Below are positions 1 through 61,253 of a stretch of DNA of 61,253 nucleotides, piece after piece. The position numbers and the translations under genes were made by a program. This stretch comes from Chloroflexota bacterium (lineage in GTDB: Bacteria; Chloroflexota; UBA6077; JACCZL01). Location: positions 1-61,253 of the forward strand of contig JADZEM010000090.1 of the NCBI GenBank assembly GCA_020850535.1, read 5' to 3'. How positions within the stretch are numbered: position 1 is the stretch's first letter; each line of letters starts with the position of its first letter. The notes beneath the pieces are model-generated. The model saw only the letters and a list, made by a program, of their open reading frames with translations. It did no database searches and was not told where the DNA came from.

Positions 1-39
1 CGGGCCACCTCGCGGCCCCATCCTTGCCATACTCCTAGC

Positions 40-99
40 GGGTCCATCATCTGCCTCCCTTCGGTCATTCAACCTCCGGGTTCCGCAGATGGTGGACCC
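40..99. other. Long imperfect hairpin next to the window edge
   Basis: Positions 40-54 (GGGTCCATCATCTGC) and 85-99 (GCAGATGGTGGACCC) are inverted repeats with one mismatch around a 30-base loop. A 14-base perfect palindrome, GGCCTCCGGAGGCC, follows near 127-140. Both lie downstream of the minus-strand gene ending at 162. They could form a termination structure for it, although there is no clear T tract. I see no T-box or other riboswitch signature. The rest of 1-161 holds nothing I can name. Confidence 0.4.
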
Positions 100-161
100 G
101 CCTTCGCAATAACTGTCGGGAAGTCAGGCCTCCGGAGGCCGGGGGGTGAGGGCCTCTTCTG

Positions 162-2141
162 TCAGGCCACCGGGCGACGCCAGAGCGTGCCGCCAAGGCC
201 CAGCGCGTAGGCCACCAGTTCCCCGCTCGGGAGCGCGAGCACGCGCAACCCCGTCACCAGCGGCGTCCGGATGCCCGCGTCCCACGCCTCGAACGTCTCG
301 CCGCCGTCCCGCGAAAGGTATGGCGTGCCGGTCGCGGCTGCCAGCACCAGACGGTCGCGGCGCGCCGACGGCGACAGCGCGAGGCTCGTGACCGTCTCCG
401 ACGGCGCACCGATGCGAGCCTCCTGCCAGAGCGGACGCGTCTCGCCGCGCCGTCGCTCGGCGCTCTGCGACAGCGGCCGGCCGACGTGCCCGGGTCGTCC
501 GGCCAGCACCGCGTACGGCCCGTGGCCCGGCGCCGGCACGGCGATGGGCATCACGGCGGCCCGCGGTCCCGGCCACCAGCGCGCCCAGGTCCGCCCCCGA
601 TTCGCCGAGCGCCAGAGATCGACGCCGGCCAGGACTCGCGAGCCGTCGGCCTCGGTCAGGTAGTCGCGGACGCCGACGTAGAGCGTGCCGTCCTGACCGA
701 ACGCGGGCGACGGCGCAACCGACACGATCTCCGCCCCGGCGAACGGCAGCGGGAGCGCCTTCCAGCGCTCGCCGGCGTCCTCCGAGAGCAGCAGACAGCC
801 GACGCCGGCCGCAACCAGCGTCGTCGGCGCACTGCTGAGGTCGCCGACGGCTGCCAGCGCGGTCGGCCGGGCGTCGGCCGGCAGCTCCACGGCAGCCAGA
901 TCGACGCGCTGCCAGCCGGCCTCGATCCGGTCGCTCCAGTACAGCCCGTCCTCGAAGGTTGCCAGCACGGCCGGACGTCCGCCGGCCCGCCGCACGAACG
1001 CCAGAGACGTGGCCGCCAGCGCCGTCAGGCCGCCGGCGCCGCCCTTCCAGGTTCGCCCGGCATCGTGGGAGACCACGACGCCAGCGTCGAGCATCGCCAC
1101 GCCCAGCAGCGGCTCGTCGCCGAACGCCATCGTGGCGTCCAGGGCCACCGTCGCGCGGCCAGCCAGCCCGACGTTGGCAGGCGTCCAGCGACCACCGCCC
1201 GAGTCGAGACGCACCGCCCCCTGATCGACCGTACCGGCCACGGCTGCGCCACCTGTGGTCGACACGAGGCCGAGGATCGGGCCGAGGTCCGCGCCGTCGA
1301 GCGTCCAGGTTGCGCCGCCGTCCGTCGAGCGCGCCACGCCCGCCGCCGTCCCGACCAGGATCGTCCGTCCGTCCGTCCCAAACGCGATGCTGGTCACGGA
1401 CGGCTCGGGAAAGCTGTCTACCGCGTCCCAGGTCTGGCCGCCATCGTCGGAGCGGAACAGCCCGTCAGCCTCGGTGCCGGCCAGCACGAGCGCGTCGTCC
1501 TCGAAGGCTGGCGAGACCCCGATGGCCTGCACGGCTGGTGCATCCGGTCCCAACTCGACCAGCCGCCACGCCCGCGCGCCGTTCCGCGAGCGAAACAGGC
1601 CGCTGATCGTGCCGGCAAACGCCGTCCGATCCCGCCCGAACGCGGGCGAGAGAGCGACCGCCAACACGGTCAGGTCGAGCAGGCCGGCGTTCGCGCCGAT
1701 CCAGCTCAGGCCGCCGTCCTCCGAGCGCAGGAGGCCGTCTGTCTCGGTGCCGGCCAGCACGGTCACGTCGGCAGCCGACGGATCGGCGGTCACGGCGAGA
1801 GCCTGCACCTTGCTGCCCGTCAGCACCTGCCGCCAGGACCGGCCGCCGTCCGTCGAACGGTGCAGGCCGCTTCCCGCCCCCAGCAGGAGCGACGTGCCCA
1901 TAGCGTCAGCCGGAAGGCACGCCAGCGCGTCGGCAATGGTGTCAGGGGCCAGCGACAGCCACGCCCAGGTCTGGCCGCCGTCCTCGGAGCCGTGCAGGCC
2001 GGCCGGCGTCGCGGCATAGATCCGCTGGCCGCCCCCCACGACGCCCGACGCCAGTGCCAGCACGGTTCCGCCGGACCACTCGGTCACCAGCTCCCACGGA
2101 CGGGCGTTCGTCGGGTCACTCCCGCTGTCAGAGGCGGCCAC
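162..2141 (-). CDS. Cytosolic Asp-box (BNR) beta-propeller protein
   Basis: The 659-residue product consists almost wholly of Asp-box repeats (S/T-x-D-x-G-x-x-W). About eleven are readable, including SEDGGQTW, STDGGRSW, SEDGGLSW, SDDGGQTW, STDGGATW, SHDAGRTW, SEDAGERW and SRDGGETF. Such repeats form the beta-propellers of sialidases and of VPS10/sortilin and Ycf48-type proteins. No catalytic sialidase Arg triad is evident. There is no signal peptide or membrane segment, so the protein is probably cytosolic and binding rather than catalytic. Its ATG lies inside the 3' end of the upstream GroEL-like gene (14-bp overlap), which implies translational coupling and a shared role. The substrate or partner is unknown. 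The fold is well supported; the function is not. Confidence 0.85.
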   Translation of the reverse strand: MAASDSGSDPTNARPWELVTEWSGGTVLALASGVVGGGQRIYAATPAGLHGSEDGGQTWAWLSLAPDTIADALACLPADAMGTSLLLGAGSGLHRSTDGGRSWRQVLTGSKVQALAVTADPSAADVTVLAGTETDGLLRSEDGGLSWIGANAGLLDLTVLAVALSPAFGRDRTAFAGTISGLFRSRNGARAWRLVELGPDAPAVQAIGVSPAFEDDALVLAGTEADGLFRSDDGGQTWDAVDSFPEPSVTSIAFGTDGRTILVGTAAGVARSTDGGATWTLDGADLGPILGLVSTTGGAAVAGTVDQGAVRLDSGGGRWTPANVGLAGRATVALDATMAFGDEPLLGVAMLDAGVVVSHDAGRTWKGGAGGLTALAATSLAFVRRAGGRPAVLATFEDGLYWSDRIEAGWQRVDLAAVELPADARPTALAAVGDLSSAPTTLVAAGVGCLLLSEDAGERWKALPLPFAGAEIVSVAPSPAFGQDGTLYVGVRDYLTEADGSRVLAGVDLWRSANRGRTWARWWPGPRAAVMPIAVPAPGHGPYAVLAGRPGHVGRPLSQSAERRRGETRPLWQEARIGAPSETVTSLALSPSARRDRLVLAAATGTPYLSRDGGETFEAWDAGIRTPLVTGLRVLALPSGELVAYALGLGGTLWRRPVA

Positions 2142-3804
2142 GCCACTCCCTCCGTATCCGCCGCAGCGGGTCTTTCCGTCGAATGACCACCTCAGCGGTC
2201 AGGGCGGTCGCCGCCGTGCTGACGGCGGCTTCCAGGGCCGTCCGCGTCACCCCGAGCGGATCGACCAGCCCGGCCGCACGCGCGTCGACCCACGCCCCGC
2301 TCAGCACGTCGTAGGCCGCCCGCTCAGGCCGCTGCCCGCCTCCCGCCACGATGGCCCGGCCGTCGAGGCCGGCGTTCCGGGCGATGACCTCGGCCGGCGC
2401 GGCCAGCGCCCGCGCCAGCAGCCGCAGGCCCGCCGCATAGTCGTCGCGTCCCGGCTGCCCGTCCAGCGCCCGGGCAGCCGTCAGCAGCGCGCCGCCGCCG
2501 CCGGCCACGACCCCGGATTCCAGCGCTGCCCGACAACTGGTCACCGCCGCCTCGACGCGCTGCTTCAACAGCTCCTGCGCCCGTTTCGTCGGGCCGCCGA
2601 CCTGGATGCTCGCGCCAGTTCCCGTGAGCTTGGCGATGCGCTCTCGGAGCTTGCTCCTGAGGTACGGATCGTCGCGGTGGGCTGTCAGCTCGCCGCGCAC
2701 GTCGGTGACGCGCTTACGGATCGCCGCGCGGTCGCCCCGCCCCCCGATGACGCCGAACGCCTGCCGCGTGGCCCAGACCTGCCGCGCCTGCCCCAGATCG
2801 GCCAGCGTCACCCGCTCCAGGCGATCCCCCAGCTCGCGGTGCAGGCACCGCCCGCCCGTCGCCGCCGCCAGATCGTCGAGGATGCCGATGCGCTGCGCTC
2901 CGATGCTCGGCGCCTGGATCGCCAGCGCGCCGGCCAGCGTGCCGCGCTCGCGGTTCGCCAGCAGCATCGCCACGACGGCATGGTGCACGTCCGGGGCGAT
3001 GATGACCAGCCGCGGCACATCCGCTGCCACGCACGCCTCGAGCGCAGGCAGCAGCTGCTCGGGCCGCTCGACGTTGAAATCACAGAGGAGGATGCGCGGC
3101 TCGACGAGGCGGCCGGTCGTCTCGCCGGGCGGCAGCAGGTGAGCCGAGCTGTACCCGCCCTCCCAGCGCACGCCATCCACGTACTGGTGGAGGGTCTCGG
3201 CGCCGTGGGCGTTCTCGACCATGACGATGCCGTCCGGCCCGACGGTATCGAGGATCTCGCCGACGATCTCGGCCAGCGCGGGGTCGTCCAGGGTGTGCCG
3301 TGCCACCCGCGCGATCTCGTCCGGGTGGTCGAGCTTCCAGGCGCTCATCTCCAGCGCGTCGAGCACGGTCCGCAGGCCATCGCGCAGGCCCGCGCAGAGC
3401 CCCACTGGCTCGACGCCGCCGGCCAGCAGGCGCGCGCCATCGTGGAGGAGCGCACGGGTGAGCACCGCCGTCGTCGCGCCGCCGTCCCCAACCTCGTCGG
3501 CAACACGCAGCACGAGATCGCGCAGCATCATCGCGCCGGCGTTTTCGAACGGATCGGCCAGCTCGATGGTCCGCCGCGCGATAGTGGCGGCGGTATCGAG
3601 GATCTCCGGCGGCTCCTGGCCGAGGATCGGGGCGATGGCGACGGTCCGCGCCACCGGCCCGAGGGTCGGGGCGATCAGCCCGGCCAGTTGGTCTGCGCCC
3701 CGCAACAACGCTGAACGAGCCGCCAACCCGTAGCGGATTGGCGACTCGGGATCAGTGGCCTCGTCATCGCTGACTGGCGTCTGCTTCGTGTCGATTGGCG
3801 TCAC
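2128..3804 (-). CDS. Divergent GroEL-like chaperonin paralog, probably ATPase-deficient
   Basis: The 558-residue product aligns with Hsp60/GroEL over its whole length. It has TLGP (47-50), FENAGAMM (86-93), GDGGATT (106-112, against GDGTTT), an apical domain from about 195 to 375 and VVAGGGG (432-438, against VVAGGG). The position equivalent to E. coli Asp398 (KARVED-A-LHATRAA) is Ala419 here (KQRVEAAV). The D398A change in GroEL is known to block ATP hydrolysis. The apical groove Y-x-x-x-YF becomes GYSSAHL, and the Gly-Gly-Met tail is replaced by an Arg-rich end. This is therefore unlikely to be the housekeeping GroEL, and no groES is adjacent. The gene overlaps the Asp-box propeller gene by 14 bp, suggesting a dedicated scaffold or holdase for that partner. 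The family call is firm; the role is inferred. Confidence 0.88.
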   Translation of the reverse strand: MTPIDTKQTPVSDDEATDPESPIRYGLAARSALLRGADQLAGLIAPTLGPVARTVAIAPILGQEPPEILDTAATIARRTIELADPFENAGAMMLRDLVLRVADEVGDGGATTAVLTRALLHDGARLLAGGVEPVGLCAGLRDGLRTVLDALEMSAWKLDHPDEIARVARHTLDDPALAEIVGEILDTVGPDGIVMVENAHGAETLHQYVDGVRWEGGYSSAHLLPPGETTGRLVEPRILLCDFNVERPEQLLPALEACVAADVPRLVIIAPDVHHAVVAMLLANRERGTLAGALAIQAPSIGAQRIGILDDLAAATGGRCLHRELGDRLERVTLADLGQARQVWATRQAFGVIGGRGDRAAIRKRVTDVRGELTAHRDDPYLRSKLRERIAKLTGTGASIQVGGPTKRAQELLKQRVEAAVTSCRAALESGVVAGGGGALLTAARALDGQPGRDDYAAGLRLLARALAAPAEVIARNAGLDGRAIVAGGGQRPERAAYDVLSGAWVDARAAGLVDPLGVTRTALEAAVSTAATALTAEVVIRRKDPLRRIRREWRGRL

Positions 3805-3874
3805 CCCTGCGTGGACGGTCTATTGTGACACGCAGGGAGACGCCTCGGTCAGCAAATCCTCCAGGCAGCAGGCG

Positions 3875-5041
3875 CTAGCTGTAGACGGCGTGCCCGACCT
3901 GGTGCTTCTTGATGTAGTCCCAGTCGAGCTGCACCCCAAGGCCCGGGCCGGTCGGCACCGAGACGTGGCCGTTCTTGTCGATGGCGTCCAGCTCGTCGGA
4001 GTAGCCGCAGGCGTAGATCGGCGGCTTGGTCCGCTTCAGCTTCGGGTGGACCAGCCCGAGCTCGTAGTAGTTGGTGTTGCGGATCGCCGCCATGCAGTGC
4101 CGGTGGTGCGGCCCGGGGGCGTGGACCTCGACGTCCAGGCCGAAGCCCTCCGCCGAGTGCGCGATCTTCATCAGGCCGGTGATGCCAGCATCGTAGTCGG
4201 CGTCGGCGCGGACGTAGTCGGTGCCGTCCGCCACGATGTTGTCGACGTGCAGCTCGTGGCCCCGGATGTGCTCGCCGATCAGGATCGGAGTCTTGATGAT
4301 CTGCCGCAGCTTGCGGTGCCCGAACGCCGAGATGCCGCCGTCCTTGTACGGGTCTTCCAGCCAGAAGAAGCGGGCCTCGTCGCAGGCCAGCCCGACCTTC
4401 ACGGTCTCGCCCCAGGTGTTGTACTCGCAGGCCGGGTCGATCATCAGATCCATCTCGTCGCCCACGGCCTTGCGGGTCGCCAGGACGGTCTGGACTTCTC
4501 GCTGGATCGGCCCGGTGCCCCAGCCGTGGATCTTGAAGGCCGGGTAGCCCATCTCCTTGCACTGCACTGCGAACTCGGCGAACTGCTCGGGCGTCGTCAG
4601 GCCGCCGTTCTCGTCGCCGTGGTAGGTGGAGGCGTAGGCCGGCAGGGTCTTGCGGAACCCGCCCAGCAGCTCGGAGATCGGCGCGTCGTAGAGCTTGCCG
4701 GCGATGTCCCACAGCGCGATGTCAATCGACCCGATGCCCATGCGGTCGTCCTTCCGCATGGCCCGCTTCAGATCGTTGTAGATCTTCTCGCGCTCGAGGG
4801 CGTTCTTGCCGATCAGGTAGCCGGCCACCCGCCCGACCTGGGCGTAGGTGGACGACATGCCGCCGGCGTACTCGCCGCTGACCCCGGCGTCGGTGTCGAT
4901 CTTGATGACGTAGCCGGTGTTGTGGGCCGTGCTTCCAGCTTCCCAGACGCCGTTGAAGCCATTGTAGTCGGTGCCCATGTCCTGCACGTCGTAGGCGTAC
5001 TGGAACACCTCGACACGGGTGATCTTCGGTTGACGAGCCAT
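3875..5041 (-). CDS. Mandelate racemase / muconate lactonizing enzyme family (enolase superfamily) dehydratase
   Basis: The 388-residue product has the capping domain and TIM barrel of the enolase superfamily. Visible active-site elements are K170-I-H172 on strand 2, metal ligands Asp202 (MIDPA), Glu229 (WLEDP) and Glu257 (GEH), and a likely general base at His307 (EVHAPGPHH). The pattern fits an acid-sugar dehydratase or racemase of the mandelate racemase group; the exact substrate cannot be read. The start at 5041 is chosen because GGGGAGGAGCGAGG precedes this ATG and homology begins at MARQPKITRVEV. A longer open frame upstream has no support. It is the last gene of the minus-strand block, 70 bp beyond the chaperonin start. 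Confidence 0.9.
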   Translation of the reverse strand: MARQPKITRVEVFQYAYDVQDMGTDYNGFNGVWEAGSTAHNTGYVIKIDTDAGVSGEYAGGMSSTYAQVGRVAGYLIGKNALEREKIYNDLKRAMRKDDRMGIGSIDIALWDIAGKLYDAPISELLGGFRKTLPAYASTYHGDENGGLTTPEQFAEFAVQCKEMGYPAFKIHGWGTGPIQREVQTVLATRKAVGDEMDLMIDPACEYNTWGETVKVGLACDEARFFWLEDPYKDGGISAFGHRKLRQIIKTPILIGEHIRGHELHVDNIVADGTDYVRADADYDAGITGLMKIAHSAEGFGLDVEVHAPGPHHRHCMAAIRNTNYYELGLVHPKLKRTKPPIYACGYSDELDAIDKNGHVSVPTGPGLGVQLDWDYIKKHQVGHAVYS

Positions 5042-5176
5042 CCTCGCTCCTCCCCGTCGCTCTGACCGAGTTGTGCCAACGTTGGCGCGGGGAGAGGGTA
5101 GCCGGTCCGGCCCCCAGCCGGTCCACCTTTGCGGCCTCAGCGGCCCGCCGGGTACCGAGACGCGCCGACAACCCTG

Positions 5177-5206
5177 GTGACGCCGGTCCTCACCCTGATC
5201 TATGCT
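5177..5206 (+). promoter_or_regulatory. Possible sigma70-type promoter for the 5232 gene
   Basis: GTGACG (5177-5182) and TATGCT (5201-5206) are spaced by 18 bases, 25 bases before the ATG at 5232. The match to the consensus is moderate, and the site lies in a divergent intergenic region. Confidence 0.3.
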
Positions 5207-5231
5207 GTGAGCAGAGGCGGGTGGGTTCACG

Positions 5232-5621
5232 ATGAGCATGGTCGATCCCGAAGCGACACAGCTCCTGCGGCGCGCGATCCAGCTTGGCAACGCTGGTCGG
5301 GCGACGGTGGCCGACCTGCGCCTCGCCGTCGAGCACCCGATCGCGTGGCAGCTGCCGCCGGCGCGCCTCCTGGGCGATGCGCCCCTGGCGCGGCTGCTGC
5401 GGCGGGCCATCGAGCTGGCACAGGCGCGCGGCGGCGACCTGGTCGGGCGGCAGGATCTGCTGTTGGCGCTCTACGAGGCCGAGGCGTCGCAGTTGGGGAT
5501 GAACCTGGACCGGCTGCGCTACGCCCGGGCGTACGTCCGGCGGGCCTACGCCGACGTGGCCCCGGCCGCGCGCAGCGTGTGCGAGCCGCTCGGCGTCGGG
5601 ACGAATGAGCCGCCCGCCTGA
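5232..5621 (+). CDS. Small protein resembling a Clp N-terminal repeat
   Basis: The 129-residue product is helical, with no signal peptide or membrane span. The stretch from LLRRAIELAQARGGDLVG to QDLLLALYE (about residues 55-82) resembles half of the Clp N-terminal (R) domain, whose usual form is A-x-x-x-A-x-x-x-G-x-x-x-[IV]-G-[TS]-E-H-[IL]-L-L-A-L. An earlier Leu/Arg-rich helix pair (residues 7-50) may be the first, more degenerate repeat. It could be a stand-alone Clp-N-like adaptor, but this is weak similarity read by eye. It stands alone between two minus-strand genes. ATG 5232 follows a GTG-rich leader without a strong Shine-Dalgarno sequence, so the start is only probable. Confidence 0.6.
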   Translation: MSMVDPEATQLLRRAIQLGNAGRATVADLRLAVEHPIAWQLPPARLLGDAPLARLLRRAIELAQARGGDLVGRQDLLLALYEAEASQLGMNLDRLRYARAYVRRAYADVAPAARSVCEPLGVGTNEPPA

Positions 5622-5733
5622 CCCTTGAGCGGTACGCCGAGTCAGGCTGGGAGTCCGTAGACGGATCGACGATGACGGGCGGGTGTGCAAGCTCGCGCCA
5701 CTCGGGATGCCGGACAAGCCCCTGAGCGTGCGG

Positions 5734-7389
5734 CTACCTCTGGCGCCGGTAGCGCCGGATCAACGCATTGGTGGAGCTGTCATGGACCAGACCGGCGTCG
5801 TCGGCTGCCTGAAGCTCGGCAACAATCTTCAGCGCCAACGCCTTCCCAAGCTCAACCCCCCACTGGTCGAACGAGTTGATGCCCCAGATGACGCCCTGCG
5901 TATACACGCTGTGCTCGTAGAGGGCGATCAGCGCGCCGAGGATCTCCGGCGTCAGCTGCTCGGCCAGGATCGAGTTGGTCGGCTGATTCCCGGGGAACGT
6001 CCGGTGCGGGACCAGCGACTCGGCCATGCCCTCGGCCCGGGCCTCGTCAGCGGTCTTCCCGAAGGCCAACGCCTCGGTCTGGGCCAGGAAGTTGGCGATC
6101 AGCAGATCGTGCTGCTTCGTGCCGTCGTCAGCGGTCAGCGGGTTGAGCGACCGCGCGAAGGCGATGAAGTCGGCCGGAATCAGCTTCGTGCCCTGGTGCA
6201 ACAACTGGTAGAACGAGTGCTGGCCGTTCGTGCCCGGCTCGCCCCAGAAGATCGGGCCGGTCTGATAGTCCACCGCCACCCCGTCCAGCGTGACCCGCTT
6301 GCCGTTGCTCTCCATCGTCAATTGCTGGAGGTAGGCCGGGAACCGCTTGAGATACTGGTCGTAGGGCAGCACGGCGATCGTCTCCGCGCCGAAGAAATCG
6401 ACGTACCAGACGGTCAGCAGGCCGAGCAGGACCGGCAGGTTCTGGGCGAACGGAGCCGTCCGATAATGCTCGTCCATCGTGTGGAAGCCGGCCAGCATCC
6501 GACGGAAGCCGTCCGGCCCCACCGCCAGCATCGTCGAGAGGCCGATGGCCGAGTCCATCGAGTAGCGGCCGCCAACCCAGTCCCAGAACTCGAACATGTT
6601 GGCCGTGTCGATGCCGAACTTCGAGACCTCGGCGGCGTTGGTGGAGACGGCCACGAAGTGCTTCGCGACGGCCGCGTCGGCCTTGAGCGTCGCCAGCAGC
6701 CACGCGCGAGCTGCCTTCGCGTTGGTGATCGTCTCCAGGGTCGTGAACGTCTTCGAGGAGACGATGAACAGCGTCTCGGCCGGATCGAGGTCGATGGTGG
6801 CCTCGACGAAGTCGGTCGGGTCGACGTTCGAGACGAAGCGGAAGGTCAGGTCGCGCTCGGCGTAGTGACGCAGCGCCTCGTAGGCCATGACCGGCCCGAG
6901 ATCGGAGCCACCGATGCCGATGTTGACGACGGCGCGGATGCTCTTGCCGGTGTAACCGGTCCAGGCGCCGCCCCGGACCCGATCCGCGAAGTCGGCCATG
7001 CGGTCCAGCACGGCGTGGACGGCCGGCACGACATTCTCGCCATCCACGACGATGCTGCTGCCGCGCGGGGCGCGCAGGGCCGTGTGCAGGACGGCCCGTC
7101 CCTCGGTGGCGTTGATCTTCTGGCCGCTGAACATCGCGTCGATGCGCTCACGCAGGCCGCTCTCGTCGGCCAGTTGCAGCAGCAGCCCCAGCGTCTCGTC
7201 AGTCACCCGGTTCTTCGAATAGTCGAGGAACAGACCGGCCGCTTCGGCCGTCATCCGTTCACCACGGCCGGGATCGTCGGCGAACAGGCGTCGCAGGTGA
7301 ACGTCGTGGATGCGCTGAACGTGGGCCCTGAGGGCGGCCCAGGCCGGCCGCTGGGTCAACGGGGCCGTTGGTGTCGGGCTGGCAGCCAT
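5734..7389 (-). CDS. pgi: Glucose-6-phosphate isomerase
   Basis: This cytosolic glycolytic enzyme interconverts glucose 6-phosphate and fructose 6-phosphate. The 551-residue length matches the family (549 in E. coli). Visible are the phosphate-binding segment [11 protein letters not shown] (156-166), SSKTF-TT (211-217), the catalytic base Glu360 in QLTMESNGK, His391 in [17 protein letters not shown] and Lys516 in [10 protein letters not shown]. The start at 7389 gives the standard N terminus and follows GGGAGG at about 10 bases. A longer in-frame extension reaches 7620 but looks non-coding. The gene is divergent from the sugar ABC importer, a sensible neighbour for intracellular sugar phosphate handling. 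Confidence 0.97.
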
Positions 7390-7627
7390 CAGTACGATGC
7401 CTCCCGGTGGTGTGGGCAAACGCTCTGGCGCGTCATTGCGGCGCTGCCTGAACGGCGAGGGACACTCTCGCTGCGTCTTCAAAGAAGGGTACGCCATCGC
7501 GCCCTCGGCAGTCCGCTCGGCGCGCCGCTCGGACCGGGTGAGCCAGGAGTCTGCCCGCCAGCCGCGTGGCCGATCGACGCCCGTTGCCAGCGCGCCGATG
7601 CGACGAACGGCACAGGGCAACCCTGTG

Positions 7628-7642
7628 GTTATATCGATTAAC
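7628..7642. promoter_or_regulatory. AT-rich quasi-palindrome in the pgi / ABC importer divergent region
   Basis: In the 375-bp region between pgi and the sugar-binding protein, GTTATATCGATTAAC is the only clearly AT-rich spot. It contains ATCGAT flanked by TTA and TAA half-sites. It resembles LacI/GalR-type operators only loosely. The rest of 7390-7764 shows no feature I can name. Confidence 0.25.
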
Positions 7643-7764
7643 TTGTGCTACGCTTCCTACCGCGCGATCGGACGCCGGCTGCTGCCGTTCTTGAGGACGC
7701 AGCCTCCGTCCAGAGAATTCGTGGGGCCGCCGACGTCGCGGTTAGCGGCAGGGAGAAAAGTACA

Positions 7765-9255
7765 ATGTCCTCGACGATGAGTCGCCGCGCGATGCTTCGC
7801 GGCGCCGCCAGTCTGGTCGGCATGTTCAGCGCGACAGCCCTCCTCGCGGCATGCGGTGGCGCTCAGCCGGCCAGCAAGCCGGCCGAGACGAAGCCCGCCG
7901 AAACCAAGCCGGCAGAGAGCAAGCCGGCCGCACCGGCCGCACAGCCCGCTGCGACGGCCGCCCCGGCCAAGCCGGCAGAGGCCGCGAAGCCCGCGGAGGC
8001 GAAGCCGGCTGCTCAGGCTCCGGCGGCGACCAAGAAGATCGGCGGCACCATCCGTTTGCACGTCCGGACCGGTCCTGAAGAGGACACGCTGAAGGCGATG
8101 CTTCCGAAGTTCACCGAGGATACCGGCATCGAGGTGAAGGTCGAGTCGTTCCCGACCGAGGAGTACACGACCAAGATCCAGACGCTGATGGCTGGCGGCA
8201 CGGTCGGCGACGTGATGTGGGGCATCCAGCGCGTGACCCCGCGATTCGCCCGGAACAAGGTCATCTTGCAGCTTGACGACTTGATCGCCAAGGACAAGTA
8301 CGACATGTCTCTGTACTGGCCGGGCGCCGTCGAAGCCTGCAAGTACCAGGGCGGCATCTGGGCGGTGCCGTACAAGATCCACCCCGGTCCGGCCGCCATC
8401 TACTACAACGTCCAGCAGATGCAGGAAGCCGGCGTCACCATGCCGGAGAAGCAGTTCGCCACCTGGGACGACCTGAAGAAGGCCGCGAAGGCGGCCACCA
8501 AGGACGGCCGCTTCGGCCTTCAGTTGAACATCACCTCGGGTGGCGCGCTCAACACGCCGCAGCCGGTCACGATGTTCCTGCGTTCGTGGGGTACGGACCT
8601 GTACTCCGAGGACGGCAAGAAGTCCAACCTCAGCGATCCGAAGGCGAAGGAAGCCATTCGGTTCATGTACGACCTGATGCACACCGACAAGGTGGCGGTG
8701 ACCGGTCGCGACTTCTCGGCGAGCGCCATCGAGGATCTGATGGTCGCCCAGCGCGTCTCTCAGGTCATGGCCTCGTCGTCGACCAAGAGCATCATCACCA
8801 AGACCGGTGGCAAGTTCGATGTCAAGAACGCCATCGCACCTCCGGGGCCAGCCGGGATCGTCGGCACGCAGGCCATCGTGGACCACATCATTATCTCGGC
8901 GACCACGAAGGCTCCCGACGCGGCCTGGGAGCTGGCCAAGTTCATGACCAGCACCGAGTTCGGCGTGCGGCTCGGTGGCGGGACTGGTGGCACGGCGTCG
9001 GGGACCACCGGGGCCCAGATCAGCGTGTTCAACGACCCGCGCATCATGGCGAACCATCTTCACCCGATCTTCATCGATCTGGTGAAGATGGCGACGGCGC
9101 CGCGCTTCCCGGCTAACCTCCGCGAGGAGGAGCATGCCCAGGCGTTGCACCAGACGCTGATGCCGCTCTGGTTGGGCGAGCGAAAGCCGGACGACGCGTT
9201 CTTCGACGAGCTCACGAAGACGTGCCAGGCAGTGATCGATCAGCCGATCGCCTGA
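7765..9255 (+). CDS. Sugar ABC transporter substrate-binding lipoprotein
   Basis: The 496-residue extracytoplasmic binding protein is of the SBP_bac_1 (MalE/UgpB-like) type. The N terminus MSRRAMLRGAAS carries a twin arginine, a hydrophobic stretch and a lipobox LLAAC with Cys30, so it is probably a Tat-exported lipoprotein. Residues about 33-90 are a low-complexity Lys-Pro-Ala-Glu-Thr linker, typical of Chloroflexota binding proteins. The mature domain starts near GGTIRLHVRTG. The start is taken at ATG 7765 after GGGAGAAAAG; an upstream in-frame extension is not signal-like. Two permease genes follow directly. The sugar cannot be assigned from sequence. Confidence 0.93.
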   Translation: MSSTMSRRAMLRGAASLVGMFSATALLAACGGAQPASKPAETKPAETKPAESKPAAPAAQPAATAAPAKPAEAAKPAEAKPAAQAPAATKKIGGTIRLHVRTGPEEDTLKAMLPKFTEDTGIEVKVESFPTEEYTTKIQTLMAGGTVGDVMWGIQRVTPRFARNKVILQLDDLIAKDKYDMSLYWPGAVEACKYQGGIWAVPYKIHPGPAAIYYNVQQMQEAGVTMPEKQFATWDDLKKAAKAATKDGRFGLQLNITSGGALNTPQPVTMFLRSWGTDLYSEDGKKSNLSDPKAKEAIRFMYDLMHTDKVAVTGRDFSASAIEDLMVAQRVSQVMASSSTKSIITKTGGKFDVKNAIAPPGPAGIVGTQAIVDHIIISATTKAPDAAWELAKFMTSTEFGVRLGGGTGGTASGTTGAQISVFNDPRIMANHLHPIFIDLVKMATAPRFPANLREEEHAQALHQTLMPLWLGERKPDDAFFDELTKTCQAVIDQPIA

Positions 9256-9300
9256 CCTACGACAAGTAGCCGTGACCGCCAACAGACTGGACGAACAGCT

Positions 9301-10266
9301 GTGAGTACCAGCTCAGCCACCCTCGCCGCGCCACCAGCGCGGCGAGGGTCTTCTCCGCTCGCACGACGCAAGGCGATTCAGGGCTACCTGTACATTTCGC
9401 CGTTTCTGCTCGGCTTCTTGATTTTCACGGCGTATCCGCTGATCACGTCGTTCTACCTCAGCTTCACCAGCTACAACATCCTCAGCGCACCCTCGTTCAT
9501 CGGGCTCGAGAACTACTCCCGTGCGTTCACGCAGGATGCTCAGTTCTGGGCCTCGCTCGGCCGCACCGGCCGCTACGCGTTGATGGTGGTGCCGCTGGGC
9601 ATCATCTGCTCGCTGCTGGCGGCGATGCTGCTCAACCAGGGCTTCACCGGCACGGCGATCTTCCGGACGATCTTCTTCTTGCCCTCGATCACACCGGTCA
9701 TCGCCTCGGTCCTGATCTGGCTCTGGCTGCTCCAGCCGTCCATCGGCGTGGTGAACTATCTGCTCAGCCTGATCGGTGTTCCTGGCCCGCCGTGGGTTCA
9801 GAGCACCACCTGGGCGGTCCCATCGCTGGTGATCCTGTCCCTCTGGAACACGGCTGGCGGCAGCCGCATGATCGTCTTCCTGGCCGGGCTCCAGGGCGTC
9901 CCCCAGGAGCTGTACGAGGCGTCCCACATCGACGGGGCGAACGCCTGGCAGCGCTTCTGGAACGTGACCGTTCCGATGATCTCGCCGACGATCTTCTTCA
10001 ACCTCGTGATCTCGGTGATCGGCGCGCTGTCGGTCTTCTCGGTGGCCTACATCGGCACCCAGGGCGGCCCCGCCTACGCCACGTACTTCTACGTCTACCA
10101 CCTCTACATCAGCGCGTTCCAGTTCAACCTGATGGGCTACGCCTCGGCGTTGGCCTGGATCTTCCTGGTGATCGTCCTGGCGCTCACCGTGGTGCAGTTC
10201 ACGATGCAGAAGCGTTGGGTCTTCTACGCGGGCGACGACCGATCTGAGGAAAAAGACCATGGCTGA
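9301..10266 (+). CDS. Sugar ABC transporter permease (MalF/UgpA type)
   Basis: The 321-residue inner-membrane protein has six predicted membrane spans, beginning with YLYISPFLLGFLIFTAYPLI. The EAA loop that docks the ATPase reads EASHIDGANAWQRFWNVTVP, the usual form for the CUT1 sugar importer family. It starts with GTG 9301, 45 bp after the binding protein. Its last codons overlap the next permease by 8 bp, so the three genes form one operon. No ATPase is encoded here; CUT1 systems often share an MsmX-type ATPase encoded elsewhere. Confidence 0.93.
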   Translation: MSTSSATLAAPPARRGSSPLARRKAIQGYLYISPFLLGFLIFTAYPLITSFYLSFTSYNILSAPSFIGLENYSRAFTQDAQFWASLGRTGRYALMVVPLGIICSLLAAMLLNQGFTGTAIFRTIFFLPSITPVIASVLIWLWLLQPSIGVVNYLLSLIGVPGPPWVQSTTWAVPSLVILSLWNTAGGSRMIVFLAGLQGVPQELYEASHIDGANAWQRFWNVTVPMISPTIFFNLVISVIGALSVFSVAYIGTQGGPAYATYFYVYHLYISAFQFNLMGYASALAWIFLVIVLALTVVQFTMQKRWVFYAGDDRSEEKDHG

Positions 10267-11158
10267 TCAGACGGCGTCGCTCCCACGCACGGTAGATGTT
10301 CGCGCCGGCTCAACCTCCGCGGCGCGGACGCGTTCGCGACTCGTGTTCTACGCCGTTGCGATCGTCCTGACGTTGTTCTTCGTTGGCCCGTTCTACTGGA
10401 CAGTCGCGTCGTCGTTGAAGACGCCAGCCGAGATCGCGACGTTTCCGCCAGTGTTCGTGCCCGCGCAGTTGCGCTTCGACAACTACGCACGCGCCTGGAC
10501 CAAGGTCCCGTTCCTGGACTTCTACACCAACTCGCTGATCGTGACCGTCCTGGCAGTGTCCGGGCAGGTGCTCTCAGCGTGCATGGTGGCGTACGGGTTC
10601 GCGCGATTCCAGTTCCCGTTCAGAAACACCCTGTTCATGCTGGTCATCGCCACCCTGATCGTCCCCTGGGAGGTGACGATCATCCCGAGCTTCCTGCTCT
10701 ACAAGTGGCTCGGGTGGCTCGACACGCTCAAGCCATTGATCGTGCCAAGCTGGTTTGGCGGCTCGCCGCTGTACATCTTCCTCTTGCGGCAGTTCTTCAT
10801 GAGCATCCCGCGCGATCTCGATGAGGCTGCTGAGATGGATGGCGCCAACTCGTTCCGCATCCTGTGGCAGATCCTGGTGCCGTTGTGCGCCCCCGCGCTC
10901 ACGACCGTCGCGATCTTCTCGTTCCTCCAGCACTGGAACGAGTTCATCCAGCCGCTGATCTTCTTGAACAGCGAGACGAACTTCACGGTGTCGCTCGGCC
11001 TGCGGCTGTTCCAGACCGCGCCCGCCGATCCCGGCGAACCGAAGGAACACTTGCTGATGGCGGCGGCAGTCATCGCGTCGGCCCCATGCATCGCGCTGTT
11101 CTTCGCGGCGCAGCGCTTCTTCGTGCGCGGCATCGTGATGTCGGGCATCAAGGGCTGA
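10259..11158 (+). CDS. Sugar ABC transporter permease (MalG/UgpE type)
   Basis: The 299-residue second permease subunit has an N-terminal span (VFYAVAIVLTLFFVGPFYW), five further spans and the EAA loop DEAAEMDGANSFRILWQILV. It pairs with the upstream permease to form the heterodimeric channel of a CUT1 importer. The ATG overlaps the upstream stop region by 8 bp, a translational-coupling arrangement. The C terminus RFFVRGIVMSGIKG is the normal family ending, so the gene is complete. Confidence 0.94.
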   Translation: MADQTASLPRTVDVRAGSTSAARTRSRLVFYAVAIVLTLFFVGPFYWTVASSLKTPAEIATFPPVFVPAQLRFDNYARAWTKVPFLDFYTNSLIVTVLAVSGQVLSACMVAYGFARFQFPFRNTLFMLVIATLIVPWEVTIIPSFLLYKWLGWLDTLKPLIVPSWFGGSPLYIFLLRQFFMSIPRDLDEAAEMDGANSFRILWQILVPLCAPALTTVAIFSFLQHWNEFIQPLIFLNSETNFTVSLGLRLFQTAPADPGEPKEHLLMAAAVIASAPCIALFFAAQRFFVRGIVMSGIKG

Positions 11159-11236
11159 TCGTCGAGTCGTCAGGTGTCAGGAGGAAGACCTCGGACCGTT
11201 GGCGACTGACGACGGCTTGATCTCGTAGGTTCGGGC

Positions 11237-11705
11237 GTGCCAGTCATCTCGACCTTCTTCGGCATCTTGATTCGATTGTACTACCGCGAGCACGGAGCAG
11301 GTCACTTCCACGCCGAGTATCAGAGCCAGCTCGCGACGTTCACGTTCGATGGGAAGATTCTGGCCGGCGCCATCCGCTCGCAAAACGCCCTTCGATTGAT
11401 CGAGGAATGGGCTACACCCCCCAGGGCGATTGCATGTTGGGTGTGTCGTGCCGCCGCGTCGGGGCTTGAAAGCCCCGCCTACGATCCTGCAGTCGCTGCG
11501 CGACGCTCCAGTCGCACCAGTGCCTGCCGTTCCCGACGGCACGAGTGTAGGCGGGGACTTCAGTCCCCGACCGCCCGTTCCATGATCCTTCGGGGACACC
11601 AATGAACATGCAATCGTCCTGCTACACCCCCAAGATGAACTCGAATCGAACTGGTCACGCATGCCTTCTGACGAACCACTTGAGCGGATCGCTCCGCTTG
11701 AATGA
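11237..11705 (+). pseudogene. DUF4160 gene interrupted by a 200-bp MITE
   Basis: From GTG 11237 the frame encodes the DUF4160 N terminus (MPVISTFFGILIRLYYREHG, then HFHAEY) up to RLIEEWA. It then runs into foreign sequence and stops at 11605. After the insertion, the second half of the family continues at 11622-11705 (HPQDELESNW to ERIAPLE, TGA). Removing the element plus one target copy leaves the halves one base out of frame. The junction therefore also lost bases, perhaps by slippage between CTACA repeats. The original stop lies 9 bp before the DUF2442 gene. DUF4160 function is not established. Confidence 0.85.
11422..11621. mobile_element. MITE, 200 bp, 17-bp inverted repeats and 10-bp target duplication
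   Basis: The ends are CAGGGCGATTGCATGTT (11422-11438) and, read inward on the other strand, CAGGACGATTGCATGTT (11605-11621), with one mismatch. The element is flanked by identical 10-bp copies of CTACACCCCC (11412-11421 and 11622-11631), a target-site duplication. Inside is a large imperfect palindrome: GGGGCTTGAAAGCCCCGCCTAC near 11460 against GTAGGCGGGGACTTCAGTCCCC near 11550. It encodes no transposase, so it is non-autonomous. A shorter relative lies at 35456-35563. Confidence 0.88.
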
Positions 11706-11714
11706 GGAGACGCG

Positions 11715-11966
11715 ATGAGCAGTCTACCGATGGTGACCAATGCCGAGCACAAGGGCGGGTATGCCATCCATCTGACCTTCAATGATGACGTGCAGGCAAC
11801 TGTCGATTCTGAGCCGTGGCTCGATGGTCCGATGTTTGAGCCGCTCAAGGATCTTGCATACTTCCGACGCTTCTTCGTGGAAGGCGGCACGGTTACCTGG
11901 CCGAACGGCGCAGACATCGCGCCGGAGACGCTGTACAAGAGCGCAGTTGCTATGCGAGCAGCGTAG
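11715..11966 (+). CDS. DUF2442 family protein
   Basis: The 83-residue small protein (AIHLTFNDDVQATVD, then GPMFEPLKDLAYFRRFFVE and TVTWPNGADIAPETLY) is a typical complete DUF2442 member. DUF2442 and DUF4160 genes are commonly adjacent, as here, and the pair is sometimes suspected of toxin-antitoxin-like behaviour, but no function is proven. The ATG at 11715 follows GGAG and lies 9 bp after the original DUF4160 stop. Because the partner is disrupted, this gene is now a widowed half. Confidence 0.85.
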   Translation: MSSLPMVTNAEHKGGYAIHLTFNDDVQATVDSEPWLDGPMFEPLKDLAYFRRFFVEGGTVTWPNGADIAPETLYKSAVAMRAA

Positions 11967-12041
11967 CACGCAGGTATGGTGGAGGCAGCATGGACGAGCG
12001 AGATGTCTGCCGCCTGACACACTTCGAACCGAGGGCTGTTC

Positions 12042-13184
12042 GTGAAGATCACCAGTGTCGAGACGTTCATCGCCGGGCTTGACCGGCGCAATTACCTGTT
12101 CGTGCGCGTCCAGACGGACGAGGGCATCCACGGCATCGGCGAGGCGTACTCGTGCGGCCCCGACGATGCCACCGCCGCTGTCGTCGCCGACTTCGAGACC
12201 TGGCTCATCGGGAAAGACCCGCGCGACATCGAGGCGCTGTGGCACCTGATGTACGCTGGCTCGCGGTTCCCCGGCGGCTCGATCCTCAACTCGGCGCTCA
12301 GCGGCATCGAGCACGCGCTCTGGGACATCCTGGGCAAGTCGCTCAACGTGCCGGTCTGGCGGCTGCTCGGCGGGCAGTTCCGCGGCCGCATCCGGGTCTA
12401 CCAGTCGCCGCACGGCGCGACACCCGAAGCGCTGGCTGCCGACGCCGTCCGCCTCATCGAGCGGTACGGCTACTCGGCGCTGAAGATCGGGCCGCAGCCG
12501 CCGAACTGGACCAGCATGCCGTACAGCACGGTGGTCCGCGAGTCGGCGAAGCGGCTGGAAGCGGTCCGCAAGGCCGTTGGCGAGGACGTCGAGATCGGCG
12601 TGGACGCTCACGCCCGCATCTTCGAGCCGGTCCGCGCCCTGGAGATGGCCGAAGCGTTGAAACCGTACCGCCCGTTCTTCTTCGAGGAGGCGTTGCGGCC
12701 GGAGAACATCGACGCCATGGCCGACGTGAAGGCGCGCAGCCCGATCCCGATCGCCACCGGCGAGATGCTCTACACCAAGTTCCAGTTCCGCGAGCTGCTG
12801 CGGAAGCGTGGCGCGGACATCATCCAGCCGGATGTGTGCGTGGCTGGCGGCCTGCTGGAGCTGAAGAAGATCGCGGCGCTGGCCGAGGCCGAGTACGTCA
12901 CCGTCGCGCCGCACAACCCGATGGGGCCGGTCGCCACGGCGGTGAACGTCCACTTCGCCGTCTCCACGCCGAACTTCCTGATTCTGGAGTACAGCCCGGA
13001 CGACGTGGGCAAGCGGCGCGAGCTGCTGGTGGAGCCGCTCAAGGTGACGGATGGCTACATCGACGTGCCAACCGCCCCGGGCTTCGGCGTCGAGCTGAAT
13101 CTCGACGCCTTCGAGAAGTACCCGTCGGCCCGCTGGCACCGTCCGTTCCCCGTCAACACGGACGGCTCGCTCGGGTTTCAGTAG
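12042..13184 (+). CDS. Galactonate dehydratase-like enolase-superfamily enzyme
   Basis: The 380-residue product shows the D-galactonate dehydratase (DgoD) residue pattern: Lys148, Asp188 with His190 (GVDAH), Glu215 (FFEEAL), Glu241 (TGEML) and His291 (APHNPMGP). The spacings between these residues nearly reproduce those of DgoD (D183, H185, E209, E235, H285). It would dehydrate an aldonic acid to a 2-keto-3-deoxy acid using Mg2+. The substrate is inferred, and other acid sugars remain possible. Translation starts at GTG 12042. A D-2-hydroxyacid dehydrogenase follows 167 bp downstream on the same strand. Confidence 0.92.
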   Translation: MKITSVETFIAGLDRRNYLFVRVQTDEGIHGIGEAYSCGPDDATAAVVADFETWLIGKDPRDIEALWHLMYAGSRFPGGSILNSALSGIEHALWDILGKSLNVPVWRLLGGQFRGRIRVYQSPHGATPEALAADAVRLIERYGYSALKIGPQPPNWTSMPYSTVVRESAKRLEAVRKAVGEDVEIGVDAHARIFEPVRALEMAEALKPYRPFFFEEALRPENIDAMADVKARSPIPIATGEMLYTKFQFRELLRKRGADIIQPDVCVAGGLLELKKIAALAEAEYVTVAPHNPMGPVATAVNVHFAVSTPNFLILEYSPDDVGKRRELLVEPLKVTDGYIDVPTAPGFGVELNLDAFEKYPSARWHRPFPVNTDGSLGFQ

Positions 13185-13351
13185 GCGCAAGCGGCCAGGG
13201 GATGAGCGGGGCTTGTCCCCCGGTGGCTGATCTCACTGCCCGGCCCGGGCTATGATCGCTCGGACCCGAGACATGCCGCGCCCTGCGCTGCTGCACACGA
13301 GCGGCCACACAGGGCGGTCCGGCACGACGGAGTGAGGGGGACAGGACACTC

Positions 13352-14311
13352 GTGACCAAGATTCTCATCGCGTCCCAGCAAGAAGACAGCCAGCGCATCG
13401 CCGAGATCCAGGCGCGCCACCCGGAAGTCGAGTTGGTGGCCGTCCACGACCGCGATCACCTGCTCGACCAGATCGGCGACGCCGACGGCATGCTGGGGCA
13501 CGTCACGGCGATGGAGTTCGCCGCCGCCGAGCAGATCCGCTGGATTCAGGCTGGCAGCGCTGGCGTCGAGTGGCTCTGGAACGTGCCGACGCTCCAGGGG
13601 CGCGACGACGTGGTCGTCACCAACATGCGAAGCGCTCACGCCGCCACCATCGCCGAGCACCTCTACGCGATGCTCCTCTCGTTCACACGCGCCCTGCCCG
13701 CCTTCGCGAAGCTGCAAGAGCAGTCCCATTGGGGGCGCGGCTGGATGCCCGGCATGACCGCCATCAAGGGCCTGACGATGGGCATCGTCGGCTTTGGCAA
13801 CATCGGGCGGGCCATCGCGCGGCGGGCCGAGGGCTTCGAGATGAACGTGCTGGCCGTGGACGCCTTCCCCGGCGAGCCGGGCAACGGCGTGGCCGAGGTC
13901 TGGCCGCTCTCACGCCTGGACGAGATGTGCTCGCAGATCGACGTGCTGGCGATCTCCGCGCCGATCACCCCGCAGACCCGGGGCCTGATCGGGCCGAAGC
14001 AGATTGCGCTCTTGCGGCCGGGCGCCTACGTGATGGTGATGTCGCGCGGGAACATCGTGGACGAGCCGGCCCTGATCGAGGCGTTGAAGTCGGGCCACGT
14101 GGCCGCCGCCGGCCTCGACGTGACCCACGAGGAGCCGCTTTCGTCTGATGACCCGCTCTGGAAGGCGCCGAACTGCATCATCACGCCGCACATCTCGGCC
14201 CTCTCCCGCCTGACAATGGATCTGGTCTGGTCGATCTTCGAGGAGAACCTGGGCCGCTTCAAGCGCGGCGAGCCGCTGATGAACGTGGTAGACAAGAGGC
14301 TGGGCTACTGA
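13352..14311 (+). CDS. D-2-hydroxyacid dehydrogenase
   Basis: The 319-residue NAD(P)-dependent enzyme has a Rossmann motif GFGNIG (147-152) and the catalytic triad Arg232 (SRGNIVDE), Glu261 (THEEPL) and His280 (ITPHIS). It would reduce 2-keto acids or oxidise D-2-hydroxy acids in the cytosol, plausibly linked to the adjacent sugar-acid dehydratase. GTG 13352 follows GAGGGGGACAGG. A paralog with the same architecture is encoded at 34427-35377. The N-terminal substrate domain is short, as in the PdxB/GhrA-like subgroup, so the substrate is unassigned. Confidence 0.93.
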   Translation: MTKILIASQQEDSQRIAEIQARHPEVELVAVHDRDHLLDQIGDADGMLGHVTAMEFAAAEQIRWIQAGSAGVEWLWNVPTLQGRDDVVVTNMRSAHAATIAEHLYAMLLSFTRALPAFAKLQEQSHWGRGWMPGMTAIKGLTMGIVGFGNIGRAIARRAEGFEMNVLAVDAFPGEPGNGVAEVWPLSRLDEMCSQIDVLAISAPITPQTRGLIGPKQIALLRPGAYVMVMSRGNIVDEPALIEALKSGHVAAAGLDVTHEEPLSSDDPLWKAPNCIITPHISALSRLTMDLVWSIFEENLGRFKRGEPLMNVVDKRLGY

Positions 14312-14344
14312 CCAGACTCGGCAGCACCTGTACCACGAGCGTGA

Positions 14345-14379
14345 GCGAGCGGACCTCGACCCTCGCAAAGTCCGCTCGC
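14345..14379 (+). terminator. Hairpin downstream of the hydroxyacid dehydrogenase
   Basis: GCGAGCGGAC (14345-14354) pairs perfectly with GTCCGCTCGC (14370-14379) around a 15-base loop, 34 bp after the stop codon. There is no clear T run, so it is a weak or factor-assisted terminator candidate. The rest of 14312-14610 holds nothing further recognised. Confidence 0.4.
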
Positions 14380-14610
14380 ACACGTCTGAGGAATAGATGC
14401 TGCCATGCTCTGCCGCAGTACACGCGGCGCGCGGCACACGGGTGCGAGTCCGCGCCTGCCGCCACACGGCGGGCGCCGGATCCTGCCGCCGGTGTCAGGT
14501 GGCCGTTACTTTCTGTCAAGCAGCGGTCGCGGCACGGACTGTGCATGCAGCCGGCCCGATTGCGCCGCCGCCAGCGTCGTGCGGCTGCGTGCTGAGGGGT
14601 GATGACTGAC

Positions 14611-16818
14611 ATGACGGTTCGGATGTTCCCGGGGCAGCCGTATCCACTCGGGGCGACGTGGGACGGCAGCGGCGTCAACTTCGCGATCTTCAGCGAGCAC
14701 GCCGAGCACGTCGAGCTGTGCCTGTTCAACCAGGCCTACGAGGCCCCCGAGACAGCCCGCATCCGGATGCCCGAGCAGACGGACCTCGTCTGGCACGTCT
14801 ACCTGCCAGACGCCCGCCCAGGCCAGGTCTACGGCTACCGCGTGCACGGGCCGTGGGATCCGCGCAACGGCCACCGTTTCAACCCCCACAAGCTGCTGAT
14901 CGACCCGTATGCCAAGGCCATCACCGGCCCGGTGGACTGGTCAGAGGCGATGTTCTCCTACCCACTCGACGGCCGGCCGGACGCCGACCTCGAGCGCGAC
15001 GACGCCGACAGCGCGTTTGGCATGCCGAAGGGCGTCGTCATCGAGCCGGCCTTCTCCTGGGGCGACGACCGGCCGCCGAAGACCCCCTGGCACGAAACGG
15101 TCATCTACGAAGCCCACGTGCGCGGCCTGACCAGGCTCCACCCCGATCTGCCAGAGGACACGAAGGGCACCTACGCCGCCCTGGCCGATCACCGGGTGAT
15201 CCGCTACCTTCAGCAGCTTGGCGTGACCGCCGTCGAGCTGATGCCGGTCCATCACTTTGTCCACGACAAGCACCTGCTCGACCGTGGGCTGCGGAACTAC
15301 TGGGGCTACAACTCGATTGCCTACTTTGCGCCGGACACCCGGTACGGCCGGGCACGCACAGCCGGCGCGCAGGTCAACGAGTTCAAGACGATGGTCAAGA
15401 CCCTCCACAACGCCGGCATCGAGGTCATCCTCGACGTGGTCTACAACCACACGGCGGAGGGCAGCCATCTCGGTCCGACGCTCTCCTTTCGGGGCATCGA
15501 CAACGCTGCCTACTACCGCCTGGTGCATGGCGACCAGCGGTACTACATGGACTACACCGGCACCGGCAACACGCTGAACATGCAGCACCCGCGCACCATT
15601 CAGCTCATTATGGACAGCCTGCGCTACTGGGTGCTGGAGATGCACGTCGACGGCTTCCGCTTTGACCTCGCCTCGACGCTCGCCCGCGAGCTTCACGAGG
15701 TCGACCGCCTCTCGGCCTTCTTCGACATCATCCACCAGGATCCGGTGCTCTCACAGGTCAAGCTGATTGCCGAGCCGTGGGACGTGGGTGAGGGCGGCTA
15801 TCAGGTCGGCAACTTCCCCGTGCTGTGGACCGAGTGGAACGGCAAATATCGCGACTCCGTCCGGCGTTTCTGGCGCGGCGACCCCGGCATGATCGCGGAG
15901 CTTGGCTACCGGCTGACCGGGAGCAGCGACCTTTACGAGCGAACGGGCCGCCGACCGTACGCCAGCATCAACTTCGTGACGGCCCACGACGGCTTCACCA
16001 TGCGCGATCTCGTGTCCTACAACGAGAAGCACAACCACGCCAACGGCGAGGACAACCGCGATGGCGAGAGCCACAACCTCTCGTGGAACTGCGGCGCAGA
16101 GGGCGAGACAGATGACCCGAACATCCGCGAGCTGCGCGCCCGCCAGATGCGAAACTTCATGACGACGCTGCTCGTGTCCTCGGGCGTCCCGATGATCCTG
16201 CACGGCGATGAGATCGCGCGCTCGCAAGGGGGCAACAACAACGTCTACTGCCAGGACAACGAGACATCCTGGCAGCCCTGGACGCTGACCGACGAGCAGC
16301 AGCAGATGCTCGACTGGACCAGACGTGTCATCCGCCTGCGCCGCGAGCACGCTGTGCTGCGCCGACGCAACTTCTTCCGTGGCCGCCCGATCCGTGGGGG
16401 AGATCTCAAAGATGTCCTCTGGCTCGGGACGAATGGCAAGGAGATGTCCGAGGCGCAGTGGCTGGACGGATCGACCCGTTGCGTCGGGATGTACCTCTCT
16501 GGCTACGCCTCCGATGTGACCGACGACGAGGGGCAGCAGATCGTCGGCGATTCGCTGCTGCTGATCTTCAACAACAGCGACCGCAGCGCGCCGTTTACGC
16601 TCCCGAACATCAACCACGGCAACGCGTGGCAACTGGTCCTCGACACGAACGCGCCGGACCGGCCCATCCGGAGATCGCGCCGCCTCGATCCGCGCCAGTA
16701 TCGAGTTGCGCCGCGCTCCGTGGCGATCTTCAAGCACCCGCTGCCGCAGCAGGCGCCGGGCGAGGGCGCGTCGGACGCGGAGAGCCAGCAGGGCGGCCCA
16801 CGAGCAGGGACGACGTAG
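14611..16818 (+). CDS. glgX: Glycogen debranching enzyme GlgX
   Basis: This GH13 enzyme of about 735 residues hydrolyses alpha-1,6 branches of phosphorylase-limited glycogen. The N terminus GQPYPLGATWDGSGVNFAIFS is the CBM48/isoamylase start. The barrel shows the first GH13 region VVYNHTAEGS, nucleophile region DGFRFDLAS (about residue 351), acid/base region LIAEPWDVGEGGY (about 385) and FVTAHDGFTMRDL (about 457). ATG 14611 is preferred because GAGGGG lies 11 bases upstream; ATG 14602 or GTG 14599 would leave almost no spacer. The tail after residue 710 is a low-complexity Gly/Ala/Gln extension. It stands alone with no other glg genes nearby. Confidence 0.96.
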   Translation: MTVRMFPGQPYPLGATWDGSGVNFAIFSEHAEHVELCLFNQAYEAPETARIRMPEQTDLVWHVYLPDARPGQVYGYRVHGPWDPRNGHRFNPHKLLIDPYAKAITGPVDWSEAMFSYPLDGRPDADLERDDADSAFGMPKGVVIEPAFSWGDDRPPKTPWHETVIYEAHVRGLTRLHPDLPEDTKGTYAALADHRVIRYLQQLGVTAVELMPVHHFVHDKHLLDRGLRNYWGYNSIAYFAPDTRYGRARTAGAQVNEFKTMVKTLHNAGIEVILDVVYNHTAEGSHLGPTLSFRGIDNAAYYRLVHGDQRYYMDYTGTGNTLNMQHPRTIQLIMDSLRYWVLEMHVDGFRFDLASTLARELHEVDRLSAFFDIIHQDPVLSQVKLIAEPWDVGEGGYQVGNFPVLWTEWNGKYRDSVRRFWRGDPGMIAELGYRLTGSSDLYERTGRRPYASINFVTAHDGFTMRDLVSYNEKHNHANGEDNRDGESHNLSWNCGAEGETDDPNIRELRARQMRNFMTTLLVSSGVPMILHGDEIARSQGGNNNVYCQDNETSWQPWTLTDEQQQMLDWTRRVIRLRREHAVLRRRNFFRGRPIRGGDLKDVLWLGTNGKEMSEAQWLDGSTRCVGMYLSGYASDVTDDEGQQIVGDSLLLIFNNSDRSAPFTLPNINHGNAWQLVLDTNAPDRPIRRSRRLDPRQYRVAPRSVAIFKHPLPQQAPGEGASDAESQQGGPRAGTT

Positions 16819-16902
16819 CCGTGGGGATTGTCCCCTGCCCGTGCTCCGTGAGATCGGCAGGCGGACGGGCCGCACATGGCGGACCGTTGCCGCCAGGAAG
16901 CC

Positions 16903-17754
16903 TCAAGGCTCCAGCCCGAGCAGCCGCTTCGCGTTCCCGAGCAGGATCTTCTCGCGGACCTCGTCGCGCAGGCGGACCGACTCGAAGTCGGCCAGCCAGC
17001 GGTCAGGCAGGATGAACGGATAGTCTGACCCGAAGAGCACCTGATCTTGCAGCAGGCTGGTGGCCATCCTGAGGAAGCTCTCGGGCATGTAGCGTGGCAG
17101 GTAGCCTGAGAGATCCAGGTAGACGTTCGCCTTGTGCCGGGCGACGGCCAGCATCTCCTCGTGCCACGGCCAGCTTGGATGGGCCGCCACGATGATGAGC
17201 TTCGGGAAGCGAGCCGCCAGCGCGTCGAGGTGGATCGGCCGGGTGTACTCCAGCACCTCGCCGCGCCCGCCCGGGGTGCCAGCTCCGGCCGCCATCATCC
17301 CGGTGTGGAAGAGGCAGATCGCGCCGAGGTCGCTGGCAGTCTGCCAGAGCTCGTCGAAGCGCGGATCGGCCGGCAGGAAGTGCTGACGGCCCGGGTGGAA
17401 CTTCGCGCCGCGCAGCCCGAGCGTCTTGACGGACCGCTCCAGCTCGTCGATCGCCGCGCGGCCCTTCCACGGGTCGATGCCTGCAAACCCGACGAACAGA
17501 TCGGGGTTCGCGCGACAGATGCCGGCAAGGTCGTCGTTCGGGTACGCCTCGATGCCCGTGGTCGTCTCGGCGTCCGCGCCGAGCAGCACGCCCAGCAACC
17601 CGAGTCCCCGGAAACGCACCGCCATCTCGTCGTCGCTCTCGACGGGGACCGCGCCCCGGAAGAAGCGCTCGTAGTCAGCAGGGTCGCCGGCCCAGGCCCG
17701 CGCGATGCGGGGGTCACACGGGTGAACGTGGAAGTCGATGCCGCGAATCTCCAT
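16903..17754 (-). CDS. Amidohydrolase family protein (ACMSD-like TIM barrel)
   Basis: The 283-residue metal-dependent hydrolase or decarboxylase is of the amidohydrolase_2 type. Metal-site motifs in order are DFHVHP (His9, His11), GAKFHPGRQ, CLFHTGM, IIVAAHPSWPW and FGSDYPF. The family includes ACMSD, 4-oxalomesaconate hydratase-like and 2-pyrone-4,6-dicarboxylate hydrolase-like enzymes; the substrate here is unknown. The ATG at 17754 has no obvious Shine-Dalgarno sequence. A heptamer array begins only 18 bp upstream, in what must be its leader or promoter, so expression could depend on array length. It is convergent with glgX. Confidence 0.9.
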   Translation of the reverse strand: MEIRGIDFHVHPCDPRIARAWAGDPADYERFFRGAVPVESDDEMAVRFRGLGLLGVLLGADAETTTGIEAYPNDDLAGICRANPDLFVGFAGIDPWKGRAAIDELERSVKTLGLRGAKFHPGRQHFLPADPRFDELWQTASDLGAICLFHTGMMAAGAGTPGGRGEVLEYTRPIHLDALAARFPKLIIVAAHPSWPWHEEMLAVARHKANVYLDLSGYLPRYMPESFLRMATSLLQDQVLFGSDYPFILPDRWLADFESVRLRDEVREKILLGNAKRLLGLEP

Positions 17755-17772
17755 GCGGCGAGTATAGCGGGG

Positions 17773-17855
17773 CGTGGATCGTGGATCGTGGATCGTGGAT
17801 CGTGGATCGTGGATCGTGGATCGTGGATCGTGGATCGTGGATCGTGGATCGTGGA
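17773..17855. repeat. Heptamer tandem array (GTGGATC)n, about 12 copies
   Basis: Near-perfect tandem copies of the 7-mer GTGGATC (equivalently GGATCGT) span 83 bp in the 5' region of the amidohydrolase gene. Because 7 is not a multiple of 3, repeat-number changes cannot preserve frame; the array is non-coding here. The same heptamer (as ACGATCC) appears once in the 57.4-kb array. Confidence 0.95.
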
Positions 17856-17991
17856 AGCATGCTGCCTGACATGCGCCGCACGCTCATAGCAAGCACGCAA
17901 CTCCCCATGTCATCCTGACTTGAGATTGGACAAACGGAGGCCGCGGGGGTACGTGCTGCCGAAGCGGACGTAAGAGTGAGAAGCTATGGGC

Positions 17992-18335
17992 ATGCAACCG
18001 ACCACTGCATCCTCACCCCTACGTGCGTTTCGTCAGGGGATGTACGAGGCCCTGGGCCGACGGCGGTCGCGATTCGAGAACTGCGCGCGGCCCTGGTGCG
18101 GCGACCATCAGGGGGGCGACGGCCGGTCGCTGCCTACGACAGCAGCTATGACCGGGTGAGCTTCGTGCGTGCGGGGCTAGCCATCGGTCTGCTGGTGCGC
18201 CTCCGGACCAATCGCTGCTTCATTCGTGAGCCGGGGCCGTACGCCGGGCGTGGCCGACGCCGCAAGCATGGCGACGCCCTCAAGCTGGCGACCCCCGAGA
18301 CGCACGGCACGCCGGACCAGACCACCACGCTCAGC
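17992..18335 (+). pseudogene. Internally deleted transposase remnant (DDE transposase)
   Basis: ATG 17992 opens a frame reading LRAFRQGMYEALGRR, like the N terminus of a DDE transposase family common in high-GC bacteria. A different frame about 150 bp later reads LLVRLRTNRCFIREPGPYAGRGRRRKHG, a middle-to-C-terminal segment of the same kind of protein. The catalytic core between them is missing, and the sequence then runs into an IS3-type remnant. It is a decayed fragment with no function. Confidence 0.6.
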
Positions 18336-18339
18336 CATC

Positions 18340-18812
18340 ATCCTGGACAAGTTGACCCTGCATGCCGACCGCAACTCCTCGATGACCTCCAAGCCGGTCG
18401 CCTTCCTGCTCGCCGACCTCGGCGTCACCGAGTGCCACTCCCGACCCCACGTCTCCAACGACAACCCCTACTCCGAGGCGCAGTTCAAGACCTTGAAGTA
18501 CCGGCCCAGCTTCCCGGACCGTTTCGCCTTGATCGAGGAGGCCAGGGCCATCTGCCAGAACTTCTTCCGCTGGTACAACGCCGGGCACCGTCACTCGAGC
18601 ATCGGCTTGCTGGTACCTGAAACCGTCCACTGCGGCCAGGCCCAGGCCGCCCACGACGCTCGCTCCCAGGTGCTGGCGGCCGCCTAAGCGGCTCACCCGG
18701 AGCGCTTCGTCCGCCAGGCGCCACGCCCGCCTCAACTGCCGACGCCGCCTGGATCAACCCGGCGAAGCCCGCCTCCGACTCATCGAACGAGCGTCAGGTG
18801 GGGCATCAGTAA
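18340..18812 (+). pseudogene. 3' part of an IS3-family transposase (integrase core), broken
   Basis: The frame KLTLHADRNSSMTSKPVAFL, then SRPHVSNDNPYSEAQFKTLKY, FFRWYNAGHRHSSIGLL and HPERFVR, is the C-terminal half of an IS3-type rve/DDE transposase. A TAA at 18685 sits where the family has a Tyr codon, a one-base nonsense change. Farther on, AAWINPAKP is only readable in another frame, consistent with loss of one G after CTGCCGAC. The N-terminal half and inverted repeats are absent. This is a dead element at the left edge of the polysaccharide island. Confidence 0.85.
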
Positions 18813-18912
18813 TGCCCACGCCCCGTGTCTCAAACCCATTGACAGGTTCCGGCGGTCGGGAAATGCAGCGCCGCCAGGCAGGATTGGTATTGCCACGCAA
18901 TTGTCCTGTGGA

Positions 18913-19566
18913 TCACCGACGGGTTCTGGCAGACGCTTGTACTCTCGGGTAGTAAGATGTACGGTCCTGGGGTAGCGACCAAGGTTTCGCCAATTGGTCA
19001 ATGCCCCTCTCCAATGAAGCCCAGCGGCCCATGAGACGGAACAGCCGGTAACCACGACTGGCGCGCAGCCCAACCAGAACTTGCTTGGCCGTCTTCAGCA
19101 AAGTCAGCAACTGCTGATTCTCGTTCTGTAAGTGCTGATTCTCATTCTGTAAGTGCTGATTCTCGTTCTGTAAGTGCTGATTCTCGTTCTGTAAGCGAGC
19201 TGCCTCGGCCCGTATTTGGGCTACCTCCCGCTGTTCTTCGGCTGCTGCCAACCGAGCATTAATGCCCTGCTCCAGCCCGTCCCAGCAACCAACCAGACGA
19301 AACAGCTGAAATCCACGGCTGTCCCGCACTCCCGCCAGCACCTTTTGGGCGGCCTTCAGTGAACTCAGCAACTGCTGGTTCTCGTTCTCTAGGCGCGAGA
19401 GCTCCCTTTGCAGGAAATCCCTTTCATCCTGCGCCTTGGATAGCTCGGCTTCTTCTTCAGCGACTGCCAACCGGGCGCGGGACTCGCGCTCCCACTCAGC
19501 CTGCAGGCCCCGCACCACCAGGGGGCTTCTCCCGCCGTGTATCGTCTGACGCTCCATATTCCTCAC
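18913..19566 (-). CDS. Coiled-coil protein with internal duplication, polysaccharide island
   Basis: The 217-residue product is mostly coiled coil. It contains two copies of one module: LLSSLKAAQKVLAGVRDSRG followed by FQLFRLVGCW, and LLTLLKTAKQVLVGLRASRG followed by YRLFRLMGRW. Between them are four copies of LQNENQH encoded by 21-bp DNA repeats. Similar SRG-x-x-LFRL-x-G-x-W modules occur, to my knowledge, as appendages of bacterial glycosyltransferases, so it may be a scaffold or tether for surface glycan enzymes. No signal peptide or membrane span is evident. The start may be ATG 19566 or the in-frame ATG 19557. It is the most downstream gene of the minus-strand glycan cluster. Confidence 0.7.
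   Translation of the reverse strand: MRNMERQTIHGGRSPLVVRGLQAEWERESRARLAVAEEEAELSKAQDERDFLQRELSRLENENQQLLSSLKAAQKVLAGVRDSRGFQLFRLVGCWDGLEQGINARLAAAEEQREVAQIRAEAARLQNENQHLQNENQHLQNENQHLQNENQQLLTLLKTAKQVLVGLRASRGYRLFRLMGRWASLERGIDQLAKPWSLPQDRTSYYPRVQASARTRR
19114..19195. repeat. 21-bp coding tandem repeats, about 3.9 copies
   Basis: The unit CTGATTCTCGTTCTGTAAGTG (one variant base in one copy) encodes LQNENQH on the minus strand. In-frame copy-number changes would lengthen the coiled coil by exactly one heptad. Confidence 0.92.
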
Positions 19567-19666
19567 TATGCCCGACTATGCCCGTCTGGGGGGCGCAGTC
19601 ATGAATCCGGCGATGGGCCTATGCTGCTTCTCGCGCAACGATACCCTATCCGGGAGCCTATCCTAC

Positions 19667-21538
19667 TCAGTAGAGCAGGACGCCGAGGCGGTAGAGTTTA
19701 TGGTACAGCTTGTGGTGTCGCATGTAGTTGCCCAGGTAGTGCCATATCTCGCTGTGGGAGACTGGGCGGCCAGCTTCACGCTCGCGGATGTATTCCATCT
19801 CATGAGCCCCTTGATGCTCCAGTTCTAGGGAGGTCTTCTGCGCCGCGTGAACGCGGAAGGCTCCCAGGAAGCGGGGCAGGCGGACCATCCGAGCTCCTGC
19901 ATCGCGGAAGCGGATCAAGAGGTCCCAGTCAAGGGCGAAGCGGAATGATTCATCCATGTTACCTCCAGACTTCTCCCAGATCGAGCGGCGCCAGAAAAGG
20001 GTTTCCTGAGGGACATAGTCGGCCCATGACAGGACTGCGTTGTCGTGGGCCGGCAGGATCCAGCGCCCGACCTCGGCATTGTGCTCGTTGATCAAAACAC
20101 GATGGCCGTAAATGACATCGACTTCGGGATGGCGGGCAAAGTAGGCAGCAACGTAGTGAAGTGCGCCGGGCAGGAGGAGGTCGTCAGCGTTGAGGTATGC
20201 CATGATCTCACCACTGGTATGAGCAAAGCCGCGATTGATCGCCTGCGCCATGCCGGAGTCTTTTTCCGAGGCGACGTGGGCGAGGCGGTTGCGGTACTGT
20301 TCGATGAGAATGAGCGTATCATCGGTTGAGGCCCCGTCTTGGACGACATACTCCAGATTGGCATACTGCTGGTCGAGGACACTATCGAGGGTAAATGGGA
20401 GAAATCTAGCGGCGTTGAGGCACGGGGTAGTGATCGAGATACGAGGCGGATTAGCAAGGGGAATGATGTCAAGATAGTGCTCTGGGACATGAAACGGTGC
20501 TGGATCGTGCTGGTAGAGCACGCCAAGCTGCGGGGCGGCCTGCTTCCAAAGACCATCATCACGGCTTGCACGGAGATACGCTTCCACAGCCTTCTCTTGC
20601 TCGGTCAGCACCTCCAGTAGAATGGTCGCCCTCTGTCCGTCCGCTTCGTCAAGTGTTCGTTGCAGATTCTCGATGACCGCTCGACGGTCCTCGGCAATAT
20701 GGTGCATCTCTTCCAGTAAGTCTCCCCGCTTCTGAGCCTCGTTCGCGAAGGAGGAAGCTTTGTCAAGCAGTCGAGTGTGAACTGCTGATGCCATCTCGAA
20801 GAGTACTGGTGATAGTTGGGAGAACGCACTATCATGAATGAAAAGAACGTTTCCCCAGTCGCCGGAGCGGGTTTCAGCACTGTTAATCTGAAACGTCTCG
20901 AACTGATCGTAACGCTTGATAACTGCAAAGTTCGAATAGCCGCGTTCGGCCATAAACGTGGCTACCTCTGAGACTCGATAGGCAGCCGGTCCAACGGTTT
21001 CTGGTAAATCTTCCCAGAATTCCACCATCACTACGAGGCTGCTCAGCCTCCCCATTCCTTGCAGGACGGCGAAATCACTCCGCTCGGTGTCGATCTTCAA
21101 GATGCCGACCTGAGCCGGCAGGCTGCCTGCGACAACAAGTGAGTCGAGCGTGCAGCACTCGACCAGGATCTCACCGACAGGCCGGAGGGTTGGAGTTTCC
21201 TTGAAAGCGACGAGAGAGTGGTAGGCGTCGGGGATGTGTCCGGACTTGTCCTCGACTACGTGCAGAGTGACCTGCCCGTTGGATGCGCCGAGCGCCAAGC
21301 CGAAGACGTGCACCGTCGGCTCATCGTGGAACTTCCCCTTCAGTAGGTCAACACTCATCGGGTACGGCTCAAAGGCGTAGACTGTGCTGGCACCTGCCCG
21401 GAGCAGTGCCTCTGTGAAGCTGCCATGTTCAGCGCCGACGTCGACAACCGTCTTGTCGTCGAGACATTCCAGCAACGTCGCCAGGAGACGGATTTCAGTG
21501 TCTTGCTGGTAGTAGACTTCTACGTGCTCGTCTTGCAT
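19667..21538 (-). CDS. FkbM-family methyltransferase / GT2 glycosyltransferase fusion
   Basis: This is a 623-residue two-enzyme protein. Residues 1-235 are an FkbM-type SAM methyltransferase: VVDVGAEHGSF (31-41), FEPYP (56-60), then GILKIDTERSD (145-155). Residues about 245-325 form a charged helical linker, probably coiled coil. Residues 364-610 are a GT2 transferase: ISITTPCLNAARFLPFTLDS, VVQDGASTDDT (398-408), YLNADD (448-453, the DxD region) and a QETLFWRR acceptor segment. It would extend and methylate a surface glycan in the cytosol. It lies between a coiled-coil gene and a sulfotransferase-like gene on the same strand. Base composition is visibly less GC-rich than the flanks, suggesting transfer. 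Confidence 0.9.
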   Translation of the reverse strand: MQDEHVEVYYQQDTEIRLLATLLECLDDKTVVDVGAEHGSFTEALLRAGASTVYAFEPYPMSVDLLKGKFHDEPTVHVFGLALGASNGQVTLHVVEDKSGHIPDAYHSLVAFKETPTLRPVGEILVECCTLDSLVVAGSLPAQVGILKIDTERSDFAVLQGMGRLSSLVVMVEFWEDLPETVGPAAYRVSEVATFMAERGYSNFAVIKRYDQFETFQINSAETRSGDWGNVLFIHDSAFSQLSPVLFEMASAVHTRLLDKASSFANEAQKRGDLLEEMHHIAEDRRAVIENLQRTLDEADGQRATILLEVLTEQEKAVEAYLRASRDDGLWKQAAPQLGVLYQHDPAPFHVPEHYLDIIPLANPPRISITTPCLNAARFLPFTLDSVLDQQYANLEYVVQDGASTDDTLILIEQYRNRLAHVASEKDSGMAQAINRGFAHTSGEIMAYLNADDLLLPGALHYVAAYFARHPEVDVIYGHRVLINEHNAEVGRWILPAHDNAVLSWADYVPQETLFWRRSIWEKSGGNMDESFRFALDWDLLIRFRDAGARMVRLPRFLGAFRVHAAQKTSLELEHQGAHEMEYIREREAGRPVSHSEIWHYLGNYMRHHKLYHKLYRLGVLLY

Positions 21539-21583
21539 CAGTGCAGAAACTCCAAACGACTCCCGATACGGGGTGACGACGAC

Positions 21584-22564
21584 TCAGATTGAATCTGGCT
21601 GGATGCGCCCGTCCTGCCGTGAGACGAGCCGCGCGAGCCGATGAATAACTCTCTCTTTTTCGTCCAGCAGAGCGAGCCGATCAGCCGCTGCCTGCCCCAA
21701 TACCCCGATCATTGCCTCCTTTTCCAGGAGCTGCGCCTGGAGCCCTGCGGCCTGTTCACTCAACCAACGTATCGCGGCTTCCTTTTCCAGGAGTTGCTCG
21801 TGCAGTGCCCGCGTTTCTTCTGTTGTGGCGGTATCAGGAGTCCAGTGACCAGCCCACATCATGTCCGTCTCATAGCCACGCCGAATGAGCCAATCACCCA
21901 CGTGCTCAGCAAGTATCAACCGTTGCATGGGGGTGGCTTCATGTCTCCAGCCGCCGATTTCCCCTTTGCGCACGTGATTCCAGTGCAGCAGCGAAGTCGG
22001 GTCATGAACCAGAGCGTGCTCCTGTCTCGCCAGGTTTCGTTCTGGCTCAGAGATGTTCTTAGCGAGATCTTGAACGCGCTGAGCATTCGCGGCGAATGAG
22101 TAGCGTGCGACCAATGCATCCACCTCGTCAGCCTCAACCGCAATGCCTAAGTGCGCGGCAATCTCCCGTACTGCTTTATACGGATCATCAATAATCGCTT
22201 CATATCGCTGAACAAGCGTGTTTGTCTGCGAGGACCAGAAGGCGTCAGCCCAACAGCAGGCAAAGATACGTTTTCCGGCGACTAAATCTTCAAACGAACA
22301 TGAAGCCTTATGCATCAGCGAGAATGTCACATCGCGAAGATCCCGATAGCAATAGAGTGCAAGCGCTTGGCCACGAGCGAGCAGGCGTGCAAATTCTTGA
22401 TTCGGGTCATGCCATTTGAGAACTGCCCAATTGCTAAGCTCTGGTGGTACCGAGTTGAGGAACCCTAGTCGCTGCCCGTGCCGGTGCTGCTCAATCAAAT
22501 CTGAGGCAACCTGGTACTGCCATGTCGAACCGGAGCGGTACAGGCCAACACAGAGAACGAACAT
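21584..22564 (-). CDS. Sulfotransferase-like protein with C-terminal coiled coil
   Basis: The 326-residue product starts MFVLCVGLYRSGSTWQYQVA, where YRSGSTW matches the 5'-phosphosulfate-binding loop of PAPS-dependent sulfotransferases. YCYRDLRDV and the later helical core fit the same fold. The last about 70 residues (EETRALHEQLLEKEA, then LLEKEAMIGVLGQ and LLDEKERVIHRLARLVS) are heptad-like. It probably sulfates the exported glycan or an associated lipid. ATG 22564 is preferred to the longer frame from 22696 because the P-loop strand normally begins at the N terminus; the Shine-Dalgarno sequence is poor. It is part of the minus-strand glycan cluster. Confidence 0.75.
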   Translation of the reverse strand: MFVLCVGLYRSGSTWQYQVASDLIEQHRHGQRLGFLNSVPPELSNWAVLKWHDPNQEFARLLARGQALALYCYRDLRDVTFSLMHKASCSFEDLVAGKRIFACCWADAFWSSQTNTLVQRYEAIIDDPYKAVREIAAHLGIAVEADEVDALVARYSFAANAQRVQDLAKNISEPERNLARQEHALVHDPTSLLHWNHVRKGEIGGWRHEATPMQRLILAEHVGDWLIRRGYETDMMWAGHWTPDTATTEETRALHEQLLEKEAAIRWLSEQAAGLQAQLLEKEAMIGVLGQAAADRLALLDEKERVIHRLARLVSRQDGRIQPDSI

Positions 22565-22796
22565 GGACCCAATAATAGCGCGAGTAGTACCGATCCTGCC
22601 TGGCCCTCTCTGCGCCACCTCCCAGATTGGGTCAGTAATCGACGGGGTCCTCGACGTGGAGAGCTCAGCTTCTAACTCGGCAACGGGCGGAAGCATCGCG
22701 AGCGGCGGTTACGATCTGCAGACTCGGGTGACCGCGTACGTCTCCGTGCATACGCACGGTCAGCGTCCCCTGGGCTGACGAGAGCTAGCAGCCCGG
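22565..22796. other. Intergenic DNA without a recognised feature
   Basis: This stretch separates the sulfotransferase-like gene from an IS630-like remnant. It should hold the promoter of the minus-strand gene, but I see no convincing promoter, terminator or inverted repeat. Confidence 0.4.
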
Positions 22797-23440
22797 GACG
22801 CGGTGGCGACCGGCGACCAGCCCGGCCCGCCATCTGCGCGAGCACATCCGCCACGGCACCGCCAAACTGCTGACCCTGTTCCACCCGCCCTCGGGCCAGG
22901 TGCGCGTCAAAGGTCTTGCGGGCGCGCCGAATACGATCCTGCACGCCTGGCTCGAGACCGAGTTGACGACCATACTGGCGGCACTACCGGAGCCGCCACC
23001 CCAGTCCAAGGAGGAGCGTCGCGCCGCGTGGGCGCGGTGGCAAGCCGGCCTCACGGTCACGTTCACCCTACCCGAACGGTTGCCACCGTTGCGGATGCTC
23101 CTGGTATTCGACAATCTGAACGGTCGCAAGACCCGCGTGCTCGTCCTCTGGCTGGTCGCGCACGGTGTCATGCCCAGTATACACGCCGCTGAGCGACTCC
23201 TGGTTGAACATGGCCGAATCCATTCAACGCATCTTCGTGCGTCGTGCACTCGAAGGACAGACGCGGGACACGCCAGAGGACATCATGAGCTGGCTCGAAG
23301 AGACCGCGCGCGGCTGGAACGCCGATCCGCGGCTGGAACGCCGATCCGACGCCCTTCGACTACTGGGGCGGCAAGCGCCAACTCCGACGCGCGCGGAGTC
23401 GACAACGGCATCACCACGCGCTCGGTGGCTCTGGCGCTGT
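22797..23440 (+). pseudogene. IS630-like transposase remnant with two frameshifts
   Basis: The frame runs REHIRHGTAKLLTLFHPPSG, RVKGLAGAPNTILHAWLE, then [13 protein letters not shown] (second catalytic Asp) to AHGVMP. One extra base near 23175 then shifts the frame, after which [20 protein letters not shown] (catalytic Glu) and GWNADP are read. A 19-bp duplication of CGCGGCTGGAACGCCGATC near 23310-23347 shifts it again before the Arg-rich C terminus. The N terminus is missing. The element is inactive and lies 77 bp from the end of the ABC ATPase gene. Confidence 0.8.
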
Positions 23441-23517
23441 CGCTCGTCGTCCAGTCCATCATCGACCTACTCGCCCGGACCAATAGCGACGTTCAAGCCA
23501 AGTGGCCCACTACGCAG

Positions 23518-24291
23518 TCAGCCGTAGCGATACTCTTTGAGGACTTTCGCGGTTGGGCCATCTCCCCGCACCGTGCCGTGATCCAGCCAGATGCAGCGGG
23601 TGCAAAAGTTCTCCACAGCCTCAATGCTGTGTGAGACAAAGAGGAGTGTGCGCCCCTCAGACACCAGCGACTCCACCCGCTCCAGACACTTCTGTTGGAA
23701 CTCAAGGTCGCCAACGGTTAGCACTTCGTCAAGTAGCAGAATATCTGGATCCAGATGGGCCGCCACGGAAAACGCCAAACGCATCTGCATGCCGCTCGAG
23801 TAACGCTTGACTGGAGTGTCCAGAACATCATGCACGCCGGAGAAATCGACAATATCTCCAAAGCGCTCACTGATCTCCGCACGCGTGAGTCCGTGAATTG
23901 AAGCGTTCAGGTACACATTTTCGCGACCGGTGAGATCCCCGTTGAAACCGGTCCCGACCTCCAGTAAGGAGATGACTCGGCCCCAAATGCGGACCTCGCC
24001 AGCTGATGGATACACAATTCGCGACAGCACCTTCAGAAGTGTGGACTTGCCGGCACCGTTTCGCCCGATGATGGCGACACGCTCACCATAGCGCACATCG
24101 AAGGTAACGTTGTTGAGTGCCCAGAAGCTCTGCCGCCCACTGCCAACTTGCTCGATCCGTTTGCGGCGCAACAGCCGGAGCCACGCTGCCAGTGTACCGT
24201 GCAGCGATTGCCTACCAGACGATCCACGCACATACTGCTTGGATATACCGCGCACGGAGATCACGACTGGTGCGATTTCTATTGGGGTCAA
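23518..24291 (-). CDS. Polysaccharide ABC exporter ATPase (Wzt/TagH type)
   Basis: The 257-residue nucleotide-binding subunit has Walker [10 protein letters not shown] (76-84), signature [11 protein letters not shown] (164-174), Walker B DILLLDEV (183-190) and the switch His in [11 protein letters not shown]. The early insertion with [20 protein letters not shown] is typical of O-antigen and teichoic acid exporters. It ends at KEYRYG without the C-terminal carbohydrate-binding domain seen in many Wzt proteins, so the cargo is likely exported without terminal-modification checking, as in TagH or short KpsT-like systems. It is 20 bp downstream of its permease gene, in one operon. Confidence 0.93.
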
Positions 24292-24311
24292 CGGTTACGC
24301 CTCAAGTATGG

Positions 24312-25205
24312 TCACAGACGATCCACCAATGCCAGTTCCGTCCGACGGAATACCCAGATCCCGAATCCAAGAATCACAAACGAACTGGCGAGTGCATACA
24401 GCCAGTCCCCAAGCGGGAAGGCGATCCCATCAAACAGGACGGCACGGAACGCCAACAACGATCCAGTCATCGGGTTCAGATGAAAGGTATTTCGCACCGC
24501 GTGAGGGATCAACTCTGGAGAGTAGATCACTGGCGAGACCCAGAGACCTATGGTCAGCGCGAACGCCAGCACACGTTCCCAATCGCGATTCTCGACGGAC
24601 AATGATGACACTACCATGCCCAGACCCAGTGCGAGGATCAAGCACGGAATGACAGCAATTGGCAACAATACCAGTTGCCAGCCTGGTCGCACACCGGTCC
24701 AGATCATTATGGCGATAAGTGGCACGAACCCTACCAGCATAGTAAACAGACCTGACACGGCTGGAACAAGTGGTGTCAGCAGGCGCGGATAGTACACCTT
24801 CGATAAAAGAGCAACGTCCATGCGCACAGCACTAGCTGAGTTAGTGGCCGCGTCCGTGAAGTAGGTCCACAGCAGCAACCCTGAGTACACGTGCAGGATA
24901 TAGGGTAGTTCAACGCGAGTTTCCGCCCCAGACAGGTTGCGGAACATCGAGAAGACTATGGCAAAGAGCAATGGCCGCACTGTTGCCCACGCCGAGCCGA
25001 GGCGGGTCGTATCGAACTCGATGCGCATATTCCGCCAGATCAGCGCAATGAAGAGCTGGCGATACTGCCAAAGCTCGCGAAGCTGGACGTTGAAAGGAAC
25101 GACTGACGGTCTAATGACAGTTTCAGTCGTTGAGATACGATTTCGCGGGCGCAACATCGAGGCCGGCCGTCCTGTCCCAGCCGGTAGATCAGGCGCTAGC
25201 GTCAT
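24312..25205 (-). CDS. Polysaccharide ABC exporter permease (Wzm/TagG type, ABC-2)
   Basis: The 297-residue ABC-2 permease has a cytosolic amphipathic start (ELWQYRQLFIALIWRNMRIEF), then TRLGSAWATVRPLLFAIVFSMF and five more spans, ending VFRRTELALVDRL. The RxLGxxW motif after the first helix is characteristic of lipid-linked polysaccharide exporters. ATG 25205 follows GGAGGG at about 11 bases. It forms an exporter with the adjacent ATPase and moves the glycan made by the neighbouring genes across the inner membrane. Confidence 0.93.
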   Translation of the reverse strand: MTLAPDLPAGTGRPASMLRPRNRISTTETVIRPSVVPFNVQLRELWQYRQLFIALIWRNMRIEFDTTRLGSAWATVRPLLFAIVFSMFRNLSGAETRVELPYILHVYSGLLLWTYFTDAATNSASAVRMDVALLSKVYYPRLLTPLVPAVSGLFTMLVGFVPLIAIMIWTGVRPGWQLVLLPIAVIPCLILALGLGMVVSSLSVENRDWERVLAFALTIGLWVSPVIYSPELIPHAVRNTFHLNPMTGSLLAFRAVLFDGIAFPLGDWLYALASSFVILGFGIWVFRRTELALVDRL

Positions 25206-25414
25206 ACCGTGGTGATCCCTCCGGCTAGATCAATGCGGCGATGATGCCGTACTGTCTAAGAGTGTACAGCAACATCTGCCGATCTGACCGCATGATGCAC
25301 GCGCTGGGAGTAGAGTGAAGGACTGGCGCGGTAGTGGGGTGCTGCAGCGTGTGACCCTTCCAGATGCTTGCAGTCCTGCAACGGCCATGCCCCGTTTCCA
25401 GCCCCCCTCGTCAG

Positions 25415-25507
25415 GTGAAGTAGGCCGCCGGCGAGGTCACGGTCACCCGGGCCTTTTCCGTCGGCCCCTTCCCGAACAGGGCAGGTCAGTTTCCCGGCAT
25501 CCTGCTC
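25415..25507 (-). ncRNA. Group II intron domains V and VI
   Basis: Domain V occupies 25474-25507. It begins GAGCAGG with the AGC triad, has a central GAAA loop, ends CCTGTTC and is exactly 34 bases, the canonical size. In domain VI, GAAG pairs with CTTC and GGCCG with CGGCC, leaving a single bulged A (25421). The 3' terminal AC fits the consensus AY. The domain V start is 8 bases after the reverse transcriptase stop codon. Confidence 0.8.
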
Positions 25508-25515
25508 TCCAGTGA

Positions 25516-27306
25516 TCACGTCCGAACGGGCGCGGTGGCTCGACCGGCATGGATGTCCTCGTGGCAAGGACGGCAGACCACGAGGGTCTTGCGCCGTCGC
25601 ATGGCCATGAGATGCATCCAGGCGGGTTTCTCACGTCGACCAGGCCGGTTGAGGTCGGCGAGCTTGCGGATGTGATGAGCCTCGAGGTTCGTCCGGGCGT
25701 CGCAGATCTCGCAGTCCTCGGCGACGAGTCGGTGGATCACCTCGTTGCGCCGAGCGCTGGCGAGAACCGGCTTCTGGTCGGTGAGAATGGTCGTGCGCTG
25801 TCGCTTGAGCGGGATCCCACCGAAGCGGGCGACCAGTGGCTTCCTGCCCCCATCGCGGTCGACAGTGACCTGGAAGCACGTGCGCGGCCCATCCGGTGTC
25901 TCGATCGTCGTCTTGTACTTTCGAGCCATCTTCGTGGCCGTGCTGCGGTGCTTCCCGGCCAGGGTCTTTAGCGTGGACGTCTCCATGACCCAGCGGAGCC
26001 GGCCCAGGCGGAAGACGTCCTGGGCGAGCAGGTAGTACTGGACGATGCCCCGGTACTCGGCCTGATACTTCGCGACGATGGTGACGTCCTCGTCGTTGAT
26101 CAGCAGGCCGCGTTGGGCCGGTTTGCCCTCGCTCAGATAGAGCGCGCAGCGTTGTCGGATCACGGGCTTGGGCACGAACAGACCGATCGCGCCGTTGACC
26201 GAGCGCTGACCCCGCTGGTCGAGCTTGTCGTCGGCGTGTTGGGTCTTGATCTCGTAGCCGACGAAGTGCGCCGCCCGGCTGGCGGCGTGGGTGATCAGCG
26301 TCTTGGATGCCGACAGCTCCAGCTTGAGCTCGTCGCGCAGGAAGTCCCGGATCGTCGACCTGATCGTCTCGGCTTCGTGCTTCGGCCCTGCGAACCCCAG
26401 CAGCCAATCGTCGGCATATCGTACGTACCGAAGCCGTCGGTAGTCCAGATCATTCGGGTCCTGGCTTGGCAGGGTGCGACGCTGACGCCGCAACGCCCGC
26501 ACCGCATCCCGGTCGCCGCGCCGCTTGGCCCGTTGGATCGCGTACTCGGTGGCTTGGTACGCCGGATTCTGCCGCCTCAGGCGGCCGTGGTTGTACTCCG
26601 GCAGCACGGACTGCTCAACGAACGTATCGAGTCGGTCAAGGTAGACGTTGGAAAGGATTGGGCTGGCCACCCCGCCTTGCGGCGCTCCGCTCAGCGTGGC
26701 ATGCCAGCGCCAGTCCTCCAGGTAGCCAGCCTTGAGCATCCGGCTGATCAGCCGCGGGAATCGGCCATCGTGGATCTTCTCCGCCAGGATCGACACCAGG
26801 ATCTGATGATCCAAACTGCCGAAGCAGTCGGAGATGTCCCCCTTGATGAACCAGCGTGTTCCCTTCCAGACCCGCACCACCTCTTCCAGGGCGGTGTGGC
26901 AACCCCGGCCGGGACGGAACCTATGGGAGCGGTCGGAGGATTGGACGTCGTAGTACGCCTCCAGCAGCAGGCGGACCACTTCGGCGACCAGTTTGTCCGA
27001 CCAGGTCGGCAGGCCCAGCGGGCGCAGCTTCCCGTTCTTCTTCGGGATCTGCACCCGCTTGACCGGAGACCATCGGTAGCGCTCGGCGCGCAGCGCGTCG
27101 ATAGTCGCCCCGATCTTCTCCAGGGACATGCCGTCCACGGTCTCGTTGGTGACCCCGGGCGTCATCGCACCATGATTGGCGTAGATGCGCCCGTAGGCCA
27201 GCAGATACAGCTGCGGTTTGAACAGTTGCCGATACAGCCGTTCGATCGGCAGTCGTCGCTCACCGCGTTTGCGGATGACGTCCAGCACCGTTTCAGCACT
27301 CTGCAT
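25516..27306 (-). CDS. ltrA: Group II intron reverse transcriptase/maturase with HNH endonuclease
   Basis: The 596-residue intron-encoded protein promotes splicing and retrohoming. It has RT blocks KKNGKLRPLGLPTWSDKLV, FRPGRGCHTAL and GDISDCFGSLDH, then GAPQGGVASPILSN and the active site RYADD (YADD at 297-300). The maturase domain X follows (about 390-480). A C-terminal HNH endonuclease has CEIC (532-535), HH (544-545) and CRPCHEDIH (578-586). All catalytic residues are present and there is no frameshift. ATG 27306 opens the family-typical N terminus. Confidence 0.95.
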   Translation of the reverse strand: MQSAETVLDVIRKRGERRLPIERLYRQLFKPQLYLLAYGRIYANHGAMTPGVTNETVDGMSLEKIGATIDALRAERYRWSPVKRVQIPKKNGKLRPLGLPTWSDKLVAEVVRLLLEAYYDVQSSDRSHRFRPGRGCHTALEEVVRVWKGTRWFIKGDISDCFGSLDHQILVSILAEKIHDGRFPRLISRMLKAGYLEDWRWHATLSGAPQGGVASPILSNVYLDRLDTFVEQSVLPEYNHGRLRRQNPAYQATEYAIQRAKRRGDRDAVRALRRQRRTLPSQDPNDLDYRRLRYVRYADDWLLGFAGPKHEAETIRSTIRDFLRDELKLELSASKTLITHAASRAAHFVGYEIKTQHADDKLDQRGQRSVNGAIGLFVPKPVIRQRCALYLSEGKPAQRGLLINDEDVTIVAKYQAEYRGIVQYYLLAQDVFRLGRLRWVMETSTLKTLAGKHRSTATKMARKYKTTIETPDGPRTCFQVTVDRDGGRKPLVARFGGIPLKRQRTTILTDQKPVLASARRNEVIHRLVAEDCEICDARTNLEAHHIRKLADLNRPGRREKPAWMHLMAMRRRKTLVVCRPCHEDIHAGRATAPVRT

Positions 27307-27841
27307 TCCGCAGGCTTCCCATCGCTGGACCTCCCGATCACCTGTGCCCCTTCACCCTGTGGCCCGGCTTTCCCGGCCTCCCTGACAGGTCGTCACGCCT
27401 GCGACTACTATTGGCACTCCGTCGCCGTAGGGCTCGCGCCCCGTAGGCGATCCCGCGGTACGTCTCCGTTGCACGTCTCGAGCGCGACGTAGGCCGCCCA
27501 CTCATCTCCTTGACCGCCCTCGCTGGGCGGCGCTCCGCGTCCTGGAGGTTGCCCCGGCCTCACGGTTCATGCCGGGGCACGACGCGGCATCGGTTTCAGG
27601 CGTCGTTCCGATGGGTGCGCACTCTCACCGCTGGACATTGGGCTTCAAGCAGTCCAGCCTTGGCCATATCGCGCGGGTCTCGCGGCACGTCACCCTGGAC
27701 GCCTCCAGACGACCACCGCTTCCCTGGCATGCTCTGGTCCCCTCGCGCTTTCGCGTCCAGGTTAGCCAGGCGACCCAGGAACGCTCCTCCAAGTTCCTCC
27801 TAACTGCATCAGGGATGCAACGAAGCGCCTCACGGCGCACA

Positions 27842-27868
27842 CCGTGCGTGCGGTTCCCTCGCACACGG
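27842..27868 (-). other. Domain V-like hairpin abutting the intron 5' end
   Basis: Read on the minus strand, CCGTG-TGCG pairs with CGCA-CG-CACGG, leaving a two-base bulge between two helices, the architecture of a group II domain V. The usual AGC triad is not intact (ATGC precedes it). It sits exactly at the 5' exon junction of the intact intron. It may be a relic of an earlier intron or simply a target hairpin. Confidence 0.45.
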
Positions 27869-27939
27869 CATTCCGAGGTCGTTCACCGCACCACCGTCGG
27901 CCTTGCCGCCGTCCAGGCCACGGTTCCGCTCAGGACGCG

Positions 27940-28146
27940 GATCATCTTGGGCTCAGTGAGATCGAACTGGGCATTCTCGCCGGTCAATGCCTCGACCGCC
28001 GTCTGCCAGACCGTGAGACCCTTGAGCAGGAGGTCGCAGCCTGGGTCGCCGAGCGCAACGCCACCACTAAGACCATCGACTGGCGCTTCACGACCGAGGA
28101 CGCCCGCATCACACTCGATCATCTCTACCCTGTGTTTCACGACTGA
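27940..28146 (+). pseudogene. C-terminal fragment of an IS630-family transposase
   Basis: The frame LSEIELGILAGQCLDRRLPD, then TLEQEVAAWVAERNAT and WRFTTEDARITLDHLYP, is the C-terminal end of an IS630-type transposase, including the catalytic Glu in SEIEL. It stops at TGA 28144. Upstream sequence does not continue the family and is replaced by the intron junction. It differs in sequence from the IS630-like remnant at 22.8 kb, so two separate elements decayed here. Confidence 0.8.
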
Positions 28147-28237
28147 CGAGCCACTAGCTGCTCATCCGAGTCGGACGGCACATCGAGTGCAGTTTGTTAG
28201 GAACCTGTAAAGGCCGACCGGGCCGTGGCGAGGCCGG

Positions 28238-28951
28238 TCAGGAGACGGATCCGTCCGCGAACGCCTCGCGCGGAGCCGCCAGCTTGTACCCGACACCGCG
28301 CAACGTGGTGAGGTACTCGGGTGCGCTCGGGTTGCGCTCCAGCTTTTCGCGCAGGTGACGGACGTGCACCTTCAACTGGTCAACGTCGCTGTCCAGGGCG
28401 CTGCTGCCCCAGGCAAAGGCCAGGACGCGCTCGTGGGGGACCACCCGGCCGGCGTTGAGCGCCAGACAGTGCAGGATCTCGTACTCCTTCGGCGTGAGGT
28501 CAACGGACGCGCCGCGCATGGTCACTTCGTGGCCGCCGAAGTCGATCTCCAGTTCGCCAACGGCCACGCTGCCCTGATTGGGCGTCTGGGCGGCGGCGCT
28601 CCGCCGGGCGACGGCCCGGATGCGGGCCATCAGCTCGCGGTGGCTGAACGGCTTGGCGATGTAGTCGTCCGCGCCGAGGTCGAGGCCCCAGACACGGTCG
28701 GCCTCCTCGCCACGGGCGGTCAGCAGGATCACCGGGATCGGGCCGCGCTCGCGCAGCTTCCGGCAGACGTCGAAGCCGCTGAGACCGGGCAGCATCACGT
28801 CGAGGACGACGAGGTCCGGCTGCGCCCGCTCCACCAGCGCCAGCGCCTCCTCGCCGGAGTGCGCCAGGATGGCGCGGTGGCCTTCCTTCCGCAGGCTGTA
28901 GCCGATGATGTCGGCGATGTCGCGATCGTCGTCGACGACCAGGATATCCAC
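28238..28951 (-). CDS. OmpR-family response regulator
   Basis: The 237-residue two-domain regulator has a receiver domain (residues 1-118) with acidic pocket Asp7-Asp8, phosphoacceptor Asp51 (VVLDVMLPG), Thr78 and Lys100. The C-terminal winged helix (about 130-225) contains DLTPKEYEILHCLALN and the recognition region VDQLKVHVRHLREKL, then LTTLRGVGYKL. It is a transcription factor controlled by a sensor kinase, but no kinase is adjacent and its targets are unknown. The 28952-29188 region upstream is shared with a divergent GT-C gene that it may regulate. Confidence 0.95.
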   Translation of the reverse strand: MDILVVDDDRDIADIIGYSLRKEGHRAILAHSGEEALALVERAQPDLVVLDVMLPGLSGFDVCRKLRERGPIPVILLTARGEEADRVWGLDLGADDYIAKPFSHRELMARIRAVARRSAAAQTPNQGSVAVGELEIDFGGHEVTMRGASVDLTPKEYEILHCLALNAGRVVPHERVLAFAWGSSALDSDVDQLKVHVRHLREKLERNPSAPEYLTTLRGVGYKLAAPREAFADGSVS

Positions 28952-29023
28952 AGGCCCTCCTGGCGAGAACGTGGCAGCGAGCGCAGCGGTCCGTCCGCAC
29001 CGTCATGATACCGAGGAACCGAG

Positions 29024-29035
29024 ATGCACGTGCAT
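29024..29035. promoter_or_regulatory. 12-bp perfect palindrome ATGCACGTGCAT
   Basis: It lies in the 237-bp divergent region between the response regulator and the GT-C gene, 73 bp upstream of the regulator start. Perfect symmetry makes it an operator candidate; there is no other support. Confidence 0.25.
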
Positions 29036-29188
29036 GGCGGGCGCCGCGTTTGGTGAGGACGGCGCGGGGGCAGTATTCTTCCGCCAGTCTTCCGCCGTTC
29101 ATCCTCGCGTCACACGTCTGTCATCTGGGAGGCGGGCATCAGCGCAGGCCGGCAGCCCCGAAGTCAATGGTCACTGGTCGCGGAGGCG

Positions 29189-30508
29189 GTGCTCGTCGTC
29201 GCGCTGGCGGCGGCTGCGCTGTGGAACTTTGGAACGTTCCCGTCGAAGCAGGCCGGCGACGAGGCCAACTGGGTCGGCACGGCCCGCTTCTTCCTCGTGC
29301 TGTTCGTTCGCCACGATGTCTCTATCGAGTCCTGGCCTGACAGCTACTGGACGCGCACCCAACCGATGATCCCGCGCTACATCATGGGCGGCTGGCTCTG
29401 GGCGCGCGGCCTGCCGTTCGAGCACCTGGACCCAAACTACGACCACCGCCGCAAATGGTTCAGCAACGTCGAAGCGGGCAAAGCGCCCGACCAGGGCACA
29501 TTGACCGAGGTCCGCCTGCCGATGCGTGGGCTGGCGGCCCTGTCGGCGCTGCTGGTGTACGGCGTCGTGCGGGCGCTGGCCGGGCCAGTCGGCGGCGCGA
29601 CGGCAGCGCTGCTGTTCATGGGCAGTCCGTACCTCAAGCTGCACCTTGTGCGCGCGATGGGCGAGCCGCCGTTCATCGTGTTCCTGCTCGCGACGCTGCT
29701 GGCGGCCGTCCTGATGCTCCGCCGGCCCGACCGCGCCCGCGCGCTGGGCTGGCGGTCTGCGCTGGCCGTCGGCAGTCTGCTTGGGCTGGCGTTCGCCTCG
29801 AAGCTGACCGCGATCGTCGCCATCGTCGGCGTCGTGGCCTGGGGCGCATGGGCGACGTTCGGGCCGCTGGTGCGCGCACGGCTGCTGGCCACCGGCAGCG
29901 ATCCACACCCTGATGCGGCAGCGCCGGCCGCCTCTGGCTCGCTACAGCCTGTCTGGTGGCGACCGCTGGCCTGGGCGCTCGCCACCATCGCGCTGGTCTA
30001 CGCCGTCTTCGTCCTCACGAATCCGTTCCTCTACCGCGACCCGGTTGGCCGCACGCTGCTGCTGTTCCAGAACCGTCAGCAGGAGATGGCCCAGCAGGCC
30101 GAGATCGACCCATCACGGGCGGTCCCCGAGCTCGGACAGCGTGTGCAGCGGGTGATCAAGTTCAGCCTGTTCGAGGACACCTGGGGCGATTCGACCCTGC
30201 GCCGGCCGCTCGAAGCGCTGCTGGCAGTTGTTGGGCTGCTGTGGCTCGTCTGGAAGGGCGTCCGCTGGCGACCGGGCGCGGAGAGCCTGCTGCTGCTCTG
30301 GGCGCTCGGGTTCTTCGCCGCCGTCTCGCTCGGCCTGGGCTACGTGCTGGATCACTACTTCGTGCCGACCGCCACGCTCGGGCTTGTCGTGGGCGGCGTG
30401 GGCGTCGGCTGGACGGCCGACGCCGCCTGGCGCCGGACAATGTCTGCCGTCAGGAGGCGGCAGGCTCCGGATGTACCGCACCGAGCGCATCTACCCCTGT
30501 CATCCTGA
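29189..30508 (+). CDS. GT-C membrane glycosyltransferase (dolichyl-phosphate mannosyltransferase-like)
   Basis: The roughly 439-residue polytopic protein has about nine hydrophobic spans. The first loop carries GDEANWVGTARF, matching the acidic D-E motif of GT-C enzymes (ArnT/PMT type) that transfer sugars from polyprenyl-phosphate donors on the outer face of the membrane. The start is uncertain: GTG 29189 is used, but the hydrophobic frame extends upstream (SLVAEA) without a clear start codon. The last residues LPLSS and the TGA stop come from a palindromic repeat element at 30499, so the native C terminus may have been replaced. Confidence 0.75.
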   Translation: MLVVALAAAALWNFGTFPSKQAGDEANWVGTARFFLVLFVRHDVSIESWPDSYWTRTQPMIPRYIMGGWLWARGLPFEHLDPNYDHRRKWFSNVEAGKAPDQGTLTEVRLPMRGLAALSALLVYGVVRALAGPVGGATAALLFMGSPYLKLHLVRAMGEPPFIVFLLATLLAAVLMLRRPDRARALGWRSALAVGSLLGLAFASKLTAIVAIVGVVAWGAWATFGPLVRARLLATGSDPHPDAAAPAASGSLQPVWWRPLAWALATIALVYAVFVLTNPFLYRDPVGRTLLLFQNRQQEMAQQAEIDPSRAVPELGQRVQRVIKFSLFEDTWGDSTLRRPLEALLAVVGLLWLVWKGVRWRPGAESLLLLWALGFFAAVSLGLGYVLDHYFVPTATLGLVVGGVGVGWTADAAWRRTMSAVRRRQAPDVPHRAHLPLSS

Positions 30509-30585
30509 CCGCAGTGAAGGACCTCACGCGCTGGCGCGACGGATGACGGTCAGCGGGTGAGATCCTTCACTGCGTTCAGGATGAC
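30499..30585. repeat. CATCCTGA palindromic repeat element
   Basis: The outer arm GTCATCCTGACCGCAGTGAA faces TTCACTGCGTTCAGGATGAC in inverted orientation; the full 87-bp unit folds into a long hairpin. Related units occur at 57225-57315 and 60967-61065. The first arm supplies the stop codon of the preceding GT-C gene. This type of repeat is widespread in high-GC environmental genomes. Confidence 0.85.
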
Positions 30586-30671
30586 TGGGCGTCCCGTGCA
30601 GTCGACCCGACGCTACGGCCCGCCTCTGCCAACACCTGACTGCGTGCGGCAGGCGCTCGCCGACGGCAGTG

Positions 30672-32435
30672 TCAGCGCTCGCGGACAAACAGCCGGCCGC
30701 CGTTCTGGAACGACTCGGCCAGGACGTAGCCCGGCGGCGGCAAGCCACTCCGCCGACGGTCCTCCCAGGTGCGCCAGGAGCGCGGCGCGTCGGCAACGCT
30801 GACCTGCCCGGCCACGTAGATGGCGTCGATAGGCAGGCGAAAGCGCGCCTCAAGCTCGGCCGTGTCGTCGACGGATGGCGGCAGCGGGACGGCCCGGCGG
30901 TCGGCGTACAGGGCGACGCTCCACGGCACGTTCGAGGCGACAACCGCGTCGTTCGGAACCAGCTCGGCCAGCCGCAGCAAGTTCTCAGGGCGCGTCTCGA
31001 TCTCCCCGGTCCGCGTCGGCGGCCCCGGCGGCGAAGACGGCGGGACCAGAAACGGCAGGATCGTCCAGAGGCCCGGCAGGATCAGGACAGCCGCCAGCAG
31101 CGCCCGCCCCGGCACCAACAGCAATCCGGTGGCGGCAGGTCCCTGCCGCGCAAGGCGGCCGGCGATGGCCCGCAACGCGGCGTCTCCCTCGCCGGCCACC
31201 AGGACCACCAGCAGCGGGACCAGCGGCACGTAGTGGCGCTGCAGGTTCAGGCCGAGCAGCGAGGCGAGCAGACCGCGCAGCAGGATGGCCGCCAGCAGGA
31301 ACACGGCCAGCAGGAGGCGGTCGTCGAGCCAGGCTGGCCGCCCGACTGGCCGCGCCGCTGTCTCGCCCGCCTCTGCGCCCGCCGCCCGCCTGCCGAAGGC
31401 GTTCCAGGCGGCTCGCCCGGCGGCCAACAGGCAGCCCATGCCACCTGCCAGCAGCCACGCCCAGCCGACCAGCTTGCGGAGATGGTTGGGCGTGGCGGCC
31501 AGCTCCTCCCAGGCCAGCCGTGCCATACGGGCGGGATCGCGGGTCCACGGCTCGCCGGGCGCAACGTACTCCGGCAAGTACCAGCCGAGTCCGTCCGCCC
31601 GTCCGCTGGCCTGCGCGGCAATCGAAGCCGGCTGCAGATTGAACGATGGCGACCCGGCCACCACGCTCAAGTAGCTGGCCCACGGCAGCACCAGCACCAG
31701 GGCCGGCCCGAAGAAGCACAGCAACGCACGCCAGCGGTCCGGCCGGGGCAGCAGCCAGAGCAGCCCCACAGCAGCGCCGAGCAGCAGCGTATCGTAGCGG
31801 TTGAGGACCGCCAGCCCGAGCAGCACGCCGCCGAACACGAGCCGACGCTCCGAGGGCCGCCCGACGACGCACGCCAGCACGCCCAGGATCAGCACACCGA
31901 GCAGCGGCTCGGTCAGGCCGGTCAGGCTGTAGTTCACCAGGAGCGGGAGCCACGCCAGCGTCAGGCCGGCCACCAGCCCGGCCCAGGCTCCGTAGACCCG
32001 CGCCGCCAGCAGCGCGCCCACGCCGGCTGTCAGCACGAAGGCCAGCGTCGCCGGCAGATGCACGGCCTCGTCGTTCTGGCCGAACAGGAGGAAGCTGCCG
32101 CCCATCAGCAGGGGCGTCAGCGGAAACCGGACGATGTTCGGCCAGGAGGCCGCGCCGTCCAGCGACTGGCCGCGCGCAGTCAGGTAGGCGACGCCGTTCC
32201 AGGGGAGGTAGGAGGTGGCGGGACCGTGCCCCGTCGCCAGCCGGCGGCCAAGCTGGGCGTAGTCCTGGGCGTCAGGATCGGCCAGCCAGTGCGGCTGGGC
32301 CAGGAAGTAGAGGACGGCGACGGAGGCCGCCACCAACAGCGGCGCCACGAGTGCCAGCCGAAACGCCCGAGTCGCGGCGTCGATCTCCGACCGGCCGCTG
32401 AGGGTCTTGCGCGGGCGCGCCGGCGTCGCGCTCAT
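30672..32435 (-). CDS. GT-C membrane glycosyltransferase (ArnT/PMT-like)
   Basis: The 587-residue protein has an N-terminal span, a first extracytoplasmic loop with DPDAQDYAQLGRRLATG (the acidic motif of the GT39/GT83 clan), roughly ten further spans and a soluble C-terminal domain of about 110 residues (from RTGEIETRPENLL). It presumably transfers a sugar from a polyprenyl-phosphate donor to a glycan, lipid or protein outside the membrane. ATG 32435 is chosen because GGCAGGGGA precedes it; GTG 32450 is possible. It is convergent with the other GT-C gene, with a palindromic repeat between their 3' ends. Confidence 0.85.
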   Translation of the reverse strand: MSATPARPRKTLSGRSEIDAATRAFRLALVAPLLVAASVAVLYFLAQPHWLADPDAQDYAQLGRRLATGHGPATSYLPWNGVAYLTARGQSLDGAASWPNIVRFPLTPLLMGGSFLLFGQNDEAVHLPATLAFVLTAGVGALLAARVYGAWAGLVAGLTLAWLPLLVNYSLTGLTEPLLGVLILGVLACVVGRPSERRLVFGGVLLGLAVLNRYDTLLLGAAVGLLWLLPRPDRWRALLCFFGPALVLVLPWASYLSVVAGSPSFNLQPASIAAQASGRADGLGWYLPEYVAPGEPWTRDPARMARLAWEELAATPNHLRKLVGWAWLLAGGMGCLLAAGRAAWNAFGRRAAGAEAGETAARPVGRPAWLDDRLLLAVFLLAAILLRGLLASLLGLNLQRHYVPLVPLLVVLVAGEGDAALRAIAGRLARQGPAATGLLLVPGRALLAAVLILPGLWTILPFLVPPSSPPGPPTRTGEIETRPENLLRLAELVPNDAVVASNVPWSVALYADRRAVPLPPSVDDTAELEARFRLPIDAIYVAGQVSVADAPRSWRTWEDRRRSGLPPPGYVLAESFQNGGRLFVRER

Positions 32436-32512
32436 CGAGTCCCCTGCCACACACGGCCAATGATGCCGGCTCGCGGGCGCTCGGCGCGACAGACTGCGAA
32501 CGCTGGCAGAGG

Positions 32513-34285
32513 TCAGGCGGCCGGGAAGAGCGGCAGCAGTTGCTGGCTGGTGACGTGGACGAGGCCCAGATCGCTGATCTTGACTTCGGGGATCACCACC
32601 AGCGCCATTCCGGCCAGCGAGAGGATCGGGGAGCGGGCGCCGGGGTTGATGCCCAGTGCAGTTGCCTGCTGGTTGTAGAAGTCCACGCGCGGCCCGACCA
32701 GCTCGACCGGCTCGGGCGTCATCAGGCCGGCCAGCGGCAGCGGCACCGTCGCCAGGACGGCGCCATCCTTGGCGAGGCAGAAGCCGCCTCCCTGCTGCGC
32801 CAGCGTCCGCGCCACCAGCAGCATGTCGGCGGCGCTGGTCCCGGCGATGACCAGATTGTGGCTGTCGTGGGCAACCGTGGTGCCGTGCGCGCCGGAGCGC
32901 AATCCCAACCCCTTGAGCACGCCCACGAACGGCGGCCGACCCTGCCCGTGCCGGCCCGTCACCGAGATGTAGCAGTAGTCTGGCGGCAACGGCCCGACCA
33001 CGCCATCGCGCACGCTGGCGCGCAGCCGGCCAGCCACGGTCATGCCGCGCTCGCCAAACTCGACGGTCGTCATCTCGATCTCGCCCTGGTGGATCGGGGC
33101 GCGGATCTGGAAGCTGGTCTCGGTCAGCTCGGGCAGGCGCATCGTGTTCTGCATCGGCGGGGCCACTGTACTCGCGATGGGCACGATCACCTCGCCATCT
33201 GAGACGACGTGCCGCCCTTCAACGTAGACCTCGCGCACCTGCATCGTCTCCAGGGAATCGACCAGGACGAGGTCGGCAAGGTAGCCCGCGCCGATGGCCC
33301 CGAGATCGTAGGAGCGGTACCGGAGCGCACCATTCAGGGTGGCGTAGCGGACGGCGAGCGGCGCGGGAATGCCGGCCTCGATAGCCAGCCGCACGACGCG
33401 GTTCATGTGGCCGCGCTTCAGCACATCGTCCGGCTCGATGTCGTCCGTACACATCGTCAGGTTGATGGCGTGCGGCACCTGCTCCCAGGCGCGCGCGGCC
33501 TCGCCGACGTAGTGCCCGAAACTGGAGTCGCGGATGTGGATGACCATCCCCGCCCGCAGCTTTTCGAGGATCTCCTCCCACCAGCGCGACTCGTGATCCG
33601 AGTTGACGCCGGCCGCGAGATAGGCCTGGAGCCAGCGCCCGCTGACTCGGGGTGCATGGCCCTCGTTGACGACGCCGCGATTCAGCCCGACCTGGACGAT
33701 ACCGGCCATCCGCGCGTGGTGGTTGATGACGCCCGGATAGTCCATCACCTCGGCGATCCCGACGACGCCGGGCAGTTGCAGCAGCAGATCGACCTCTTCA
33801 GGCCCGAACTCCGCGCCGCTGGTCTCCAACCCAGGGACCGGCGGCACGCACGATGGGACGGTCGTCCAGATGCGGACGGGCAGGCCCTGGCTCGCCTCGA
33901 CCATGTAGCGGACGCCGTCCACGCCGAGCACGTTGGCGATCTCGTGCGGGTCGATCGTGGCGGCGGTGGTGCCGTTCCGCAATACCGCCTTCGCGAACTG
34001 GTCCGGCGGGACCATCATGCTCTCGACGTGGACGTGGGAGTCCACGAAGCCGGGCATGGCGACCTTGTCCGTGCCGTCGATCTCGCAGAAGCCCTGCAGC
34101 TCGAACTGGGGGCGGCCATCCTCGTAGCGGGCGACGGCGGCGTAGCGGTCGCCCTTGATGCCGAGGTCAGCGCGGTAGACCTCGGCAGTGAAGACGTTCA
34201 CCAGATCGACATTGCGAACCACCAGATCCAGCGGCTGGTCGCCGCGGGCGGCGGAGACGATCAGTTCACGCGGCGTGGACGCCAT
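32513..34285 (-). CDS. ade: Adenine deaminase
   Basis: The 590-residue enzyme deaminates adenine to hypoxanthine for purine salvage. Amidohydrolase metal motifs are VDSHVHVES (His84, His86), TIDPHEIANVLG, VVNEGHAPRVSG, NSDHES and MCTDDIEPDD. The C-terminal domain has the adenine deaminase hallmark AHGTTVAHDSHNLVIAG. The length suits the family (about 590). The leader upstream of ATG 34285 consists almost entirely of a heptamer array ending at the preceding gene's stop codon. A second, distinct adenine deaminase is encoded at 51481-53211. Confidence 0.94.
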   Translation of the reverse strand: MASTPRELIVSAARGDQPLDLVVRNVDLVNVFTAEVYRADLGIKGDRYAAVARYEDGRPQFELQGFCEIDGTDKVAMPGFVDSHVHVESMMVPPDQFAKAVLRNGTTAATIDPHEIANVLGVDGVRYMVEASQGLPVRIWTTVPSCVPPVPGLETSGAEFGPEEVDLLLQLPGVVGIAEVMDYPGVINHHARMAGIVQVGLNRGVVNEGHAPRVSGRWLQAYLAAGVNSDHESRWWEEILEKLRAGMVIHIRDSSFGHYVGEAARAWEQVPHAINLTMCTDDIEPDDVLKRGHMNRVVRLAIEAGIPAPLAVRYATLNGALRYRSYDLGAIGAGYLADLVLVDSLETMQVREVYVEGRHVVSDGEVIVPIASTVAPPMQNTMRLPELTETSFQIRAPIHQGEIEMTTVEFGERGMTVAGRLRASVRDGVVGPLPPDYCYISVTGRHGQGRPPFVGVLKGLGLRSGAHGTTVAHDSHNLVIAGTSAADMLLVARTLAQQGGGFCLAKDGAVLATVPLPLAGLMTPEPVELVGPRVDFYNQQATALGINPGARSPILSLAGMALVVIPEVKISDLGLVHVTSQQLLPLFPAA

Positions 34286-34293
34286 GCCGTACC

Positions 34294-34426
34294 CCCGAAA
34301 CCCGAAACCCGAAACCCGAAACCCGAAACCCGAGACCCGAGACCCGAGACCCGAGACCCGAGACCCGAGACCCGAGACCCGAGACCCGAGACCCGAGACC
34401 CGAGACCCGAGACCCGAGACCCGAGA
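34294..34426. repeat. Heptamer tandem array (CCCGAAA)n(CCCGAGA)n, 19 copies
   Basis: 133 bp of tandem 7-mers form two blocks: about six CCCGAAA then about thirteen CCCGAGA. On the other strand they read GGGTTTC/GGGTCTC. The array starts 8 bp before the adenine deaminase ATG and ends exactly against the stop codon of the hydroxyacid dehydrogenase (34427), so it fills the whole intergenic space. Confidence 0.96.
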
Positions 34427-35377
34427 TCAGTATCCCTTGCGCTTGTCCACCAGGTTGACCAGCGGCTCGCCGCGCTGCATCCTCAGGATGTTCTCGTGGA
34501 GGATCTCCACGCACCGCCGGTCCTTCTGGGTGGACGCTCCGGCGAGATGCGGCGTCACGATCAGGTTCGGGACATCCCACAGCTCGCTGTCGGCCGGCAG
34601 CGGCTCGGTCTCGAAGACGTCCAGGCCGGCCCCCGCGATCTTGCCCTTCTTGAGCACGTCGACCAGGGCCGGCTCGTCCAGGATACCCCCGCGTGACTCC
34701 ACCAGGAAGTAGGCCGTCGGTTTCATCCGATTGAGCAGGTCGGCCCCGATCATGTGGCGGGTCTCAGGGGTGAACGGCGCGGCGATCACGACCACATCGG
34801 CCTGCTCGAAGAGATCGGGCAAGCGGTCCAGTCCCCAGACCTCGACGCTGTGCGGAGCGTCCGGCATCGGGTTGACATCGGCAGCCAGCACGTTCATCTC
34901 GAAGCCGATGGCCCGCCGCGCCACCTGCTGCCCGATCTGCCCGTACCCGACGATGCCGATCGTCCAGCCGGCGATCTCCAGCACGTCCGGGATGGCGGCC
35001 TCACGGGACCAGCGGCGGGCGGCCTTATCCTGCTCGAAGCGATGCAACCCGCGAGTAAACGCCAGCAGCATCGCAAACGTGTGCTCGGCGATCGCGCGAG
35101 CGTGCGCGCCGCGCGCATTGGTGACGATCACGTCGCTCTCGACGATCTCGGGGATCGAGCAGACCATCTCGACGCCGGCGCTGGGAATCTGAATCCACCT
35201 GAGCTGCTTCGCGGCCTGGAACTGCTCGAGCGTCGGCCAGCCGTAGACCACGTCCGCATCGGCGATCTCGCGCACGATCTCGTCGGGCGTGGAAGCCCAG
35301 ACCTTGCAAACGTCGGTCAGGTCGTCGAGCAAGCCGAAATATGGGTCGCCCATGCGCGTCGTCAGCAACAGCTTCAC
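34427..35377 (-). CDS. D-2-hydroxyacid dehydrogenase (second copy)
   Basis: The 316-residue NAD(P)-dependent enzyme has the same architecture as the 13352-14311 product. It has Rossmann motif GYGQIG, catalytic Arg in VESRGGILDE, Glu in DVFETEPL and His in IVTPHLAG. GTG 35377 follows AGGAGG at nine bases, which excludes the longer frame to 35434. The C terminus NLVDKRKGY closely matches NVVDKRLGY of the other copy, so the two are paralogs. It is probably co-transcribed with the adenine deaminase gene through the heptamer array. Confidence 0.93.
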   Translation of the reverse strand: MKLLLTTRMGDPYFGLLDDLTDVCKVWASTPDEIVREIADADVVYGWPTLEQFQAAKQLRWIQIPSAGVEMVCSIPEIVESDVIVTNARGAHARAIAEHTFAMLLAFTRGLHRFEQDKAARRWSREAAIPDVLEIAGWTIGIVGYGQIGQQVARRAIGFEMNVLAADVNPMPDAPHSVEVWGLDRLPDLFEQADVVVIAAPFTPETRHMIGADLLNRMKPTAYFLVESRGGILDEPALVDVLKKGKIAGAGLDVFETEPLPADSELWDVPNLIVTPHLAGASTQKDRRCVEILHENILRMQRGEPLVNLVDKRKGY

Positions 35378-35455
35378 CGGTGATGCCCTCCTGTGAGACG
35401 AGGGCATGGTAGCCGGGCGGTCACGGCGGCGCACAGCGAGGGCGAGAGGAGGAAA

Positions 35456-35563
35456 CAGGGCGATCGCATGTTCGTTGGTGTTCCCGCAACGCCATGAAAC
35501 GCGCAGTCGGCGCTTTCAAGCCCCGACGACGCTGCACGACGCACCCAACCTGCAATCGCCCTG
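35456..35563. mobile_element. MITE, 108-bp internally deleted relative of the 11.4-kb element
   Basis: The ends CAGGGCGATCGCATGTT and the inverted CAGGGCGATTGCAGGTT match the inverted repeats of the 11422-11621 element. The flanks GAGGAGGAAA and GAGGAGGAGA are a 9/10 target duplication. Inside, GTTGGTGTTCCCG and TTTCAAGCCCCGACG match the two outer thirds of the longer copy read on the minus strand; the central palindrome is deleted. It lies in the leader region upstream of the hydroxyacid dehydrogenase. Confidence 0.8.
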
Positions 35564-35606
35564 GAGGAGGAGAGGCCCTCACCCCGAGGAAGGCCCTCAC
35601 CCCCGA

Positions 35607-35633
35607 CCCCTCTCCCTGTGCGCGGGAGAGGGG
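35607..35633. terminator. Perfect 10-bp hairpin between two minus-strand genes
   Basis: CCCCTCTCCC (35607-35616) pairs with GGGAGAGGGG (35624-35633) over a 7-base loop, 23 bp beyond the PPOX gene stop. The surrounding CCCTCACCCC-type sequence is a common dispersed repeat in high-GC genomes. It may double as a terminator for the PPOX gene, though a T tract is absent. Confidence 0.4.
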
Positions 35634-35655
35634 CCGACTGCCTACTGGCCGGAGC

Positions 35656-36072
35656 CTACTCCGTGCCCATCTCGATCACGTGGTGCGGCTTGATCACCAG
35701 CGTCACCCGCTGCTCGCCCTCGCGGCGGAACGGGTACTTCTCCTTGCCGAGATACTTGAACGCCAGCCGGTCGATCTGGTCGTCCGCGCCCTCGTGCCGC
35801 CGCTCGACGATGGTGCCCCGCACCACGACGAAGCGCCAGGCGTTGGCGCTGTCTGCCACGCTCACCGCGACGCGGTTGTCGTTGGCGACGTTCTTCGTCT
35901 TCACCCGGCCCTCGGCGGTGTTGACGTAGATCGTCGCGCCGTCATCCTCGACGTCAATCCAGACCGGGGTGGTCTGCGGCGATCCGTCAGCCATCAAGGT
36001 GACGAAATGGGCGAGCTGTGGCTCCTTGAGCAGCTTGACGCCACCGGCGGAGATACGATCAGCCTTTGGCAT
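35656..36072 (-). CDS. PPOX-class F420-dependent oxidoreductase-like protein
   Basis: The 138-residue split-barrel protein has TLMADGSPQTTPVWIDVEDD, then VNTAEGRVKTKNVANDNRVA and a C-terminal KYPFRREGEQRVTLVI. The TPVW and TAxGRxKxKN motifs are those of pyridoxamine-phosphate-oxidase-like proteins that bind F420 in Actinobacteria and Chloroflexota. The family reduces unsaturated substrates with F420H2; the substrate is unknown. ATG 36072 follows GAGGGAGA. It lies downstream of the FAD oxidoreductase gene on the same strand, 157 bp apart. Confidence 0.9.
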   Translation of the reverse strand: MPKADRISAGGVKLLKEPQLAHFVTLMADGSPQTTPVWIDVEDDGATIYVNTAEGRVKTKNVANDNRVAVSVADSANAWRFVVVRGTIVERRHEGADDQIDRLAFKYLGKEKYPFRREGEQRVTLVIKPHHVIEMGTE

Positions 36073-36229
36073 GCGAGACGGTCTCCCTCTGTCACACGAT
36101 CGAACGAGTACAGCAACGTGCTACAGCAGATGCACGCTTCGGCGATGCATCGTCTGTGCCGGAGAAAACGGTCCAACGTTGAACGATATTCCCGTCACAC
36201 AGGCGGCAGTCCGTGACGGGAACCAGAGG

Positions 36230-37564
36230 CTAGACGGCGGCTGGCACGGCCGGCACTTCGAGAATGCCTCCCTGACCGACGATTCGCGATTGGAGGGCTG
36301 GCACGTCCACCTCCGGCACACGTCTGCCCGATTCGACGGCCAGCGCCGCCGCGATGCCGGCCGCCTGACCCATGCCCATCGCCGTGGCCGTCAGGCGGCT
36401 GGACGCCAGCGCGGCGGACGTCGCGGAGTGGCAGCGGCCGGCCACCAGCAGGTTGCCGACGCCCTGAGGCACCAGCGTCCCGTACGAGATATCGTAGGGC
36501 GGCACCAGATGCTCGGTGTGCTGCGTCGCCGCCGCGTTTCCGTGCCGGTCGAGCTTGCCGCCGCCAAGCACGACGGCATCGTCCCGGCGCCGGCCGGCCC
36601 AGACATCCTGCTCCGTGAGCATCGCCAGCCCGACGATCCGCCGCGACTCCCGCGCGCCGGCAGTCGGCCCGGTCGCCATCATGTAGGCGTCCCGGAACTC
36701 GGGCAGGTTCTCCTTCAGCAAGTGGAACATCGTCCAGGCGTCCTTGCGTCCCTGGATCTCCGCCCGCGTCCAGTCGGCCGGGTCGGTCATGTTGCCCGGG
36801 ACGCGTGTCGCGTTGAAGTACAGGTCGTGCGCCATGAAGCGGGCCGGCCACGGCCCGCCGAACGATCCGAGCTTGCCCTCGGCGTGCGCGCGCTGGAACA
36901 GCTCCGTGCAACGGTCGCGCAGGGCCATGTCGGCCGGCGCATGGACGTCGATGACCCGAAAATGCAGGCTCATCGGCTGGATCGGGTCGTTCACCTCGTA
37001 AGGCGCGCCAGCCCAGGCCGCCACGTCGGCGTCGCCAGTGCAGTCGACGACCACCTTCGGCTGGATCGCCACCAGCCCGGCCTTGTTGCTGACGATGACC
37101 GCCTCGATCTGTCCGTCCCGCGTGACGGCGTCCGCCACCTGGGTGTGGTAGAGCACCTGGACGCCGGCATCCAGCAGGATCTCGTCTGCCGCCCTCTTGA
37201 AGCGTTCTGGCTCCGTGGTGGGCGTGATCCAGTCCGGATGCTCAGCAACCTGACTGATCTCGCCGTTGTAGGTGAAGCAGCTTGTGCGTGGATCACGCCC
37301 CTTCAGGATGCCCATTCTGTCAAGCATCTCAAAGACCACGCCGCCAACAACCGGGCGACCGGATCGCGTATCGATCAGGCCATCAAATGCCGACCCGATC
37401 ACTGCTGTAAAGAATCCGCCTGAGAATCCCATGCGCTCGACGAGCAGCGTTCGCGCGCCGCTGCGTGCAGCCGCCACCGCCGCGCCAATGCCGGCAAGGC
37501 CACCACCGCAGACCAGCACATCGGTCTGCACGGTGGTCGGAATGGTGCGTGCATAGGTGTACAT
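36230..37564 (-). CDS. FAD-dependent oxidoreductase (FAD-binding 'FAD_oxidored' type)
   Basis: The 444-residue flavoprotein has the dinucleotide-binding start VLVCGGGLAGIGAAVAAARSG followed by LLVERMGFSGG. The second nucleotide-contact region is VVVDCTGDADVAAWAGAPYE and the C-terminal FAD closure is YDISYGTLVPQGVGNLLVAG. This arrangement belongs to the FAD_oxidored family found near sugar and amino-sugar catabolic genes. ATG 37564 is used, with GGGGAGGA upstream. The longer frame to 37597 adds residues before the beta-strand and is less likely. Confidence 0.9.
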   Translation of the reverse strand: MYTYARTIPTTVQTDVLVCGGGLAGIGAAVAAARSGARTLLVERMGFSGGFFTAVIGSAFDGLIDTRSGRPVVGGVVFEMLDRMGILKGRDPRTSCFTYNGEISQVAEHPDWITPTTEPERFKRAADEILLDAGVQVLYHTQVADAVTRDGQIEAVIVSNKAGLVAIQPKVVVDCTGDADVAAWAGAPYEVNDPIQPMSLHFRVIDVHAPADMALRDRCTELFQRAHAEGKLGSFGGPWPARFMAHDLYFNATRVPGNMTDPADWTRAEIQGRKDAWTMFHLLKENLPEFRDAYMMATGPTAGARESRRIVGLAMLTEQDVWAGRRRDDAVVLGGGKLDRHGNAAATQHTEHLVPPYDISYGTLVPQGVGNLLVAGRCHSATSAALASSRLTATAMGMGQAAGIAAALAVESGRRVPEVDVPALQSRIVGQGGILEVPAVPAAV

Positions 37565-38057
37565 TGAGAGATCATCCTCCCCGGGGCCAGCAGTCAACCA
37601 GCCAGCATGATGCTATCTGACGCCGAGGGCCCAGGCCACCGCGCCGATCTGCCCCACGACAACGGGCGACCGGCCGCGCGAAGCCGTGTGGATTGTCGGC
37701 GGGTGGCGCGGATCCAGGCAGCAGCCGCGCAGCCCACCCTCGCAGGACGTCGACGTCCACTGTGCAAACTATGTGGAGAACGATGGAACCATCTTCACCG
37801 CGAGGCTCGCACGCAACAGCGCAGGCAAGAGCCACGCAATTCTGCGCGCAGCTTGCGAAATCCTCATGAAATGCAGACAGGACCGCCGGCCCTCTACGGC
37901 ACCGGATGTGCATGTTCCAGGAATATCGGCGCAGACTCCTGACACATTGCACGCATCATGCCGTGATGTTTCTGCCAAATTCCCACCGTTTCAGCCTTGC
38001 ACACTGGCGTACGCTCCGACGTATGATTTCTGCGAGCCTTTCCTCAGGTGTTACAAC
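37565..38057. other. Intergenic DNA, no recognised gene
   Basis: This 490-bp divergent region separates the FAD oxidoreductase and a small plus-strand gene. It becomes AT-richer towards 37970-38057, where promoter elements for the small gene are likely, but no good -35/-10 pair is visible. No hairpin or repeat stands out. Confidence 0.4.
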
Positions 38058-38369
38058 ATGCCGCAGTTTCGTGAAGTTGATGTTTCCGCAAAGCAGCGGG
38101 TTAAGCAGCGGACCAAGGGGTATCAGGAGCGGGAGCCATTCCGGCAGGCTATCCTGAACCTGTCTGCCGATAAGGCCATCGAACTTGCGCCCGAGCGCGG
38201 TGAGTCTCTTCGCAAGTTGAAGCTGAATCTCGCTCGTGCAGGCAAGGAAGTTGGCCGGCCGATCTCTTATGGTGAGTCAACCGATGGCACGATCATCGCC
38301 TGGCTTGCCGATGGCGAAGGAGGCCAGAAGCGACGCCGCCCGCGCAAGGCCGGTGTCGAGGGTTCGTAG
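38058..38369 (+). CDS. Small basic hypothetical protein
   Basis: The 103-residue product is rich in Lys and Arg, with a Lys/Arg start (VSAKQRVKQRTKGYQEREP), a central region FRQAILNLSADKAIELAPER, then GESLRKLKLNLARAGKEVGR and a basic tail QKRRRPRKAG. The central Glu/Leu helix with a basic end could bind nucleic acid, but I do not recognise a family. ATG 38058 gives a compact protein; an in-frame open stretch upstream to 37686 looks non-coding. A strong hairpin follows its stop, which supports its being a real transcription unit. Confidence 0.6.
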   Translation: MPQFREVDVSAKQRVKQRTKGYQEREPFRQAILNLSADKAIELAPERGESLRKLKLNLARAGKEVGRPISYGESTDGTIIAWLADGEGGQKRRRPRKAGVEGS

Positions 38370-38531
38370 CACATCAGCGCGTGCCTGACGCCGAAGACGC
38401 GCGCCTCTCGCCGTGATCCTGTCAGGATAGTCTTGACAATCTCGGTGAGTACGTCTGCGCCTTCCGCGCCAACATCTTGCTGGCAGCATCGCGCCGAACG
38501 GCGCGCAGCATCAGCATTCTCGTACCAGATC

Positions 38532-38565
38532 GGGCCGTCGCCAGCGCACACGTTGGCGACGGCCC
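38532..38565. terminator. Strong bidirectional hairpin between convergent genes
   Basis: GGGCCGTCGCCA (38532-38543) and TGGCGACGGCCC (38554-38565) pair perfectly over a 10-base loop. It lies between the stop of the small plus gene and the stop of the minus-strand alcohol dehydrogenase, a typical place for a shared terminator. No T tract is evident. Confidence 0.6.
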
Positions 38566-38575
38566 GACTGCATTC

Positions 38576-39595
38576 CTACGGCGTGACGAGGGTCTTCACC
38601 CCGCGCCGATTGCTGGCGGCCGAGAAAGCGTCATGGACCCGCGGCAGCGGGAACCGCGTCCCGAGCAGCGGCTCGACATCCAGGATCGCCAGCAGCTCGA
38701 CGGCCCGACGGAACTCCTGGGCGCGGATGAACGACGTACGGATCGTCAACTCGCGCTCGAAGAGCTCGTACGACTTGAGCGTCAGCTCGGCGGTTGCCGG
38801 CGGCACGCCCACCAGCACGACCGTCCCGCTGCGCCTCGGCAGCGAGATCGCCGTCTGCGCCGTGACGACCGCGCCCACCGCCTCAAAGGCCACGTCCACG
38901 CCAACCCCGTGCGTCGCCGCGAGCAGCCGCTCACGGGGATCCTCGGCCATCGGGTCGATGGCGAGATCGGCCCCAAGCTGCAACGCCAGCGCCCGCCGCT
39001 CGGCGTCCGGCTCGGAGACGGCCACCAGGGATGCGCCGGATCGCTTCGCCAGTTGCACCAGCAGCAGACCGATGGTCCCTGAGCCGACGATGGCGACCGT
39101 GCCGCCCGCACGCAGGCCGGCCCGCTCCGAGGCCCGCAGGCAGCAGGAGAGCGGCTCGGCAATCGCGCCGTACTCCACCGGCACGCCGTCCGGCAGCGTG
39201 AAGGCTGTCATCTCGGGCACGCGCAGGTACTCGGCAAACCCGCCGATCAACGACGTCCGCTTCGCACACATGTACGGCAGCGCTTCATGGCAGTAGAAGC
39301 AGGCGCCGCATGGGATGTTCGGGTCGATGGCGACAGACGCGCCGACCTCGACTGACGTGACGTCTGGCCCGACCGCCACGACCGTCCCAGACATCTCGTG
39401 GCCGAGGATTCGCGGCGGCTTGTAGAGCGGGATCGATCCGTCCAGCAGGTGCAGGTCGGTGGCGCAGATGCCACAGGCCGCCACCCGGATCAGCACGTCG
39501 CGCCCCCGCGGCAGCGGCACCGGCTGCCGTTCAAGACGCATGTCGTCAACCCCGCGCCACATCGCGCAGGCCATATCCGCGGGCAACGTCGGCAT
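38576..39595 (-). CDS. Zinc-dependent alcohol dehydrogenase (MDR family)
   Basis: The 339-residue medium-chain dehydrogenase resembles sorbitol/threonine dehydrogenases. Catalytic zinc ligands are Cys44 (CGICATD) and His66-Glu67 (LGHEMSG). The structural zinc site has four cysteines (96, 99, 102, 110 in PCGACFYCHEALPYMC), and the NAD-binding motif is GSGTIG. It would oxidise a polyol or sugar alcohol in the cytosol. A flavin reductase gene lies 57 bp upstream on the same strand, so the two may be co-transcribed. The start codon is the first ATG of the frame. Confidence 0.93.
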   Translation of the reverse strand: MPTLPADMACAMWRGVDDMRLERQPVPLPRGRDVLIRVAACGICATDLHLLDGSIPLYKPPRILGHEMSGTVVAVGPDVTSVEVGASVAIDPNIPCGACFYCHEALPYMCAKRTSLIGGFAEYLRVPEMTAFTLPDGVPVEYGAIAEPLSCCLRASERAGLRAGGTVAIVGSGTIGLLLVQLAKRSGASLVAVSEPDAERRALALQLGADLAIDPMAEDPRERLLAATHGVGVDVAFEAVGAVVTAQTAISLPRRSGTVVLVGVPPATAELTLKSYELFERELTIRTSFIRAQEFRRAVELLAILDVEPLLGTRFPLPRVHDAFSAASNRRGVKTLVTP

Positions 39596-39652
39596 GAAGC
39601 CCTCCCTCCAGGGCGAGAACAGTGTCAGTGTGGCGAGAGCAGCCGCCGCGAG

Positions 39653-40129
39653 CTAGGCAAGCTGGCGGTACTGCCCCCGGAAATAGGTGAGCGGCGCGCC
39701 CTCGTTCGCGGTGCCGTCGAGGATCTCGCCGATGAAGATGGTGTGGTCGCCGCCGTCCACCACCTGGTGCACCTTGCACTCGATCCAGGCCAGGACGCCG
39801 TCGAGAAGCGGTGCGCCACTCTCCGGGCCGAGGCGGTAGGCGACGCCCTCGAACTTGTCCGGGATCTTGCTGGCGAACCGCCGCGAGATCTCCTCCTGGT
39901 CACTGGCCAGGATATTCACGGCGAACGTGCCGGCCTCGGCGATCGCCCCGATGGACTCCGAGCGGTTGTCGATACTGATCAGGCAGAGCCGTGGCTCCAG
40001 CGACACCGAGCTGAACGCGCTGGCCGTGAGGCCCCGCACGACATCATCCGGCCCCCTGCTGGTGATCACCGTGACGCTGCTGGCAAACGACGCCATCAGC
40101 GTGAAGAACTGCTCGCGTGTGATGGACAC
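39653..40129 (-). CDS. Flavin reductase family protein
   Basis: The 158-residue FMN-binding split-barrel protein of the flavin reductase-like domain family includes FASSVTVITSRGPDDVVRGL, TASAFSSVSLEPRLCLISID, TFAVNILASDQEEISRRFAS and the end LTYFRGQYRQL. It supplies reduced flavin to a monooxygenase or acts directly as an NAD(P)H:FMN reductase. GTG 40129 follows GGAGGCCAGG and gives the normal N terminus (ITREQFFTLMASF). No partner monooxygenase lies next to it; the LLM-class oxidoreductase at 46.3 kb is a conceivable partner. Confidence 0.9.
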   Translation of the reverse strand: MSITREQFFTLMASFASSVTVITSRGPDDVVRGLTASAFSSVSLEPRLCLISIDNRSESIGAIAEAGTFAVNILASDQEEISRRFASKIPDKFEGVAYRLGPESGAPLLDGVLAWIECKVHQVVDGGDHTIFIGEILDGTANEGAPLTYFRGQYRQLA

Positions 40130-40363
40130 CCCTGGCCTCCAGATCCTCAGCCCGGCGCCGTGGCGCCGGCGGTCCTTCACCGTTGCGCCGAAGCCGCGTC
40201 GGCCGGGCAGGCGACGGCGGTTCGGATCGCGCGGGCAGTAGAGTGTAGACAGACCGCGCCGGATAGTCGAGTCGGGCCTGCCATCAGCGCGCGGGCGGCG
40301 CGGTCGAACGGCGAGCCGGTGGCATGGTAGCCTCCCAGCGGACCTCACCCTGGGAGGAAAGCA

Positions 40364-41083
40364 ATGCAGCTTAAAGGTCGCGTGGCCGTGATCACGGGCG
40401 CCGGCACCGGTATCGGGCGCTCCACGGCCATCCTGCTGGCGAAAGAAGGCGCGGCCGTCGTCGTGGCGGCGCGCACGACCTCGGACCTCGACTCAGTGGT
40501 TCAGGAGATCACGGCGGCTGGCGGCAAGGCGCTGGCCATCACGACGGACGTGAGCGTCGAGGAACAGGCCGAAGCGCTGATCGCCAAGACCCTCGAAGCG
40601 TTCGGGCGGGTGGATATCCTCGTCAACAACGCCGGCACCAACGTGCGTGCGCCCATCGATCAGGTCAAGACGGCAGACTGGAACACGATCATCGGCTCGA
40701 ACCTGAACGGGACATTCTTCTGCACCCGGGCCGTCGTCGGGCCGATGAAGGCGCAGGGGTTCGGCAAGATCATCAACGTCTCATCCGGAGCCGGCAAGCG
40801 CGGCAGTGCGACCCGGCCATCCTACTCGGCGGCCAAGCACGGCGTCGTGGGCTTTGGCGACGCCGTGGCGAAGGACTTGAAGGAGACGGGCATCGCCGTG
40901 ACCACGGTGCTGCCTGGGCCGATCCTCACGCCGCTGCGCCGCCGGAGCGTCCCGGACGAAGATCCGAACCTGTTGATCGGCGCGGAGGAAGTGGCCGAGG
41001 TGATCCTGTTCCTGTCCACGCGCGGGCGCGACGTGATCATCCCGGAAGTGGCGATCTACCCACGAGCGTTCATCCCGGCCTGA
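40364..41083 (+). CDS. SDR family oxidoreductase
   Basis: The 239-residue classical short-chain dehydrogenase has cofactor motif TGAGTGIG (11-18), NNAG (about 88-91), catalytic Ser in INVSSGAG and Tyr-x-x-x-Lys in YSAAK. The Arg in VVAARTT after the second strand favours NADP(H). It resembles 3-oxoacyl-ACP reductase-like enzymes, but the substrate is unknown. ATG 40364 follows GGGAGGAAAG. It is divergent from the flavin reductase and convergent with the peptide importer operon. Confidence 0.93.
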   Translation: MQLKGRVAVITGAGTGIGRSTAILLAKEGAAVVVAARTTSDLDSVVQEITAAGGKALAITTDVSVEEQAEALIAKTLEAFGRVDILVNNAGTNVRAPIDQVKTADWNTIIGSNLNGTFFCTRAVVGPMKAQGFGKIINVSSGAGKRGSATRPSYSAAKHGVVGFGDAVAKDLKETGIAVTTVLPGPILTPLRRRSVPDEDPNLLIGAEEVAEVILFLSTRGRDVIIPEVAIYPRAFIPA

Positions 41084-41119
41084 CCCTCCGGAAGGCCTAC
41101 ACCCCGCAGTCGCGGGATC

Positions 41120-41196
41120 TTCCCGATCACTGCACTCGTGCTCGTCCAGGGAAGCTCCCTCCGCTTCGCTCGTGCCTCGCTTCGGTCGGGATGACG
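41120..41196. repeat. Half of a GTCATCCCGA-type palindromic repeat
   Basis: The end TTCGGTCGGGATGACGGCGG matches the right arm of the 51196-51336 element (TTCAGTCGGGATGACGGCGG). The internal CTCGTGCCTCGC arm is also related. It sits between convergent genes. Confidence 0.55.
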
Positions 41197-41207
41197 GCGG
41201 GCGGCGC

Positions 41208-42203
41208 CTACCGGCCGCCCTGGCCCGCCCGGCGCATCCACGGGTCGAAGGCGTCCAGCAGCGCGTCGCCCACGATGTTGCAGGCCAGCACCGTGAGCGC
41301 CAGCGCGCCAGCCGGCCCGAGGATCAGGTGCGGGTTGCCGCCCCGCGCCGCGTTCGCGCCGGACAGGATCATCGCGCCCCAGCTCGGCGTGGGCGGCTGC
41401 ACCCCGATGCCGATGAACGACAGCGCTGCCTCCACCAGGATCACGCGCGGGATGCCGAGCGTCGTGGCGACCACAATCGCCGGCAGGACGTTCGGCAGCA
41501 GGTGCCGCGCGATGATGCGGCCCGTCGAAGCGCCCGACGCCCGCGCCGACTCGATGAACTCGCGCTGCTTGAGCGAGATAACCTGGCCGCGCACCAGCCG
41601 TGCGACCGTCAGCCAGGAGACCAGCGCCAGCGAGAGAAAGATGCCGAGCATCCCGGCCATCATCGCGTCCAGGCCGCCGAGCAGCCCGAAAAGGCCGCCG
41701 GCATCGGCCTTCAGCCCGGCCCGCAACGAGGTCACCACGATGATGATGAGCAACAGGTCCGGGAAGCTGTAGAGCACGTCGATGGCCCGCGAGAGGGCCG
41801 TATCGATCCAGCCGCCGAAGTAGCCGGCAGCGGCCCCGACCGGCACGCCGATCATCAGGATCAGTACCTGGGCCACGATGGCAACCGAGAGCGAGATGCG
41901 GCCACCGTAGATCAGGCGGGTGAGCAGGTCGCGGCCAAGCTCGTCGTTGCCGAGCCAGTGCGCCGCCGACGGGCCGCGCCGCGCCAGGGCCACGTTCTGG
42001 GCGCTCGGCGCGTACGGGGCGATCAGGTCGGCAAGCAGCGCGCTCAGCAGCAGCAGCGCCAGCAGCCCCAGGCCGAACAGCGCGAACCTGCTGGCTCGAA
42101 GCTGCCGCCACGCCAGCAGCCACGGGCTTGACGGCCGGACCGTGCGAACGCCCCCTGCGCCCCGCGCCGAGCCGGCCGCCGGCGCAAGGGCCAGGTCAGC
42201 CAT
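41208..42203 (-). CDS. Peptide/nickel-type ABC transporter permease (DppC-like)
   Basis: The 331-residue inner-membrane protein is of the oligopeptide permease C type. An N-terminal span (FALFGLGLLALLLLSALLADLI) is followed by the family motif WLGNDELGRDLLTRLIYGGR, five more spans and the EAA loop EFIESARASGASTGRIIARH. A long Gly/Leu-rich insertion (about 195-225) is unusual. ATG 42203 overlaps the dppB-like stop by 8 bp, so translation is coupled. No ATPase (DppD/DppF) gene follows within the window. Confidence 0.94.
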   Translation of the reverse strand: MADLALAPAAGSARGAGGVRTVRPSSPWLLAWRQLRASRFALFGLGLLALLLLSALLADLIAPYAPSAQNVALARRGPSAAHWLGNDELGRDLLTRLIYGGRISLSVAIVAQVLILMIGVPVGAAAGYFGGWIDTALSRAIDVLYSFPDLLLIIIVVTSLRAGLKADAGGLFGLLGGLDAMMAGMLGIFLSLALVSWLTVARLVRGQVISLKQREFIESARASGASTGRIIARHLLPNVLPAIVVATTLGIPRVILVEAALSFIGIGVQPPTPSWGAMILSGANAARGGNPHLILGPAGALALTVLACNIVGDALLDAFDPWMRRAGQGGR

Positions 42204-43116
42204 ACCGAATCCTCGGGTCCAGCAGCGCATAGCTCAGGTCAACGGCGAGATTGACCAGGGCGACGACCGTCGTCATCAAGAGCGTCACGCCCATCAGCAG
42301 CGGATAGTCGCGGCTGGTGACGCTGGTCACGAACTGCCGACCGATGCCCGGCACGGCAAAGACGGTCTCGACGTAGAACGAGCCGACCAGCACCTCGGCC
42401 AGCAGGATGCCGCCAATCGTGATGACCGGGATCAGCGCGTTGCGGAGCGCGTGCCGCCGCACCACCAGCCCCTCGCGGAGCCCCTTGGAGCGGGCCGTCC
42501 GCACGTAGTCTGCCGACAGCACCTCGATCAGCGAGGCGCGCGTGGCCCGCGCCAGCAGCGACATCGGGAACAGGCTCAGCGTGATGGCCGGCAAGATGTG
42601 GTGCTGCCAGCCGTCGATCCCTCCGGGCGGAAGCCACGCAAGCTGCAGCGCGAAGACCCAGATCAGGATCGGGCCGACCACGAACGACGGCAGCGAGACG
42701 CCGAGCACCGAGATCACCAGGGCGGCCCGGTCGGCGACGGACTGGTAGCGCACGGCGGCCATGACGCCCAGGGGGATTCCGAGCAACACGGCGAGGCTCA
42801 TCGCCAGCGCTCCGATCCGCAATGAGACAGGGAAGAGCTCGCGGATGATGTCGCCGACGCCCCGCGCGACCCGCGAGTACGACGGGCCGAAATCAAAGCG
42901 CGTCACGACGCCGCCCAGATAGTCCAGGTACTGCTGCCAGAGCGGCCGGTCCAGCCCGTACTTCTGGTTCAACTGCGCGATGGCCTGGGGTGGGACCGGC
43001 TTCTCACGATCCCACGGGCCGCCGGGCGTCAGGTGGTAGAGGGTGAACGTCAGCGTGTACACGGTCAGCCAGACCGGCAGCAGGATCAGGACCCGCCGTA
43101 CGACGTAGCGGGTCAC
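42196..43116 (-). CDS. Peptide/nickel-type ABC transporter permease (DppB-like)
   Basis: The 306-residue permease begins TRYVVRRVLILLPVWLTVYT, the usual DppB start. It has the motif YGLDRPLWQQYLDYL in the first loop, six spans and the EAA loop YVRTARSKGLREGLVVRRHA. It pairs with the adjacent DppC-like subunit. GTG 43116 is preferred; the long open frame reaching 44163 overlaps the binding-protein gene and is spurious. The start is 50 bp after the binding-protein stop, consistent with one operon. Confidence 0.94.
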   Translation of the reverse strand: MTRYVVRRVLILLPVWLTVYTLTFTLYHLTPGGPWDREKPVPPQAIAQLNQKYGLDRPLWQQYLDYLGGVVTRFDFGPSYSRVARGVGDIIRELFPVSLRIGALAMSLAVLLGIPLGVMAAVRYQSVADRAALVISVLGVSLPSFVVGPILIWVFALQLAWLPPGGIDGWQHHILPAITLSLFPMSLLARATRASLIEVLSADYVRTARSKGLREGLVVRRHALRNALIPVITIGGILLAEVLVGSFYVETVFAVPGIGRQFVTSVTSRDYPLLMGVTLLMTTVVALVNLAVDLSYALLDPRIRYG

Positions 43117-43166
43117 GACAGGGTTTCCACAGTCACGATCAAGACTTCGAGAACCAGAATCGAGGC

Positions 43167-44858
43167 CTACCGGGCGTCGAGGGACATCGTGCGGAGCGGC
43201 GTCAGGCCGAGCACGCGCGCCGGGTCGTACCCCTTCAGGTACGGCTTCACCAGCGAGCGAATCTCGTAGTGGAACAACGGGATGTGCGGATACTCCTGCG
43301 CCATGATCGCGTCGGCCTGCTGGTACTGCGCGGCACGACGGGCATCGTCCTGCTCGCCAGTCGCCTGCCGCACCAGGGCGTCGAACTGGGCGTTCTTCCA
43401 GCCGCCGTTGAAAGAGGTCGGGTCGCTGGCCGAGTCCCAGAGCAGGTTGTACCAGTTGTTCGGATCCTCGTAGTCCGAGAACCAGGAGCCACGGAACAGG
43501 TCGCCGCGCTGCGTCCACTCGTCTCCCCGGCGGAAGCGCAAGAACGTCGCCCACTCCATCGATTCGAGCTTGACGGTGATGCCGAGCGTGTCCAGCCAGC
43601 GCGCCTGGAGGTACTCGGCGAAGATCCGCCACTCGGCGCTCGTGTTGTAGGTGAAGGTGATCGTCGGGAACCCACGACCGCCCGGATAGCCGGCGTCGGC
43701 CAGCAGTTGCTGGGCCTTCGCCACATCGTCGTGCGGCCAGAGATCGGGCTGCCGGCCGATGATGCCATCGGGATGCAGCCCGTAGGCCGGCTCGCCGGCC
43801 CGCTTCAGGACGGCATCGAGGATCAGGCGGCGGTCGAGCGCCAGCCCGAGCGCCTGCCGCACGCGCGCATCCTGAAAGTGTGGCTGGCGGTGATTGATCG
43901 CCAGGAACGCCGTGGCGGACTGCTCGATCGGAATCACCTGGCTGGAGAGAACCGGATCGGCCAGGATGCGGTCGATCTGGGTCGTCGGCAGCTCGGCCGG
44001 CACGCCCGCGCCCGTCGTATCGATCTCGCCGGCCTCGTAGGCGGCCAGCATCTGCTCGCTGCCATCCTCCGGGAACGCCCGGAAGACGGCGCGCTGAATG
44101 CGCGGCTTCTGCCCGACGTACCGCTCGTTGCGCTCCAGCACGATGCGCGTCTCGTGGACCCACTCCTTGAGTGTGAACGGCCCGTTGGTGACGATCGTGG
44201 CTGGCTCGGTCCAGGCGTCGCCGTTCGCCTCGATGGTGTCCTGGCGCAGCGGGAACAGTGTCCAGGTCGAGGCCAGACGCAGGAAGTAGCTGGCCGGCTT
44301 CTCCAGCGTGACCACCAGGGTGCGGTCGTCCAGGGCCTGCACGCCAAGCTGCTCGGGATCCAGGTTCCCATCGTTGATGGCCTGGGCGTTCTTCACGGGG
44401 AAGAGCGCGTTCGCGTACGGCGAGGCCGTGACGGGGCTGACGTTTCGCTTCCAGGCCCAGGCGTAGTCAGCGGCCGTGACCGCCTTCCCATCCGACCACG
44501 TCGGCCCCTGCCGCAGCTTGAACGTGTAGGTGAGGCCATCGCCGGAGATCTGCCACGACTCGGCCCCCACGCCCGAGACGCCACCGTAGGCATCGTAGGC
44601 CACCAACCCATCGAACAGCTGGGCGATGATGTCGATGGAGGCGGAATCCTCGGCGAGGCCGGGATCAAGCGTGGGGGGCTCAATCGACGGGAGACGCACC
44701 TCGCCGGCCGCCCCCTGCTGAGCAAGCGGGACGGCCTGCCGGGCCGAACCAGCCGCCGACGCTGCCTGCACACCCTGGGGAGCCGAACCGTACACCGCGA
44801 TCAGTGGAGCCGCGACCGCAAGCGAGCCAAACCGAACCAGGAACTCACGCCGACGCAT
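43167..44858 (-). CDS. Peptide ABC transporter substrate-binding protein (SBP_bac_5)
   Basis: The 563-residue periplasmic or exported binding protein is of the OppA/DppA family. MRRREFLVRFGSLAVAAPLI is a twin-arginine signal with a likely signal peptidase I site near GVQA. Unlike the two sugar-binding proteins it has no lipobox cysteine. Family features are IEPPTLDPGLAEDSAS, LTYTFKLRQGPTWSDGKAVT, then RQALGLALDRR and the C-terminal QQADAIMAQEYPHIPLFH. ATG 44858 follows AGGAGGGA. It is the first gene of a three-gene importer operon. Confidence 0.94.
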   Translation of the reverse strand: MRRREFLVRFGSLAVAAPLIAVYGSAPQGVQAASAAGSARQAVPLAQQGAAGEVRLPSIEPPTLDPGLAEDSASIDIIAQLFDGLVAYDAYGGVSGVGAESWQISGDGLTYTFKLRQGPTWSDGKAVTAADYAWAWKRNVSPVTASPYANALFPVKNAQAINDGNLDPEQLGVQALDDRTLVVTLEKPASYFLRLASTWTLFPLRQDTIEANGDAWTEPATIVTNGPFTLKEWVHETRIVLERNERYVGQKPRIQRAVFRAFPEDGSEQMLAAYEAGEIDTTGAGVPAELPTTQIDRILADPVLSSQVIPIEQSATAFLAINHRQPHFQDARVRQALGLALDRRLILDAVLKRAGEPAYGLHPDGIIGRQPDLWPHDDVAKAQQLLADAGYPGGRGFPTITFTYNTSAEWRIFAEYLQARWLDTLGITVKLESMEWATFLRFRRGDEWTQRGDLFRGSWFSDYEDPNNWYNLLWDSASDPTSFNGGWKNAQFDALVRQATGEQDDARRAAQYQQADAIMAQEYPHIPLFHYEIRSLVKPYLKGYDPARVLGLTPLRTMSLDAR

Positions 44859-45187
44859 CGGGACTGTCCCTCCTGTGTGGCCCACACCGGTCGAGGGTAT
44901 CTGCCGTGTGGTCAACTACCTGAGCCACCAGACGCACCAGTCCTCAGAATCGCGGGCCGGCGGGCGACTATCACACGTCCCGGAAAAGAGTGTCAAGAGC
45001 GCAGCGTCACTCGGAGGGCCGCGCACCAGAAAGGCGCGCACGAGTGGGAACTTGGGCGCTCGGAACGACGTCTATCATCGTAGGGAACACCAGAACGATT
45101 GCCCATCCTGGTCCGGTTCGTGCATCACATTCTGTGAAGTAGGGTCGGGTGCCGCGGCTTTCGGTCGTGTACGAGGGAAGAGCAGCG
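44859..45187. other. Divergent intergenic region, no recognised gene
   Basis: 329 bp separate the peptide importer operon from a plus-strand secreted protein gene. Both promoters should be here, but no convincing -35/-10 pair, operator palindrome or RNA element could be read. Confidence 0.4.
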
Positions 45188-45805
45188 ATGCGTCGGCGAA
45201 GTCGAGCCTGGCAGGCGGCGATTCGAGCCGGGGACCACGTGCATCGGCGCCGGCGTTCTTCAGCCGCCGGCCAGTTCGCCTGGCGGCTGGTGGTGGTGCT
45301 TCTGGCCGTTGTGCTGATCACCGTCACGCCCGCGGCGGCACAGGCTCAGGACGCGACGAACGTCTGGCGCAGCCCGCAGTTCGGCCTGAAGCTCGCCCCA
45401 CCCGACGGCTGGCGGATCGTGGAGGAGCGGAGCGACCCCGAGCGCGGCGACGTGGTCATCCTCGGCAATGAGACGTCTGCGCTGCTGGTCGGCCTCCTGC
45501 ACGACACCCGCACGCCGCGCGAGATGGCGGATGACCTCGTCCTGTCGCAGAAGACGACGACGCCCGACCTCGCCGTGCTGCAGTCCGAGGTGACGGCGAC
45601 CGGTGCGATCCTGATGTTCATGCAGTACACGATCCAGCCGCACACCGATGGCGCCATGCTCATCGACGAGAAGGCGCTGGTCGGCGCACTCCAGCCGGGC
45701 GCGTCCACGATCACGGTGCGCGGCATGGTACCCGACCGCGCGAATGTCGAGGCCGAGTTCGCCCAGATCGAGGCGATGATTGGCACGCTCCAGCCCGACC
45801 GTTAG
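45188..45805 (+). CDS. Secreted hypothetical protein
   Basis: The 205-residue protein has a basic N terminus, one hydrophobic helix (LVVVLLAVVLITVTPAAA) and a likely signal cleavage after AAAQAQ. The mature part begins with a beta-rich domain (FGLKLAPPDGWRIVEE, then DVVILGNETSALLVGLL and FAQIEAMIGTLQP) resembling PsbP/DUF1795-like folds, which bind small ligands or act in stress. This is a weak fold guess. ATG 45188 follows GAGGGAAGAG. It stands alone; an AT-richer, palindrome-bearing region follows. Confidence 0.7.
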   Translation: MRRRSRAWQAAIRAGDHVHRRRRSSAAGQFAWRLVVVLLAVVLITVTPAAAQAQDATNVWRSPQFGLKLAPPDGWRIVEERSDPERGDVVILGNETSALLVGLLHDTRTPREMADDLVLSQKTTTPDLAVLQSEVTATGAILMFMQYTIQPHTDGAMLIDEKALVGALQPGASTITVRGMVPDRANVEAEFAQIEAMIGTLQPDR

Positions 45806-45864
45806 CCGAATTCGACCCAGATATCATGTTATTTCTATCAGGAATAGCGATTCGGGGTGCGAGT

Positions 45865-45878
45865 GTCCCGGCCGGGAC
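45865..45878. promoter_or_regulatory. 14-bp palindrome in a 449-bp intergenic region
   Basis: GTCCCGGCCGGGAC is a perfect palindrome within GTGTCCCG..CGGGACATCGGACAC, a larger imperfect dyad, in the region 45806-46254 upstream of the LLM oxidoreductase. It is an operator or hairpin candidate only. The rest of that region holds no feature I recognise. Confidence 0.3.
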
Positions 45879-46254
45879 GGGACATCGGACACATAAAGCG
45901 CTGTACTAAAACGCTGTAGGTTGTGATCGATCTCTGACGATCTCCCGGTGACAGCGAGTTCATTCCCGCCCGTGGGGCGCGGTACGACGGTCGCGGCGTT
46001 GTTCTCTTCGCGCCCGCGGTATTGATTCTCGATGCTGAGGACAGGGTCCGCAGCGCGGCGCAGACCCAGAAGTCGTCCCAATAGGCAACGGCATAGGATC
46101 GGTAGGCGGCCGACCGGCGCAGCGGTCGCTTCCCGAGCGTATGGCGTTCCAGCTCCTGACTTCAGCGACCGGTCACCTGGCGGCGACGGTAGATCCTCGG
46201 AAAGACCGGGGTCTCGGTATTCGTGACCGCGTGGTTGTGAAAGGGCATGGGGCT

Positions 46255-47349
46255 ATGCAAGTTGGACTGATGTTCCTCTTCAGCGAGTTCAGCAAACTCT
46301 CGCAGGAGCGGGTGTTCCGCGAAGTGCTGGAGGAGATCCAGTACGCCGAGGAGCTGGGCTTCGACTCCGTCTGGGTGCCCGAACACCACTTCGCGACGCC
46401 CGGCCTGCTGGGCAACCCGATCCCGCTGGTCGCGGCGGTCAGCCAGCGCACCAGCCGGATCAAGCTGGGCATCGCGGCCATCGTGCTGCCGTTTCAGCAC
46501 CCGCTCCGCATCGCCGAAGACACGGCCCTGCTCGACGTCCTCAGCGATGGACGATTGATGATCGGGGCCGGGCGCGGCTGGCAGGTTCCCGAGTTCCAGA
46601 CGTTCCAGATCGATCAGACGAACTCGCGCGAGATGTTTGCCGAGAGCGTCGACATCATCAAGAAGGCCTGGACCAAGGATAACTTCTCCCACGAGGGCAA
46701 GTACTGGCAGTTCAAGGATGTCTCGGTCTTCCCGAAGCCGGTCCAGCAGCCGCACCCGCCGATGTACTGGACGGTCGTGACGCCAGGCTCGTACCAGGCG
46801 GCGGGCCGGATCGCTCAGCCGATCATCCGCTCGCTCAACTTCGTGTCCCTGAGCACGGTCGAGGAAGGCACGCGGCTCTACGCCGAGGCGCTCGAGCAGA
46901 CCGGCAAGACGATGGCCGACATCGACATGCCGCTGACCGTGAAGATCTACGTTGCCCCGACTGACGAGGAGGCCCAGCGGGAGGGCCGGTCAAACGCGGA
47001 GTGGTTCTACAAGAGCCTGTCGACGTTCCTGCCAGGCGCCCCCGGCCGCCCGAAGCCGCAGTCCGGCTACGAGCAGTACCCGGACAACCCTGAGGCCGTC
47101 GCGCGGGCCGCCTCCGACAACCTCTGGGAGTGGGGCGCGTGCTTCGGCTCGCCCGAGACGGTGCTGGAGCAGCTTCGGGCGTACAACGGCCGGGCCTACA
47201 CGAACCACTGGATGAGCTGGATGCGCATCGGCGAGATCGAGCACAAGAAGGTGATGCGCTCGATGGAGCTGTTCGCGAAGCACGTCATGCCCGAGTTGAA
47301 GAAGGACGCGGCAGCACGAGACGGCGTCCTGGCCGGGAGTGCGCGGTAG
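46255..47349 (+). CDS. LLM class flavin-dependent oxidoreductase
   Basis: The 364-residue luciferase-like TIM barrel includes QVGLMFLFSEFSK, GFDSVWVPEHHFA, LGIAAIVLPFQHPLRIAEDT, GRLMIGAGRGWQVPEF and the C-terminal GSPETVLEQLRAY. Such enzymes are FMN-dependent monooxygenases or F420-dependent dehydrogenases; both cofactors are plausible here because the window also encodes an F420-type PPOX protein and a flavin reductase. ATG 46255 gives the standard start, and the upstream frame from 46141 is not homologous. A strong hairpin lies 120 bp after the stop. Confidence 0.92.
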   Translation: MQVGLMFLFSEFSKLSQERVFREVLEEIQYAEELGFDSVWVPEHHFATPGLLGNPIPLVAAVSQRTSRIKLGIAAIVLPFQHPLRIAEDTALLDVLSDGRLMIGAGRGWQVPEFQTFQIDQTNSREMFAESVDIIKKAWTKDNFSHEGKYWQFKDVSVFPKPVQQPHPPMYWTVVTPGSYQAAGRIAQPIIRSLNFVSLSTVEEGTRLYAEALEQTGKTMADIDMPLTVKIYVAPTDEEAQREGRSNAEWFYKSLSTFLPGAPGRPKPQSGYEQYPDNPEAVARAASDNLWEWGACFGSPETVLEQLRAYNGRAYTNHWMSWMRIGEIEHKKVMRSMELFAKHVMPELKKDAAARDGVLAGSAR

Positions 47350-47468
47350 GGCACGCCCAGCAGGCGCCTGGGGATACGGTCCGAAAGCTCGTCGGCCGAG
47401 GCGAACGACGTTCGACCGCCAGGACGCACACCACCAGGACGCACGGCGAGCGAAGTCAGGGACCACCA

Positions 47469-47508
47469 GCGAGGGACGGGGCGACGTGGGTGTCGCTTCG
47501 TCCCTCGC
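47469..47508 (+). terminator. Long hairpin downstream of the LLM oxidoreductase
   Basis: GCGAGGGACG pairs with CGTCCCTCGC and the inner GCGAC with GTCGC, separated by a 2-by-2 internal loop, with apex GTGGGT. The fold is strong but lacks a T run. The remainder of 47350-47717 shows nothing else recognised. Confidence 0.5.
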
Positions 47509-47717
47509 GCGCGTCCGCGCCGCGCCACCCTGACCCGGCCGAGGCCAGCCCGAAAAGAGATCCGCTGACGCCTTCATAAACGCACTATCAGCAGTTATCT
47601 CTGGCACGTCTGGCTCACTGAGCGATATCGTAGACCGGTGAGCGCACTCGATAGACGTGAACGCAGGCCGCACGGGCGCCTGCATCATCTACGTCTGGCG
47701 TGTCTCGGAGCCACGGT

Positions 47718-48227
47718 ATGATGGGACGTATCGTCCAGCGGCTGCTGCATCGTCTGATTCGGGGCCTTGTCGTCAGCAAGGTTCGCTTTGGCATCCTGCT
47801 GGTGGCATTGCTCGCCGGCGCGTCGCTGCTCCTGCTCCAGACGGGGCTGCCTTCGTTCAGCCTGTCGATGCCAGCGGCGATGCGCCTGCCCGGCGCCGGC
47901 CAGCCGACCTCGACCGAGAGCTACATGCGCGGCACCGAGACCTTCAACGCCGACCTGGTCTGGAACGCGTACAACGAAGAAGCCCAGGGCATGTATCGCA
48001 GCCGGGGCATCAACCTCCAGGCGATGCAGAACCAGATGGATCAGGCGAAGCAAGCGGGCATCAAGCTGGAACAAGTCACCTATATCGGCGGACAGGCGTT
48101 TCCCGATGGCACCAGCATGCACTTCTACACCGTCCTGACGCGCGGACCGCAGCCCCGGTCCGAGCCTGAGCCGATGTGGTACGTGTTCACCTTGGATCGA
48201 TCTGGCAAGATCGCCAAGGTTCAGTAA
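47718..48227 (+). CDS. Single-pass membrane protein, partner of the FtsH-like protease
   Basis: The 169-residue protein has a basic cytosolic start, one transmembrane helix (FGILLVALLAGASLLLLQT, about residues 24-42) and an outer domain of about 120 residues (TESYMRGTETFNADLVWNAY, then a C-terminal beta-hairpin MWYVFTLDRSGKIAKVQ). The tail resembles small NTF2/cystatin-like domains, but no family is recognised. ATG 47718 follows GGAG. It ends 14 bp before the FtsH-like gene, so they are surely one operon. It could be a substrate adaptor or regulator, as HflK/HflC are for FtsH, although it is not homologous to those. Confidence 0.8.
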   Translation: MMGRIVQRLLHRLIRGLVVSKVRFGILLVALLAGASLLLLQTGLPSFSLSMPAAMRLPGAGQPTSTESYMRGTETFNADLVWNAYNEEAQGMYRSRGINLQAMQNQMDQAKQAGIKLEQVTYIGGQAFPDGTSMHFYTVLTRGPQPRSEPEPMWYVFTLDRSGKIAKVQ

Positions 48228-48241
48228 GGAGGCCCCGACAG

Positions 48242-50242
48242 ATGGCGGCTCGCACCACCTCGCCCTTCGTAGAGAAGGAGTACGACGAGCTCGATCGGCG
48301 GATCGACGGCTTTCTCGGAAAGCTCGGGGCGATCTTCCGCATCGTCGTCGTCCTGGCAGCCATTGGCGGCTTCCTCTACTTCGTCTTCCTCCCGAACCTC
48401 GACACCTGGGGTCCGATCCTCGGGTTTGTCTTCACCATCCTGTTCCAGCTCTTCTTCGCCGTCTTCTTCATCATCATCCAGTTCGTCGCGATGTTCTGGT
48501 TCCTGGGACGGACGCGCATCTACTGGATCATGCCGGGCGAGACGGGCGTCGGCTTCAAGGACTACAAGGGCAACCCTGAGATCATCGAGCTGGCCGAGCG
48601 CGTCGTGACGCTGCTGCGCGGCGTCAAGGGCTTCAAGGAGATGGGCGGCCAGGTTCACCGGGGCATGCTGCTGGCAGGCCCTCCTGGCACGGGCAAGTCG
48701 TACCTGGCGCAGTGCATCGCCAGCGAGGCCGGCATCCCGTTCGCCTACGCGTCCTCGCCCAGCTTCCAGAGCATGTTCATGGGCATCGGCAACATCAAGG
48801 TGATGATGCTGTACAGCAAGGCCCGCAAGATGGCCAAGAAGTACGGCGCGTGCATCATCTTCATGGACGAGATCGACGCCATCGGTATGGCACGCGCGGG
48901 CCAGGGGCCGGGCGCGATGATGGGCGGTTTCATGGGGATGGGAGGCGGCTCGGGCCTGCTGAACGAGCTGCTGATGCAGATGGACCCCCCGCCGACAGAC
49001 CAGGGCTGGCGGGCCAAGCTGCTCCGCAAGTTCGGGTGGCGGACGGCGAAGGCTGAGATGCCACCGGTCTTCACGATGGGCGCGACGAACCTCGTCAACA
49101 CGCTGGATCCGGCCCTGCTGCGGCCAGGGCGGTTCGACTGGAAGATCCAGGTCGAGCGGCCGAGCTACGAGGGCCGCCTCGAAGTGCTCGACTACTACCT
49201 CGCCAAGGTCAAGAGCGTGCCGGGCCTGCCGGTCGAGCGAATCGCCACCGAGATGATCACGCCCGAGGGCCAGGGCTACAGCCCGGTCGAGATCAAGTTC
49301 GTGGTCAACGAGGCGGTGGTGCATGCGCACTTCGACAACCGCGACGCGATCACCTACGCCGATGTCCGCCACGCGATGGAGACCCGCGAGTACGGCCTGC
49401 GCCAGCGGATCTCCGGGCGGACCTTCGAGGACAAGCGGCGCGTCGCCTACCACGAGGCCGGGCACGCCATCGCGATGCTGCGGCTCTACACCCGCAAGCG
49501 GCTGGATCGGCTGACGCTGATGCAGTACGGCGAGCTGCGTGGGGCGGAGGGTGTGGCCTTCGACAAGGCGAAGGAAGAGATCCACATCACGACCAAGGAA
49601 GAGCTGCTGATCGACATCCAGATCTACCTCGCCAGCAAGGCGGCGGAGATCGTCTTCCTCGGCACCGAGACGAACGGCATGGGCGGCGATCTGCCGGGCG
49701 CGAGCTATCGGGCGCTCCAGTACGTCCGCTGCGGCATGGGTGGCCAGTTGTTCACGCTCTGGAACGAGCAGCCGACCCCCCACGAGCGGCAGCAGGCCGA
49801 GCGGGTGATGCAGCAGCAGTTCCAGTCGGCCCGGCAGCTGGTCGAGAAGAACAAGCCGCACGTCCACGCCATCGTGGAAGCGCTGCTGGAGAAGGAAGAG
49901 CTGCTCGGCGAAGAGGTCGAGGAGATCGTTGCGCGGGTCGACGCCGAGGTTGGCCGGACCAGCGGCCGGATCGTCGATCTGCCGACGCCGGCGCTGCCGG
50001 CTCCCACGCCCGAGGTGCAGGAGCAGCGCCCGGCCCCGACCCAGGTCGGCACGGCCGCGGCGTCGGTGCGCTACGCTGGGGCGCGCCGCCCATCCGAGGA
50101 GCGGGCGCAGCAGGAGCAGCGGGATCGTTCCGAGCATGGCGGCGTCGCCTACCGCGAGCCGTCCTCGCCGCCGCCGCCAGCTCCTCCGGCCCAGTCGAGC
50201 AACCAGGGTCCAGCCTCGGACAGCGAGCCGTCGAGGGGTTAG
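48242..50242 (+). CDS. Minimal FtsH-like membrane AAA+ metalloprotease
   Basis: The 666-residue protein has two close membrane helices (about 33-50 and 58-88) separated by only about 8 residues, so the extracytoplasmic domain of FtsH is missing. The AAA module has Walker A GPPGTGKS (146-153), pore loop MFMGIG (178-183), Walker B IIFMDEID (205-212) and arginine fingers in LLRPGRFDW. A Gly/Met-rich insertion occupies 215-238. The zinc protease site is HEAGH (404-408) with probable third ligand Asp483 (GMGGDL). A Pro/Gln-rich tail ends the protein. It probably degrades membrane or cytosolic proteins with ATP and zinc. AAGGAGG precedes ATG 48242. Confidence 0.92.
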   Translation: MAARTTSPFVEKEYDELDRRIDGFLGKLGAIFRIVVVLAAIGGFLYFVFLPNLDTWGPILGFVFTILFQLFFAVFFIIIQFVAMFWFLGRTRIYWIMPGETGVGFKDYKGNPEIIELAERVVTLLRGVKGFKEMGGQVHRGMLLAGPPGTGKSYLAQCIASEAGIPFAYASSPSFQSMFMGIGNIKVMMLYSKARKMAKKYGACIIFMDEIDAIGMARAGQGPGAMMGGFMGMGGGSGLLNELLMQMDPPPTDQGWRAKLLRKFGWRTAKAEMPPVFTMGATNLVNTLDPALLRPGRFDWKIQVERPSYEGRLEVLDYYLAKVKSVPGLPVERIATEMITPEGQGYSPVEIKFVVNEAVVHAHFDNRDAITYADVRHAMETREYGLRQRISGRTFEDKRRVAYHEAGHAIAMLRLYTRKRLDRLTLMQYGELRGAEGVAFDKAKEEIHITTKEELLIDIQIYLASKAAEIVFLGTETNGMGGDLPGASYRALQYVRCGMGGQLFTLWNEQPTPHERQQAERVMQQQFQSARQLVEKNKPHVHAIVEALLEKEELLGEEVEEIVARVDAEVGRTSGRIVDLPTPALPAPTPEVQEQRPAPTQVGTAAASVRYAGARRPSEERAQQEQRDRSEHGGVAYREPSSPPPPAPPAQSSNQGPASDSEPSRG

Positions 50243-50451
50243 CGAGAGATCGATCCGACCGCCCCTGTTCGTGGCGTGTTGAGCTGTAGACAGCATCTCA
50301 CGAGCGACGGGCGGTCAGGTCAGGGTCTTGAGTCCGGCTCCCCCTGTCATCTTGCACGCATTCCTGTGAGTTCGCCACTCCACTCCCATGCAACCATCAG
50401 ACCATGGACTGTTGCGCGGGAGAGGGGGAGTCGGACAGTATCAGTCCTCGG

Positions 50452-50495
50452 AGCCCGGGCCAGCCGACCAGCGTCGGCGGCCCGGGCTTCTGGTT
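50452..50495 (+). terminator. Terminator-like hairpin after the FtsH-like operon
   Basis: AGCCCGGGCC (50452-50461) pairs with GGCCCGGGCT (50479-50488) around a 17-base loop that itself contains GCCGAC/GTCGGC. TTCTGGTTTG follows, mildly T-rich. It lies 210 bp after the protease stop and 74 bp before the nicotinamidase start. The rest of 50243-50568 is unremarkable apart from AT-rich sequence near 50520-50545, likely promoter territory for the nicotinamidase gene. Confidence 0.5.
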
Positions 50496-50568
50496 TGCCT
50501 GGACGACACGCTGCGAGATACGCCATATTTGACTGTAGCGTAGTTGAATCCAGCCTGTGGAGACGACG

Positions 50569-51144
50569 ATGTTGACGCCTACTCCCGACAGTGCCCTGGT
50601 CATCATCGACGTGCAGAACGACTTCTGTCCTGGCGGCTCGCTGCCGGTGGCTGACGGTGACAAGGTCGTGCCGGTCATCAACGCCTACGCCGAGGCGTTC
50701 GCGAAGGCCGGCTGTCTGGTCGTGGCGGACCGCGACTGGCACCCGTCAGACACCTCGCACTTCGCCACGAACGGCGGCGCGTGGCCCGTTCACTGCGTCC
50801 AGGATACGCCAGGGGCCGCGTACCACCCGGACCTCAAGCTGCCGGCCGGCGCCGTCCACATCCGCAAGGGCATGCGGAATGACGAGGACGCCTACTCGGG
50901 CTTCGAGGGGCGCGACGGCGACGGCACGCTGCTGGCATCGATCCTGGAGCAACACGGCGTCAAGACCATCTACGTCGGCGGGCTGGCCACGGACTACTGC
51001 GTTCGCGCCACCGTCCTGGACGGCCTGAAGGCCGGCTTCCAGGTCAAGCTGATTCAGGATGGATGCCGGGCCGTCAACATCCAGCCAACGGACGGTGAGG
51101 CTGCCATTCGTGAGATGGCCGAGGCCGGAGCTGCGCTGGTCTAG
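50569..51144 (+). CDS. pncA: Nicotinamidase (isochorismatase family)
   Basis: The 191-residue cysteine hydrolase converts nicotinamide to nicotinate in NAD salvage. Visible are the catalytic Asp in VIIDVQNDFCPGGSL, the metal site DRDWHPSDTSHF (Asp, His, His), WPVHCVQDTPGA, the catalytic Lys in HIRKGMRNDEDAYSGF and the nucleophile Cys in GGLATDYCVRAT. The PGGSL and YSGF segments are characteristic of PncA rather than of generic isochorismatases. ATG 50569 with GTGGAG six bases upstream is preferred over GTG 50557. Confidence 0.94.
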   Translation: MLTPTPDSALVIIDVQNDFCPGGSLPVADGDKVVPVINAYAEAFAKAGCLVVADRDWHPSDTSHFATNGGAWPVHCVQDTPGAAYHPDLKLPAGAVHIRKGMRNDEDAYSGFEGRDGDGTLLASILEQHGVKTIYVGGLATDYCVRATVLDGLKAGFQVKLIQDGCRAVNIQPTDGEAAIREMAEAGAALV

Positions 51145-51195
51145 TGGCCAGTCAGTCGTGAACGACCAGGTCGGGCCACTGCCGATGCTACCCCC

Positions 51196-51336
51196 GTCAT
51201 CCCGAGCAAAGCGACCCATTCGGCAAGCTCAGGGCAAGCATCCGGAGCGAAGTCGAGGGATCTTCTCCGGCGCACCGGGTCCAGACTCCAGGAAGATCCT
51301 TCCATTCCGCTCGTTCCTCGCTTCAGTCGGGATGAC
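51196..51336. repeat. GTCATCCCGA palindromic repeat element, 141 bp
   Basis: The terminal GTCATCCCGA and TCGGGATGAC are inverted, with further arm pairing around AAGATCCTTCC and GGGATCTTCTCC. A half copy occurs at 41120-41196. It fills much of the 51145-51480 gap between convergent genes. The remaining 140 bp contain an open stretch but no recognised gene. Confidence 0.75.
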
Positions 51337-51480
51337 GGCGGGCACTGAGCAACGGGAGCGTCCCTCGGATGATGGCGCCCTCGTCCAGCAGCGACGTCGG
51401 CAGCGAGAAGATCAGCACGCCGGCGCCGTCGAGCCCCACCGCGAAGACGACGGGCGCAGAATGGTACCCCCTCTACGCGG

Positions 51481-53211
51481 CTACACCCCGACGGGCACCA
51501 GCTCCCACGCCTCGACGTCCACCAGGCCACGGTCGGTCAGTTTGAGGGCTGGGATCACCGAGAGCGCCAGGAACGAGAGCACCATGAACGGCCGCCAGAC
51601 CGTGCAGCCGATGCTGCTCGCAGCCTCCTCGACAGCCTCCAGCCGCGCCGCGACCTCCTCGAAGGGGAGGTCGGACATCAGGCCGCCAATGGGCAGCGGC
51701 AAGCGGGCCAGCACCTCGCCGTCGCGGACCGCGGCCAGCCCGCCGCGCTGCTCCACCACCGCGTAAACGGCTGCCAGCATGTCCTCGTCGCTCACGCCGA
51801 CCACGCCGATATTGTGGGCGTCGTGCGCGACACTCGACGCCAGCGCGCCAGCCTTCAGGCCGAACCCCTTGACCAGCCCGACGCCGACGTCGCCCGTCGC
51901 CCTGTGCCGCTCGACGACGGCCATCTTGAGGATGTCGCGGCCGGGATCGGAGACAATATGACCATTGACGATGGCCGGCTCTTCGACCAGGTGGCGCGTC
52001 ACGATCTGGTGGGGCACCACGCCGATCACCCGAGCGTGGCTCCCCGTGGCCGGGATGACCAGCTTCGAGGCGTCCAGCCGGCCGATGTGGACGGTGTCCA
52101 GGGCCTGGGAGTAGTCGAACGGGGGCGGCGTGAACGTCGGTCGGCCATCGCGTGCGACAATCGCGCCGTCCTTGAACACCAGCTTCGCGCGCAGGTTCTG
52201 GAGGTCGTCCGCGACGATCAGGTCCGCCCGATAGCCCGGCACAATCGCCCCGATGCGCGGCAACCTGAACCGCTCGGCGGCGTTGATGGTCGCCATCGCG
52301 ATGGCCCCGACCGGGTCCATGCCCTCGGCGATAGCGAGCCGCACGGCGTGATCGAGATGGCCCTGGTGCAGGAGATCGTTCGGAGCGCGGTCGTCGGTGA
52401 CGAACAGCGCGCGTCGCGCTCGCAGCCGCCTGACGACCGGCAACAGCTCGTGCAGGTTGTGCTCGGTTGAGCCTTCCCGGACCATCAGCCAGAGACCTTG
52501 CCGCAGCTTCTCCTCGGCCTCTTCGGCGCGGGTCGTCTCGTGATCGCTCTCGATACCAGCCGTCAGATAGGCGCAGAGATCCTTGCCGGTGACGCCCGGG
52601 GCGTGCCCGTCAATCGGCACGCCGCGCCGCTGACCCAGCTCGGCCTTGGCCAGCACGGCCGGATCGCCGGCGAGCACCCCGGGGAAGTTCATCAGCTCCG
52701 CGATGCCCACCACGCGCGGATGGTCGAGTAAGGGGGCCATGTCCTCAGCGGTCAGGGTGTGGCCGCCGTTCTCCATCTCTGAGGCCGGCACGCACGACGG
52801 CACGTTGACGAAGAAGTTCAGCGGCAGGTCGTCGGTGGCCGCCAGCAGCATCTGGATGCCCGGTGCGCCCAGCACGTTGCCGATCTCGTGCGGGTCAACG
52901 ACGACACTGGTCGTGCCGGACGGCGCGACGGCCCGTGCGAACTCGCCGGCCGAGAGCATGGTGCTCTCGACGTGCAAGTGTCCGTCGATCAGCCCCGGCA
53001 ACAGGTACGCGCCGTCGAGGTCGATCTCGCGCTGGCCGTTGTAGCGCTGGCCGCCAAGTCCAACACCGACGATGTCGCCCTCGTGGATCGCGACGTCCGC
53101 CGGGTGGTCGTAGATCTCGTTGGTCAGCACGTTGACGACGCGGGCGCGCTTCAGGACGAGGTGCGCGGGCGCGCGGCCACGGGCGGCCAGGATGCGGTCA
53201 CGGAGCGGCAT
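51481..53211 (-). CDS. ade: Adenine deaminase (second, distinct copy)
   Basis: The 576-residue paralog of the 32513-34285 enzyme has DGHLHVES (His78, His80), VVVDPHEIGNVLG, PIDGHAPGVTG, IESDHET, FVTDDRAPNDLL and the C-terminal SSVAHDAHNIGVVG. The canonical bacterial adenine deaminase length and motifs are all present, so it should be active with Mn or Fe. ATG 53211 follows GGAGG at eight bases. The two copies are clearly divergent in sequence, which suggests different substrate ranges rather than recent duplication. Confidence 0.95.
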   Translation of the reverse strand: MPLRDRILAARGRAPAHLVLKRARVVNVLTNEIYDHPADVAIHEGDIVGVGLGGQRYNGQREIDLDGAYLLPGLIDGHLHVESTMLSAGEFARAVAPSGTTSVVVDPHEIGNVLGAPGIQMLLAATDDLPLNFFVNVPSCVPASEMENGGHTLTAEDMAPLLDHPRVVGIAELMNFPGVLAGDPAVLAKAELGQRRGVPIDGHAPGVTGKDLCAYLTAGIESDHETTRAEEAEEKLRQGLWLMVREGSTEHNLHELLPVVRRLRARRALFVTDDRAPNDLLHQGHLDHAVRLAIAEGMDPVGAIAMATINAAERFRLPRIGAIVPGYRADLIVADDLQNLRAKLVFKDGAIVARDGRPTFTPPPFDYSQALDTVHIGRLDASKLVIPATGSHARVIGVVPHQIVTRHLVEEPAIVNGHIVSDPGRDILKMAVVERHRATGDVGVGLVKGFGLKAGALASSVAHDAHNIGVVGVSDEDMLAAVYAVVEQRGGLAAVRDGEVLARLPLPIGGLMSDLPFEEVAARLEAVEEAASSIGCTVWRPFMVLSFLALSVIPALKLTDRGLVDVEAWELVPVGV

Positions 53212-53329
53212 GGAGACGGCCTCCGGCACACGCACCAGCAGCCACCCCGGTGCGCCGACGACGTTTTCACCAGCATACCGAATTGTCGTGGCACAGACCG
53301 TGCTTTAGAGAGCGGCGGAGGTGACTCAG

Positions 53330-53404
53330 ATGTACTCGATTCTCTACATCATCGGTGCCATCGTCGTGATCGTCGTCGTGTTGCGCGTACTTGGTCTCGT
53401 CTAG
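53330..53404 (+). CDS. 24-residue membrane microprotein
   Basis: The ORF encodes MYSILYIIGAIVVIVVVLRV followed by LGLV, a single hydrophobic helix with one Arg near the C-terminal end. A near-perfect Shine-Dalgarno sequence (GGAGGTGA) lies six bases before the ATG, strong evidence that it is translated despite its size. It resembles the very small one-helix proteins of the DUF3309/Lmo0937-like type that often accompany stress genes, but homology cannot be decided at this length. The next gene starts 11 bp downstream, so they are co-transcribed. Confidence 0.7.
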   Translation: MYSILYIIGAIVVIVVVLRVLGLV

Positions 53405-53415
53405 GGATCGCTGGG

Positions 53416-53715
53416 ATGGCACAGATCAACGTCAACACTCCCGCACCGGTTGAGCCGGAAGGCCGCGCCACATCGGCTGGCGCGGGCATGCTGGCCGTGA
53501 TTCTGGCGATTGTCGTCGCCGTCGTCGTGATGTGGCTGCTCTTCTCCGGAATGTTCTCTGGGCCGTCGTCGAGCACCACCAACGTCAACGTGAATCCGCC
53601 GGCCCAGCAGCGCGAGAATCCGAGCGTCAACATCAACGTGCCGAAGGTCGAGGTGAACCCGCCGGCCCAGCAGCCAGCGGCGCCTGCCCAGCCGGCCGCT
53701 CCGAGCAAGCCGTAG
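53416..53715 (+). CDS. Small membrane protein with Pro/Asn-rich outer tail
   Basis: The 99-residue protein has a 20-residue cytosolic start, one transmembrane helix (AGMLAVILAIVVAVVVMWLL) and a disordered tail with repeated VNVNPPAQQ, VNINVPKVEVNPPAQQ, then Pro/Ala repeats. The family is not recognised; related short proteins are seen in Chloroflexota. The tail could span the cell wall or surface layer. ATG 53416 follows AGGGATCGC. A clear terminator follows at 53751, closing a two-gene operon with the microprotein. Confidence 0.75.
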   Translation: MAQINVNTPAPVEPEGRATSAGAGMLAVILAIVVAVVVMWLLFSGMFSGPSSSTTNVNVNPPAQQRENPSVNINVPKVEVNPPAQQPAAPAQPAAPSKP

Positions 53716-53750
53716 GGCACGTCTCGGATCGGCGCTCCAGACTGACGAAA

Positions 53751-53775
53751 GGCCACCCCTCCGGGGTGGCCTTCG
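53751..53775 (+). terminator. Rho-independent-type terminator
   Basis: GGCCACCCC (53751-53759) and GGGGTGGCC (53763-53771) form a perfect 9-bp GC stem with a TCC loop. AAA precedes it and TTCGT follows. It is the best terminator in the window and sits 35 bp after the operon's last stop codon. Confidence 0.8.
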
Positions 53776-53938
53776 TGCTGTCAGTCGGCAACCAGTCAGC
53801 CCTCAGGGCTTGACGGCGTGGATGGCCGCCGGCTCGTCGTGGCAGGATTCGGCCGCCGGACGCGCGATGGCCACGTCGCCAGATCCGCCGACAGCGTCAG
53901 GAAGGACTCGCGGCGCTCGGCTTCAAACGTGCCGGTCC

Positions 53939-53980
53939 GTCAGCCGTTGCTGGGCGTCAGCCGTTGCTGGGCGTCAGCCG
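53939..53980. repeat. 17-bp tandem duplication upstream of the histidine kinase gene
   Basis: GTCAGCCGTTGCTGGGC occurs twice in tandem, followed by a partial third copy. It lies about 90 bp before the kinase start, in a 290-bp region without other recognised features. Confidence 0.8.
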
Positions 53981-54068
53981 CGCGCTCGGCGACCGCTGTC
54001 GCGACCGTCGGCCGTGCTGGCATGGGTCTTGCTATTCGACACCGAACTCAGTCCAAGGACGCCATCTC

Positions 54069-56219
54069 GTGAGTAGCGGAACTCAGAACTTCGACGCGGC
54101 GCTCGGGGGCAATCTGCCTGCCTCTCGGGGCGAGATGGCGGAACGTACGCGCGCCTTTGACTGGGACCGAACGCCAGTCGGTCCGCCGCGCTTCTGGCCT
54201 CGCAGCCTCCGAACCGTCCTGAACCTGATGCTCAGCTCGCAGCACCCGATGTTCCTCTGGTGGGGTCCGGAGCTTGTGCAGTTCTACAACGATGGATACC
54301 GCCCAAGCCTCGGCGACGATCGGCATCCCAACGCGCTCGGGGCCAGTGGGCGGACGTTTTGGTCGGAGATCTGGCCCGCCATCGGTCCCCAGATCGAGGC
54401 CGTCATGGAACGCGGCGATTCGACCTGGAACGTCGATCACTTCGTGCCGATCTCACGCAACCATCGCGTCGAGGAAGTCTATTGGACCTACGGCTACAGC
54501 CCGGTCCTTGATGACGATGGGAGCATTGGCGGGACCCTGGTGATCGTCCAGGAGACTACCGATCGCGTCGTGAGTGAGCGCCGGATGCGTCTCCTCCAAA
54601 GCCTCGCCGACCAATTCGCCGTACATCCGCAGACGTCAGCGGAGATTTACCGGTTGACGTCCGATCTGCTGTCCAACTATGACGCCGACGTGTCGTTCGC
54701 GCTGCTGTACGAACGTGACGCTGATGGCCATGCGTTGCAGCTGGTCGCCCGAGTCGGATGCTCGGACGAGCTCTCAGTTCGAGAGACCGTTGACCTCGGT
54801 GCTCCTCGGTCACCAGGCGAGACCTGGCCTTTCCAGAGCGTGGTCTCATCGCAGCAGACTGAGCTGGTAAACGATCTCGCCGCGCGTTTCGCGACGGTCC
54901 CGGGTGGCCGCTGGCCCGAGCCAGCCCCGGGTGCCCTGCTCCTGCCGATTGAAGCACCAGGTCAGGCCGGCGTAGCCGGGGTCCTGGTCGCCGGTTTGAG
55001 CCCGCGCCTGCCGTTCGACGAAGGGTATCGAGAATTCCTGCGCCTGGTGACCGGTCAGATCGGCAATGCACTTGCCAGCGCCCAGCTACGCCAGCAAGAG
55101 CAGGCGACCCGCGAGCAACTGGAGCATCTCTTCGAGCACGCGCCATCTGCGATCGCGCTCTTGAGCGGCCCCGACCAGGTCTTTACGCTGGCAAATCAAT
55201 GCTACCTCGATCTGACGGGCCGACACGATGTGATCGGCAAGTCCGTTCGCGAGGTTTTTCCGGAGCTTCAGAACCAGGGGATCTACGAACTGCTCCACCA
55301 GGTGTACACCACCGGCCAGCCGTTCATCGCCGATCAAATGCCGCTCCAGCTCGACTTGCAGGGCGATGGTGTGCTGGAGACGCTCTTTCTCGATTTCGTC
55401 TACGCCCCGATGTACGGGCGCTCTCGGACGATCACTGGCATCTTCGTCCACGCCTACGACGTGACCGATCAGGTCAAGGCACGACAGACGGCCGAGGCGG
55501 CCATCCGAGCACGAGACGAGTTTCTCTCTATCGCCTCACATGAGTTGCGGAATCCAGTCGCAGGCATCAAGGGAACGGCGCAGCTTCTCTGTCGCCTTGC
55601 ACGGTCGGGCCGCCTGGACGCCGAGCGCCTCGAACGATACGTCACCTCCATCGAAGCTGGAACCAACCGCCTGACGACGCTGATTGAAGACCTGCTGGAC
55701 GTCACGAGGCTTCAGCAGGGTGCGCTGCTGCTGCGGCTTCGGATGACCGATCTCGCGGCGCTGACCCGTGAAGTCGCGGCCCGCCTTCCGCATCCGGGAC
55801 GCCAGCAGGTTGCCATCGCCATCGGCGAGGCCATCCGCCCCGCCATGATGGATCCCGATCGCATCGAACAGATCCTCGTGAACATGCTCGACAATGCGGT
55901 GAAATACTCGCAGGGACATGGTCAGATTCTGGTCAGTGTGCGTCAAGACCCCTCGGGCACCGAGCTGCGCGTGCAGGATCACGGGATTGGGCTGCCCGAG
56001 GGGATGACTGAACGGATCTTTCAGCCTTTCGGGCGTGCGCCGAACGCCACGACCGAGAACATTCCGGGTCTTGGGCTCGGCCTGTACATCTGCCGCCAGA
56101 TCGCCGATCGTCACGCCGGAAAGCTGTGGGCTGAGAGCGCCGGAGAGGGTCAAGGCGCCACATTCATCCTCTGGCTGCCATCAACACAGCCACTCGAGAA
56201 CGTCACAGGCCGTACCTGA
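54069..56219 (+). CDS. Soluble PAS-GAF-PAS sensor histidine kinase
   Basis: The 716-residue kinase has no membrane span, so it senses a cytosolic signal. It has an N-terminal PAS-like module (WWGPELVQFYNDGYRP), a GAF domain (about 180-335), a second PAS (FEHAPSAIALLSGPDQVFTL, about 355-475), HisKA with phosphoacceptor His491 (IASHELRNP) and HATPase_c with N box MLDNAVKYS, G1 box VQDHGIGLP and GLGLGLYICRQIA. GTG 54069 is chosen; ATG 54135 is an alternative. No response regulator is adjacent. The orphan OmpR regulator 25 kb away is a possible but unproven partner. Confidence 0.92.
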   Translation: MSSGTQNFDAALGGNLPASRGEMAERTRAFDWDRTPVGPPRFWPRSLRTVLNLMLSSQHPMFLWWGPELVQFYNDGYRPSLGDDRHPNALGASGRTFWSEIWPAIGPQIEAVMERGDSTWNVDHFVPISRNHRVEEVYWTYGYSPVLDDDGSIGGTLVIVQETTDRVVSERRMRLLQSLADQFAVHPQTSAEIYRLTSDLLSNYDADVSFALLYERDADGHALQLVARVGCSDELSVRETVDLGAPRSPGETWPFQSVVSSQQTELVNDLAARFATVPGGRWPEPAPGALLLPIEAPGQAGVAGVLVAGLSPRLPFDEGYREFLRLVTGQIGNALASAQLRQQEQATREQLEHLFEHAPSAIALLSGPDQVFTLANQCYLDLTGRHDVIGKSVREVFPELQNQGIYELLHQVYTTGQPFIADQMPLQLDLQGDGVLETLFLDFVYAPMYGRSRTITGIFVHAYDVTDQVKARQTAEAAIRARDEFLSIASHELRNPVAGIKGTAQLLCRLARSGRLDAERLERYVTSIEAGTNRLTTLIEDLLDVTRLQQGALLLRLRMTDLAALTREVAARLPHPGRQQVAIAIGEAIRPAMMDPDRIEQILVNMLDNAVKYSQGHGQILVSVRQDPSGTELRVQDHGIGLPEGMTERIFQPFGRAPNATTENIPGLGLGLYICRQIADRHAGKLWAESAGEGQGATFILWLPSTQPLENVTGRT

Positions 56220-56316
56220 GGGTGCTCACGTGACGGTCGCCGAGGCACTCGCCGGCCGCGGCAAGGGGCATCGGAGGATCAGGCAGGCTGACTGCCTGCC
56301 TGCCTCCGATCGGGCA

Positions 56317-57111
56317 TCAGGATGCGGCAATCGTGTCAGCGACGGCCCGCACCTGCGCAAGGTTCGCGCCACAGCCGGCGCGCATGCCTCCCACGTCACC
56401 CAACATCGAGATGATCCGGAAGCCCTGGCGTACCCGCTCGCCGGCCATGCCGGCATCGGTCGTGAACAGGCCCGGCCCCTTCCCGTGGCGTTGCGCGGCC
56501 TGAAGCACCTGCGTGGCCGCCTCTTCGACGCGCGGATCCATCGGCGCGGCGTCCGGCACCGGGCGCGGCGACAGCCCGAACGACAGCGAAAAGTCGTTCG
56601 TGCCGATCAGGCAGCCGTCGACGCCGTCCACGGCCAGGATCTCGGCGGCGTTCTGGATGCCCTCAGCCGTCTCGATCATCACCACCAGCATCAGCTCGCG
56701 CTCAGCCTCGGCAAAGTAGTCCGAGCCGCCGTACAGCGAGCCGCGAATCGGTCCCCACGAGCGGTCGCCCCTGGGCGGGTAGCGCATCGCCCGGACGGCA
56801 GCCTCGGCCTCGCGGGCGTTGTTGATCAGCGGCACGACCACGCCGTACGCCCCCAGGTCGAGCACCCGCTGGATCAAGGGGCCATCGTTGGAAACGACGC
56901 GGACCCAGGGGATCGTCGGGGTGGCGCTGACGGCGGTCAGCAGCGAGCCGATATTGCCGAGGTTGTTCTCGCCATGCTGCAAATCGAGCAGCAGCCAATC
57001 GTATCCCATGTGGCCCATCGTCTCGGCCACCAGCGGGCTGCAGCAGCTCACGCTCGCGCCGAGGATCGGCAGTCCGGCCTGAAGTTTCCGCTTCGCAGAG
57101 TTCGGTCGCAT
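56317..57111 (-). CDS. HpcH/HpaI-type aldolase
   Basis: The 264-residue class II pyruvate aldolase family member has LLLDLQHGENNL, VRVVSNDGPLIQRVLDLGAY, a Glu metal ligand in VVMIETAEGIQNAAEI and the Asp metal ligand in GCLIGTNDFSLSFG. It would cleave a 4-hydroxy-2-keto acid, such as 2-keto-3-deoxy sugar acids, to pyruvate and an aldehyde. It could accept products of the enolase-superfamily dehydratases in this window. ATG 57111 follows GAGGAGGA; the longer frame to 57216 is read-through of a heptamer array. Confidence 0.93.
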   Translation of the reverse strand: MRPNSAKRKLQAGLPILGASVSCCSPLVAETMGHMGYDWLLLDLQHGENNLGNIGSLLTAVSATPTIPWVRVVSNDGPLIQRVLDLGAYGVVVPLINNAREAEAAVRAMRYPPRGDRSWGPIRGSLYGGSDYFAEAERELMLVVMIETAEGIQNAAEILAVDGVDGCLIGTNDFSLSFGLSPRPVPDAAPMDPRVEEAATQVLQAAQRHGKGPGLFTTDAGMAGERVRQGFRIISMLGDVGGMRAGCGANLAQVRAVADTIAAS

Positions 57112-57126
57112 GCATCCTCCTCTGTT

Positions 57127-57171
57127 GGGTCGTGGGTCGTGGGTCGTGGGTCGTGGGTCGTGGGTCGTGGG
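57127..57171. repeat. Heptamer tandem array (GGGTCGT)n, about 6.4 copies
   Basis: The 45-bp array lies 15 bp upstream of the aldolase start codon, just behind its Shine-Dalgarno sequence. The same heptamer, as ACGACCC, forms part of the compound array at 57441-57538. Confidence 0.95.
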
Positions 57172-57224
57172 AGCATACTGGCTGACGCGCGCCGCTGCGA
57201 TGGAGTAAAAACGCAACTCCCCAT

Positions 57225-57413
57225 GTCATCCTGAGCGCAGCGAAGGATCTCACCCGCTGACCGTCAAGGTTGGGAGACCCTTCACGTCGCTCGCAAGCTC
57301 GCTCGTTCAGGATGACAGACTCATTGCTGACCGCTGACGCAAACGTCGAGCATCAGCAGATGGGTGAGCGTTGACGGTCAGCGGGTGAGATCCTTCGCTG
57401 CGCTCAGGATGAC
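57225..57413. repeat. CATCCTGAGCG palindromic repeats: one full and one half unit
   Basis: The full unit spans 57225-57315, between GTCATCCTGAGCGCAGCGAA and a diverged inverted arm ending TTCAGGATGAC. A half unit at 57385-57413 reads TTCGCTGCGCTCAGGATGAC. They are related to the elements at 30499 and 60967 and lie between divergent genes. Confidence 0.8.
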
Positions 57414-57440
57414 AATTGAAAGTCGCGTGCTTTCACTGAT

Positions 57441-57538
57441 ACGACCCTCCACCCACAATCGACGACCCTCCACCCACAATCGACGACCCTCCACCCACAA
57501 TCGACGACCCTCCACCCACGATCCACGACCCACGATCT
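57441..57538. repeat. Compound heptamer array (21-bp period, three heptamers)
   Basis: Four 21-bp units made of ACGACCC, TCCACCC and ACAATCG (ACGATCC in the last) are followed by ACGACCC ACGATCT. Two of these heptamers are the reverse complements of the simple arrays at 57127 and 17773. It ends 12 bp before the -35 box of the SDR operon promoter. Confidence 0.93.
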
Positions 57539-57550
57539 CGACCAGACGTG

Positions 57551-57579
57551 TAGACAGTCACCGTCTGATCGGATATGAT
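57551..57579 (+). promoter_or_regulatory. Sigma70-type promoter of the SDR-gntR operon
   Basis: TAGACA (57551-57556) and TATGAT (57574-57579) are separated by exactly 17 bases, with one mismatch each to TTGACA and TATAAT. The predicted start would be near 57586, giving a leader of about 50 bases before ATG 57635. AGAC..GTCT (57552-57566) is a small dyad overlapping the spacer and could be an autoregulatory site for the GntR protein. Confidence 0.6.
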
Positions 57580-57634
57580 ATGCCGCACTGCACCGTAGGG
57601 CCAGCACGACGATGTGCCCTATGCGGAGGAGCCT

Positions 57635-58414
57635 ATGGCCCAGTTCGCCGGGATCGACCTGTTTCGCCTTGATGGCCGCGTCGCCCTCATCACCGGCGGC
57701 GGCGGTGCCATCGGCACGGCGATGGCCGGCGGTCTGGCGTCGGCCGGTGCGTCGATCCTGATTGTCGACCGACGGCAGGACGCTGCCGAAGCTACCGTCA
57801 AGGCGTTGCGGGACGCCGGTGCCGACGCGGCGGCCGTCGAGGCTGACGTGACGAACGAGGACGACGTGAAGCGCGCCGTCCAGGCCGCGGTCTCGCGGTG
57901 GGGTCGGCTCGACATCCTGATCAACGGCGCAGGCATCGGTGCGCGGCACCCGGCCGAGGGGTATCCGCTCGAGCGCTGGAAGACCGTGCTCGACATCAAC
58001 CTGACCGGCACGTTCCTCTTCTGTCGCGAGGCTGGCGCAGTGATGCTCCGGGCCGGCAAGGGCAGCATCATCAACATCGCCTCGATTGCGGGCCTCGTCG
58101 GCTACAACGGCAACCCCGCCTACCTTGCCAGCAAGGGGGGCGTGGTGCAGCTGACACGGGCCCTGGCCGTCGAGTGGGCGACGCGCGGCGTGCGCGTGAA
58201 CGCCATCGCCCCGGGCGTCATCGCCACCGAGATGGTGGCGAAGCAAGTCGAGCTGGAACCCGACTTCTACGTGGAGTTCCGCAAGAAGCACCCTGTCGAC
58301 CGCTTCGGGACCGTTGACGAGCTGGTCGGGCCGGCCATGCTGCTGGCATCGGACGCCAGCTCGTTCCTGACCGGGCAGACCATCGCCGTGGACGGCGGGT
58401 ACGTCGCTCAATGA
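57635..58414 (+). CDS. SDR family oxidoreductase, first gene of a gntR operon
   Basis: The 259-residue classical SDR has cofactor motif TGGGGAIG (22-29), acidic Asp in LIVDRRQD favouring NAD(H), a degenerate NGAG for NNAG, catalytic Ser in INIASIAG, Tyr in YLASKG and the C-terminal FLTGQTIAVDGGY. It resembles gluconate/glucose-type dehydrogenases acting on sugars or sugar acids. ATG 57635 follows GGAGGAG; GTG 57614 is less likely. The stop overlaps the regulator start by 4 bp. Confidence 0.93.
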   Translation: MAQFAGIDLFRLDGRVALITGGGGAIGTAMAGGLASAGASILIVDRRQDAAEATVKALRDAGADAAAVEADVTNEDDVKRAVQAAVSRWGRLDILINGAGIGARHPAEGYPLERWKTVLDINLTGTFLFCREAGAVMLRAGKGSIINIASIAGLVGYNGNPAYLASKGGVVQLTRALAVEWATRGVRVNAIAPGVIATEMVAKQVELEPDFYVEFRKKHPVDRFGTVDELVGPAMLLASDASSFLTGQTIAVDGGYVAQ

Positions 58415-59202
58415 CCTCGTTCGAGGAGCGGACACGCGCCACCACGCCGCCAGCCCCCCGTGGCAGCGGTGAGCCGCGCGTGCTCTCGCTGCCGAGCCTG
58501 GGCAACCATCCGAAAATCAAGGACGTCATCTACGAGGAGCTGCGCGAGCGCATCGTCTTCGGTGGCTTCGCACCGGGCGACCGCCTGGTTGAGGCCGATC
58601 TGGCCGCCCGCTTCGGCGTCAGCAAGACGCCCGTCCGCGAAGCATTGCTGACGCTCGAAGCTGAGGGGATGGTCGTGCTGCGGCCCCACCGAGGCGCAGA
58701 GGTCTCGCAGCTCACCGTCGAGGAGTGGGACGACCTGATCTTCATGCGCGACGTGCTGGAGATCGGGGCGCTGCCCGACATCATGGCGAGCATGACGGAG
58801 GCGCACTTCGAGCAGGCTGAGGCGGCGCTCGCCGAGATGACCGACGCCTGCACGCAGGCCGACTATCGACGGTATCGCCGGGCGCAGCGGCAGCTGCATT
58901 TCATCATCCTGGGGTCGCCCGGCCGGCCATCCCTGCCCGAGGCCGCCGTGCGCCTCAACGACCGACTCGACCGCTATGGTCAGTCGCTGGTCACGCGGGA
59001 TCCGCTGCGCTGGGCCGGCGATCTGGAGATGAACCGGCGTCGCCTGGAGCTGATTCGCGACGGTGACGCCGAGACGTACGCCGCCATGATCCGCAGCCGG
59101 CACGCCGAAGCCACCCCGATCATCGGGCGGCTGGCCGGCCAGTCCGCCGAGGACAACGCCACTCGGAGCAGCCGCCCGGCGCGACGCCGCGCCAACGGCT
59201 AG
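58411..59202 (+). CDS. GntR-family transcriptional regulator (FadR/FCD subfamily)
   Basis: The 263-residue regulator has a winged helix (about 35-105: VIYEELRERIVFGGFAPGDR, RFGVSKTPVREALLTLEAEG) followed by the all-helical FCD ligand domain (about 120-230) with metal-site residues in MRDVLEIGA and Arg/His positions such as RRAQRQLHFI. It probably responds to a small organic acid and represses its own operon or the neighbouring transporter gene. It is translated by a 4-bp ATGA overlap with the SDR. An unusually long, disordered tail (ARRRANG end) follows. Confidence 0.94.
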   Translation: MTSFEERTRATTPPAPRGSGEPRVLSLPSLGNHPKIKDVIYEELRERIVFGGFAPGDRLVEADLAARFGVSKTPVREALLTLEAEGMVVLRPHRGAEVSQLTVEEWDDLIFMRDVLEIGALPDIMASMTEAHFEQAEAALAEMTDACTQADYRRYRRAQRQLHFIILGSPGRPSLPEAAVRLNDRLDRYGQSLVTRDPLRWAGDLEMNRRRLELIRDGDAETYAAMIRSRHAEATPIIGRLAGQSAEDNATRSSRPARRRANG

Positions 59203-59234
59203 GCGTCCGGACCCGCACGCCATCATCCCACCGC

Positions 59235-59244
59235 TACGATCGTA
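59235..59244. promoter_or_regulatory. Palindrome TACGATCGTA in the binding-protein leader
   Basis: The perfect 10-bp palindrome is followed by the AT-rich TCTAATATCC, within the 160 bp between the GntR regulator and the sugar-binding protein. It is a plausible operator, perhaps for the adjacent regulator; there is no further support. Confidence 0.3.
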
Positions 59245-59362
59245 TCTAATATCCTAACCTACCACGACAGGCTGACCGGTCCTGCTCGCCAGGACTCCGC
59301 ACTGCGACTGACGCCGCACCAATGGCCGGTGCGCATCAGACGACCTCACTGATGGAGGGGCA

Positions 59363-60928
59363 ATGGACATGCGACCTACCCAGATCAGCGGGGCAGCCCG
59401 CCCCACCACCGGTCCGGTGACGCGCCGGCGGTTCCTCTCACTGGCCGCATTGGGGAGCGCGGCCGCCCTGCTCGCCGCCTGCCGGCCGAGCAGCCCGACC
59501 GCCGCCCCGACGGCCGCTCCGGCAGCGGCGAAGCCGGCCGAGACCAAACCCGCCGAGACCAAGCCGGCGGCGGCTGCGCCGTCCGGGTCGCCGGCCGCGG
59601 CAGCACCATCTGGCTCACCGGCGGCTGCCGCGCCGGCCGGGTCGCCGGCCGCCGCCGCGCCAGCGGTCTCGGTGCCAGCCTCAAAGCCGGCGGACGCCGC
59701 CGCCCTCAAGGGCACCTCGCTGACGGTCATCGCCGGCAACTCGTACGTGCCGGCCCAGAACCAGCTCGTTGACGATCTCGTCGCCAAGCTGGCCGCCGCG
59801 ACCGGGATGAACGCGAAGGTCGAGCGGTTCGCCGACGCCGAGATGGATACGAAGGTCGCCTCGATCATCGAGACCGGCGTGGGCGGCGACGTCTGTGTGC
59901 TGCGCGACTTCGACGCGTACCTGTACGGCGAGAAGCTGGCCGACGTCTCCGACGTGGCTGACGAGGTCAGCAAGCAGTGGGGCGGTTGGTACGATATCGC
60001 TCCGCAGACCTGCGTCGTCAACGGCAAGTGGCGCGCGATCATGTTCGGGCAGGCCCCGGCCGCCTGGAACTACCGGACGACGATGTTCAAGGCCGCCGGC
60101 CTGGACAAGTTCCCGGACACCTTCGACGAGCTGCTGACCTCGGCGCGCAAGCTCCACGAGAAGGGGACGCCGGTCGGCATGACGCTCGGGCACGCCCCGG
60201 GCGACGCCCGTTCCACCAACTACCCGGTCCTCTGGGCGTTCGGCGGCAAGGAGTTCCAGGCCGACGGCAAGACCATCGCCATCAACTCGCCCGAGACGAT
60301 CAAGGCCTGCGAGTGGTACGCCGAGATGTTCAAGGTGATGGACCCCGGCGTCACCGCCTGGCTCGATCCCGACAACAACCAGGCGTTCCTGGCCGGCAAG
60401 GTCTCGGCGACGGTCAACGTCAACACGATCTACCTCGCCGCCCGCACCGCTGCGAACGATCCAGCCAAGCCGGACGCCTCGCGCAAGGAGTTCATCGAGA
60501 CGATGGACCATGCCAACTGGCCCTCGGGGCCGGCCGGCCGGTTCGGTCAGTACAACATCAACCTGTGGGGCCTGTTCGCGTCCTCCAAGAACGTCGAGGG
60601 CGGCAAGGCGTTCCTGCGTGCCTGGCACGATCCGTCCTTCCTCGACAACTGGACGAAGGTCGGCCAGTCCTACTTCATCCCGCCGGTCAAGGGCATCGAG
60701 TCGCGCGATGTCTGGCCGGACGATCCGAAGCTGAAGATCTTCCGCGAGCTGAACAAGGTCAACCGGCTGCCGGGCACCCCTGGGCCACCGACCCGCTCGG
60801 CGGCCCAGGCGGTCTACAACTTCGTGATCGCTGACATGTTCGCGAACGCGGCGACGGGCAAAATGAAGCCGGCCGAGGCCGCCGCCTGGGCCGAGAACGA
60901 GTACAAGCAGATCGTCGCCAAGAACTGA
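59363..60928 (+). CDS. Sugar ABC transporter substrate-binding lipoprotein (solitary)
   Basis: The 521-residue binding protein is of the SBP_bac_1 type. VTRRRFLSLAALGSAAALLAAC is a twin-arginine signal ending in a lipobox, with Cys40 the lipidation site. Residues about 42-110 are a low-complexity linker built from KPAET and GSPAAAAP repeats. The mature fold runs from TSLTVIAGNSYVPAQNQ to a helical end (MKPAEAAAWAENEYKQIV). ATG 59363 follows GGAGGGG. No permease follows before the next gene at 61193, so it may use permeases encoded elsewhere or beyond the window. Confidence 0.92.
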   Translation: MDMRPTQISGAARPTTGPVTRRRFLSLAALGSAAALLAACRPSSPTAAPTAAPAAAKPAETKPAETKPAAAAPSGSPAAAAPSGSPAAAAPAGSPAAAAPAVSVPASKPADAAALKGTSLTVIAGNSYVPAQNQLVDDLVAKLAAATGMNAKVERFADAEMDTKVASIIETGVGGDVCVLRDFDAYLYGEKLADVSDVADEVSKQWGGWYDIAPQTCVVNGKWRAIMFGQAPAAWNYRTTMFKAAGLDKFPDTFDELLTSARKLHEKGTPVGMTLGHAPGDARSTNYPVLWAFGGKEFQADGKTIAINSPETIKACEWYAEMFKVMDPGVTAWLDPDNNQAFLAGKVSATVNVNTIYLAARTAANDPAKPDASRKEFIETMDHANWPSGPAGRFGQYNINLWGLFASSKNVEGGKAFLRAWHDPSFLDNWTKVGQSYFIPPVKGIESRDVWPDDPKLKIFRELNKVNRLPGTPGPPTRSAAQAVYNFVIADMFANAATGKMKPAEAAAWAENEYKQIVAKN

Positions 60929-60966
60929 ACGAGCGAGTAGGCGAAGCGCGCGAGGCAATCCACGAT

Positions 60967-61065
60967 GTCATCGTGAGCGCAGCGCAGGATCTCACCCACA
61001 GGAGCTGCGATTGCTGGGTGTGAGATCCTTCGCTGCGCTCGCAGGCTCGCTACGCTCAGGATGAC
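60967..61065. repeat. CATCCTGAGCG-type palindromic repeat element
   Basis: The left arm GTCATCGTGAGCGCAGCGCA and the right arms TTCGCTGCGCTCGCAGGCTC and GCTACGCTCAGGATGAC fold back on each other. It belongs to the family at 30499 and 57225 and is followed at once by a heptamer array. Confidence 0.85.
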
Positions 61066-61071
61066 AGGTTG

Positions 61072-61128
<57 letters not shown>

Positions 61129-61192
61129 CTACAACGACGAGCTTTACGTCCGGGTAGAATGGAGAGGAGCGGGTGTTGCTGGGGGTGCGACG

Positions 61193-61253
61193 ATGGACTC
61201 GGCCGAGTTGGACCAGCTGGCGGATCGATTTGCGGCGCTGAGTCGCCGCTACG
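61193..61253 (+). CDS. Start of an unidentified gene, cut by the window edge
   Basis: ATG 61193 opens [20 protein letters not shown] and continues beyond the window. GGGGGTG lies five bases upstream. The 20 visible residues look helical; no family can be named. Confidence 0.5.

Follow-up and report, generated by a model that had tools for sequence, protein, structure and literature searches.

Near one end of the window, by which we mean the whole stretch of 61,253 nucleotides analyzed here, two overlapping genes have been found on the minus strand. The upstream gene (2128..3804, GTG start at 3804, stop codon 2128–2130) encodes a divergent group I, GroEL-like chaperonin of 558 residues, as supported by its open reading frame, profile matches and an AF2 model. 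The downstream gene (162..2141, GTG start with GGAGG ahead, 14 nt overlap with the chaperonin gene) encodes a tandem β-propeller of 659 residues with BNR/Asp-box repeats of the Sortilin-Vps10 / PSII_BNR-like type. The chaperonin is a full-length Cpn60_TCP1 protein with equatorial, intermediate and apical domains according to Pfam as well as AF2 and Foldseek; the Pfam domain (PF00118) spans residues 40–544 with 144.6 bits (cut-off 34.3, E 5e-42), and the AF2 model (pLDDT 90.7) is a confident, complete chaperonin fold matching GroEL/Hsp60 structures (Foldseek TM up to 0.84 to GroEL). The closer match of this model to the closed, GroES-bound subunits (TM 0.79–0.84) than to most apo GroELs (∼0.60) is uncontrolled and has not been counted as evidence. 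Among the NCBIfam models, the protein lies nearer to group I (PRK12849 GroEL, 406.7 bits) than to the thermosome (46.5 bits), stays below the TIGR02348 equivalog cut-off (369.7 vs. 582.1 bits), and falls far under the cut-off of 600 of the exception models GroEL2_Chlamy and GroEL3_Chlamy (91.7 and 139.3 bits). It thus belongs to the group I chaperonin fold family without being a GroEL ortholog, since the equivalog score is too low, the catalytic residues are gone and a groES neighbour is missing; its identity to the canonical GroEL of its own genome is 34%.

Catalytic and nucleotide-binding residues have been mapped by HMMER alignments to solved GroEL structures and by a MAFFT alignment with E. 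coli GroEL, all of them being encoded on the minus strand. Both mappings place Ala419 (codon GCG, 2548..2550) at the position of the catalytic D398, within LKQRVEAA as against KARVEDA in GroEL, which bears out the substitution named in the preliminary description, and the change of GDGTTT (GroEL 86–91) to GDGGAT (3472..3489) that had also been pointed out is equally seen in the GroEL alignment. The case for a natural chaperonin paralog devoid of its hydrolytic Asp has turned out stronger than claimed, as the second catalytic Asp, D52, is replaced by Thr71 (3592..3594), preceded by Asp70 at the position of K51, and the losses extend over a whole clade. Overlooked at that time were this D52 loss, the exchange of K51 for Asp, the salt-bridge differences and the conserved propeller gene downstream. 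In Hsp60, D50 and D397 form the catalytic dyad (PMC12557358), and GroEL D398A, with 3% of the ATPase activity left, shows normal ATP binding and continues to encapsulate and fold proteins (PMC3326522), so that lost hydrolysis need not mean lost caging. A chaperonin unable to hydrolyze ATP can accordingly act as a long-lived cage or holdase; the static cage, scaffold or holdase proposed from the outset is a putative role of the window chaperonin.

Judged from the alignments, both hydrolytic Asp are lost and the nucleotide pocket is retained, comprising the TLGP loop (GroEL 30–33, 3655..3666), the Mg-binding D87 as Asp107 (3484–3486) inside the GDGGAT motif, the GGG motif (GroEL 414–416, 2494..2502) and the ribose contact D495 as Asp515 (2260..2262). 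The phosphate contacts T89/T90 have become Gly and Ala, and the nucleotide affinity may therefore be low. Canonical GroELs (n = 27) carry Asp at 52, 87 and 398 without exception (27/27). They share 104 invariant positions, just 35 of which are conserved in the clade without D52 and D398; this clade retains 9 of the 12 nucleotide-contact positions (Fisher p = 0.0024), which argues for a selective loss of hydrolysis and not for general decay. The claimed alteration of the apical substrate groove holds insofar as six residues are substituted relative to GroEL (Y203H, F204L, I230P, L259V, V263L, and V264A), but the changes are mild: Y199, L234 and L237 are the same and the groove is still mostly hydrophobic, so that GroES or a client may still bind. 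Several inter-domain salt-bridge partners and inter-ring residues differ from GroEL.

The wider family has been gathered from the genomes of relatives and from named genome records, and consists of Chloroflexota, Thermomicrobiales MAGs among them, with one contig titled Proteobacteria that appears mislabelled; presence and absence calls rest on draft MAGs. A plasmid search aimed at relatives from named, cultured organisms gave, as the best among the matches listed, ordinary GroELs of <35% identity. In a maximum-likelihood tree computed without the catalytic columns, the window chaperonin falls within a clade of 13 rows (support 100/100), in all of which position 52 is S/T/N/H/R and position 398 is A/S/G/R. 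The preliminary description had regarded orthologs that keep the Asp as a sign of a sequencing error; within the clade none does (D398 0/13, D52 0/13), three of the 13 members being paralogs in one genome, so that an error is dismissed, and it is the remoter relatives of the paralog family that do keep the Asp. Across the wider clade, A, S, G, R, E or Q are found at 398. The sister group of the 13 rows has R398 with D52 retained, L069, L075, L078, L080, L081 and L094 form a clade with E398 and N87, L095/L096 have E398 and L130/L134 have Q398, while the basal members L020, L021 and L068 retain Asp at 52, 87 and 398. On the larger tree, the loss of D398 has been reconstructed as one event; the loss of D52 is a single, later one. 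Repeated independent loss of D398, considered because of two changes on the first, smaller tree, has been dropped given the one event on the larger. Close family pairs are under purifying selection (dN/dS 0.03–0.16), with a value of 0.16 for L093/L099, which lie inside the clade and both carry S52/S398. For the window chaperonin and L058, which share 54% identity in GC-rich DNA, the dN/dS of 0.47 cannot be relied upon.

The host genome (G000; 7.65 Mb, 227 contigs) contains six chaperonin matches. Three are canonical, namely a groES-groEL pair on C166 and two contig-end pieces on C227, adjoining groES, and on C199. The other three are divergent paralogs (C90, which is the window, C122 and C143), all without both aspartates. 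The groES genes of this genome are located only at C166 and C227 beside canonical groELs, and none adjoins a divergent paralog. With up to 3 mismatches allowed, the window has shown no CIRCE element, and exact CIRCE-core repeats occur only in loci of ordinary GroEL.

Regarding the downstream protein, PSII_BNR and Sortilin-Vps10 score above the Pfam cut-offs, and the AF2 model (pLDDT 88.3) is a tandem propeller of about 14 blades by visual count of the listed strands. Foldseek places the fold nearest to GH74 double 7-bladed propellers and tandem WD proteins, with 14–18% identity to the GH74 structures. Ycf48/HCF136, sortilin and GH74 are likewise BNR/Asp-box propellers, from which the downstream protein differs by the lack of an obvious signal peptide in the alignment. 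For 23 divergent chaperonins of the alignment, which come from several lineages of Chloroflexota (among them L130 and L134, and L098, scored by inspection), the propeller gene follows downstream on the same strand, the two genes often overlapping or being a few nt apart. The pair is also seen at L055 and L133, whose chaperonin genes are truncated at contig ends, and at L090 with its broken chaperonin. No propeller adjoins any of the canonical groEL loci compared. In four genomes of f11 (G019, G024, G027, and G028), the divergent chaperonin is unlinked and each genome has one strongly matching, orthologous propeller elsewhere; the sister paralogs C122 and C143, both Asp lost, have no adjoining propeller, and the propeller is therefore not an obligate neighbour. 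As basal members with all three Asp already possess the propeller, the pairing appears to be older than the loss of hydrolysis, with five linkage changes on the tree and a weakly supported basal order. Rows without the Asp make up 20/23 of the propeller-linked and 7/42 of the unlinked chaperonins; these comprise only 2–5 phylogenetically independent pairs, which cannot separate the two traits, and a correlation of linkage with D398 loss is not claimed.

The reading that we favor, with a probability of roughly 0.5, is that of a dedicated, nucleotide-binding group I chaperonin, hydrolysis-dead or extremely slow, whose partner is the downstream tandem propeller. The protein would most likely form GroEL-like rings and bind Mg-nucleotide through the retained TLGP/D87/GGG/D495 pocket, and without D52 and D398 it would stay very long in one nucleotide-bound conformation. 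The propeller, translated together with it from one mRNA, would be held or encased by it when newly made, with no cycling over many clients. The lack of ATPase activity, ring assembly, contact between chaperonin and propeller, co-transcription and use of the housekeeping GroES are predictions from sequence that belong to this proposal. It is favored by the clade-wide loss of both Asp, the retained pocket, the conserved gene pair and the housekeeping groES-groEL elsewhere in the genome. Against it stand Asp70 at the K51 position, which might partly stand in for D52, the altered T89/T90 and the unlinked C122/C143; gene adjacency, moreover, is no proof of a client or a complex. With its 659 residues, the propeller may also exceed the GroEL cavity, being near the usual upper limit.

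Among the competing readings, a static ring scaffold that no longer acts as a folding machine and has the propeller permanently built in as cap, adaptor or cargo of a stable particle survives best, though we regard it as rather unlikely. The conserved pair of overlapping genes and the retention of fold and nucleotide site upon loss of the hydrolytic residues would suit it, and since the partner is already present in those basal members whose Asp are intact, the ATPase may have become dispensable later; propellers, furthermore, are common interaction platforms. Yet some paralogs are unlinked to a propeller, the apical groove is largely hydrophobic as expected for a substrate binder, and the chaperonin-propeller interface is purely putative. 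It is improbable that the paralogs act as regulators in mixed rings, co-assembling with housekeeping GroEL or with each other and modulating ring ATPase and allostery. The presence of three paralogs lacking D52/D398 next to a canonical groEL in G000 would be compatible with such mixing, and hetero-oligomeric chaperonins are known from chloroplast Cpn60 and CCT, but the identity to the own canonical GroEL is just 34%, inter-ring and salt-bridge residues differ, and the propeller gene pair would go unexplained. Similarly low are the chances of a slow, cycling chaperonin with residual ATPase, in which Asp70, one residue off, partly replaces D52/D398. D51 is found in 10/13 clade members, and E or Q occupies 398 in other subclades, where Glu could still serve as a base; however, family members that retain D52 and D398 likewise have D51, which is therefore not a compensating change, and L093, L098 and L099 have no acids at 51, 52 and 398. 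A degenerate gene or a sequencing error, for which one might quote the fragmented chaperonin ORF of the relative L090, is highly improbable in view of the full-length ORF, the same losses in 13 clade members, the retained pocket and the low dN/dS of close family pairs given above.

The favored dedicated chaperonin, we infer, would work most like the engineered slow-hydrolyzing GroEL mutants D398A and D52A/D398A (football complex 3WVL), in which the same catalytic positions are lost and the ATP-binding residues are kept. It differs from them in being natural, clade-fixed and ∼34% identical to GroEL, in the alteration of T89/T90 and of salt bridges, and in having a propeller instead of groES as neighbour. 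Among natural proteins whose hydrolysis motifs are eroded, those nearest to it are MKKS, BBS10 and BBS12, in which the ATP-binding dipeptide is kept (PMC2846930). These are, unlike the window protein, vertebrate group II chaperonins of another lineage without a genome-adjacent pair. The proteins that MKKS/BBS partner in BBSome assembly include β-propeller proteins. In eukaryotes, 7-bladed propellers are an established client class of chaperonins, namely of CCT/TRiC with WD40 proteins (PMC8544692, PMC6599039), and CCT binds them and is needed for Gβ folding (PMC8544692). The combination of chaperonin and propeller is shared with the window system, but CCT is a group II hetero-oligomer with active ATPase and many clients. 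Divergent group I proteins beside a housekeeping GroEL are also known as chlamydial GroEL2/GroEL3 and as Myxococcus, mycobacterial and cyanobacterial paralogs. The chlamydial ones are reported to differ in the ATP-binding and hydrolysis regions (PMC1892554), and their profiles are those that the window protein scores so far under. A propeller partner for chlamydial or other bacterial groEL paralogs has not been encountered in the literature covered. The open-access literature searched has yielded no account of a bacterial chaperonin clade naturally devoid of D52 and D398 or of a chaperonin-propeller gene pair, and no paper has been found there that combines GroEL, D398A and a paralog, or that deals with a pseudo-chaperonin.

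D398A and D52A/D398A GroEL are standard tools for studying hydrolysis in the chaperonin cycle, and the same positions have been lost naturally across a bacterial clade. Sister lineages with three Asp, with one lost or with two lost, together with a candidate client, make the need for ATP hydrolysis testable with natural proteins. They also suggest that a group I chaperonin may narrow to a single β-propeller protein; until now, such a relationship has mainly been described for eukaryotic CCT. One may tentatively, and with more doubt than confidence, envisage a two-gene system widespread in Chloroflexota: a group I chaperonin would have become the private partner of one tandem propeller and have shed hydrolysis stepwise (D398, then D52 or D87), ending as a nucleotide-locked particle that holds or permanently incorporates its single client. 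If true, this system would be a bacterial counterpart of CCT-WD40 folding without an ATPase cycle. A sugar ABC transporter has been considered as a further partner and rejected: CUT1 permease and binding-protein genes lie near about 10/28 loci, a proximity close to background because SBP_bac_1 genes are very common, with 56 in the host genome and 95 in G024.

The pairing of a divergent chaperonin gene with a tandem beta-propeller gene directly downstream has also been found in f54, a separate lineage (L130:5728-9242 and L134:5233-8795), and the f54 chaperonins at both loci carry Gln at the position of GroEL D398 and have retained D52. In a further relative, Thermomicrobiales YX1bin8 (L090:9815-13584), a chaperonin of the window paralog's family has been observed in fragments, with an intact propeller ORF downstream. 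The contig JAJPGT010000088 (L058) is titled Proteobacteria (Centralia_MAG_106); this title is probably wrong, since this stretch also figures in the genome set, as G008, where it is placed in the window's own order.

In the window, the pair is flanked by a CUT1-type sugar ABC transporter (7645-11158), which is unremarkable given the density of such transporters in the genome, and by two genes resembling the mandelate-racemase/enolase superfamily (3875-5410 and 12042-13184). Elsewhere, in a Herpetosiphonaceae MAG (L072:9088-11581), a chaperonin with the substitutions D398R and D87E is encoded on the same strand as a sugar ABC permease gene and starts ∼17 nt past it.

Other neighbours have been seen beside divergent chaperonins with intact Asp at three loci (L064, L065 and L067), where a conserved protein of ∼211 aa (MFGxKDSIKEFEQM...) is encoded ∼0.5-0.9 kb downstream in place of the propeller, and where L065 and L067 also have an MreB/Hsp70-like gene downstream. 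A 1135-aa ORF at L164 and G209:C13:46589-51679 comprises two chaperonin domains in tandem and is adjoined by a third chaperonin; in two ORFs read from this locus, residue 398 is replaced by Asn or Lys, and the Chloroflexota genome concerned contains seven chaperonin matches.

Follow-up and report, generated by a model that had tools for sequence, protein, structure and literature searches.

A divergent GroEL-like chaperonin gene precedes a tandem Asp-box propeller gene across families of Chloroflexota

Asp-box propellers are known mostly from glycosidases and receptors. As far as the available parts of the cited reports go, the closest described systems on the chaperonin side are the engineered GroEL variant D398A, which keeps ATP binding and 3% of wild-type ATPase activity and remains able to encapsulate and fold proteins (PMC3326522), the chaperonin-like proteins BBS6, BBS10 and BBS12, which have degenerate ATPase motifs and help stabilise BBS7 (PMC5534436), and CCT, which binds 7-bladed WD40 propellers (PMC8544692). 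The chlamydial proteins GroEL2 and GroEL3 are bacterial GroEL paralogues described, in the accessible portion of the source, as diverged in their ATP-binding and hydrolysis regions (PMC1892554), and a Dehalococcoides 'BNR/Asp-box repeat domain protein' is labelled S-layer in the available text of PMC6646388. Here we analyse a Chloroflexota locus in which a divergent GroEL-like chaperonin gene is followed by an Asp-box propeller gene. No earlier description of such a pair was found in the open-licence literature searched, in agreement with the preliminary description, whose author knew of no described complex of this kind; the name 'two-component system' used there was dropped, since this term has another meaning in bacteria.

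The window, meaning the whole stretch of 61,253 nt that was analysed, is an entire contig, whose end lies 161 nt past the propeller stop codon. Both open reading frames were recovered where the preliminary description had placed them, with the propeller start inside the 3' end of the chaperonin gene (Table 1).

Table 1. Features of the chaperonin-propeller locus in the window
Feature	Position	Strand	Details
Divergent GroEL-like chaperonin gene	2128..3804	minus	558 aa; GTG start; PF00118; GroEL fold in AlphaFold2 model
Tandem Asp-box propeller gene, predicted cytosolic	162..2141	minus	659 aa; GTG start; PF02012 and PF15902
Overlap of the chaperonin and propeller reading frames	2128..2141	minus	14 nt
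GGAGGGAG, likely propeller ribosome-binding site	2146..2153	minus	within the chaperonin ORF

The propeller starts with a GTG at 2141-2139, before the end of the chaperonin frame, whose stop codon is at 2130-2128. Translational coupling of the two genes is plausible in the window because GGAGGGAG (2153-2146) stands 4 nt 5' of the propeller GTG, within the 3' end of the chaperonin frame. The coupling proposed in the preliminary description is thereby plausible for the window, with its overlap and likely ribosome-binding site, but a tight overlap is not general, as start spacing in the pairs described below ranges from -14 to ~200 nt. Frame length alone is little proof of either gene, because the DNA is GC-rich and the opposite strand also holds a 566-aa open frame; homology backs both, as PF00118 matches the chaperonin at 5e-42 and the propeller is matched by PF02012 and PF15902, and a chance overlap in GC-rich DNA was ruled out by conserved homologues and gene order. 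Immediately 5' of the chaperonin GTG is a perfect 9-nt inverted repeat with a 15-nt spacer (3805-3837), which may be chance, and an enolase-superfamily gene on the same strand (3875-5050; PF13378, PF02746) ends ~70 nt upstream of the chaperonin. The enolase-superfamily gene was absent beside the other pairs whose neighbours were examined.

The window chaperonin falls in the Cpn60/TCP-1 superfamily, with a PF00118 score of 144.6 bits against a gathering score of 34.3. It fails the GroEL equivalog model TIGR02348 (369.7 bits; cut-off 582.1), passes the broader NF009487 (406.7 bits; cut-off 352) and is ~33-35% identical to canonical GroEL, and its AlphaFold2 monomer model has a GroEL fold (pLDDT 86.2) that matches Thermus Cpn60 with a Z of 44.8 and an rmsd of 5.1 over 521 residues. 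The same genome encodes ordinary GroELs, on contig C166 and as fragments on C227 and C199, along with two more divergent chaperonins (C122 and C143) that are 50% and 49% identical to that of the window. PE[IV]LD and ATIAR-type residues are common to the divergent copies at the place where ordinary GroELs from the same genomes show T[IV]T[NH]DGVT[IV]A[KR]; the divergent copies are also without the Gly-Met tail. When 67 sequences were aligned, the divergent family and the intermediates L102, L103 and that of f33 (L179) split from canonical-motif chaperonins in 60/60 bootstraps. Judged by sequence, the window chaperonin is a member of a distinct Chloroflexota GroEL paralogue family that coexists with ordinary GroELs. 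Apical groove positions are mostly hydrophobic. Support for the window's own clade was 12/60 bootstraps without G394 and 58/60 with it; L005, L006 and L007 are absent from the first tree and, together with L035, from the second, and the chaperonin of L105, which reads as pieces in different frames, was excluded from chaperonin trees and alignments while its propeller was kept. Longer chaperonin frames were also seen: L277 (G258:C62:2000-16000) and L278 (G209:C13:43000-56000) are single frames of 1120 and 1135 aa with two tandem chaperonin domains each, in f36 genomes that also hold several other chaperonins, and in the 1083-aa frame L279 (G049:C1:766000-774000) the chaperonin domain is confined to the second half (residues 524-1056).

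D52, D87 and D398 are the catalytic aspartates of GroEL, and D52 and D398 are the textbook positions of ATPase mutants; residue positions are those of E. coli GroEL, assigned by motif. The window chaperonin has T, D and A at the equivalents of D52, D87 and D398. All three aspartates are kept in 19/19 canonical GroELs and 7/7 basal family relatives, and the 26 family members without D398 carry E (9), A (7), R (4), S (3), Q (2) or G (1) in its stead; D52 is also gone in 10 of these 26, and D87 in 8 (N in 7, E in 1). A single loss of D398 has a local support of 0.986 in one tree, but 21/60 bootstraps in another. Pairing is independent of aspartate loss, because the propeller-paired chaperonins of G020, G022 and G026 have an intact triad. 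The term 'probably ATPase-dead' in the preliminary description accordingly suits the window's clade, where the D52 and D398 equivalents are lost, but not these three paired members, and as a family-wide trait it was ruled out by the basal members, which keep the triad.

Its repeats and a PF02012 score of 56.2 bits (cut-off 27) identify the second protein as an Asp-box beta-propeller, and the Pfam cut-offs of Sortilin-Vps10 and PSII_BNR are passed as well. Of the eleven Asp-boxes originally counted, ten match the pattern and the eleventh is a degenerate copy near residue 403, recognised by eye only. About 14 blades can be read from the strand list of the AlphaFold2 model (pLDDT 87.4, pTM 0.86); residues ~23-320 match 7-bladed propellers (Z ~30, rmsd 2.5), and the full chain matches the tandem 7-bladed GH74 enzymes (6p2m: Z 29.9, rmsd 6.0, 574 residues). 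The predicted arrangement, two propellers of seven blades each, is GH74-like. GH74 enzymes have two catalytic aspartates, of which the base would occupy the position after the 'AT/GT' of blade 1; placed by motif only, this residue is not Asp in 16/16 propeller relatives. These relatives align throughout the sequence, although contig ends or stops shorten two of them. The propeller also scores below the cut-offs of the F510_1955 family glycosylhydrolase (NF045728; 149.8 vs 175 bits) and of Ycf48 (PRK13684; 38 vs 326 bits). In line with the cytosolic location first suggested, no signal peptide is apparent in a Kyte-Doolittle hydrophobicity scan, which is not a signal-peptide predictor: the top 15-residue mean near the N-terminus is 1.33 in the window propeller and at most ~1.6 in orthologues, except for L066 (2.06, start uncertain). 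Apart from that exception, the scan led us to set aside a secreted enzyme; a defence role was set aside because neither the chaperonin nor the propeller matched any family (0) among the PADLOC-DB anti-phage models at E<=0.01.

The pair was then sought in a phylum sample of 400 Chloroflexota genomes, with three candidates scored per genome. The propeller was found in 57/400 genomes (E<=1e-90) and the chaperonin family in at least 28/400 (E<=1e-183), a lower bound because truncated chaperonins and the paired ones of G149, G381 and G394 fall outside this cut. Of the 57 propeller genomes, 21 from nine families have a chaperonin gene immediately 5' of the propeller on the same strand (G000, G003, G008, G009, G013, G020, G022, G026, G149, G153, G181, G202, G230, G244, G251, G272, G293, G321, G328, G381 and G394), a count that may be too low because some unpaired propellers (G028, G265 and the second copy of G188) are close to contig ends. 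In three of the 21 (G013, G153, G181) the chaperonin is only a remnant at a contig end. Four further paired loci come from MAGs (L104, L105, L106 (Thermomicrobiales) and L108 (Chloroflexia)), and near relatives of the window show the adjacency too. What the preliminary description saw in one contig is thus kept far beyond close relatives, with the chaperonin gene first in every case.

Both genes are present in 26/28 chaperonin-family genomes, compared with a propeller in 57/400 overall (Fisher p 8e-23); the figure is 21/23 without f33, which has the intermediate-type member, and 17/19 by genus (p 1e-16), and these p values overstate independence because the genomes are related. Across 20 pairs, chaperonin and propeller distances correlate with a rho of 0.906, with 0/2000 permutations as high, a result that common descent alone would also give. 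Both genes are under purifying selection in the four pairs tested, with dN/dS of ~0.03-0.15; one pair is saturated at silent sites. Joint retention, fixed order and purifying selection support a functional link between chaperonin and propeller.

Our tentative reading, to which we give a little under an even chance, is that the chaperonin is dedicated to the propeller, which would be its main client or partner. The window chaperonin would still form a ring and bind ATP, because the fold and the D87 equivalent are kept; its mostly hydrophobic apical groove would grip the new propeller chain, and the chaperonin would support blade closure or hold the propeller during assembly. Members of the window's clade would bind ATP with little or no hydrolysis, as slow holders or scaffolds rather than cycling foldases, and would work without a groES of their own. 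In the phylum sample, 31/57 propeller genomes lack the chaperonin family, against 2/28 chaperonin-family genomes that lack the propeller, an asymmetry that fits a client with a dedicated chaperone better than a ring with an obligate cap. This argument is weakened by chaperonin-bearing genomes in which no propeller was matched over its full length at E<=1e-90, namely G041 (57% complete), G051 (81% complete) and those of L102, L103, L107, L109 and L111, with L102 and L103 seemingly identical to the G041 and G051 contigs. No chaperonin is adjacent in 36/57 propeller genomes, and the propeller does not always need one, because seven propeller genomes of f3, f24 and f36 gave no family chaperonin in a looser search (for G037, two chaperonins were inspected in the alignment). 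At 67 kDa the propeller may also exceed the size limit of a capped GroEL-type cage, which counts against it as a client.

The distribution of groES bears on another possibility, that the propeller is a permanent subunit of a stable machine, a cap or adaptor that replaces GroES or brings substrates to a non-hydrolysing ring. The two groES genes of the window genome (C166 and C227) adjoin ordinary groELs, and none was found beside the window chaperonin in the window stretch scanned; groES is present in 13/14 genomes holding the pair. Among 41 fetched loci scanned, groES adjoins a family chaperonin only in f33 (5/5 genomes examined), and at L188, where it lies ~1.7 kb from the paired chaperonin, it is beside an ordinary groEL. 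Such a machine would suit paired chaperonins that have no groES beside them and an intermediate relative that has one upstream. It would also suit the equivalent of V264, a GroES-contact position, which is V in 19/19 canonical GroELs, but in 5/26 D398-less and 0/7 basal family members. We still consider it unlikely, as propellers without a chaperonin are common, contrary to what one would expect of a dedicated cap, and triad-intact chaperonins are paired as well. The chaperonin family may have descended from a groES-linked GroEL. A fuller proposal, in which a groES-free ring with ATP binding but no hydrolysis stays in a lasting complex with the 14-blade propeller, as a scaffold or nucleotide-sensing carrier derived from a groES-linked GroEL whose groES neighbour was swapped for the propeller, appears distinctly unlikely. 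At the f33 loci L179, L243, L244, L245 and L246, the sole groES found per genome is just upstream of the intermediate chaperonin, which reads EIMNDGATIAR and has an intact triad in L179; G132, also of f33, has two other chaperonins without a groES neighbour.

Adjacency and co-occurrence cannot separate contact between the proteins from a shared need, and the two genes might be co-transcribed for the same process while their products never bind. The unlinked chaperonins and propellers of f11 (4 genomes) and f33 would agree with this, and the window genome itself holds a second, unlinked propeller (C127) and two unlinked family chaperonins. We nevertheless hold a shared pathway without contact to be improbable, since the neighbouring genes differ among lineages and suggest no common pathway, and only the chaperonin and propeller stay together. 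At the f11 locus L077, HPPK and dihydropteroate-synthase-type genes come before the propeller and a VanW-like gene after it (Pfam), with no family chaperonin nearby, and L078 has a similar layout, away from family chaperonins. An ordinary extra GroEL with a broad range of clients that happens to precede a propeller gene is very unlikely, for although groEL duplication in nearly 30% of bacterial genomes (available part of PMC3578752), the intact fold and the triad of basal members would agree with it, the same propeller partner recurs in nine families, the window's clade has lost the D52 and D398 equivalents, and the Gly-Met tail is absent.

What chaperonins do when they no longer hydrolyse ATP, and whether a group I chaperonin can specialise on a single partner, has been learnt mostly from mutants made in the laboratory and from relatives in eukaryotes. 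Both questions could be tested with these natural pairs, because the bacterial family has triad-intact and triad-lost members, many of them beside the same partner, and a role for a cytosolic Asp-box propeller would follow. BBS7 presumably contains a propeller itself. The likeness to BBS6, BBS10 and BBS12, as the available part of PMC5534436 presents them, lies in chaperonin relatives with altered ATPase motifs and one particular client; these are group II relatives from eukaryotes and act together with CCT, whereas the window chaperonin is of group I. CCT/TRiC likewise has propellers among its clients (PMC8544692, in the portion available), but is a group II chaperonin with many clients, an active ATPase and WD40 rather than Asp-box propellers. 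The chlamydial GroEL2 and GroEL3 are set apart by NCBIfam cut-offs that the window chaperonin falls far under (139 and 92 vs 600 bits), and the accessible text of PMC1892554 mentions no propeller partner for them. GH74 xyloglucanases share the tandem 7-bladed layout (6p2m) with the window propeller, which differs in having no apparent signal peptide and, as in all 16 relatives, no Asp after the blade-1 'AT/GT'. Canonical GroEL and its D398A mutant have the fold of the window chaperonin, which is naturally without the D398 equivalent; unlike D398A, it is also missing the D52 equivalent, has no Gly-Met tail and no groES next to it, and is followed by a propeller gene.
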